A stretch of 32,742 nt of DNA from Bacillus rhizoplanae. Its GTDB lineage: Bacteria > Bacillota > Bacilli > Bacillales > Bacillaceae_G. The stretch's first letter is position 1, and each line of letters starts with the position of its first letter. The notes under the pieces are model-generated. The model was not told the origin of the DNA and searched no databases. It worked only from the letters and a program-made list of their open reading frames with translations. The position numbers and the translations under genes were made by a program. Shown in pieces: positions 1-32,742 of this stretch. Location: contig NZ_CAKJTI010000034.1 of assembly GCF_917563915.1 (NCBI RefSeq), positions 1-32,742 of the forward strand, in the 5' to 3' direction.

Positions 1-184
1 GTGATGTACTTGCGACCTGTTGACTAAGCCATACACATAAAGCAACTAACTCCTGTGCTTGATATTTACTCTTTCGCTGAACGAATCCTTTTTCTTTGGA
101 TAAGTGTTCTAGAACATGAGAAGACATATGTCGTTGTAATTCTTCAGCAATCGGTTGAAGTTCATCAAGAATCGAAAGATTCAT
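1..184 (-). CDS. IS231-type transposase, N-terminal part (runs off the window)
   Basis: The minus-strand reading frame starts at an ATG (182-184) and stays open to the window edge, giving 61 codons beginning MNLSILDELQPIAEELQRHM. This matches the conserved IS231/IS4-family N-terminus (MNLSI-DEL...), followed by a basic stretch and the L-A-L-C-V-W-L-S-Q segment seen in these transposases. The DDE catalytic core would lie outside the window, so intactness cannot be judged. The start is supported by a purine-rich AAAGGATGG upstream, which is partly locked in the hairpin at 192-230. Confidence 0.8.
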   Translation of the reverse strand, partial: MNLSILDELQPIAEELQRHMSSHVLEHLSKEKGFVQRKSKYQAQELVALCVWLSQQVASTS

Positions 185-191
185 AAAGAAA

Positions 192-230
192 CGCCATCCT
201 TTCTTATAATTCTACAGAAAGGATAACGCC
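192..230 (-). promoter_or_regulatory. Leader hairpin masking the transposase ribosome binding site
   Basis: Arms 192-204 and 216-230 form an imperfect inverted repeat (atcctttct / agaaaggat core plus flanking gcc/ggc pairs). It contains the transposase Shine-Dalgarno. In IS231 elements such a stem-loop is known to limit translation from outside read-through transcripts; that role is inferred here from position. Confidence 0.6.
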
Positions 231-256
231 TTTTTTGCTTTATGGGTAGTGTAAAA

Positions 257-275
257 CCTTAGCTTGATAGTGATG
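257..275. repeat. Probable IS231-type terminal inverted repeat
   Basis: Read on the minus strand the sequence is CATCACTATCAAGCTAAGG, which resembles the IS231 terminal repeat pattern (CAT..CCATCAA.yTAAG). It sits 73 nt beyond the transposase start. The partner repeat is outside the window. Confidence 0.5.
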
Positions 276-641
276 TGGCGGTACCCCAGAAAAGACACCA
301 TAAGGTGCCTTACTCCGACTTGATAACCACTTTAATTTTAATAATATGTATTGGACTCCCATCCAAATATAATTTTACTACATTTATCCATATTACTTAT
401 TGAGAAAAAAATAAAAAGCCCCGTAAATCAGAGCTTTTATATTATGGGTAAGTTACCTAAATTATTATTTCCTTACACATAATCATCATTTCATGGGGTA
501 CCGTTCTTATTTTACTAGAGAGAAAATAAGATTTTACTGTTTTGCTGCTGGTGGATGGATGTACTATTATGAAGTAGCTCCTTCAAAAAGTATTTGTTTA
601 CGTTTGATCCCTGCACATTGTGTGGGGATTTTTTCATAAAG
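276..641. other. Intergenic DNA, no gene seen
   Basis: No convincing coding frame was found. A weak stem (about 414-419 with 433-438, aaaagc/gctttt) followed by T-rich DNA could be a degenerate terminator. An open frame crossing 515-760 on the minus strand overlaps the YjcZ-like gene and its terminator in another frame and is not considered real. Confidence 0.4.
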
Positions 642-667
642 AAAAGACACTTATAAGAGTGTCTTTT
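642..667 (-). terminator. Intrinsic terminator of the YjcZ-like gene
   Basis: The stem aaaagacact / agtgtctttt (642-651 and 658-667) has a 6-nt loop. It lies 12 nt downstream of the stop codon at 679 and ends in a T-run. The A/T flanks on both sides could let it act in both directions. Confidence 0.75.
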
Positions 668-678
668 CTGATTGTTTT

Positions 679-795
679 TTAGCAGAAGCAAGCAGCTCCA
701 ACTATGATTAATAATATAAAGAGGATAACGAGTAAAGCGAAGCCTCCAGCAAAGCCACAACTACCACAACTACCACAACTACCACCAAAGCCCAT
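679..795 (-). CDS. YjcZ-family small sporulation-type protein (38 aa)
   Basis: ATG at 793-795 is preceded by a perfect AGGAGG 7 nt upstream and followed by 38 codons and TAA. The protein begins MGFGG, carries three tandem S-C-G tripeptides (residues 6-14), then one hydrophobic membrane segment (about 19-34) and a C-A-A-C-F-C-like tail with two cysteines. This Gly/Cys head plus a single helix is typical of the YjcZ family of tiny Bacillus spore-associated membrane proteins. Function is unknown. The Cys-Gly repeat is encoded by a 9-nt DNA direct repeat (ggtagttgt) around 757-784, which may vary in copy number between strains. The gene has its own terminator (642-667). Confidence 0.8.
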   Translation of the reverse strand: MGFGGSCGSCGSCGFAGGFALLVILFILLIIVGAACFC

Positions 796-920
796 AATAG
801 TTCCTCCTTTAGATAAGAGGGGAAAACAAAGGGTCACCTCTCTAAATTCACACTATCCAATTCATTAATATGGTTGGAAACCCAGTTTATCGGTCAGGTA
901 TAGATTCAAAAAGTGCTCTT

Positions 921-1003
921 CGATTCTCCAGTGGTCGATATCGCTCAGCTATATTAAAGTAATGAAAGGTCATGACGGTTTATATCGAGAGAGTGGAGAA
1001 TCG
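921..1003. repeat. Long imperfect inverted repeat in the gap 796-1041
   Basis: cgattctcca (921-930) pairs with tggagaatcg (994-1003), and cgatat (936-941) pairs with atatcg (982-987), around a roughly 40-nt loop. It lies downstream of the TetR gene. No T-run follows, so it is not a standard terminator. Only a 28-codon frame without a ribosome site was seen between the arms. It could be an IS or small-repeat scar. Confidence 0.4.
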
Positions 1004-1041
1004 GCAATTTCGTGGTAAATAAATTTTTGTTCGAATGTTAT

Positions 1042-1620
1042 TCAGGTCAATCGGATTCCTTCAAATGCATTCATCACCAAATGATGCATATAGGAATCAT
1101 CCAACTTTTCGCCAGTTACGAGCAAACGATAGAAAATCGGCCCGTAAATGAGATCGATGCTTAATTCAATATCGAGAGTTTCTTTCAATTCTCCTCTCTG
1201 AATTCCCTTCTCCAGAAGATGCTTAGCTTGGAGTCGCCGGGGCTGAAAATATCGGGTACGATATTCCTTAGCCAATTTTGAATCAAACTGTCCTTCGCCT
1301 ATTAACTCCGTAATAATGATCCCTTCCCGACTTGTCAAAAACCTTGCTAAACTCGTGGCGTGAATTAGAATATCATTTAATGCCGAGCCCGTATCAGGCA
1401 CAGGCAATTTGGCAGCGGTAGCAGAAAGAAAACCATCCATTACCACGGCTGCCTTGTTAGGCCACCATTTATAAATCGTGGCCTTGCTAACTTTAGCACG
1501 ATCTGCAATTTTATCGACCGTGACCGCTTTAAAGCCCTTTTCCAACAATAACTCATAGGATGCGGAAAGGATAGACTTATGCGTTTCGACATTACGCGGC
1601 CGACCTCTTTTACTTTGCAC
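1042..1620 (-). CDS. TetR/AcrR family transcriptional repressor
   Basis: About 193 residues. The basic N-terminus SKRGRPRN is followed by a TetR DNA-binding domain with the helix-turn-helix in DKIADRAKVSKATIYKWWPN. The C-terminal half is a helical ligand-binding domain ending in MNAFEGIRLT. Several starts are in frame. The ribosome site GGAAGG (1631-1636) is 10 nt from GTG 1620 but only 1 nt from ATG 1629, so GTG 1620 is preferred; a longer form from 1692 would read through an operator. The gene is divergent from the 47-codon ORF and MFS gene. With three identical-type palindromes between the two, it very likely represses itself and the efflux gene until a toxic ligand binds. The ligand is unknown. 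Confidence 0.85.
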   Translation of the reverse strand: MQSKRGRPRNVETHKSILSASYELLLEKGFKAVTVDKIADRAKVSKATIYKWWPNKAAVVMDGFLSATAAKLPVPDTGSALNDILIHATSLARFLTSREGIIITELIGEGQFDSKLAKEYRTRYFQPRRLQAKHLLEKGIQRGELKETLDIELSIDLIYGPIFYRLLVTGEKLDDSYMHHLVMNAFEGIRLT

Positions 1621-1645
1621 ATTAATCATTCCTTCCAAAATATAA

Positions 1646-1659
1646 ACTATACGTTTAGT
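1646..1659. promoter_or_regulatory. TetR operator copy 1
   Basis: ACTATACGTTTAGT, one mismatch from the perfect palindrome ACTAAACGTTTAGT found at 1737. It sits 26 nt upstream of the TetR GTG start, placed for autorepression. Confidence 0.65.
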
Positions 1660-1699
1660 ATACTTAATTTGATTAAAAAATAAAATAACCATTTACAAA

Positions 1700-1713
1700 A
1701 CTGAACGTTTAGT
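1700..1713. promoter_or_regulatory. TetR operator copy 2
   Basis: ACTGAACGTTTAGT, one mismatch from the palindrome at 1737. It lies mid-way in the divergent promoter region and directly upstream of a TATATT sequence that could be a rightward -10 element. Confidence 0.65.
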
Positions 1714-1736
1714 ATATTATTTATTTTAATTAATGA

Positions 1737-1750
1737 ACTAAACGTTTAGT
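1737..1750. promoter_or_regulatory. TetR operator copy 3 (perfect palindrome)
   Basis: ACTAAACGTTTAGT is its own reverse complement. Together with copies 1 and 2 it defines the probable recognition sequence of the neighbouring TetR protein. It lies about 100 nt upstream of the 47-codon ORF, in the likely promoter of the efflux genes. Confidence 0.7.
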
Positions 1751-1852
1751 ATTTAATAGTTAAAAAATCTTACGATGTTAACTGATGCAACTAAGCCTAA
1801 GACTCCACAAGAACTTATTACAAAATAATACATGGGAAAGGAGAGGAGAGAG

Positions 1853-1996
1853 ATGGCACAATTGAAAGTCTTGAAAGAAGAGTTGGATGTAGTTCAGACT
1901 CAATTTAGTAAAATGGTGTCTGACACTGCGGCAGCATTTGCCAAGATGATCCAAGAACTTCGGGATAATGGTATAGGAGGAGTTAACTATGTCTAA
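1853..1996 (+). CDS. 47-aa helical small protein, translationally coupled to the MFS gene
   Basis: ATG at 1853 follows a strong purine-rich ribosome site (GGAAAGGAGAGGAGAG). The 47 codons start [20 protein letters not shown] and look like one amphipathic helix with heptad-like L/V/F spacing (residues 4-37). The stop codon (1994-1996) overlaps the MFS start (1989) by 8 nt. The MFS ribosome site (ATAGGAGG) lies inside this ORF, so its translation probably opens that site. It could be a pure coupling leader or a small partner of the transporter. No family was recognised. Confidence 0.6.
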
Positions 1997-3179
1997 TTTA
2001 AAAAATCAAACAATTGATAAAGATATTTCAACGGGGTTAACCATACTTCTAGCAACTGCATGTGGTATCATTGTAGCTAATCTTTATTATGCACAGCCCT
2101 TGGTTGGGTTAATTAGCTCTGCAATTGGGCTTTCTACTAGTAGTGCTGGATTGATTGTAACGCTAACTCAAATTGGATATGTTGTCGGCTTACTATTTCT
2201 TGTGCCTTTAGCAGATATTGTTGAAAACCGAAAGCTAGTAGTTATATCTTTACTTCTAAGTACAGTCGCCCTGACTGCCACAGTATTTGTGAAACACGGC
2301 ATTCTTTTCCTAGTGGCTTCATTCTTCATCGGATTGGGATCGGTCGCAGCACAAGTCCTCGTACCTTTTGCGTCATACCTTGCATCAGAAGCTACACGCG
2401 GCCGCGTTGTTGGTAATGTCATGAGTGGTCTGTTACTTGGCATCATGCTGTCGCGTCCGATATCAAGTCTAGTAGCTGACATTTGGGGATGGAATGCAAT
2501 ATTTGCCTTGTCTGCGGCAGTAATTCTTCTCTTAGCGATCGTATTATCAAAAGTACTCCCTACAAGGAGCCCAATGGCAAACACAAACTATACGGCCTTA
2601 CTCGGTTCAATGTGGAAACTACTGCGAACTACCCCGCTCTTACGCCGTCGCGCAATTTATCATGCGTGTGTATTCGGGACTTTCAGCTTATTCTGGACTA
2701 CTGTTCCGTTATTATTGTCTAGCCCTACTTTTCATTTTTCTCAGAAAGCTATAGCACTATATGCTCTTGTCGGAATTGCGGGTGCGATAGCTGCACCAGT
2801 AGGTGGCCGTCTAGCTGATCGTGGATGGACTCGGCTTGCCACTGGGATAGCTCTCGCTGTTGTTATCGTTTCTTTATTACTACCACTCATGATTCAGAGT
2901 AGCTCGCCCGTTGGAATAGCTGTTTTAGTAGTTGCAGCTATTCTGTTGGACATGGGAGTATCCGCAAACCTTGTGCTTAGTCAACGTTTAATTTTCTCTT
3001 TGGAGCCAGAAATTCGTAGTCGATTAAACGGATTATTCATGGCTATTTTCTTTCTGGGTGGTGCTGTTGGATCCTCTATCGGAGGATGGGCATACGCCTC
3101 AGGTGGATGGAGTGCAGCATTATGGATGGGAATCGCTTTTCCGATCATAGCACTGCTTTATTTTGCCACAGAGAAATAG
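1989..3179 (+). CDS. MFS drug-efflux-type transporter
   Basis: 396 residues with about 12 hydrophobic helices. The N-terminal helix contains [11 protein letters not shown], typical of the YgaY/YybF-like DHA1 group of proton-driven exporters. A motif-A-like loop (LADIVENRK, about 74-82) follows TM2, and a second copy [11 protein letters not shown] lies in the C-terminal half. Start ATG 1989 has a good AGGAGG 7-8 nt upstream. It is co-transcribed with the 47-codon ORF and controlled by the divergent TetR. Together these indicate inducible efflux of a small toxic compound from the cytoplasm; the substrate cannot be predicted. Confidence 0.88.
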
Positions 3180-3190
3180 TTCTTTAATTA

Positions 3191-3229
3191 AACTTAAGCA
3201 GTCAGGATTCGTCTGACTGCTTAAGTTTT
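3191..3229 (+). terminator. Intrinsic terminator of the MFS operon
   Basis: A perfect 15-bp stem, aacttaagcagtcag (3191-3205) with ctgactgcttaagtt (3213-3227), encloses a 7-nt loop. It begins 11 nt after the MFS stop and is followed by Ts. Confidence 0.9.
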
Positions 3230-3270
3230 GGTATGTCCAAGCTTTAGAGATTAATTGCAATTGTTTTGAG

Positions 3271-3287
3271 GTTTTTGCACCAGAACC
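3271..3287. repeat. IS6-family-like end sequence (possible IS scar)
   Basis: On the minus strand this reads GGTTCTGGTGCAAAAAC, which resembles IS6/IS240-type terminal repeats (GGTTCTG-TGCAAA). No transposase frame or partner repeat lies nearby, so at most it is a solo end or scar. The rest of the gap 3230-3512 shows no gene apart from the hairpin at 3371. Confidence 0.3.
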
Positions 3288-3370
3288 AGATTTTTTGTCT
3301 CTATCGCTGTAAGGGTACAAAACTCACCATTTAAAATGTTTCTGAATTCTATGTAGACTATGATAAAAAA

Positions 3371-3397
3371 AGAGCTTGTGTCAAAAAACAAGCTCTC
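3371..3397. terminator. Bidirectional terminator-like hairpin
   Basis: agagcttgt (3371-3379) pairs with acaagctct (3389-3397), with an A-run to the left and T-rich DNA to the right. No gene ends beside it on either strand, so it may belong to a lost gene or insulate the MarR promoter. Confidence 0.5.
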
Positions 3398-3512
3398 TTT
3401 AAAAGAAATAACGTAATTGAGATGACTATATATTACCAATTGACTTATTACGATTCCATCCGTCTCATGTTGAGAAATAAATTATAAGTGGTTTTAAAAC
3501 TAAAATGAATTA

Positions 3513-3541
3513 TTGACATAATATTTTGACGATCATATAAT
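3513..3541 (+). promoter_or_regulatory. Consensus sigma-A promoter of the MarR gene
   Basis: TTGACA (3513-3518), a 17-nt spacer and TATAAT (3536-3541) match both hexamers perfectly. The operator core starts 3 nt downstream. Such a strong promoter would be expected to need tight repression. Confidence 0.85.
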
Positions 3542-3543
3542 AA

Positions 3544-3555
3544 ATCTCGAATTAG
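3544..3555. promoter_or_regulatory. MarR operator core, copy 1
   Basis: ATCTCGAATTAG, placed just after the -10 box where a bound repressor would block initiation. The identical 12 nt recur at 4043-4054 before the transporter genes. The sequence resembles the MhqR-type operator of B. subtilis (TATCTCGAATTC...), recalled from the literature. Confidence 0.65.
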
Positions 3556-3581
3556 AAACATTTTACAAAGGATTGGTGATT

Positions 3582-4028
3582 ATGAGTGTGATTAATAATG
3601 ATGAGAATTTATCTTTAAAGTTATTTGTTATATTATCACGAGCAGTACAGTCAATCACAAAGCGTATTGAAGAAGATATAAAAAGTTATGGACTTAATCC
3701 AACTGAATTTGCAGTTCTTGAGTTACTATACAATAAAGGCGATCAGCCTATACAAAAAATTGGAGACAAAATATTACTTGCAAGTAGCAGTATCACGTAT
3801 GTAGTTGATAAGTTGGAAAAGAAGAGGTTCTTAATACGAAAACCATGTCCTAAAGACCGCCGTGTCACGTATGCGTCAATTACTTCAGAAGGTATTGAAT
3901 TGATGGATACTATTTTCCCTCAGCATAAAGAGGCGATTCGGCAAATATTTGGTGGTTTGGACTCTAGTGAGAAAAAAGTGATAATCGAACAGTTGAAAAA
4001 ATTAGGATATTATGCGCAAGAACTATAA
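3582..4028 (+). CDS. MarR family repressor, MhqR-like
   Basis: 148 residues from ATG 3582, preceded by AAAGGA 9 nt upstream; an upstream in-frame TTG (3573) lacks a spaced ribosome site. The winged helix domain is clear: recognition helix region ILLASSSITYVVDKLEKKRFL, then the wing CPKDRRVTYASIT with the Asp-Arg-Arg typical of MarR proteins. One cysteine (in KPCPKDRR) sits at the wing and could sense electrophiles or oxidants; this is inference. Identical operator cores before this gene and before the downstream YdcZ pair point to autoregulation and control of the pair. Confidence 0.85.
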   Translation: MSVINNDENLSLKLFVILSRAVQSITKRIEEDIKSYGLNPTEFAVLELLYNKGDQPIQKIGDKILLASSSITYVVDKLEKKRFLIRKPCPKDRRVTYASITSEGIELMDTIFPQHKEAIRQIFGGLDSSEKKVIIEQLKKLGYYAQEL

Positions 4029-4032
4029 GTTT

Positions 4033-4060
4033 TTGAACATATATCTCGAATTAGTAATAT
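4033..4060 (+). promoter_or_regulatory. Promoter with MarR operator copy 2, upstream of the YdcZ pair
   Basis: A possible -35 TTGAAC (4033-4038) and -10 TAATAT (4055-4060) are 16 nt apart. The spacer holds ATCTCGAATTAG (4043-4054), identical to the copy at 3544. The hexamers are weaker than those of the MarR promoter. The identity of the operator core is the main evidence. Confidence 0.55.
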
Positions 4061-4102
4061 CCTACTTAAATATAAATTAAATAAAAGTAAAAAATTCCCT
4101 CT

Positions 4103-4126
4103 GGATTATGACATATGTCATAATCC
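4103..4126. promoter_or_regulatory. Perfect 24-bp palindrome upstream of the YdcZ pair
   Basis: The half-site GGATTATGACAT is followed directly by its exact reverse complement. No U-run follows, so it is unlikely to be a terminator. It differs from the MarR operator core and may bind a second regulator or shape the 5' UTR. It lies 53 nt before the first transporter start. Confidence 0.5.
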
Positions 4127-4178
4127 TCGTTAATCCAATCATGATAAATTAACCTTAAAAATGCAAGGGGGAAACGCT

Positions 4179-4601
4179 ATGTACAAATTACTTTCCGCAC
4201 TTATTGGTGCTTTTATCGCACTTATGCTTCCACTAAACGGCATCTTAGCAGAAGTTATAGGAAACTATAACGCCAGCGTTCTTATTCATATTGTTGGATT
4301 AATTGCGGTTATTATCATTTTACTAGTTGGTAAATTTAAAATTAAGATTCAAAAAGGAATCCCGCTCTACTTATATAGCGCAGGAGCTATCGGAGTGTTC
4401 ACGGTACTATTTAACAATATTAGCTTTTCGGAACTCGGTGTATCCTTAACTATCGCTTTAGGCTTACTTGGTCAATCGATTACTTCTATTATCATCGATC
4501 ATTTCGGATTATTAGGAATGAAAGTTGTGAAGTTTGAAAAAAAGAAAATGGTCGGCTTACTACTTATTGCTTCTGGAATTTTTATCATGAATATTTTTTA
4601 A
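4179..4601 (+). CDS. YdcZ (DUF606) family DMT transporter, first of pair
   Basis: 140 residues and about five hydrophobic helices. The N-terminal YKLLSALIGAFIALMLPLNG is the conserved start of the YdcZ/DUF606 half-size DMT-superfamily proteins. ATG 4179 has AAGGGGG 7 nt upstream, while the in-frame ATG at 4161 lies ahead of that site. The second YdcZ-type gene follows after 10 nt, so the two probably form a heteromeric membrane transporter. A role in small-molecule export is inferred from the MarR control. The substrate is unknown. Confidence 0.82.
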   Translation: MYKLLSALIGAFIALMLPLNGILAEVIGNYNASVLIHIVGLIAVIIILLVGKFKIKIQKGIPLYLYSAGAIGVFTVLFNNISFSELGVSLTIALGLLGQSITSIIIDHFGLLGMKVVKFEKKKMVGLLLIASGIFIMNIF

Positions 4602-4611
4602 CGGAGGGTAA

Positions 4612-5079
4612 ATGATGTTATATATATGTATTGCCATTTTAGCTGGATGTTCCATTGTAATCGCAAGAGTAATTAATGCAAACTTAGCAACTCAAATTGG
4701 AATTTTCCAAGGTACTTTTTTCAACTATATTACTGGTCTCGCTTTTTCTTTATTATTTTTAATTTTTAGTAATGAATCTTTTAACATGTCCTACACAACA
4801 TTGCAATCCATACCGTTTTTCGCTTATTTAGGAGGATTAGTAGGTGTTATCGTAATTGGATTATCAAACTATATTATCCCTAAAATATCTTCCTTCTATT
4901 TGACATTACTCATTTTTACTGGTCAATTAAGCATGGGAATTATCATTGATTTTTTCAATTCACATGAACTATCGGTTGGTAAGATCGTTGGAGGTTTATT
5001 AGTATTAATGGGACTCACATATAATTTAATCATTGATCGAACAGATATACCTGTTCAAAATAAGAAACAAGCCTTCTGA
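4612..5079 (+). CDS. YdcZ (DUF606) family DMT transporter, second of pair
   Basis: 155 residues with five predicted membrane segments. It opens with LYICIAILAGCSIVIARVIN and has the family pattern N-A-xLAxQIGxFQGTFFNYITGL. It is co-transcribed with the preceding paralogue (10-nt gap, GGAGGG ribosome site). ATG 4615 is better spaced from that site (6 nt) than ATG 4612 (3 nt), so the true N-terminus may be one residue shorter. The last codons and the stop lie inside the terminator stem-loop. Confidence 0.82.
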   Translation: MMLYICIAILAGCSIVIARVINANLATQIGIFQGTFFNYITGLAFSLLFLIFSNESFNMSYTTLQSIPFFAYLGGLVGVIVIGLSNYIIPKISSFYLTLLIFTGQLSMGIIIDFFNSHELSVGKIVGGLLVLMGLTYNLIIDRTDIPVQNKKQAF

Positions 5080-5089
5080 GGCTTGTTTC
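5064..5089 (+). terminator. Terminator overlapping the stop codon of the second YdcZ gene
   Basis: gaaacaagcct (5064-5074) pairs with aggcttgtttc (5079-5089) around a 4-nt loop. The TGA stop (5077-5079) falls at the loop, so the terminator uses coding sequence. T-rich DNA follows. Confidence 0.8.
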
Positions 5090-5118
5090 TGTTATTTTCA
5101 CCTAAAATTTACTTTTTC

Positions 5119-5394
<276 letters not shown>

Positions 5395-5440
5395 TTATGT
5401 AAATGATTTGAAACCATTGAAATTATTTTTTATACAATAA

Positions 5441-5950
5441 TCAGGTTTGTATGAGCAAACCATTTGGACGAAGACGACTCATCATAATTTCATCAATAAA
5501 TTTACCGTTTGCCTTTAAATTTCCCTTCTTTATCCCCTCTTCCATAAACCCAAACTTTTCATACAACGCTTGTGCACCAGGATTTGTTGCGAGAACGCCA
5601 AGTTCCACTCTTTCAAGCATTAGCCAATTGTCTGTAAGATCGAGAATTTTTGTAAGTAATGCTTTCCCAATTCCCTTCTTATGATATTCACTGTCTACGC
5701 CAATAAATATATCTCCCGAATGTGATCTTCGGCCTTGTCCTTGTGTTAAACCTACAAATCCAACGACATTCCCATCGAGCTCCGCAACAAATTCAAATTG
5801 ATTAGGTCCTAAGTTACGAATTCTATTTTCCATAGCATCTACTCGCATACTTGGCATAAAAACCATATATGGTAAAACCGCATCTTGTATACAAATACGA
5901 TGAATTGCGCTAGCATCCTGTATCTGAACGGGACGAATAGTTACTTCCAT
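5441..5950 (-). CDS. GNAT family N-acetyltransferase
   Basis: 169 residues. The start MEVTIRPVQIQDASAIHRIC and the acetyl-CoA-binding motif A region (IGVDSEYHKKGIGKALLTKI, with the Q/R-x-x-G-x-G/A form as H-K-K-G-I-G-K-A) identify a GCN5-related acetyltransferase. The C-terminal NPGAQALYEKFGFMEEGIKKG is the usual beta6-alpha4 segment, resembling the RimI/YhhY group that acetylates small amines or protein N-termini. AAGGAG precedes the ATG by 8 nt. The acceptor substrate is unknown. It stands alone between the serS remnant and the divergent protease gene. Confidence 0.83.
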   Translation of the reverse strand: MEVTIRPVQIQDASAIHRICIQDAVLPYMVFMPSMRVDAMENRIRNLGPNQFEFVAELDGNVVGFVGLTQGQGRRSHSGDIFIGVDSEYHKKGIGKALLTKILDLTDNWLMLERVELGVLATNPGAQALYEKFGFMEEGIKKGNLKANGKFIDEIMMSRLRPNGLLIQT

Positions 5951-6182
5951 TTCAACATCTCCTTCAACTAAAAAATAAGATTGTTTTGGGATATTCTATA
6001 CACAATGTAAAGATTCCTATCTAGGGCTATGAAAATGATTCGTGAATCACTATTATTAAATTTCTTTCACAGACTTTCAAAATGCATAAAAAATTATTAA
6101 TACCCAAAAGTAGATTGAGTTTATTTCATTTTTTATCATTCTTACAGGATTTTAATCAATCTTAATAGATACTTAAACAATA

Positions 6183-6241
6183 AAGAAGCTGAATCAAATG
6201 TTGTTGAAAAACGACTTTTCGAGTCAGCTTTTCTTTTTTTA
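6183..6241 (+). terminator. Orphan terminator or leader attenuator upstream of the protease
   Basis: aagctga near 6186 pairs with tcagctt near 6224, with flanking A/T pairing, a long inner loop and a run of seven Ts. No plus-strand gene precedes it in the gap 5951-6371, so it may be a leader attenuator for the protease or the terminator of a lost gene. Nothing else was recognised in that gap. Confidence 0.45.
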
Positions 6242-6317
6242 AATTGTTCATCAAAATTCTACAAAACTTGAGAAAGAAATTATTTTAATTTTCAGTATTT
6301 TAATAGTGAAAACTTAA

Positions 6318-8033
<1,716 letters not shown>

Positions 8034-8057
8034 GTTCCACTCCCCTTTATATAGTGA

Positions 8058-8099
8058 AAGAGGCTGTTCCAAAAGTGAAACTTTTTGGCAGCCTCTTCC
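8058..8099 (+). terminator. Terminator of the M4 protease gene
   Basis: aagaggctg (8058-8066) pairs with cagcctctt (8089-8097), and an inner ccaaaag/cttttgg-type extension strengthens the stem. T-rich DNA follows, 25 nt after the protease stop. Confidence 0.85.
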
Positions 8100-8216
8100 T
8101 TTGTATATAAATCGCCTTTTTCTAATATAATCAAGTCACCACAGCCAAACCAATCAAAGTAACGATTCTCTTATGTTTATAACAAAGTCCCTATGTATGC
8201 TAACCTTTTCTCGATT

Positions 8217-8651
8217 TTATTGGATACCTTCAAACGCATAGAAAGCCAATGTTTTGTTGATATCGGAATTTATTTTTAACCTCTCATATAAAGATGGCAT
8301 TAATTCCCTTACTGTTTCACTATTTGCCCACCTTACTTCAACAATATCATTATCAGGGTCATTGATGTTTATTTCACCATCAATGATTTTTGCATGAAAA
8401 GTAATGATTAAAGCATGATGACCTCGTTCTTCGAAGAACACTTCTCTAACGGAACTCAATCCAGTAACAACAATATTAAACCCTGTTTCCTCTTTTACTT
8501 CACGGATTACAGCCTGTTCTAAAGTCTCTTCCCCTTCAACTGCCCCACCTGGAAGACTCCAATAAAAAGAATCACTCTTTATGTTTTTAACTATTAATAT
8601 ATTATCATTGCCATCCTGAATGAAAGCAGAAACCACGTTAACTCTTTTCAA
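8217..8651 (-). CDS. Nudix hydrolase
   Basis: About 144 residues. A complete Nudix box is present from about residue 37: GGAVEGEETLEQ followed by REVKEETGF, fitting G-x5-E-x7-R-E-U-x-E-E-x-G-U. Such enzymes hydrolyse nucleoside diphosphates linked to another group; substrate specificity is not predictable here. No ATG is available at the N-terminus. TTG 8651 is 7 nt from the strong AAAAGGGGGAG, whereas the further upstream in-frame TTG (8657) touches it, so 8651 is chosen. The gene is monocistronic and convergent with the protease. Confidence 0.85.
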   Translation of the reverse strand: MKRVNVVSAFIQDGNDNILIVKNIKSDSFYWSLPGGAVEGEETLEQAVIREVKEETGFNIVVTGLSSVREVFFEERGHHALIITFHAKIIDGEININDPDNDIVEVRWANSETVRELMPSLYERLKINSDINKTLAFYAFEGIQ

Positions 8652-8779
8652 AAACAACTCCCCCTTTTGAAATTTTTTCCTACTGATAGCTATATCAATT
8701 ATACTAAAAACAAAGTAAAGAATGCATTAATGACTCGATTAATTCTTTAAAAAGGGGAACTTAAAAGGAGCAAACACAG

Positions 8780-8899
8780 TTGCAAGATATAAGGCTAGTA
8801 CTCTTTGACTTGGATAATACCCTTTTTTCATTTGGCATCTATTATACGCAAGCCATCAAATATTCATTTAATGTTCATAAAGGATACCAAAATGAATAA
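8780..8899 (+). pseudogene. Truncated HAD-family hydrolase (N-terminal fragment)
   Basis: A TTG start 9 nt after AAAGGAG begins a 39-codon frame: QDIRLVLFDLDNTLFSFGIY and on to a stop at 8897-8899. FDLDNTLF is HAD motif I, with the nucleophile and acid/base aspartates. A full HAD enzyme needs over 200 residues, so the cap and motifs II-IV are gone. The final codons overlap the 3' end of the convergent EcfT gene, marking a deletion junction around 8875-8880. The intact ribosome site and frame suggest a recent loss. Confidence 0.75.
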
Positions 8900-9702
8900 A
8901 AAATTGTGAGTTTCAAATAAATAGCAATAACCAAAATGCAAATCCCAATAAGAAGAGCCATATAATCAAGGGGCTGCATTTCCGTCCTATAGTACCAAGT
9001 TCGCTTCTCCTTTTTTCCAAAACCGCGTAGGTCCATAGCATTCGAAACAGTATCAATTCGATCCAATGAATGTATCACAAGCGGCCAAAAAATCGTCATT
9101 CGATTTTTAATGCGTTGAAAAAAAGTTGCTTCTCCTTTATGAAATGGAATCCCCCTTGCTTCCTGCGCATGTTTAATGAGTTCGTATTCCGTTTGTATAT
9201 TCGGAATGTAGCGCAGTGCAATATTAACTGCGTAAGCAATTTTATAAGGCAGTCCAATTTTGTTTAAGCTGCTTGCAAATTGACTCGGGTGTGTTGTGTA
9301 AATAAAAATAAGTGTAAACGGTAATAAGGTAAAATATTTTAATGATAGTGTCATTGCATAAAAAAGAGTTTCTAGTGTAATAGTTGCATAGCCAATATGG
9401 AGAAGTGACGTATATGTACCGGTTATCTCCGATCCATGTGTTGGGGTAATGAGTAAAATCATGATGGAATTCAGAATACTAAATGTGAAAATAACACTAA
9501 AAATAATCAACATGCTGCGCATTGGGATTTTTGCGATGCCTAGCAGTATGCAGCCGATTAAAAATAAGCATAATAAAATACGAAAATCAAAAAATAGAAA
9601 TGTGAGAATCATCCATATAATAAATAGGATTAGTTTTACAGCGCCATCCATACGATGGAAATATGATTCACCTTCTATGTATAGTGTCCCCATCTTACTC
9701 AT
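8875..9702 (-). CDS. ECF transporter transmembrane subunit EcfT (CbiQ family)
   Basis: 275 residues with several membrane helices. The two cytosolic coupling motifs of EcfT proteins are present: A-R-G in AQEARGIPF and L-R-G in MDLRGFGKK, which dock onto the ATPases. The ATG overlaps the stop of the ATPase gene by 4 nt (ATGA) and follows AAGGAGGAGG, so the two are translationally coupled. The product forms the energy-coupling module with the fused ATPase and the S subunit of this operon. The 3' end abuts a deletion junction (truncated HAD gene), so the final residues may not be original. Confidence 0.87.
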   Translation of the reverse strand: MSKMGTLYIEGESYFHRMDGAVKLILFIIWMILTFLFFDFRILLCLFLIGCILLGIAKIPMRSMLIIFSVIFTFSILNSIMILLITPTHGSEITGTYTSLLHIGYATITLETLFYAMTLSLKYFTLLPFTLIFIYTTHPSQFASSLNKIGLPYKIAYAVNIALRYIPNIQTEYELIKHAQEARGIPFHKGEATFFQRIKNRMTIFWPLVIHSLDRIDTVSNAMDLRGFGKKEKRTWYYRTEMQPLDYMALLIGICILVIAIYLKLTIFYSFWYPL

Positions 9703-11393
9703 GAATGGCCCCTCCTCCTTGCTTCCATATAAGATTGAACAAATAGCTGCGGAATTGGCATATTCCCGTGTTTCGCTAAGCCAGTAAGTGAGCTCTCACG
9801 GAGGTTCGCCTGCTTTAAAATACGCTCGTTTACCAACACGGTAGTTACCGTATCATCTGCAATGATTTCTCCGTTATGTAGTACAATCGCTCGATTGGCG
9901 TATTCTAGCGCTAAGTTCATATCATGTGTAATGAATAAAAAAGCTATTCCACGTTTCGCTAGTTTTCCTATAAACATCATAAACTCTTTGTAGTGAAAAT
10001 AATCTTGTCCTGCAGTTGGTTCGTCTAAAATAATAAGTTTGGGATTTGTAACAAGAATCGAGGCTATCGTTAAACGCTTTTTTTGTCCATAACTTAATGC
10101 TTGTACCGGCCAATTTCGAAATGGATATAAACCACAAATTTGTAATACATTTTCTACTATTTTCTGCATTTCTTCTGAAGCGTTCTTCAGTTTTAAAGCA
10201 AATGCAGCTTCTTCCCAAACAGTTGCTTGTGTAATCATGTGATTAGGATTTTGCATCACATAAGCGATGGCCTCTCCCCGCTTCCGGATTGACCATGTTG
10301 TAATATCAGTTCCTTCTAAAAGAATTTTACCTCGATGTTTTTTTTTCATTCCCGTCATGATATGAGCAAATGTTGATTTTCCAGCACCGTTGTTTCCTAA
10401 AAGAGCGAGTACTTCACCTTTGTATATAGACATAGATACATCCTTCAATGCAAAATTACTGTTTGGATATACAAACGATACATTTTCTATTTTACATATA
10501 CATTCTTTTTCGGATATTGCTGTATGTATTGGGTTTTGTAACATCCATTTTGATAACGTTTCATGTAATGTATGAGAATTAATATTTTCTATTGGATAAA
10601 CTTCTTCATTCAAGAATGGATATTCCAATGTTTTTAATGCTTCTATGTATACAGGCTCCCTTAGCCCTACTTTTTGTAAAACATTTGTCTGTAATATATC
10701 AGTCGGTGCTTCGATTGCTACGATGCGGCCATTTTCCAAAAGAATGATTTTATCTAAGTCGAGATCGAGCATTTCTTCAATGCGATGCTCAATAATAATG
10801 ATTGTTTCATTCGTTTGTCTATGAATCTTTTTCATAAGTTGGATTGCTTTTTGGCTGCTTACAGAATCTAAATTCGCTAAAGGTTCATCAAATAGCAAAA
10901 TCTCAGTGTTTGTAGCTAGTACGCCTGCTAGAGAAATAGACTGTTTTTGTCCCCCTGATAAATCGTGAGGGCTATGTGAATGAAACTTAATCATGTCTAC
11001 TTCTTTAAGCGAACGTTCTACAATTTGTTTTATTTCCCCTTGCTCCGCACAATCATTTTCCATTGCAAACGCAACGTCTTCTTCAACTGTTAATCCGATA
11101 AATTGGGAATCTTGGTCTTGTAGAATCGTTCCTACACGTTGACTTAACTCGAATATACTCGTATGTCTAGGGTCTATACCACATACAGAAAGATTTCCTG
11201 TACTTGTCCCTTCATAAGAAAAAGGAATGAGCCCATTGATACAATGAGCTAATGTAGATTTTCCTGATCCGCTTCGCCCAGCGATTAACACTTTTTCGCC
11301 AGGATAAATATGAAAGGTAATATCCTGTATCGTCGGCTCAACTACGTTTTTATATTGGAATGTGAATTCTTCAAAAGAAATAATCGGTTTCAT
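9699..11393 (-). CDS. ECF transporter ATPase, two ABC domains fused (EcfA-EcfA')
   Basis: About 564 residues with two complete nucleotide-binding domains. Domain 1 has Walker A GRSGSGKST, signature LSGGQKQS and Walker B ILLFDEPLANLD. Domain 2 has GNNGAGKST, LSYGQKKR (a divergent signature) and LIILDEPTAGQD. In many ECF systems the two ATPases are separate genes; here one chain carries both. The chosen start is ATG 11393 with AGTAGG 9 nt upstream; an in-frame TTG at 11414 has no ribosome site. The ribosome site overlaps the S-gene stop. The protein powers uptake by the adjacent S and T proteins at the inner membrane face. Confidence 0.88.
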   Translation of the reverse strand: MKPIISFEEFTFQYKNVVEPTIQDITFHIYPGEKVLIAGRSGSGKSTLAHCINGLIPFSYEGTSTGNLSVCGIDPRHTSIFELSQRVGTILQDQDSQFIGLTVEEDVAFAMENDCAEQGEIKQIVERSLKEVDMIKFHSHSPHDLSGGQKQSISLAGVLATNTEILLFDEPLANLDSVSSQKAIQLMKKIHRQTNETIIIIEHRIEEMLDLDLDKIILLENGRIVAIEAPTDILQTNVLQKVGLREPVYIEALKTLEYPFLNEEVYPIENINSHTLHETLSKWMLQNPIHTAISEKECICKIENVSFVYPNSNFALKDVSMSIYKGEVLALLGNNGAGKSTFAHIMTGMKKKHRGKILLEGTDITTWSIRKRGEAIAYVMQNPNHMITQATVWEEAAFALKLKNASEEMQKIVENVLQICGLYPFRNWPVQALSYGQKKRLTIASILVTNPKLIILDEPTAGQDYFHYKEFMMFIGKLAKRGIAFLFITHDMNLALEYANRAIVLHNGEIIADDTVTTVLVNERILKQANLRESSLTGLAKHGNMPIPQLFVQSYMEARRRGHS

Positions 11394-11403
11394 ATGTATA
11401 TTC

Positions 11404-11955
11404 CTACTTTTCAACTTTTAATTGTGTATTCTTTTTATTCGCTTTCGCAAGTCCTAACACAATTGGTAAACCGAGGATGAAAAACACGAGAACATCTGCG
11501 ATAATCGCACCGCCTACTTGGATAACAATCTTATCGAACGGCTCGCCCATAATGAGAATGTCAAATACACCTGCAAAGACGATTCCTAAAAGAATACCAA
11601 TTACACCTGTAATAGAAAGGTGGGTAATATCCCCTTTGCTGTACGTTCCATTTTTCACACTAAATGTAGAGCGCTTTTGGACAAATCCCATAAATAAACC
11701 AATAATTCCTGAGCTTAACACCCAGCCCCACCAAATGCCCCAGCCGGCAATGGCATCTGTGATTGTATGACCGATTAGTCCAATTAATAAAGCTGCAATT
11801 GGTCCAAAGATAGCACCGAAAATCGTTAATAAAGCAAGCGCTGGTTTAATGAAAGTATTCGGTGCAATGGAAAATCCCCATAATCCTAATACACCGTATA
11901 TTGCTGAACCAATTCCAATTGCAACAACTAATTTTGTAGAAAGCGTTTTATTCAT
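11404..11955 (-). CDS. ECF transporter substrate-binding S subunit (UPF0397 / riboflavin-type family)
   Basis: 183 residues, very hydrophobic, with about five to six helices. The segments [18 protein letters not shown] and [20 protein letters not shown] match the UPF0397 family of ECF S components, annotated by family as possible riboflavin transporters. ATG is preceded by GAGAGGAGG. It is the first gene of an S-AA'-T operon, so this S unit probably has a dedicated module rather than sharing one. No FMN or other recognisable riboswitch was found upstream, which leaves the vitamin identity open. Confidence 0.8.
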
Positions 11956-11998
11956 TTATAGTCCTCCTCTCGTTATATAAATTTACTTTGAATAACTT

Positions 11999-12013
11999 CT
12001 ATGATTTACATAG
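11999..12013. promoter_or_regulatory. Inverted repeat upstream of the ECF operon
   Basis: CTATG-ATTTA-CATAG lies 44 nt upstream of the S-subunit start and could be a small operator. No riboswitch fold was recognised around it. Confidence 0.3.
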
Positions 12014-12089
12014 ACGCTATCAAATTTATATGATGCAGCAGCGTGAATTATGCTCACCATACATACCGTTTGAAAAAATGAGAATCCAT

Positions 12090-12251
12090 TCAAAATTCAT
12101 ATGTTCCATTTTTTTGCACATATTGAATCCGACGTTCTAAATCTCCTTTTTGTTTGATAAAGCATAAGCATATATGGCTATAGTTTGTTACATGCTCAAT
12201 CTTAAGGTGTGATGAACTTGGCTTTCCGGTATACACTATCTTCCAATACAC
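12090..12251 (-). other. Possible small ORF or gene remnant (53 codons)
   Basis: A frame opening at GTG 12251 and stopping at 12090 encodes a hydrophilic peptide with HLKIEHVTNYSHICLCFIKQ followed by GDLERRIQYVQKNGTYEF. The composition looks like real protein, but there is no ribosome site and a stop (TGA) sits directly upstream in frame. It is more likely the tail of a degraded gene than an active one. It occupies much of the gap 11956-12406. Confidence 0.3.
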
Positions 12252-12303
12252 TCATGAATTTCGTAGCTATTTTTACTTCGATAAAAATCAACAAATACAA
12301 AAA

Positions 12304-12337
12304 AATGGAAAAACCAATTCACATCGGTTTTTCCATT
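12304..12337. terminator. Terminator-like hairpin
   Basis: aatggaaaaacc (12304-12315) pairs perfectly with ggtttttccatt (12326-12337) around a 10-nt loop. A-rich DNA lies on the left, so in the minus direction the stem is followed by Ts; it probably backs up termination of the Mn-catalase unit. Confidence 0.6.
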
Positions 12338-12362
12338 CAAAATAAAGCATAATAATTTATCT

Positions 12363-12387
12363 GATCCTAATAACGGGTATTAGGATC
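12363..12387 (-). terminator. Hairpin after the manganese catalase gene
   Basis: gatcctaata (12363-12372) pairs perfectly with tattaggatc (12378-12387) around a 5-nt loop. It starts 20 nt beyond the catalase stop. The following DNA is only moderately T-rich, so termination may be shared with the hairpin at 12304. Confidence 0.55.
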
Positions 12388-12406
12388 TCTTTCCAAATCC
12401 TCTCCC

Positions 12407-13303
12407 CTACAACCCAGCCGACCTCTGTAACCTTCTCACAATTTCAAAGAAATCTTCCTGTGATATCCCTGGGGCAAATTCTTCTGGCAATTCATCTAAG
12501 TCTGGAATTGGTGCACCTTGCGGGGGACCATCGATAACTTGAAGCGGTTGCCCATCTTCCGGGTGCTTTCCTTTCCAAATTTTATTTAAGTCTGTGTAAT
12601 CATTATCACTAAAACGGTACAGTTTTAAGTGGGCACCTTGATCTTCAAAGCGTTTTGCCACATCGAATACTTTGTTAGATAAGTTTGGAATTGGGAGCAT
12701 TTTTGCCACATCAACACCTGTTGCTACTTCTAACGCTTTGGCGTATGCCAAAACATGAACGCCGCCGCGGACAAGTAAATATCCAATTGCTTCTTTCGCT
12801 GTTGGATGATCTGTCATTTCATAAACACGCATTTTATTTGTCCGTGCCCCGCATTCTAGGAAAAAGTTATGCAATAAGTCTAGTATTAAATTTCCGCTAT
12901 TAAACACATAATCTCCGCTCCATGCTTTTCCCATTGAATCACCGACAAGGGTAGTTTGTGCGGTTGAAATAAAGTGCTGCGTATTACGTTTATCTTTCGC
13001 AGCTTTCATTGTTCCAATATTAGGATCTCCCGCATGCGTTGTTCCAGTTAAGCAAAGATTAATTGCATTTGAAATCAATTCAACATGTGCAAATTCTTCT
13101 GCTGTTATATTGGCAATTAAATCATAAAATGGTTTTAATTTTTTCTTACCGCGAAAGTTAAAAGATTGAAACATATAGGTATTTAGTGTCGACATCTCAC
13201 CAAAACGGCCACCTAACAATTCTTGCACCGCAGCCGCTGCGTTTGCATCAGCATATTTCGGGTCGGGGAGTGGGATAATCAACTTGTCAATTCGTTTAAT
13301 CAT
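12407..13303 (-). CDS. ydbD: Manganese (non-haem) catalase
   Basis: 298 residues, matching B. subtilis YdbD-type manganese catalases, which convert hydrogen peroxide to water and oxygen at a di-Mn centre. All expected ligands are visible: Glu36 (RFGEMS), Glu70 and His73 (EEFAH), Glu150 (FFLECGAR) and His183 (RGGVHVLAY). The Pro/Asp/Glu-rich C-terminus (about 255-280) is typical of the Bacillus enzymes. AGGGGG precedes the ATG by about 10 nt. It follows the DUF2642 gene by 77 nt and may share its promoter. Related Mn catalases are spore-coat associated (CotJC), so a sporulation role is possible. Confidence 0.92.
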   Translation of the reverse strand: MIKRIDKLIIPLPDPKYADANAAAAVQELLGGRFGEMSTLNTYMFQSFNFRGKKKLKPFYDLIANITAEEFAHVELISNAINLCLTGTTHAGDPNIGTMKAAKDKRNTQHFISTAQTTLVGDSMGKAWSGDYVFNSGNLILDLLHNFFLECGARTNKMRVYEMTDHPTAKEAIGYLLVRGGVHVLAYAKALEVATGVDVAKMLPIPNLSNKVFDVAKRFEDQGAHLKLYRFSDNDYTDLNKIWKGKHPEDGQPLQVIDGPPQGAPIPDLDELPEEFAPGISQEDFFEIVRRLQRSAGL

Positions 13304-13380
13304 CAGTATGAAGCCCCCTTATCTTCATCGTTGCCATCATTACTGATGTATGAAAGATAAAGGTTGTTTCATGTGTATTA

Positions 13381-13638
13381 TCATTCCGGCATTACCCAAA
13401 CAATTTGCTGCATGCGAATAAAGAAAGGTGTATCCTTTTCTTCAATTACAATATGATCTGGTTTGACAGCTTTTAATACGCCATGCACGCTACCACGCAT
13501 TGTATCCACAACAACATTTTTCCCAACAATCATTTGTAACGTTTGCACAACATACGGATCAACATTAGAAATCACTTCTCCGCTCAATTGATAACCATTT
13601 CGAAAGTCTCCATACACATCTTCGTGTGAATAATCCAT
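13381..13638 (-). CDS. YuzF/DUF2642 family small protein
   Basis: 85 residues with the DUF2642 pattern: VVQTLQMIVGKNVVVDTMRG, then VHGVLKAVKPDHIVIE and a final FFIRMQQIVWVMP. These are small beta-rich (SH3/LSm-like) proteins found in Bacillus, often linked to spores. Biochemical function is unknown. A strong GAGGAGG lies 9 nt before the ATG. It is upstream of, and probably co-transcribed with, the Mn catalase. Confidence 0.75.
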   Translation of the reverse strand: MDYSHEDVYGDFRNGYQLSGEVISNVDPYVVQTLQMIVGKNVVVDTMRGSVHGVLKAVKPDHIVIEEKDTPFFIRMQQIVWVMPE

Positions 13639-13714
13639 GATTATTACCTCCTCTTTCTACAATTCGCTTGTATTGTATGAGAGGGATTAGATAAATGTGC
13701 CTATCTAACAAAAA

Positions 13715-13742
13715 ACGAGATGCCATAATTGCAGCATCTCGT
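13715..13742 (-). terminator. Intrinsic terminator of the yojF-bshB2 operon
   Basis: acgagatgc (13715-13723) pairs with gcatctcgt (13734-13742). Read on the minus strand the stem is followed by TTTTTTG. Confidence 0.85.
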
Positions 13743-13745
13743 TAT

Positions 13746-13787
13746 GAATCATAAGCTGGAAAATTTATTTTTTCTAGCTTATGATTC
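13746..13787. repeat. 12-bp inverted repeat spanning the bshB2 stop codon
   Basis: gaatcataagct (13746-13757) and agcttatgattc (13776-13787) are exact reverse complements separated by 18 nt of A/T. The bshB2 stop (13779-13781) is inside the right arm. It sits directly ahead of the terminator at 13715 and may add stability or protect the mRNA 3' end. Confidence 0.6.
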
Positions 13788-14444
13788 CCATTTATACGTC
13801 CAAAATTGTTCACCTTGTAACCATTTTAATGTCGCTGGGTCTTGTTTTTTTAGCTTTGCTTCCATCTCTTCTAACATCGCTTCTGTTTGCGAACGATGCG
13901 CACGAAGCGCTGCTAACTTTTGTTCTAACACGTCACTTATATTGTTAATTACATCTGGCTTTCCTAATACTTCTTCACGGTTTTTCGTAATCGCCACTGC
14001 ATGAATAACTGGACGTTCTTCTTTTGGCATACGTTCTACCGCACGAACAGCTGCGCGTCCAAATGCGTTATGATCTGGATGTACACCGTGCTCTGGATAG
14101 AATGTGATGATTAAGGAAGGATTCACATCACGAATCACTTCTTCAATTTTATCTGCTACAAATTCAACATCTTCAAATTCTAATGTTTTATCATGGAAGC
14201 CAAGTAAACGTAAGTCTTCAATGCCCATTGCCTGGCAAGCTTCTTCTAATTCCTGCTTTCGAATGCTTGGAATCGTTTCGCGATTTGCAAATACATTTTT
14301 CCCCATGTTACGTCCCATTTGCCCAAGTGTTCCACAAGCATACGTAACAGGTATTCCATTACTTCGATATTGACGGATTGTTCCTCCCGCTGCAAATGAT
14401 TCATCATCTGGATGCGGAAATACTACAAGTACGTGTCTTTCCAT
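13779..14444 (-). CDS. bshB2: Bacillithiol biosynthesis deacetylase BshB2
   Basis: 221 residues of the LmbE/PIG-L deacetylase fold. The metal motif HPDDE (residues 11-15, in VVFPHPDDESFAAGG) and the later HPDHN (GVHPDHNAFG) supply the zinc ligands. The enzyme removes the acetyl group from GlcNAc-malate in bacillithiol synthesis, the low-molecular-weight thiol of Bacilli. It corresponds to B. subtilis YojG. It lies 11 nt after yojF in the same operon, a conserved pairing. Ribosome site GGAGTGAG. Confidence 0.92.
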   Translation of the reverse strand: MERHVLVVFPHPDDESFAAGGTIRQYRSNGIPVTYACGTLGQMGRNMGKNVFANRETIPSIRKQELEEACQAMGIEDLRLLGFHDKTLEFEDVEFVADKIEEVIRDVNPSLIITFYPEHGVHPDHNAFGRAAVRAVERMPKEERPVIHAVAITKNREEVLGKPDVINNISDVLEQKLAALRAHRSQTEAMLEEMEAKLKKQDPATLKWLQGEQFWTYKWES

Positions 14445-14455
14445 AATCTCACTCC

Positions 14456-14806
14456 TTATGCAAATGGCGTTAAACTTAATTGCAGCGCAACTGCTAGACG
14501 CCCTTTTTCATCATGACCTGCTAATAAAAGACGATTTTTCTCATCTTTTTCCCAATGTGTCACACCTTCTGCATATACCCAGCCGTTCTCCATTTTTAAA
14601 CCAATACGGTATGGATTCGTTCCCGTAATTTTACCGCGTTCAAAGCGAATTACTGCATTACGCACAAATGCTCCAACTGTCATCGTTTTTTCATTTACAT
14701 GCGAAGCATATGCACCGTTCGTTGTTTCTAAATGAAGGTATACATCATTATTTAGAAAACGTTCAATTTCGTTTTGTACGACAGAAGTATCTGTAATTAT
14801 TTCCAT
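14456..14806 (-). CDS. yojF: YojF family protein (DUF1806)
   Basis: 116 residues, compact alpha/beta protein containing VVQNEIERFLNNDVYLHLET, GTNPYRIGLKMENGWVYAEG and a C-terminal VALQLSLTPF. It matches YojF, which is always found next to bshB2; it is the first gene of this two-gene operon. Function is unknown, but the constant pairing suggests a link to bacillithiol metabolism. AGAGGTGA lies 7 nt before the ATG. Confidence 0.88.
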   Translation of the reverse strand: MEIITDTSVVQNEIERFLNNDVYLHLETTNGAYASHVNEKTMTVGAFVRNAVIRFERGKITGTNPYRIGLKMENGWVYAEGVTHWEKDEKNRLLLAGHDEKGRLAVALQLSLTPFA

Positions 14807-15075
14807 CGGATTTCACCTCTTTTAATCAGTTTACGAAAAAATAATGTAAATTGCTATCTCTTATAATAGAGGACAATGATTACTTTGCCTATTTTTTTGC
14901 TTTTTATTTTTTATATTTAATACGGTATGTGAAATTACATATCTTTTTTTGTGTGTTCTGTATTTTCATTTCTTTCTGTATGCGAATTTGCTACAATGAA
15001 ATTTATGCAGAGGAATGTATTTCGACAATTTTATACACAACTATGTATAGGATATTAAAAAAGAAGGTGAACACA

Positions 15076-16401
15076 TTGGAACATTCAGCACATGAAGTTG
15101 CAAACTGGCAATATTACTTTGCCATTGCTGTATTTTTAGTAACATACGGCTTTATTATCTCAGAAAAAATTAACCGTGCTGTCATTGCTTTGCTTGGGGC
15201 TGCCATTATGGTTATTATGGGAATTGTAGATTTACATACTGCCTTTACTACACATATTCAATGGGAAACCATTACTCTATTAATTGGGATGATGATTCTC
15301 GTACATATTACAAGTCAATCTGGGGTCTTTGAATATGTGGCTATTAAAGCTGCAAAAGCAGCCGGCGGAAAACCAATTCGAATTTTACTGCTCCTATCCC
15401 TTTTAACCGCAGTTGGTTCTGCCTTTTTAGATAATGTAACAACCGTTTTATTAGTCGTACCAGTTACATTATCGATTACACGTATTTTAAAGGTAGCTCC
15501 TGTTCCGTATTTAATTTCAGAAGTATTATTCTCTAACATCGGCGGAACAGCGACACTTATTGGTGATCCTCCAAACATTATGATTGGATCTGCAAATAAG
15601 CATCTTGATTTTAATGCGTTTTTACTGAATTTAGCACCGATTGTTGCTATTATTGCTGCCGTTACATTACTTATTTTATATGTTATGTATCGCAACAAAT
15701 TAAAAACAACAGACGAACAAATTCAGAAACTGATGTCTTTGAATGAAAAAGACTACATTTGTGATCGCAGCTTACTCGTTAAGTCCTTATCGATTTTAGG
15801 ATTAACAATACTTGGATTCATTCTTCATTCTATTATTCATGTTGATGCTGCTGTAATTGCGATGACTGGTGCTGTCCTTTTAATGCTAATCGGTGTAAAA
15901 GAACACGAGATAGAAAATGTATTTGCTCATATTGAATGGGTAACAATTTTCTTCTTTGCAGGTTTATTCGTTCTTGTCGGTGCACTTGTTGATATTGGAC
16001 TTATTTCCTCACTTGCACAGAAAGTATTGGATGTAACAAACGGAGATATTGGCTATGCATCCATCTTAATTTTATGGGTATCTGGTGCTGCTTCTGCCAC
16101 AATTGATAACATTCCGTTTGTAGCAACAATGATTCCGCTTATTCAAAACTTAGCAAGCGGACTTGGACTTTCGCCGGATTCTCCGCAAATTGAAGTACTA
16201 TGGTGGGCTTTATCTCTTGGAGCTTGCTTAGGAGGAAATGGCACGCTAATTGGCGCCTCTGCCAATGTCGTTGTAGCAGGAATTGCAAAACGTGAAGGAT
16301 ACGGTTTCTCTTACATGGACTTCTTAAAAATTGGGTTACCATTAACCATTGTTGCACTGCTATTATCACATGCATATATTTATTTACGTTATTTAATGTA
16401 G
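15076..16401 (+). CDS. ArsB/NhaD family ion permease
   Basis: 441 residues from TTG 15076, with 11-12 membrane helices. Two inverted halves each carry a family signature: DNVTTVLLVVP with GGTATLIGDPPNI in the first, DNIPFVATMIPL with GGNGTLIGASANV in the second. These are the ion/anion-binding hairpins of the ArsB/NhaD and citrate-type IT superfamily. Substrate (arsenite, sodium/proton or organic anion) cannot be decided; no ars genes adjoin. A longer frame from 14851 adds an unlikely N-terminus without a ribosome site; AAGAAGGTG precedes TTG 15076. It is divergent from yojF. Confidence 0.85.
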   Translation: MEHSAHEVANWQYYFAIAVFLVTYGFIISEKINRAVIALLGAAIMVIMGIVDLHTAFTTHIQWETITLLIGMMILVHITSQSGVFEYVAIKAAKAAGGKPIRILLLLSLLTAVGSAFLDNVTTVLLVVPVTLSITRILKVAPVPYLISEVLFSNIGGTATLIGDPPNIMIGSANKHLDFNAFLLNLAPIVAIIAAVTLLILYVMYRNKLKTTDEQIQKLMSLNEKDYICDRSLLVKSLSILGLTILGFILHSIIHVDAAVIAMTGAVLLMLIGVKEHEIENVFAHIEWVTIFFFAGLFVLVGALVDIGLISSLAQKVLDVTNGDIGYASILILWVSGAASATIDNIPFVATMIPLIQNLASGLGLSPDSPQIEVLWWALSLGACLGGNGTLIGASANVVVAGIAKREGYGFSYMDFLKIGLPLTIVALLLSHAYIYLRYLM

Positions 16402-16402
16402 A

Positions 16403-16432
16403 AAAGGTTTGCAGCATAAGCTGCAAACCTTT
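16403..16432. terminator. Bidirectional terminator between the permease gene and the ilvA unit
   Basis: aaaggtttgcagc (16403-16415) pairs perfectly with gctgcaaaccttt (16420-16432) around ATAA. Ts follow on both strands, so it serves two convergent units. Confidence 0.9.
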
Positions 16433-16437
16433 CTTTT

Positions 16438-16665
16438 TCACCAAAAGATACCTATAACTGCAAGAGCACCTAAAATTAAACCTCCAACTTGACCAATCAT
16501 TGCTGGCGTCCATTCAATTCCCTTTTTCATTTGTACAACTGGTCTTTCATGCCGCAGTTGCTGCACTTCTGCTTGCAGTTGATGGATGGAACCGTGCAAT
16601 TCTTTCACAAGCTCTTTCAGCTCTGCTATTTCTTCTTCACCTGACTTCTTTTTTTCTAAATTCAT
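16438..16665 (-). CDS. Small coiled-coil, single-TM protein downstream of ilvA
   Basis: 75 residues. A charged coiled-coil (about 5-45: EEEIAELKELVKELHGSIHQ and onward with leucine heptads) is followed by a hydrophobic C-terminal anchor (about 55-75, GGLILGALAVIGIFW). ATG 16665 is 8 nt from AAAAGGGG, which overlaps the ilvA stop region, so it is probably co-translated with ilvA; an upstream in-frame TTG (16671) is too close to that site. No function is recognised. Confidence 0.65.
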   Translation of the reverse strand: MNLEKKKSGEEEIAELKELVKELHGSIHQLQAEVQQLRHERPVVQMKKGIEWTPAMIGQVGGLILGALAVIGIFW

Positions 16666-16679
16666 TTTCAATACCCCTT

Positions 16680-17939
16680 TTAGATCAATAAATTGAATAA
16701 TGTTGGATTGTGATTGATTTCCATATAACGTACGCCCTGTTCTTCCATTCGTCTAATAAGAGGCTCATAATCTTCTTTTTGCTGAAGTTCAATTCCAACT
16801 AGAGCCGGACCATTATCTTTATTGTTCTTCTTCGTGTACTCAAAACGGGTGATATCATCATTAGGCCCGAGAACGTTATCTAAAAACTCACGCAAAGCAC
16901 GGGGACGTTGCGGAAAATTAATAATAAAATAATGCTTCAGTCCCTCATAAATTAACGATCTCTCTTTCGTTTCCTGCATCCGATCAATATCGTTATTGCC
17001 GCCACTCACGATACAAACAACCGTCTTTCCACGAATTTCATCTTTATATAAATCAAGCGCTGCAATTGGCAGGGCACCAGACGGCTCTGCAACAATTGCA
17101 TTTTTATTATAAAGTTCAAGTAATGTCGTACACACTTTCCCCTCTGGTACAGCGACAATGTCATCTAGTACACGTTTACAAATTTCATATGTAAGATAAC
17201 CAACTTGTTTGACCGCTGTTCCGTCCACAAACGAATCAATATGCGGAAGCTTAACAACCTCTCCTTGCGCAAACGCCTCTTTCATAGAAGCAGCACCTTC
17301 TGGTTCAACCCCAACAATTTTCGTTAAAGGACTAATTCCTTTTACGTATGTTCCAACTCCAGCTGCTAAGCCTCCTCCGCCAATTCCCATAAACATGTAA
17401 TCAATTGTACAATCCGTATCATGTAGAATTTCTACACCAATCGTCCCTTGTCCTGCAATCACATGTGGATCATCAAACGGATGAATAAATGTTAATCTCT
17501 GCTCTTCACAATATTTTACTGCTTCCCCATAAGAACTATCAAATGTATCTCCTTGCAGCATCACCTCTACGTAATCTCCTCCAAAAAAGCGCACTTGTGA
17601 TACTTTTTGACTTGGTGTTGTATTTGGCATAAAAATCTTTGCTGGAATTTGTAATTTATGACATGTATAAGCTACACCTTGTGCATGATTACCCGCACTA
17701 GCACATACAACTCCTTTTTTCAACTCTTCCATCGGTAAATTGCTAATACAGTTATAGGCACCGCGTATTTTAAAAGAACGAACAACTTGTAAGTCCTCTC
17801 GTTTTAAATATACGTTACATTGATATTTCTCTGATAGAATAGGATCTCGCTCTAAAGATGTATTTCGAATCACATCTTTTAACGTATTATACGCAACGAG
17901 AATATCTTCAATTTTGATCATTTCTTTCACATTCTTCAT
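16680..17939 (-). CDS. ilvA: Threonine dehydratase (threonine ammonia-lyase) IlvA
   Basis: 419 residues, the short Bacillus-type biosynthetic enzyme. The PLP lysine is Lys57 in RSFKIRGAYN; the phosphate-binding glycine loop is GGGGLAAG (about 187-194); SAGNHAQG is also present. A single ACT-like regulatory domain covers about residues 330-419 (HYFIINFPQRPRALREFL onward). It converts threonine to 2-oxobutyrate for isoleucine synthesis. It is separate from an ilv-leu operon. The ribosome site is GTGAGGCGG. No T-box leader was recognised upstream, so regulation may be by isoleucine feedback. Confidence 0.93.
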   Translation of the reverse strand: MKNVKEMIKIEDILVAYNTLKDVIRNTSLERDPILSEKYQCNVYLKREDLQVVRSFKIRGAYNCISNLPMEELKKGVVCASAGNHAQGVAYTCHKLQIPAKIFMPNTTPSQKVSQVRFFGGDYVEVMLQGDTFDSSYGEAVKYCEEQRLTFIHPFDDPHVIAGQGTIGVEILHDTDCTIDYMFMGIGGGGLAAGVGTYVKGISPLTKIVGVEPEGAASMKEAFAQGEVVKLPHIDSFVDGTAVKQVGYLTYEICKRVLDDIVAVPEGKVCTTLLELYNKNAIVAEPSGALPIAALDLYKDEIRGKTVVCIVSGGNNDIDRMQETKERSLIYEGLKHYFIINFPQRPRALREFLDNVLGPNDDITRFEYTKKNNKDNGPALVGIELQQKEDYEPLIRRMEEQGVRYMEINHNPTLFNLLI

Positions 17940-18028
17940 ATCTTTGACCGCCTCACTGTAGGATTTAAAAGTTTTGTTTTACATTATACAGAATAATCTA
18001 AATATTTCAAATGGAGTTTAAATAAAAA

Positions 18029-18059
18029 ATGAATCAACACAGTGCATGTGTTGATTCAT
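18029..18059 (-). terminator. Terminator of the MgtC-like gene
   Basis: atgaatcaacaca (18029-18041) pairs with tgtgttgattcat (18047-18059) around GTGCA. Read leftwards it is followed by TTTTTTATTT. Confidence 0.8.
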
Positions 18060-18142
18060 CCTTTCATGATGGCGTTTCCATTTTAAATATTTGACCTTTG
18101 ACATGTACCAAATTTATTATTTTAATTTTATAAAAAAAGCTA

Positions 18143-18844
18143 TTAATCAACCTCTTGCCCAGAAATAGATTTCCATCCAGTAGCTGTAACGCCTGCTTCT
18201 AAACTAAGGCTATTCACCACTTTTTCAATAAAAGCTGTTTTCTTAGCATCACAATATAAAACTGCTCGAATCATGATTTTTTTACCTTCTTCAACCTCTT
18301 CACTATATAGTTCTCTTAACTCAATTCCTTCTGTATTTAGCACTTGCATTAGCAACGACCTAATATGCACTTCGTCTTTATTAGAGCATGTTGCAGATAT
18401 CGCATAATTCATTTTCTCTGGCATTTGATCAGTTGATTTTTTATTCATAAATAATGCAACTGGACGAAGGAAAATATTAGCTAATAAAACTCCAAACGCC
18501 CCTAGTATAGCTACTGTTAGAAAACCTGCTCCGACAAGAGTCCCAACAGCTGCAGAACACCATAATGTTGCAGCAGTATTCAAACCACGAATACTAAAGC
18601 CGTCTCGAATAATGACGCCCCCGCCTAAAAACCCAATTCCACTAACAACTTGAGCTGCAATCCGTGTTGGACTAGATTCCCCTGTCACAATAACTGACAA
18701 TAAAACAAACAAGCATGCTCCTAATGAAACCAAAGCATTCGTTCTTAATCCTGCCATACGATGAAGCCACTGGCGTTCTGTTCCAATAAGTGCTCCTGCC
18801 AATATAGCTACAAATATACGAAGTGCCATCTCTTGCAGCATCAT
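18143..18844 (-). CDS. MgtC/SapB family membrane protein
   Basis: 233 residues. About four N-terminal membrane helices carry the MgtC pattern: GALIGTERQWLHRMAGLRTN (family G-x-E-R...G-x-R-T), GIGFLGGGVI and RGLNTAATLWCSAAVG. A soluble ACT-like domain (about 150-230) follows. MgtC-type proteins in bacteria affect magnesium homeostasis and membrane energetics; YhiD/SapB relatives are less well defined. GAGGTGA precedes the start; ATG 18844 and 18841 are both possible. It is monocistronic, with no magnesium riboswitch recognised in 18845-19036. Confidence 0.85.
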   Translation of the reverse strand: MMLQEMALRIFVAILAGALIGTERQWLHRMAGLRTNALVSLGACLFVLLSVIVTGESSPTRIAAQVVSGIGFLGGGVIIRDGFSIRGLNTAATLWCSAAVGTLVGAGFLTVAILGAFGVLLANIFLRPVALFMNKKSTDQMPEKMNYAISATCSNKDEVHIRSLLMQVLNTEGIELRELYSEEVEEGKKIMIRAVLYCDAKKTAFIEKVVNSLSLEAGVTATGWKSISGQEVD

Positions 18845-19036
18845 CTTTTTTCACCTCTATCTATGTATAAAGGAGAATTCTATATAAAATCCTCCTTTTT
18901 ATATTGTACCTTAATTCTCATTAACATCAATTTCATAAAGCTAGCTACTATTTATTCTTCTATAAGTTTCCTGCACATTTAACCTTACACGTACAATCAA
19001 AATAAAAAGTTTCTAATATTATTGTGTATAAAATTT

Positions 19037-20251
19037 TCAATTATTTTTTCGCCTTGTTAAAATGATAAAGCTAAGCATTGCACCGATATGACAACAAACA
19101 ATTGTAATTCCCATCGGTACAGCTGTCTGTTCTCCTTGAATACCAACTAAAGGTGCTACTACAGCGCCAGATATAAAAGGTAAAAGTCCTAATAAAGCTG
19201 CGGCGCTTCCTGCTGCTTTCTGCTGCTTCTGCATCGCTAACGTAAATCCAGTCGTCCCAACAATCCCTACGCTAGAAACAATAATAAAGAAGCAGATTAA
19301 CACTCCTATTAAAGAAGGTGCCAGCAAAATAATAAGAAGAAGAGTGATGCCTCCTAGCAATGCAAAGAGAAGTCCAGCTACTAATAAAGTACGTTCTTTA
19401 ATCCGCCCTGCCAAGCGTCCTGTAACTTGAGATGCAATAATAATACCAAAACCATTAATCGCAAAAAATAAGCTATATAATTGCGGCGAAGCACCAAAAA
19501 TATTTTGAATAACAAATGGTGATCCTGAAATATAAGCAAACATCGCTGCTGTGATAAACCCTTGAGAAAGTGCATATCCCATAAATACGCGATCTTGTAA
19601 TAAACGTTTATAATGAGATAAACTCTCTCCCCATCCGCCTGCTGTTCTTTTCTCTTCATGTAACGTTTCTGGCAAAATAAAAATAACACTTAATAACATA
19701 AGTCCACTTAATACACCTAACACAATAAACACCCAGTGCCAAGAAGCAAAGTTTAAAATTTGTCCGCCCATAATAGGCGCAAAAATCGGAGCCGCTCCAT
19801 TTACTAGCATTAAAGCAGAAAAGAATTTTGTAAGCTCCGATCCCGTATATAAATCTCTAACAATAGCACGCGAAAGTACAATCCCTGCTGAACCAGCTGC
19901 ACCTTGAATAAAACGTAATACGATCAGTAACCATACAGACGGTGTCAACGCACATAAGAAGGAAGCAGCTGCATAAATAACAAGACCAATTACAATCGGT
20001 TTCTTCCTCCCTTGACGGTCACTCCATGCACCAACCCACAATTGACCTAACGCAATTCCTAACAAACATGCAGTTAAACTTAACTGCGTAAGTGCACTTG
20101 TCGCATGCAAATCGTTTGTTAAAGCTGGAAAAGCCGGAAGGTACATATCAATAGAAAGCGGACCAATCGCAGATAAGCTTCCAAGAATAATCGCTAGGAT
20201 GATTCGCTTATCTTTTGCGACTTGTACTTTCATTTGTAATTCTGTTTGCAA
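19037..20251 (-). CDS. Bcr/CflA family MFS multidrug transporter
   Basis: 404 residues and 12 membrane helices. The Bcr/CflA hallmarks are GPLSIDMYLPAFPAL in TM1, motif A GAWSDRQGRKKP (about 73-85) and the TM5 motif C region ALMLVNGAAPIFAPIMGGQI. Family members export bicyclomycin, chloramphenicol, sulfonamides and similar compounds by proton antiport. The start is TTG 20251, 9 nt from GGGGG; a nearby ATG is out of frame. A bcr1 element sits only 41 nt upstream (20292-20447), so the gene's promoter is either inside it or beyond it. Confidence 0.88.
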   Translation of the reverse strand: MQTELQMKVQVAKDKRIILAIILGSLSAIGPLSIDMYLPAFPALTNDLHATSALTQLSLTACLLGIALGQLWVGAWSDRQGRKKPIVIGLVIYAAASFLCALTPSVWLLIVLRFIQGAAGSAGIVLSRAIVRDLYTGSELTKFFSALMLVNGAAPIFAPIMGGQILNFASWHWVFIVLGVLSGLMLLSVIFILPETLHEEKRTAGGWGESLSHYKRLLQDRVFMGYALSQGFITAAMFAYISGSPFVIQNIFGASPQLYSLFFAINGFGIIIASQVTGRLAGRIKERTLLVAGLLFALLGGITLLLIILLAPSLIGVLICFFIIVSSVGIVGTTGFTLAMQKQQKAAGSAAALLGLLPFISGAVVAPLVGIQGEQTAVPMGITIVCCHIGAMLSFIILTRRKNN

Positions 20252-20291
20252 TCATATAACCCCCTTTTTTATCTTCCCACTAGCACGCGGG

Positions 20292-20447
20292 ATAAAGTGA
20301 AACTTCCATCAGTGGGGTTTTTTTCATCCCCTACTGATGGTTAGTTGAACCAATCGGGCTTTTACGGGCAGTTAGCCCCCACCTATCTTCCTCGCTTCTC
20401 TCTCAATCTTGAGGTGGGGGTCTTACTGCCCGTTAATGCGGGATAAA
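20292..20447 (-). mobile_element. bcr1 repeat element (B. cereus group mobile repeat)
   Basis: The 156-bp stretch is bounded by direct ATAAA (TTTAT on the other strand) at 20292-20296 and 20443-20447, the 5-nt target duplication known for bcr1. Read on the minus strand it begins TTTATCCCGC, runs through AACGGGCAGTAAGACCCCCA and ends CACTTTAT. Internally it has two strong stems: acgggcagt...actgcccgt enclosing cccccacct...aggtggggg, and ccatcagt-gggg/cccc-t-actgatgg. Size, ends and structure match the ~155-bp bcr1 described for B. cereus. It carries no gene and must move by borrowed functions. Confidence 0.8.
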
Positions 20448-20481
20448 GAAAAAACCCTATTATATAGAAGTTTCACTTTAT
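20448..20481 (+). repeat. Inverted partial copy of a bcr1 end
   Basis: The reverse complement of this 34-nt stretch starts with the same 15 nt as the left end of the element (ATAAAGTGAAACTTC, 20292-20306) and ends with a similar GGGTTTTTTC. By hand alignment 26 of 34 positions agree. It abuts the right TTTAT, so two bcr1-type ends lie in opposite orientation. Confidence 0.6.
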
Positions 20482-20546
20482 GTTTCAAATTGCTTATACC
20501 TTGTTCAATTACTTCAATAAATAAGAGTATAGAATAACAGACAAGA

Positions 20547-20565
20547 TGTAACTGTATTAGTTACA
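20547..20565. promoter_or_regulatory. Operator-like palindrome
   Basis: TGTAACTGTATTAGTTACA consists of perfect 7-bp arms around 5 nt, a shape typical of TetR/GntR-type operators. A short T-run lies 6 nt to the right, so a weak terminator is also possible. No regulator gene adjoins it. Confidence 0.35.
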
Positions 20566-20619
20566 CGATTGTTTTTTGTCAACACATTTATCCGATATTT
20601 TTCCAATTCAACAATATCA

Positions 20620-20651
20620 AAAAGGATATCAACAAATGTCGATATCCTTTT
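20620..20651 (-). terminator. Intrinsic terminator (minus direction)
   Basis: aaaaggatatc (20620-20630) pairs perfectly with gatatcctttt (20641-20651). On the minus strand the stem is followed by TTTTTG. It lies 18 nt downstream of the 42-codon ORF and may also end the protease transcript. Confidence 0.75.
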
Positions 20652-20668
20652 ATCTTCTAGAATTCCAT

Positions 20669-20797
20669 TCAAATCCCCTCTACATTTGTCAGCGGCTTCT
20701 CATACGTATCACTATAACAAGTATACATTGTTGTCTTATCTTCTATTATAATTCGCTCTTTGTTAACAATAAAATTCTGCTTCACTGAAAACAACAT
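20669..20797 (-). CDS. Possible 42-aa hypothetical protein
   Basis: ATG 20797 to TGA 20669 encodes MLFSVKQNFIVNKERIIIED and a tail with TCYSDTYEKPLTNVEG. The ribosome site is weak (TAGG 3-4 nt before ATG). It is followed by a good terminator and lies 33 nt after the M36 protease stop on the same strand, so it would be the second gene of that transcript. No family was recognised; it could be the end of a degraded gene. Confidence 0.3.
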   Translation of the reverse strand: MLFSVKQNFIVNKERIIIEDKTTMYTCYSDTYEKPLTNVEGI

Positions 20798-20829
20798 GAC
20801 CTACTTAGACAAAACACTCCTGACAATTC

Positions 20830-22332
20830 CTAATTCGTACTGATGCCTCGCGCTGTCCAAATACGATCAATTTCCGCGCCATGCTGTCCTCCGTAAAGAA
20901 GAGCATCCGCTTGTTTAATCGCTCTCGCACCGTCACGGAACGTAGCGTTAGGAGTAAGGGACCAATGCGATTGCAAAATGATTTTTGTCGCAATATCGCG
21001 GCCAAAAGCTTGCGCCATATCATACTCACCTTGCGACCAAATTTCGCCGTCCGCATGAACTTCATTTACAATGTCTTTTGGATACACTTTATTATCGTCC
21101 AATCTGCGAAGACAAGTTGGGTTCGTATTTGAATAAGAAGTCGAATCCCATTCTCCGATACACGCTTTTCCATAACTTGTTCCTGATACAGCATCTTCAT
21201 AAGTAGCTCCCAAGAAATCCCCAAAGCCTTCTCCCATGGCTCCACCTTCTGAAGAATTCCCAAACCCAGGAACTTGATTATCTTGAATAGAATGACCATA
21301 TTCATGAGCAATAACCCCTGCATCTTCCGCATCATCAACTCCGCCGGAACCGAATGTCAGCGCCTTAGTCGAAGGGGAATAAAAAGAATTATCGGCTTTA
21401 TATGTATTCACATTCGCTTTAATAGAACGATTGTTAATATTATTAAAGCCTAGCTGTTGTATATACCGTTGCAAAGTATCAATGTGATAATATGTCATAA
21501 CATCTTCAAATCTATCATTTGAACGTGTGTAATTATATTGAAGAGAGGCAGAATACGTTTTTACTTTCGACGTAATCGTCACATAGTCTCCAATTAAATA
21601 TCCTGATCCATTAAGTCCTTTTAAAGTGACCGTTTTTAGTTGATTATTCAATCCAGTAGAGTCTGCATCATTATTGTCAGTCAGTCCAACCAAACTTCCA
21701 CTCGTTGCTACAGGATTTGGCAGGAACACTTTTCCTTGCCCTTCTGCTTTTCGGTTTAAGTCTTTTTTCTTAAGCAGTTTTCCGTTTTCCGCATCAATAA
21801 ATGTTTCCCACGCACCGAACGGCTTTTGAGAGTGGATAACAACCCGATACGCTGGAATTGCCACACCTTCTTCGACTATATACCCGAACTCACGCGTAGT
21901 TGGAGCCCATAGATTTGGATCGTCAGCTTCAATATACTGACTAGATTTGCCTTCTGCTTCCTTTTCACTCAATTTCTGCTTAATTTGCTTGACGCTCTGT
22001 ACAGGAAGGTAATCCGAAACTGCTAATATACCTTGTCCTCCTTTATTGAGCGTAACGGTTACTTGCCTAGAAAACACAGGAGATCCATTTACTGTTTGTT
22101 GAAATCTAACATAAGATGCCACCTGTGTATCTGTCGTAGAAACATATTGCAAATCTGATAAATCCGCCTTTAAAGAATACTGAGCAGCGTTCGCTTTTAA
22201 ATATTCGGTTGCCTGTACTTGAGGCGAAACTGCCTGTACCTTTACTTGTGTTTCCTCTACTGCAGAAGCAGTGGACATAATACCAAAAACCAACGGAATT
22301 GCCGTTGCAACCGCGACAACTTTTTTCAACAA
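20830..22332 (-). CDS. Secreted M36 (fungalysin-like) metalloprotease
   Basis: About 500 residues. A signal peptide (LKKVVAVATAIPLVFGIMST, cut after about ASA) is followed by an FTP-type propeptide (about 30-195) and the catalytic domain. The zinc site is HEYGH (about 343-347) with Glu368 in AMGEGFGDFLG. The downstream EVHADGEIWSQ is the peptidase M36 signature rather than M4. It is therefore a second, unrelated extracellular metalloprotease besides the M4 gene. TTG 22332 is 9 nt from GAGGAGA; an upstream in-frame GTG (22341) touches that site, so it is less likely. A large palindrome precedes the ribosome site. Confidence 0.85.
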   Translation of the reverse strand: MLKKVVAVATAIPLVFGIMSTASAVEETQVKVQAVSPQVQATEYLKANAAQYSLKADLSDLQYVSTTDTQVASYVRFQQTVNGSPVFSRQVTVTLNKGGQGILAVSDYLPVQSVKQIKQKLSEKEAEGKSSQYIEADDPNLWAPTTREFGYIVEEGVAIPAYRVVIHSQKPFGAWETFIDAENGKLLKKKDLNRKAEGQGKVFLPNPVATSGSLVGLTDNNDADSTGLNNQLKTVTLKGLNGSGYLIGDYVTITSKVKTYSASLQYNYTRSNDRFEDVMTYYHIDTLQRYIQQLGFNNINNRSIKANVNTYKADNSFYSPSTKALTFGSGGVDDAEDAGVIAHEYGHSIQDNQVPGFGNSSEGGAMGEGFGDFLGATYEDAVSGTSYGKACIGEWDSTSYSNTNPTCLRRLDDNKVYPKDIVNEVHADGEIWSQGEYDMAQAFGRDIATKIILQSHWSLTPNATFRDGARAIKQADALLYGGQHGAEIDRIWTARGISTN

Positions 22333-22346
22333 AACTATCACTCTCC

Positions 22347-22387
22347 TCTTCTAGAGTTATTTCGAATGTACGAATAATTCTAGAAGA
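22347..22387 (-). promoter_or_regulatory. 5'-UTR palindrome directly before the M36 protease ribosome site
   Basis: tcttctagagttatttcg (22347-22364) pairs with cgaataattctagaaga (22371-22387), with one mismatch and one bulge. The transcript would fold into a roughly 17-bp stem ending right at the Shine-Dalgarno. This could stabilise the mRNA 5' end, control translation or be an operator. Confidence 0.55.
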
Positions 22388-22477
22388 GATAATATTTTAC
22401 CTTTCTATTTTCTATATAATCAGTAAAAGTAAGATTTTCTCAATAATTTTTCATAAAACAGAAATTTAGAAGCTTTC

Positions 22478-22741
22478 TTACAAACTTACATTTTGTTCTG
22501 CTGTTATTTCTTCAAATACGGCAATGTCTTGTGGAACAATGCCAATCCCTTGTTTAATGAATTTAGCTTCATGAATCAAGTCACGCCCTAAAATTTGCAC
22601 TTCGTCATTATCCGGGGATAGCACAGTAGCTAGAATGTTACTTGTAGTGCTTTTCTCTGCTTCGTCTGGCCGCCCTAAAAGACCGAGGATTTCTCCTTTC
22701 TGAATTGAAAAGCTAATACCTGCTACAGCTTTTTTTGACTG
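22478..22741 (-). pseudogene. Fragment of an ABC transporter ATPase
   Basis: The minus-strand frame reads VAGISFSIQKGEILGLLG, then GRPDEAEKSTT where a Walker A (GPNGAGKST) is expected, then QGIGIVPQDIAVFEEITAEQ, the NatA/DrrA-type Q-loop. It stops at 22478 soon after NVSL. The Walker A has lost both key glycines (PNGAGK to PDEAEK), there is no start codon (TAA just upstream) and the signature and Walker B half is missing. It is the dead N-terminal part of a drug/Na-export-type ATPase. Confidence 0.78.
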
Positions 22742-22804
22742 TTAGCTTTTTTACAGATTATTTATTGAAACAATAGTATCCATAGTATGTATTACTTTCT
22801 TAGA

Positions 22805-23101
22805 TCATTTTTTGATAACATTAATAATGAGCAATAAAGCATTACTTACAATGCTTGCTACACCTATCCAAAATAGCCAATTTGTTGCGGTTAGCCAAGA
22901 AGCGGCGATGATGAGTAGCGCAATGGCAATTGATACACAATTGCCAATCCGGTTTAGTTTCTTATTGCGGTGAAATTTATGCTTGGCCTGAGAAATAGAT
23001 TGCCGGACTGTATTCTTAACATAATAGGTTTTTTCTTTAATCTTATTCTCAGTATCTTTTGCTTTCTGATGAAGCATATTACTAATATAGGATTCATTCA
23101 C
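22805..23101 (-). CDS. Small two-TM membrane protein coupled to MarR
   Basis: About 98 residues. A basic, helical N-terminal half (NKIKEKTYYVKNTVRQSISQ, KHKFHRNKKLNR) is followed by two membrane helices (CVSIAIALLIIAASWLTATN and WIGVASIVSNALLLIINVI). GTG 23101 is 8 nt from GGGGG and overlaps the MarR stop by 8 nt (GTGAATGA); an upstream in-frame ATG (23116) lacks a ribosome site. Translational coupling suggests it acts in the same response as the MarR protein. No family was recognised. Confidence 0.6.
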   Translation of the reverse strand: MNESYISNMLHQKAKDTENKIKEKTYYVKNTVRQSISQAKHKFHRNKKLNRIGNCVSIAIALLIIAASWLTATNWLFWIGVASIVSNALLLIINVIKK

Positions 23102-23672
23102 AATTCGCACCCCCATATCGACGTTTTGAAAACTCAGCCAAAACTTTTTCCTGATAACTATCTGAGTTTAACTGTGCCTGCTCATCAACTTCAAGATTTG
23201 CATTTTCTTCAAAACCGTCTTGTTCTTCGCCGTCGAAGCGATAGAGCTTTTGTAATAATTCCCAAAATGTTTTAATTTCGTCAGTTGTGAAATCGTGAAA
23301 CATATCCGCTAAAAAATAGGTAGACTTTTCCGAACAAGCAATTAACGCTTTTTTTCCTTCAGGGGTAATCTCGATATTGATAGAACGTTTATCCATTTTA
23401 CTCGGCATAGTTTTAACATAACCTTTTTTCACAAGGCTTGTAGTCAACTTGTTAGCAGTTTGCTTTGTTGTACCTAGCTTTTTAGCGATATTAATAAGTG
23501 TAGTGCTTTCGATTGGCAAATGTGCAATAGCAATCAGAGCCATATGTTGTCGGGCAGTTAATATCTCCATGTATTCGTCCCCCCGAGTTTGAATCTTATT
23601 GACAACCGAAAACAAAGTCGCGTAACTTTGCTGCATAAAATGCAGTTCTTTCATTAAGAAGTTGATATCCAT
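23094..23672 (-). CDS. MarR family transcriptional regulator with acidic C-terminal tail
   Basis: 192 residues, longer than the usual 140-150. The winged helix covers about 35-115: recognition helix region KKLGTTKQTANKLTTSLVKK and wing MPSKMDKRSINIEIT with the conserved D-K-R. A C-terminal extension (about 150-192, DGEEQDGFEENANLEVDEQA) is acidic and probably disordered. AAGGGGAG precedes the ATG. A widely spaced inverted repeat flanks its promoter, implying autoregulation. It is first in an operon with the two-TM protein. Confidence 0.85.
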   Translation of the reverse strand: MDINFLMKELHFMQQSYATLFSVVNKIQTRGDEYMEILTARQHMALIAIAHLPIESTTLINIAKKLGTTKQTANKLTTSLVKKGYVKTMPSKMDKRSINIEITPEGKKALIACSEKSTYFLADMFHDFTTDEIKTFWELLQKLYRFDGEEQDGFEENANLEVDEQAQLNSDSYQEKVLAEFSKRRYGGANCE

Positions 23673-23693
23673 TTTTAGCTCCCCTTATATTAG

Positions 23694-23750
23694 TCACCAT
23701 GTTTACAAATTTAAAATACCATATCCCTTAAAAACATGTCAACATGGTGA
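23694..23750 (-). promoter_or_regulatory. Promoter and paired half-sites of the MarR gene
   Basis: tcaccatgtttaca (23694-23707) and tgtcaacatggtga (23737-23750) are inverted 14-nt arms with one mismatch, separated by 29 nt. On the minus strand the upstream arm contains a -35 TTGACA and a possible -10 TATTTT follows after 18 nt, so the arms bracket the core promoter. Confidence 0.6.
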
Positions 23751-23961
23751 TCAATTTCACTTGAACTAACTTTTCTTGAATAAACAACGATTTTTTATTC
23801 ATTTTCCTAAGTCCGTTTAAATGCAAAAAATCCCCACTGTTTGTTTCGAAAGTAAGGATTTCTTTTGTTTAAAGATTTTTCTTTTTTCTCAAAGCACTAC
23901 CCTACATTTAAAAAGTTTTGTTAAAGATTGCACCAAAAGCTTAACGAATATAAAAAAGTTA

Positions 23962-24468
23962 CTAAATACATTTATAATAAAAAACCGTTGTATGTAATTC
24001 TCCGTTTGCCGATTCAGCATAGCGTGGAATTTTCCCTGCTTCGACAAAGCCTAATGATGTATATAGTTTATTAGAAGGATCTCCTTCTCTAGTATCTAAT
24101 ACTAACAAAGATTTATTTTCTTGATTCGCTCTTTCTTCTGCTTTTTGCATAAGTGCACGTCCAATTCCGTTCCGTCTAAACTTTGGGTGTGTCATTAATT
24201 TTCCAATTTCAGCTCGATGACTTCCGTTTTGCTTCGTGCTGAAATGCAATTGTACGCTGCCTGCTACTTCATTGTTTATCCTTGCAATAAATAGTATAAC
24301 TTCAGGACTTAACACGGTTTCCCAATACTTTGTCGCTTCTTCTTGTTTCATTGGTGGTAAAAAACCTATTGATGCCCCGTCATCCACAACTAGTCTCAAA
24401 AGTTCTGAAAGTCCTTCGATATCTTCATCAATTATCTTCACTTCTTCTATTTTAAGCTGATGAACCAA
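23962..24468 (-). CDS. GNAT family N-acetyltransferase
   Basis: 168 residues. Motif A appears as LMTHPKFRRNGIGRALMQKA with R-R-N-G-I-G-R-A for acetyl-CoA. The C-terminal LYTSLGFVEAGKIPRYAESA is typical of the aminoglycoside/small-molecule GNAT group. The start is TTG 24468, ideally placed 6-7 nt from AAGGAGGAG. The substrate is unknown. It follows the phosphatase gene by 44 nt on the same strand and could be in the same transcript. Confidence 0.83.
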   Translation of the reverse strand: MVHQLKIEEVKIIDEDIEGLSELLRLVVDDGASIGFLPPMKQEEATKYWETVLSPEVILFIARINNEVAGSVQLHFSTKQNGSHRAEIGKLMTHPKFRRNGIGRALMQKAEERANQENKSLLVLDTREGDPSNKLYTSLGFVEAGKIPRYAESANGELHTTVFYYKCI

Positions 24469-24512
24469 TTCACACTCCTCCTTTTCACATATTAAGTCCC
24501 TTCTCTGTCGTT

Positions 24513-25607
24513 TTAACCAAGAATATCTTTGGTCACCCAGCCGACTACACCATCTCTTTTTATCAATTTATATCCCGTGCAGCTGTCATCAATTACAGAT
24601 ACAATATCTCCTTTACTTACATTTATTTGTGCGCAGGAAACATCTGTTTTTGCAGTAAAATACCCGGTTTTATTTTGATGAAGATATTCATTTTTAACAT
24701 AAAGTAGCTGCTTTGTTTCTAGCTGTTTGCATAAAGTGAAGTGTTCATTTTTTTCGACTGGAACTATATCATATAGTGGATAAGTAATAGAACCAACCAT
24801 CATAGGTTCTGCACGAAAGTCTTTTAACACTTTACATTTTGGAAAATGATCCATATATGTATACGAAAATATATCTCCAGCAGATGATCTATGAATGATA
24901 AATGCATTTAATTGACCAGTTTCTTTGACGGCGTTTCCACCATCGATTGCAATTATTTTTTTGGTTTGATCAATTATCGGATTATCAGCAGGGACGTCTG
25001 AAGAATAATTAACAACTGGCCAATGCCCAACGATTACATATTTGTTCGCACGATGTGACTTATGTAAAAATGCCGGCAGTGTAATAGCAGTATCTCGATC
25101 TGTATCTTTCCAGTTCTCTATGTCCTCTAATCCTGCGTGAACAAAAATATAGTCTTCTGTTTCAATAGCAGTTGGTAATTTTGTAAGCCACTCCATTTCT
25201 TTTGAAAAATGACTTGTTAGTATTTCCTTTACCTCTCGGATGTTTGTATCTTCGCTCACAAAATATCCTAAGTGCTCAAGCCATTCATTGAATATAGAAT
25301 GCCGCTTCGTACATAAATAGTTTATTAACTGGGGATTTTCATTTAAAAGCTCTTCAACTAAAGTATCACAATTACCTTCTATCACATGAACCTTTGGATT
25401 CTTAGCTGAAAGTTCCATTACATAGCTTACAACACCTAAACTGTTACTGCCTTTCTCACAAAGATCACCATTAATGATTAAGTAATCCTCTGTGCTAAAG
25501 TTAACTTTTTCTAATAACGCTTTGAAAAGTTCTAATTCTCCATGAATATCAGAAATAACAATGACTCTTACGTTATTTGGGATTGATAATTTTTTTATTT
25601 TGTCCAA
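24513..25607 (-). CDS. PPP-type metallophosphoesterase with C-terminal SH3-like domain
   Basis: 364 residues. The N-terminal domain has the PPP/ApaH/PrpE metal motifs: D-I-H-G (Asp20, His22), NGDLCEKG (Asp48), GNCD (Asn79), later VHAGL and GHWP histidines. The usual GNH(D/E) is GNCD, so the catalytic histidine is Cys80. The last 60 or so residues (CAQINVSKGDIVSVIDDSCT to GVVGWVTKDIL) look like a bacterial SH3-type domain. There is no signal peptide, so it is probably cytoplasmic. Substrate could be protein phosphoserine or dinucleoside polyphosphate. Start TTG 25607 follows AGAGGT. Confidence 0.78.
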   Translation of the reverse strand: MDKIKKLSIPNNVRVIVISDIHGELELFKALLEKVNFSTEDYLIINGDLCEKGSNSLGVVSYVMELSAKNPKVHVIEGNCDTLVEELLNENPQLINYLCTKRHSIFNEWLEHLGYFVSEDTNIREVKEILTSHFSKEMEWLTKLPTAIETEDYIFVHAGLEDIENWKDTDRDTAITLPAFLHKSHRANKYVIVGHWPVVNYSSDVPADNPIIDQTKKIIAIDGGNAVKETGQLNAFIIHRSSAGDIFSYTYMDHFPKCKVLKDFRAEPMMVGSITYPLYDIVPVEKNEHFTLCKQLETKQLLYVKNEYLHQNKTGYFTAKTDVSCAQINVSKGDIVSVIDDSCTGYKLIKRDGVVGWVTKDILG

Positions 25608-25994
25608 TGTGGGTACCTCTTTTTTTAGTTACAACGTCTACTGTAATACGTATTAACTTTGTTTTAATTCATTATTTTACGAAAACTCATTCGACAAAAT
25701 ACCTTATTATCCCTCTTTTTGTAACTAATCCGCTCTTTAACACATAAATGGTATTTTTAATCAATTTAGCATGAAAACAACAATGCGGAATTACTATATA
25801 CGGAATTAACTAGTCATATGTAAGGACGAATCTTTATATTTAAAATAAAAAAAGATAAGGTTAAATTTATCAAGACCTAAATTTAAAAAATCCAAAAAAA
25901 TAAAGCCCCCGATAGTTTAAATACAATTATTCACAATCTTGCTTTTTCTCATAAAAATAATCATCCATATTTTACCATACTCAATACTGAAACC
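25608..25994. other. AT-rich intergenic region, no gene seen
   Basis: No frame with a ribosome site, no strong hairpin with a T-run and no repeat were recognised. It holds the phosphatase promoter region and the 3' flank of the gpsA-like gene. Confidence 0.4.
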
Positions 25995-26990
25995 TTAGTT
26001 TATAAGAAGAAGATATGGAAAATTGATTAAAAACTCAAATTTTACAGGTCTTAAAAATAAATCTTTTAATGTTTCTTCTGCATTCTTACTCTCAAATATT
26101 ATCTCATATAAGGCATTACAAATCGGGAGTTGAACGTCATAATGAATGGATAATACCCTTAATGCTTTTATAGTTGCAATACCTTCTGCTAATTTTCCAA
26201 ACTTTTTTCCTTCAACTAATGCCTGTCCATATTTTCTATTATGACTATTATCCGAGAATAATGTTGCTTCAAAGTCTCCTAGATGACTCAATCCATATAC
26301 AGTTACATCATTTCCACCCATTGCTCTAACTAGACGAGAGATTTCCCTTGTCCCCCTTGCCATAAGTGAACCTTTTAAACTGCTATAATTTAATCCATCT
26401 AACATTCCTGCTGCTATACCCATAACATTTTTTGTAGCAGCCCCAATCTCATTTCCAATAAGGTCTTGCCCATAGTAGAATCTAATTAAATCACTATTCA
26501 ACTCTTGTACAATTTTTTTTGTTACTTCAATATTTTCAGAACCTATAACCATACAATTTGGTATATTATTCAAGAAATCTTGCACGTGTCCAGGTCCTAC
26601 CCATACTGCTGTATTTATATTTTTTCCAACCTCTTCCCCAAATACTTGAGAAAGTCTTTTACCACTATTAGCCTCTAATCCTTTCATACATAAAATAAAA
26701 GTTTTACCTTGTATTGCATTTAATGAGCTTAATTGATTTGCAAAGGAACGTAATTCTTGAGCACTAATGGAAATAATTATTATTTCAGCATATAATATGG
26801 CTTTTTCTAATGAGTTTGTTAATTCTACATCTTCTGGTAATGAAAGATAATCATTTCTTCTGGTCTCTTTTAACCCAATGAAATTTCTGGAGTTCTCTCT
26901 CCCCCATAGCATAACATTGTGTCTAACTTTATTAGCATACCAAGCCAAAAAGGTTCCCCAACGTCCACAACCTAAAACTGAAATATTCAA
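25995..26990 (-). CDS. Glycerol-3-phosphate dehydrogenase paralogue (GpsA-like)
   Basis: About 331 residues, full length for GpsA. The Rossmann nucleotide motif is at the N-terminus (ISVLGCGRWGTFLAWYANK, G-x-G-x-W-G). The catalytic lysine region is EIGAATKNVMGIAAG, followed by the substrate loop GLSHLGDFEATLFSDNSHNR (usually GDL-x-T-C-x-S-x-x-S-R-N). The Leu/Thr/Cys changes there may alter substrate preference. TTG 26990 is 5-6 nt from GAGGGTGA and gives the usual MNISVLG start; ATG 27023 adds 11 residues with a poor site. It is probably a second copy besides the housekeeping gene and lies next to the amine/amide operon, divergent from nothing. Confidence 0.8.
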   Translation of the reverse strand: MNISVLGCGRWGTFLAWYANKVRHNVMLWGRENSRNFIGLKETRRNDYLSLPEDVELTNSLEKAILYAEIIIISISAQELRSFANQLSSLNAIQGKTFILCMKGLEANSGKRLSQVFGEEVGKNINTAVWVGPGHVQDFLNNIPNCMVIGSENIEVTKKIVQELNSDLIRFYYGQDLIGNEIGAATKNVMGIAAGMLDGLNYSSLKGSLMARGTREISRLVRAMGGNDVTVYGLSHLGDFEATLFSDNSHNRKYGQALVEGKKFGKLAEGIATIKALRVLSIHYDVQLPICNALYEIIFESKNAEETLKDLFLRPVKFEFLINFPYLLLIN

Positions 26991-27233
26991 TATTTCACCC
27001 TCATCTTTTTTAAAATTTATCATTCTCTATTTAATAATAGCTCTGTCATCTCCTAAAGGAAAAAGAGTTGAATTTTTTTATATGGACAAGGGGTATATTC
27101 GACTAGCTTTATAAAATATCCTCCCCCTGTAGGCTAAGTCCTCTAACCTCTTGAACAAACATACATTCCCTAAACATAATATACATCTTATATTTTTTTA
27201 ATCACTTGTTATCTGATATATCATGTAAGAAAA

Positions 27234-27273
27234 AAGAGGATATGTGCCTTCATAATAGACATAATATCCTCTT
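27234..27273 (-). terminator. Terminator of the four-gene amidohydrolase/GS-like operon
   Basis: aagaggatat (27234-27243) pairs with atatcctctt (27264-27273) around 20 nt. On the minus strand the stem is followed by TTTTTTCTT. It is 158 nt beyond the last gene; the rest of the gap 27024-27431 shows no gene. Confidence 0.7.
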
Positions 27274-27431
27274 ATTATCATAGTATGTTTAACGAAAGCC
27301 TTATCTCATTGTATATTTACTATTTTTTGAGGCTACACCCCACTTTTGAGATTGTGAGAGTCAATATAAGAAGAACTTTTGTATAATGATTCAAGTATTT
27401 ACAGATTTCCTTCTCAATCGCATCCTTTTAT

Positions 27432-28778
27432 TTAAAACCTGGAAGAGAATAGCCTTAATTCCCAATCGCTTACTTGCCTAATATATTTATTCCATTCTGA
27501 TCTTTTAATTTTAATAAATTCCTCCCAGATTGATCTCCCAATAGTTTCAGCCAAGATTGTGTCTTCTGCTAAATGCCCTACTGCTTGATTTAAGTTTCTC
27601 GGCCCCCAAGAAATTCCTCTTTCTTTTAATTCAATATCATCTAACTTACTTATATCCACATCCATCGGTTCACCTGGATCCATTCTGTTTTGAATCCCAT
27701 GGAGGCCTGAAGCTACTAAACAAGCTGCAAGCAAATATGGATTGCACGTTCCATCAGCACCTCGAAATTCAAATCTTCTTGCCCTTGCTTTGTCAGGGAT
27801 TCTTACTAATACAGAGCGATTTCTAGCTCCATAACAGATGTGGGCTGGTGCCCAAGATCCTGACTGCATCCGTTTATACGAATTAATACTAGGAGCACCG
27901 ATTGCAATTAGAGATGCACCGTGTTTCAAAAGTCCACCTATAAAATGATACGCTTTTTCAGACATATCCAACCCTCTTGAATCTGTGGCATCCTGGAAGA
28001 TATTCTCACCAATTTTATCAAATATACTAATATGAACATGCAGTCCATTGCCCGGCAAGTGTTGAAATGGTTTAGGCATTAATGTGCCTATCATCCCTTT
28101 GTCCCTAGCAATCTGTTTAAATAAATGCATAAATGTTACTTGATCATCTGCCGCCTTCAAAGCAGGAGCATATTTCAAATTTATCTCTAATTGCCCAGGG
28201 CCATACTCGCTAGAAATTTGTTCTGTTTGAACACTCATCTTTTCCAAGGAACAAACAAAATCCTGAACAAAGTCTTCTTGGATGTCTATGCCTTCTGTAG
28301 AGAAGCAATGGCTCTTGTCTGCCGGCTCAAGCTTCCCATCTATTTCTTTCAGTAAATAAGCTTCCTGTTCAAATGCCATATACATTTTTCCGCCCAAGAG
28401 TGTTTCCGCTTCCGAAAGCAGACGCTTCAATGCACTTCTTGGACATCCCTCCCATGGCTCTCCGTTTTCATCAACTAAATCACAAAGCATTCTTGCTGTA
28501 TTTTTCCGATAAGGAAGGATAGCGAAGGTACTTGGATCAGGTACCGCAAAGAAATCTCCATCGTTTGCTCCATACGTAGGGTTGGGAATATATTCATCAA
28601 AACAATCAAAACTCATAATTGCTGTACTAAAGTTAATTCCTTTTTCCATTGCGCTGTTAAGCTGGGAAGTACGAATTGTTCTTCCTCTCGTCATACCGGC
28701 ATAGTCTAAAAATTCCACTCGAATAAATTCAATATTTTCTTGTTCGACGATTTTTAAAACGTTTTCTTTTGTTAACAT
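27432..28778 (-). CDS. Glutamine-synthetase-like gamma-glutamyl-amine ligase (FluG C-domain / PuuA type)
   Basis: 448 residues. Metal and ATP residues of the GS fold are present: Glu137 (FEQE), Glu191 and Glu198 (SEYGPGQLE), His247 (GNGLHVH), Asn299-Arg303 (INSYKR), Arg321 region (NRSVLVRIP) and Glu337/Arg339 (RRFEFRG). The ammonium-binding Asp of true GS (F-D-G-S-S) is replaced in GINFSTAIMS (Ser51), which argues against glutamine synthesis and for ligating an organic amine to glutamate. No adenylylation-type tail is visible. The ATG overlaps the M20 stop by 7 nt (ATGTTAA). It is the last gene of the operon. The actual amine is unknown. Confidence 0.85.
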   Translation of the reverse strand: MLTKENVLKIVEQENIEFIRVEFLDYAGMTRGRTIRTSQLNSAMEKGINFSTAIMSFDCFDEYIPNPTYGANDGDFFAVPDPSTFAILPYRKNTARMLCDLVDENGEPWEGCPRSALKRLLSEAETLLGGKMYMAFEQEAYLLKEIDGKLEPADKSHCFSTEGIDIQEDFVQDFVCSLEKMSVQTEQISSEYGPGQLEINLKYAPALKAADDQVTFMHLFKQIARDKGMIGTLMPKPFQHLPGNGLHVHISIFDKIGENIFQDATDSRGLDMSEKAYHFIGGLLKHGASLIAIGAPSINSYKRMQSGSWAPAHICYGARNRSVLVRIPDKARARRFEFRGADGTCNPYLLAACLVASGLHGIQNRMDPGEPMDVDISKLDDIELKERGISWGPRNLNQAVGHLAEDTILAETIGRSIWEEFIKIKRSEWNKYIRQVSDWELRLFSSRF

Positions 28779-29977
28779 GTTGATTGTCCCCCTTTTAGTA
28801 ATCTTCTTAGTACACTATAAGTAAAGATCTTAACGCCAACTGCAATAATCTGATCATCAAATTGAAACTCAGGATGATGTAAATCATAACAAGGCTGATC
28901 TGTTTGTCTAATACCTAATCGGAAATAGGTACTCGGAACCTTTACAGCAAATGCTCCAAAGTCATCTGCACCCATTGAAGGATCTTTCAGTACATAAACT
29001 GCATTCACACCTAATAATTCCTTCATTCCTTCTTCAATGCTACGAGTTAATGCTTCTTCATTTATTACCGGCGGGTGGCTATATGTATACGTAATATTTG
29101 CTTGGGCTCCATACGAATTCACTATACCTTCGACCAGTTGAATAATTTGTGATTTTATCTTCTGTCTCGTTTCCATGGTTATGGTTCTTGTTGTTCCTTC
29201 TAGAACTACCTGATCCGCAACTACATTACTTGCCGTCCCGCCTTGAATTTTCCCGACATGAACCACTACCGGCTCGATAGGATTATGACTTTTCGTGACA
29301 AGAAGAGACAGAGCCTGAAGAACATTAGCGCTAATGGCAATAGCGTCAATACCTTGGTGCGGACGTGCACTATGCCCGCCTTTTCCCACTATTTCAATCA
29401 CGAAATTATCACAAGAAGCCGTAATTGTACCGTGTTTGATACCAACCGTTCCGAATGGTAAATGGGGCCATAAATGAAGGGCAATCATTTCATCGATCAA
29501 AGGATTTTCCAACACTCCTTTTTGTATCATTTCTTCTGCTGCGCCATCCGCTTCTTCACCCGGTTGAAAAATACAACGAACTCGTCCGCTAAATCTATGT
29601 TTTAATTGAAATAACTGATAAACTGTCCCTAATAAAATAGCGGTGTGGCCATCATGCCCGCAAGCATGCATGACTCCATAATTTTGAGAAGAAAAGGAAA
29701 GGTCCGTTTTTTCTTCAATCGGCAACGCATCGATGTCTGCCCGCACTCCAATATGCAATCCCTCACCCATTTCGCCAATAATATCAACGACAATCCCTGT
29801 TTCTGCAACTTTTTCGTACGGAATCTTCCATTCTTGCAAGCATGAAATGATATACTCGCACGTAGCGTATTCCTGAAATGAAAGTTCCGGATACTGGTGG
29901 ATATGTCTTCGAATACGAGTCAACTGTTCTGTCATTTCCTTACTCAATTCTATGTCTTGTTTTTCAATGGTTTTCAA
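28772..29977 (-). CDS. M20 family amidohydrolase (HipO/AmhX type)
   Basis: About 401 residues. The di-metal motifs of M20D peptidases are complete: RADIDALPIEE (Asp about 81), HACGHDGHTA (about 104-113), FQPGEEADGAAEEM (Glu pair about 141) and the late DLHHPEFQFDD. Relatives cleave N-acyl amino acids or amino-acid amides (hippurate, IAA-conjugates, N-acetyl derivatives). The ribosome site GGGGGG is 9 nt from TTG 29977; the in-frame TTG 30001 lies before it. The start lies inside the permease gene end (14-nt overlap), so all three downstream genes are coupled. It probably releases an amine, amino acid or acid from the imported or glutamylated compound. Confidence 0.87.
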   Translation of the reverse strand: MKTIEKQDIELSKEMTEQLTRIRRHIHQYPELSFQEYATCEYIISCLQEWKIPYEKVAETGIVVDIIGEMGEGLHIGVRADIDALPIEEKTDLSFSSQNYGVMHACGHDGHTAILLGTVYQLFQLKHRFSGRVRCIFQPGEEADGAAEEMIQKGVLENPLIDEMIALHLWPHLPFGTVGIKHGTITASCDNFVIEIVGKGGHSARPHQGIDAIAISANVLQALSLLVTKSHNPIEPVVVHVGKIQGGTASNVVADQVVLEGTTRTITMETRQKIKSQIIQLVEGIVNSYGAQANITYTYSHPPVINEEALTRSIEEGMKELLGVNAVYVLKDPSMGADDFGAFAVKVPSTYFRLGIRQTDQPCYDLHHPEFQFDDQIIAVGVKIFTYSVLRRLLKGGQSTC

Positions 29978-31328
29978 TGTGTTCAGCCCCCCCTTTTTCA
30001 ATTTCTATCTTCCCTGCTTTAATTTTTTGAAGCACAAACATATATATAGCCCCTATGAGAAGCCAAACAGATCCGATTTCAATCGCAAGCCGATCCATTC
30101 CATACACTACATAACCGATAATAATTAACCCAAAAAGAGGAAATACAAGGTGTTGAATAAATTTTTTTGATTTTTGGCGAATGATATAATGATTAATTAC
30201 TGAAATATGCAATATAAGAAAACCAACCAACGCTCCAAAATTAACAATATTCGTTAACATCCCAATGTTATTTTCAAACGCCATTCCTACAGAAAAAGAA
30301 ACAATAGCCACTAGAAAAGTACTAATATATGGTGTTTGAAATCTCGGATGAACTTTTGCGAATACAGAAGGCAATTTACGATCCCGTCCCATGGAATAAA
30401 GAAGTCGGGAGATGGCTGCCTGAGATGCAAGCGCACTGGCAATTCCCCAAGAAAATACTGTCGCAATGAGTGTCAAATTCTTTAACCAACTACCTCCAGC
30501 CAATTCAGCTGCTTGATAGAAAGCTGTATCTAAATTTTCAATTTTTAATCCGCGGCTAAGATCACTTGCGACCCAGGTTTGAGATATAAACAATACGCCT
30601 GCAATCAACAAAGTAAGAACTGTAGCTCTACCTACAATTTTGTTGCCTCCTTTTACTTCTTCAGAAAGTGTGGAAATGGCATCAAAACCTAAAAAGGATA
30701 GCACCGCTATTGAAACTGCCCCCATAACCATGTGTAGATTAAACTTGCTGGAATCATATATAGGTTTGATTGTTAGGCTAGTACCGTCTACCCCTTTATA
30801 TAAAGCGATCAGCCCGAATATAAGAAAAATAACTAAAACCATAAATTGTAAAACCAAAATAATTTTATTTGCTTTTGCGGTAAATTCTACCCCGCGAATA
30901 TTAATGAAGGTATTAAAGGAAATAAAGAGAACCAACCAAAACCAAACCGGCACTTCTGGAACCATTCCCGCTAATGAAACTGCGCTGACAACATAAGTTA
31001 AAGCAGGTACAAGAATGTAATCTAGCAAGATTCCCCAACCGGCAAGAAAACCAACATACTCATTGATCCCTCTTTGTGCATAGGTGTAAACGGAACCTGC
31101 CATCGGAAAAGCTTGGGACATTTTAGCGTAGCTCAGGGCCGTAAAAATCATTCCAATCATACCAATGATATAAGTAAGGGCGACCATACCCTTCGAAGTG
31201 TCAGAGATATAGCCAAACACACCAAATGGAGCAATAGGAACCAAAAAAATCAGCCCATAAAATACAAGATCCCAAAATGTTAATGTCCTTTTTAATTCCT
31301 GTTTATAACCGAATTGTTCGATTGACAT
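29964..31328 (-). CDS. APC family amino acid/amine permease (PuuP-like)
   Basis: 454 residues with 12 membrane helices. TM1 LTFWDLVFYGLIFLVPIAPF and the unwound-helix segment are of the APC superfamily; SFLGFDAISTLSEEVKGGNK is its TM6 substrate-site signature. The sequence resembles putrescine and amino-acid importers. It lies 18 nt after the amidohydrolase gene, with GGAGGAG before the ATG. Its position suggests it imports the operon's substrate. Confidence 0.87.
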   Translation of the reverse strand: MSIEQFGYKQELKRTLTFWDLVFYGLIFLVPIAPFGVFGYISDTSKGMVALTYIIGMIGMIFTALSYAKMSQAFPMAGSVYTYAQRGINEYVGFLAGWGILLDYILVPALTYVVSAVSLAGMVPEVPVWFWLVLFISFNTFINIRGVEFTAKANKIILVLQFMVLVIFLIFGLIALYKGVDGTSLTIKPIYDSSKFNLHMVMGAVSIAVLSFLGFDAISTLSEEVKGGNKIVGRATVLTLLIAGVLFISQTWVASDLSRGLKIENLDTAFYQAAELAGGSWLKNLTLIATVFSWGIASALASQAAISRLLYSMGRDRKLPSVFAKVHPRFQTPYISTFLVAIVSFSVGMAFENNIGMLTNIVNFGALVGFLILHISVINHYIIRQKSKKFIQHLVFPLFGLIIIGYVVYGMDRLAIEIGSVWLLIGAIYMFVLQKIKAGKIEIEKGGAEHIENH

Positions 31329-31346
31329 CCTTAGCTCCTCCTTCTA

Positions 31347-32516
31347 TCAAATATTAAATTGCAGGTTCTTTTTGTAAACCCTTTCAAAATTTCTAAACAA
31401 AACCATTTCGCCAATCCATTGGGCTGTTTCCACATTCATATAATCAGAGTCAACCCAAGTATTTAAAACTTTCTCAAAACATTCCTTAAATAAATACACT
31501 CCTAACCAATTCATTTCAGGCACAGTAAAAGCATCCGACCCATACATAACTTTATCGAAAGGAGCAAATTCAAACACTTGAGAAAGAATTCGTTGAACTC
31601 CATGACCTGCGAAAGGATTTTGCAGCGAAATATCCATATAAACATTTGGGAGAATACTTACAATAAAAGCCGCTTCCTCAACCCAGGGATATCCCCCATG
31701 AACAAGGTGAACCTTAGTATCGATGTATTTTTTATCCCTAAGCATGTTTATTAGAAAACTCGGACTCGCTTTCGGTAAAACAACTTCTCCATCTCCAACA
31801 CCAGTATGAATATGCATAACCTTATCTGCGGCTGTACATTCTTCCAGCGCAATATGAAGGCAATAGTCACGAAAAGCTTTCACTTCTGCCCGGTCGTTCG
31901 TTTGAAATTCTCGGTATTGATCTCGGGCCATTTGTTCATTCATCTCTGAGATTTCCAGCCCACTTCTATAAGCAATAATCGATTTTAAACCGATAACATC
32001 AGATTTCTGTAAAGCTTGTCTTAAATCTGTACGATACCTTTCACTAAATTCCTCGAAACGGTCACATTCTTTGCATAAATGAACCATAACAGGTTCAATT
32101 CTATGAATTTCCCATATTTTTGCTCCACACAGATCTGCAAACTCATCTTTACTTAACATCGGCATTGGATATCCAAAATCAGTTACAACTCCAGTAATCT
32201 TAGCGTCCTGAAACAAATTCCTTGTATATCCCCTAAAATCACCAGCATATTTATTTCTGTTATTTACTACATCCATCAAGTTAGGCTCACATGAAAAATA
32301 TTTTGCAAGTCGTTGAATCAAAATCTGAATCCACATATTAATTCCCGGAAAAGGTTGATTCTTATTTTGTATATAGTTGTTTGTAGCTCGGGTGGGTATA
32401 ACAGATAAAGATAGTTTCCTAACAAACTCCTCTACTGTGTAAGGTTCTTGATTACCAACAAAAGGATGAGCATGTACATCAATAGCATGAATATGTTGTA
32501 AAGATACTTTATTCAT
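31347..32516 (-). CDS. Amidohydrolase of the FluG N-domain / ACMSD-like type
   Basis: 389 residues, a TIM-barrel amidohydrolase. Metal motif HAH (His15, His17 in AIDVHAHPF), a central GLKS (Lys178), HIHTGVGDGE (His235, His237), VHGGYPW (His273) and the late MYGSDAF (Asp328) are in the order of the amidohydrolase-2 family. In fungal FluG and plant NodGS this domain is fused ahead of a glutamine-synthetase domain; here the GS-like partner is a separate gene in the same operon. It is the first gene behind the sigma-54 promoter, with GAGGT before the ATG. A hydrolytic or decarboxylating step is likely; the substrate is unknown. Confidence 0.85.
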   Translation of the reverse strand: MNKVSLQHIHAIDVHAHPFVGNQEPYTVEEFVRKLSLSVIPTRATNNYIQNKNQPFPGINMWIQILIQRLAKYFSCEPNLMDVVNNRNKYAGDFRGYTRNLFQDAKITGVVTDFGYPMPMLSKDEFADLCGAKIWEIHRIEPVMVHLCKECDRFEEFSERYRTDLRQALQKSDVIGLKSIIAYRSGLEISEMNEQMARDQYREFQTNDRAEVKAFRDYCLHIALEECTAADKVMHIHTGVGDGEVVLPKASPSFLINMLRDKKYIDTKVHLVHGGYPWVEEAAFIVSILPNVYMDISLQNPFAGHGVQRILSQVFEFAPFDKVMYGSDAFTVPEMNWLGVYLFKECFEKVLNTWVDSDYMNVETAQWIGEMVLFRNFERVYKKNLQFNI

Positions 32517-32550
32517 AAATAACCTCCTCTGATCTTTTCAATTATTCTCT

Positions 32551-32567
32551 ATGCAACATTCATGCCA
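32551..32567 (-). promoter_or_regulatory. Sigma-54 (SigL) -24/-12 promoter
   Basis: On the minus strand the sequence is TGGCATGAATGTTGCAT, differing by one base from the TGGCACG-N4-TTGC consensus. GG and GC are exactly 10 nt apart as required. Transcription would start near 32541, about 25 nt before the amidohydrolase ATG. Confidence 0.85.
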
Positions 32568-32650
32568 AATAAAAAATACCAATTATATTAAGGTTTTCTT
32601 TGAATTTCATAAAATATAAATATGAAAAATATTCTCCAAATGAAAAGTAT

Positions 32651-32674
32651 TCATAGAAAAATATTTTTCTATGA
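32651..32674. promoter_or_regulatory. Perfect 24-bp palindrome, likely enhancer-binding-protein site
   Basis: The half-site TCATAGAAAAAT is followed directly by its exact reverse complement. It is centred about 120 nt upstream of the predicted sigma-54 start, the usual distance for an upstream activating sequence. The activator gene is not in the window and may lie just beyond it. Confidence 0.7.
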
Positions 32675-32742
32675 CCGCCAGCAAAAAATTTATACGAATC
32701 GTTTTAATCAGATCATCACCTTTGGTATAATTAAAAATATTC

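Follow-up and report, generated by a model that had tools for sequence, protein, structure and literature searches.

The analyzed stretch of the Bacillus rhizoplanae genome (contig NZ_CAKJTI010000034.1; 32,742 nucleotides, hereafter the window) carries four genes that form a real co-inherited unit. They encode a FluG-type amidohydrolase (AH), an APC permease, an M20 hydrolase and a glutamine synthetase (GS)-like ligase. We favor, with some confidence, the reading that sigma-54 controls a catabolic (nitrogen-scavenging) operon, induced by its substrate, in which an amine is γ-glutamylated and subsequently hydrolyzed. Work on FluG as a developmental regulator goes back to the 1990s. In the available part of one report, the FluG pathway is called unidentified, as are the activities of the FluG amidohydrolase half and of 2QPX (PMC6478659). 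A compact bacterial operon that adds to FluG's two enzyme families an importer and a switch predicted to sense an inducer, for which a promoter and candidate activator sites can be named, makes the substrate searchable, because the operon inducer is probably the substrate or a compound close to it. The bacterial amidohydrolase-ligase pair was known before; the operon and its predicted regulation by a sigma-54 promoter, repeated sites and a divergent activator are new. No paper on the operon appears among the literature matches listed, a search in which most subscription journals lie outside coverage, so that absence is not proven.

Co-inheritance and variation of the operon

All four genes are encoded on the minus strand between positions 27432 and 32516. 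AH (31347..32516, 389 residues, PF04909 Amidohydro_2) is followed by the permease, a member of a PuuP-like subfamily (29964..31328, 454 residues, PF13520/PF00324), the M20 amidohydrolase/aminoacylase (28772..29977, 401 residues, TIGR01891) and the ligase, a predicted γ-glutamyl-amine ligase (27432..28778, 448 residues, PF00120 Gln-synt_C). The successive gaps are 18, −14 and −7 nt. The value of −14 holds with the M20 start at TTG 29977, which is tentatively preferred to TTG 30001 of the longest reading frame (28772-30001). Both the open reading frames and the family matches bear out the genes, order and gaps described in an earlier note on this DNA. AH and the ligase are separate reading frames in the window and in 22 relatives, and no single-chain fusion of the FluG/NodGS type was found among these loci.

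Of 398 Bacilli genomes, 18 contain a close relative of AH, and these 18 are also the only ones with a close relative of the ligase. The hypergeometric probability is ~1.5e-31 assuming independent genomes, which they are not; the genomes are related, some near-identical, and the counts overstate independence. All 15 close M20 matches in this set sit in the operon, and the best M20 paralogue outside it has an E value of 1.9e-90 (six genomes checked). These co-occurrences rule out a chance cluster. The earlier note had stated that the operon should be doubted if the four families did not co-occur in other genomes, and the survey of 398 genomes went in the operon's favor.

The order AH-APC-M20-GS is found in 16 of the 22 relatives, one with an inserted transposase-like reading frame and one decayed. 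Two others have AH-APC-GS, with M20 absent, and four have AH-M20-GS. Two unrelated permease subfamilies (21-23% identity) occur among the operons, and in 4 of the 22 relatives no permease was found; the importer therefore does not point to a single substrate. Like the M20 gene, it is an exchangeable part of the operon.

Several further observations concern the gene neighborhoods. A class-I GATase-type gene, of a subfamily different from that of PuuD, joins the operon in two of the 22 relatives. In another (L057), an SDR dehydrogenase gene lies 15 nt after the ligase gene, which makes an oxidation step possible there. A similarity search against plasmid DNA matched mainly the APC gene, and a Pfam scan covering part of the neighborhood reading frames gave no recurring neighbor families near distant loci. 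A Haladaptatus plasmid cluster of GS, amidohydrolase, APC and M20 genes was rejected as the same operon, as its M20 protein is just 21% identical; it reflects parallel assembly at the family level.

Active sites of the amidohydrolase and the ligase

The only convincing solved sequence relative of AH is 2QPX (E 4e-30), the four others listed having E values of 0.45 or worse. 2QPX is the structure that was used for the N-terminal half of FluG, and Table 2 of the same report, seen in part, gives the site set as H, H, K (carbamylated in 2QPX), Y, H, H and D (PMC6478659). The matching AH residues His15, His17, Lys178, Tyr183, His237, His273 and Asp328 are invariant in 25 of 25 sequences; as judged from the alignment, AH keeps the FluG/2QPX metal-site set. 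The predicted structure (pLDDT 89.6) also has 2QPX as its top match (TM 0.83/0.86, E 2.5e-22), followed by 4I6V (E 1.6e-10), and AH is predicted to have the 2QPX fold.

For the ligase, the best NCBIfam match is γ-glutamylputrescine synthetase (NF045547; 401.1 bits, below the cut-off of 650), and the model of GlnA, the type I glutamine synthetase (GSI), gives 354.5 bits, below its cut-off of 429.15. The accessible part of PMC6529630 names Asp50, Tyr179 and Glu327 as ammonium-site residues and reports that the same three are changed in the γ-glutamyl-amine ligases PauA7 and GlnA4. In the window ligase, Ser51, Cys158 and Trp309 take their places. The alignment of operon ligases, which took in 16 of 23 loci with B. 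subtilis positions matched by reading the alignment, has Ser for Asp50 and Cys for Tyr179 in all 16, and Trp (14) or Phe (2) for Glu327. Residues Glu137, Glu139, Glu191, Glu198, His247, Arg303, Arg321 and Glu337 are invariant in 24 of 24 sequences, and by GSI we take these to be the metal, glutamate and ATP residues.

Given the loss of three ammonium-site residues, the GS-like enzyme is most likely a γ-glutamyl-amine ligase of the PauA7/GlnA4 type. The changes in 16 of 16 operon ligases rule out a canonical glutamine synthetase. It is very improbable that the gene encodes an ordinary or regulatory glutamine synthetase with incidental neighbors, even though the protein clearly belongs to the GS family and resembles true synthetases such as B. 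subtilis GlnA. Besides the altered ammonium site, the three genomes checked hold further GS-family genes (mostly 29-37% identity), and at the thresholds used no copy of the gene was found without the amidohydrolase in 398 genomes.

Sigma-54 promoter and candidate activator sites

The operon is predicted to be sigma-54-dependent. An exact −24/−12 promoter, TGGCATGAATGTTGCA, lies on the minus strand at 32552..32567 and has no second match in the window; of 100 shuffles, 3 also reach one match. On the same strand are a palindromic candidate activator-binding site, GAAAAATATTTTTC (32656..32669, within the palindrome 32651-32674), and a second candidate, GGAGAATATTTTTC (32624..32637), with two mismatches. 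Counting the window, 17 of 23 loci have the promoter 5′ of AH (14 exact matches, three with one mismatch), at a similar position in the relatives; elsewhere the pattern gives two exact matches in 981,364 strand-bases. The pattern used finds no promoter in the remaining six, two of which lack it despite a divergent activator gene. Repeated GAAAAATATTTTTC-type sites occur upstream in 18 of 19 loci tested. With up to three mismatches allowed, the motif has 59 matches in 5,986 nt of upstream DNA vs 44 in 356,264 nt elsewhere, and mononucleotide shuffles yield a mean of 2.1 and a maximum of seven.

A divergent sigma-54 activator gene is found in 16 of the 22 relatives. The window stops 226 nt upstream of the operon, and the genome's own activator, if any, is outside it. 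The earlier note had recognized the operon but overlooked the promoter and the activator-type sites, as well as two genes of the relatives, the class III PLP gene and the divergent activator gene. The main text of a sigma-54 survey, as far as available, contains neither the term amidohydrolase nor Brevibacillus (PMC3162934).

Proposed pathway and known systems

In the pathway that we favor, a PAS-domain sigma-54 activator would sense the inducer, bind the GAAAAATATTTTTC-type sites and fire the −24/−12 promoter; it is divergently encoded in most relatives and expected just beyond the window. A small cationic amine would then be imported by the permease, which is 35% identical to E. coli PuuP. 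As its active-site residues suggest, the ligase would use ATP and glutamate to form the γ-glutamyl amide of the amine, not glutamine. The amidohydrolase, with a putative binuclear metal site, could hydrolyze another C-N bond in the glutamylated compound, and the M20 enzyme would take off the glutamyl (N-acyl) group to give glutamate and a usable product, a job that the GATase-type enzyme of two relatives could also do. Two relatives do without M20, and 12 of 22 lack the class III PLP gene; the last two steps may therefore differ or be reordered. Import, glutamylation and two hydrolytic steps had been suggested in the earlier note, a scheme supported to the extent that an importer, a non-canonical ligase and two hydrolases share a co-inherited operon.

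The M20 protein scores 368.6 bits against TIGR01891 (cut-off 153.75), and its solved relatives are YxeP, IAA-amino acid hydrolase and N-α-acyl-glutamine aminoacylase. A CGHDGH motif, which we take as a mark of the M20 family, is present in 14 of 15 aligned rows and missing only from the Haladaptatus protein. The family match and the solved relatives would also suit hydrolysis as the first event, in which an amide, lactam or N-acyl conjugate would be imported and M20 and/or AH would free its amine. The ligase would then γ-glutamylate this amine, either to detoxify it or to prepare it for Puu-type oxidation by enzymes from other parts of the genome. The product of the FluG amidohydrolase has likewise been proposed, in the part of PMC6478659 available, to feed the ligase half. 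We nevertheless regard this order of events as unlikely. A tblastn search (E ≤ 1e-4) of the window and 22 relative loci (438 kb) detected no homologue of PuuB, PuuC or PuuD, and outside the operon the permease's relatives have a GS-like gene nearby in 11 of 20 loci fetched, which fits import of a free amine; neither point is decisive.

Among those 20 loci, 16 have an acetamidase/formamidase gene nearby. The class III PLP gene is absent in 12 of 22 relatives and fragmentary in two more; in eight it encodes a protein 31-34% identical to PuuE. For one such protein (L005), four solved chains named only "Aminotransferase class-III" score 395-399 bits, the amino acid amide racemase 6gio 393 and the ACL racemase 2zuk 374, while the best chain named GABA aminotransferase reaches 237. 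The apparent closeness of this enzyme to amino-acid-amide and caprolactam racemases, the acetamidase/formamidase genes near the permease relatives and the lack of Puu-type oxidation genes in the loci would suit a further reading, which we consider rather doubtful. The substrates would combine an amine and an amide in one compound, as in amino-acid amides or α-amino lactams. After import by the permease, the racemase-like enzyme of some genomes would interconvert stereoisomers, the ligase would cap the amine with γ-glutamate, AH would open the amide or lactam, and M20 or GATase would remove glutamate from the γ-glutamyl amino acid. If true, it would also give a reason for the fusion of ligase and amidohydrolase in FluG and NodGS.

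NodGS is a plant amidohydrolase-ligase fusion; our search found no paper on NodGS with an amidohydrolase. Aspergillus FluG and plant NodGS comprise the same two enzyme families as AH and the operon ligase, but fused, whereas the operon has two separate genes and adds an importer, an M20 hydrolase and a sigma-54 promoter. Like the operon ligase, FluG is described as devoid of the acidic ammonium-site residues (PMC6478659, in part). Separate neighboring AH and GS genes also exist in Deinococcus, Haladaptatus and Allomeiothermus, and in S. coelicolor the SCO6961 and SCO6962 genes adjoin (PMC5403932, PMC9397018, both in part). The earlier description of the operon as a split FluG/NodGS system is right about the separate genes, but they need not be the product of a split: since the two genes are separate neighbors in an archaeon and in bacteria other than this one, fusion seems to be the derived state.

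In the polyamine-induced S. coelicolor cluster SCO6960-SCO6961-SCO6962 (glnA3), an Amidohydrolase-2 family gene adjoins a γ-glutamylpolyamine synthetase gene, as in the operon; unlike the operon, no APC or M20 gene is mentioned in the available text. SCO6961 has been proposed as a γ-glutamyl hydrolase (PMC5403932, PMC9397018, in part), and by analogy the operon ligase might glutamylate putrescine or a similar polyamine, with oxidation by genes elsewhere and AH as the final γ-glutamyl hydrolase. The identity of the permease to PuuP, the best ligase model and the PuuE-like class III genes agree with this reading, which we judge quite unlikely: the ligase is just 28% identical to PuuA and falls far short of the model cut-off, 12 of the 22 relatives carry the other permease subfamily instead of the PuuP-like one, and the class III enzyme gives better scores with racemases than with GABA aminotransferases.

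The operon resembles E. coli Puu in its PuuP-like importer, GS-like ligase and, in some relatives, class III PLP gene, and differs in its hydrolase families, its sigma-54 promoter and the lack of PuuB, PuuC and PuuD homologues in the 23 loci, which rules out a full Puu pathway in these loci and agrees with the earlier note. Another similar scheme is the ethanolamine route of S. coelicolor GlnA4 (SCO1611-1615), in which, according to the portion of the literature available, a monoamine is γ-glutamylated and later hydrolyzed by a formylglutamate-amidohydrolase-family enzyme; that proposal includes two dehydrogenases, and the window operon has none. In Allomeiothermus, an N-formylglutamate amidohydrolase gene accompanies GS and AH. 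Finally, we found a sister operon in which a sigma-54 activator gene is divergent from GS-like, acetamidase/formamidase (FmdA) and APC genes. Its ligase is 28-32% identical to that of the window and FmdA stands in place of AH and M20, but it shares the permease subfamily (50-69%), a GS-like ligase, a sigma-54 activator and an amide hydrolase.

Enzymes of the operon and their active sites

The four genes occupy 27432-32516 on the minus strand. The earlier note had placed an amidohydrolase of FluG-N type (AH), an APC permease, an M20 amidohydrolase and a GS-like ligase here with gaps of 18, -14 and -7 nt; the open reading frames of the window give the same positions and gaps, and family profile searches uphold all four domain assignments. 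The proteins are 389, 454, 401 (counted from the TTG at 29977) and 448 residues long. 3' of the operon, a GpsA-like glycerol-3-phosphate dehydrogenase gene (25995-27023) passes one subfamily cut-off (223.8 vs 202 bits) and reaches none of the displayed equivalog cut-offs. The window also encodes a clear M4 thermolysin-type peptidase (6372-8033) and a second, M36/M4-type peptidase with a weaker match (20830-22341).

The active-site residues of the operon enzymes are evident from alignment. Among solved structures, 2QPX alone is a convincing relative of AH at sequence level; it is the one applied to the FluG N-terminal half in the extracts of PMC6478659. Residues H15, H17, K178, Y183, H237, H273 and D328, the set given there for 2QPX and FluG, are kept in 25/25 sequences. 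2QPX is also the best match of the AH structure model (pLDDT 89.6), followed at far weaker scores by 4I6V and uronate isomerases. The best solved relatives of the M20 protein are YxeP, 4EWT and IAA-amino acid hydrolase. When the ligase is aligned with B. subtilis GlnA and glutamate-methylamine ligase, the D50, Y179 and E327 positions hold S51, C158 and W309. The alignment takes in operon ligases from 16 of the 23 loci: Ser and Cys are invariant (16/16 each) and the third position is Trp (14) or Phe (2). According to the extracts of PMC6529630, PauA7 and GlnA4 are changed at these same three positions, E327 being Trp in PauA7 and Phe in GlnA4. The ligase is thus a candidate for gamma-glutamylation; the order of the hydrolysis steps is likewise a prediction.

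Co-inheritance and variation among relatives

The operon genes are inherited together. AH matches at E <= 0.001 occur in 24/398 Bacilli genomes, 18 at >=59% identity and the remainder at <=31%. With thresholds of our choosing, the GS-like protein (E <= 1e-150) is found in 18/398 genomes, exactly the 18 with a close AH, and M20 (E <= 1e-100) in 15/398, always at the operon; the best M20 outside it scores 1.9e-90 (six genomes checked). The three operon genomes lacking a close M20 are two three-gene genomes and G172, whose decayed copy (L047) has its M20 and GS-like genes in pieces and an exact promoter. In the family of genome G003, 10/39 genomes have AH matches under the E <= 0.001 limit; the match in G207 (8e-4) is negligible. 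An AH scan of genome contigs gave three loci: an uncultured Brevibacillus MAG with the four genes in the window's order (AH 76% identical) and two with amidohydrolase-APC-GS, without M20 (63%).

We examined 22 distinct relatives (18 from the class search, 4 from the family search) and three distant loci; L061, which duplicates the L005 locus, was dropped, and L062, around a fragmentary match in G400 and without any operon gene, was left out of the counts. The order AH-APC-M20-GS is found in 16/22, including the decayed copy and the transposase-bearing L039, AH-APC-GS in 2/22 and AH-M20-GS, with no APC recognised, in 4/22. The permease is PuuP-like in 6/22 and of an unrelated subfamily in 12/22 (21-23% identity to the window APC). 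This swapping or loss of the importer, and the loss of M20 in 2/22, speak against the predicted mechanism of amine import, gamma-glutamylation, hydrolysis and induction, as does the absence of a full-length class III PLP gene from 14/22 (two with a fragment); that gene is full-length in 8/22 and fragmentary in 2 others. The L005 class III enzyme is nearest to caprolactam/amino-acid-amide racemases, ahead of GABA aminotransferases, with its four top chains bearing no name but aminotransferase class-III.

Some relatives carry further genes after GS: a class-I GATase directly (17 nt, L043) or after GS and the PLP gene (L051), an SDR dehydrogenase (15 nt, L057) and a second M20-family gene of ArgE/DapE type (41 nt, L048). 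In the three distant loci (amidohydrolase 28-30%), GS and AH adjoin and all have an APC-like match. Genome bin G001 carries two operon versions; the second, L039, has a transposase-like ORF between amidohydrolase and permease, its Pfam match slightly under the gathering score. The Haladaptatus plasmid L002 bears an archaeal cluster of two GS-like genes, a FluG-type amidohydrolase, a distant M20, a hypothetical protein and an APC with 45% identity to the second permease type.

Promoter, activator and repeated sites

The sigma-54 promoter pattern TGGCAYGNNNNTTGCW matches the window only once, on the minus strand (32552-32567); this site lies 51 nt upstream of the AH start. One match is reached by 3/100 shuffles. 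Such a promoter precedes the amidohydrolase in 17/23 loci, window included (14 exact, 3 with one mismatch), at 33-62 nt, distances that are approximate for L039, L047, L048 and L049, where the start used is not a start codon. Only 2 exact matches occur elsewhere in 981,364 strand-bases. The pattern was not found in 6/23 operon loci, a further point against the predicted mechanism, nor in the three distant loci.

A divergent sigma-54 activator gene is present in 16/22 relatives; 14 of these activators, counting the L005 protein with its PAS, AAA+ and Fis domains, are >=56% identical to that protein, the other two only 29-34%. The promoter-bearing loci are those 14, the window, L039 and L047; in L047 no activator gene was recognised. 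The window's own activator gene would sit past the window end; no long ORF lies in the final 226 nt of the window.

The palindromic motif GAAAAATATTTTTC, first spotted in the window and L005, which are therefore not independent tests, recurs upstream in two or more copies (<=3 mismatches) in 18 of the 19 APC-bearing loci, the exception being L047, with none. Counting overlaps, 59 matches fall in 5,986 nt upstream vs 44 in 356,264 nt elsewhere, and 200 mononucleotide shuffles gave a mean of 2.1 and a maximum of 7. Promoter and repeated sites together suggest that the operon is inducible.

A sister operon and comparison with known systems

The window APC shares 35% identity with E. coli PuuP, which is consistent with import of an amine. 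A search with this permease at E <= 1e-100 gives 50 places in 46/398 genomes. Among 20 of 46 places outside the operon, mostly the best-scoring rather than a random draw, an acetamidase/formamidase gene lies nearby in 16, a GS-like gene (28-32% to the window ligase) in 11 and a sigma-54 activator in 11. All three occur at 10/20 (L097, L098, L101, L103, L105-L108, L110 and L112), forming a sister operon in which the activator is divergent from GS-like, acetamidase/formamidase and APC genes, the last two in varying order. An exact sigma-54 promoter lies near the GS start used in 6/10; elsewhere, 469,152 strand-bases contain 5 such matches. L104, L114, L115 and L116 have no acetamidase/formamidase gene; L116 instead reads SDR-GS-aldehyde dehydrogenase-APC-SDR, a layout that may recall gamma-glutamyl alkanolamine breakdown.

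E. coli PuuB, PuuC and PuuD gave no tblastn match (E <= 1e-4) in the window and 22 loci (438,253 bases). For PuuE, the matches are the class III genes, at 31-34% for the full-length ones. Neither the four-gene sigma-54 operon and its activator-type sites nor the sister GS-FmdA-APC operon turned up in our literature searches. A bacterial amidohydrolase-ligase pair has already been described in Streptomyces (extracts of PMC5403932 and PMC9397018), and the halves of FluG are known, from the portion of PMC6478659 consulted, to match separate bacterial enzymes.
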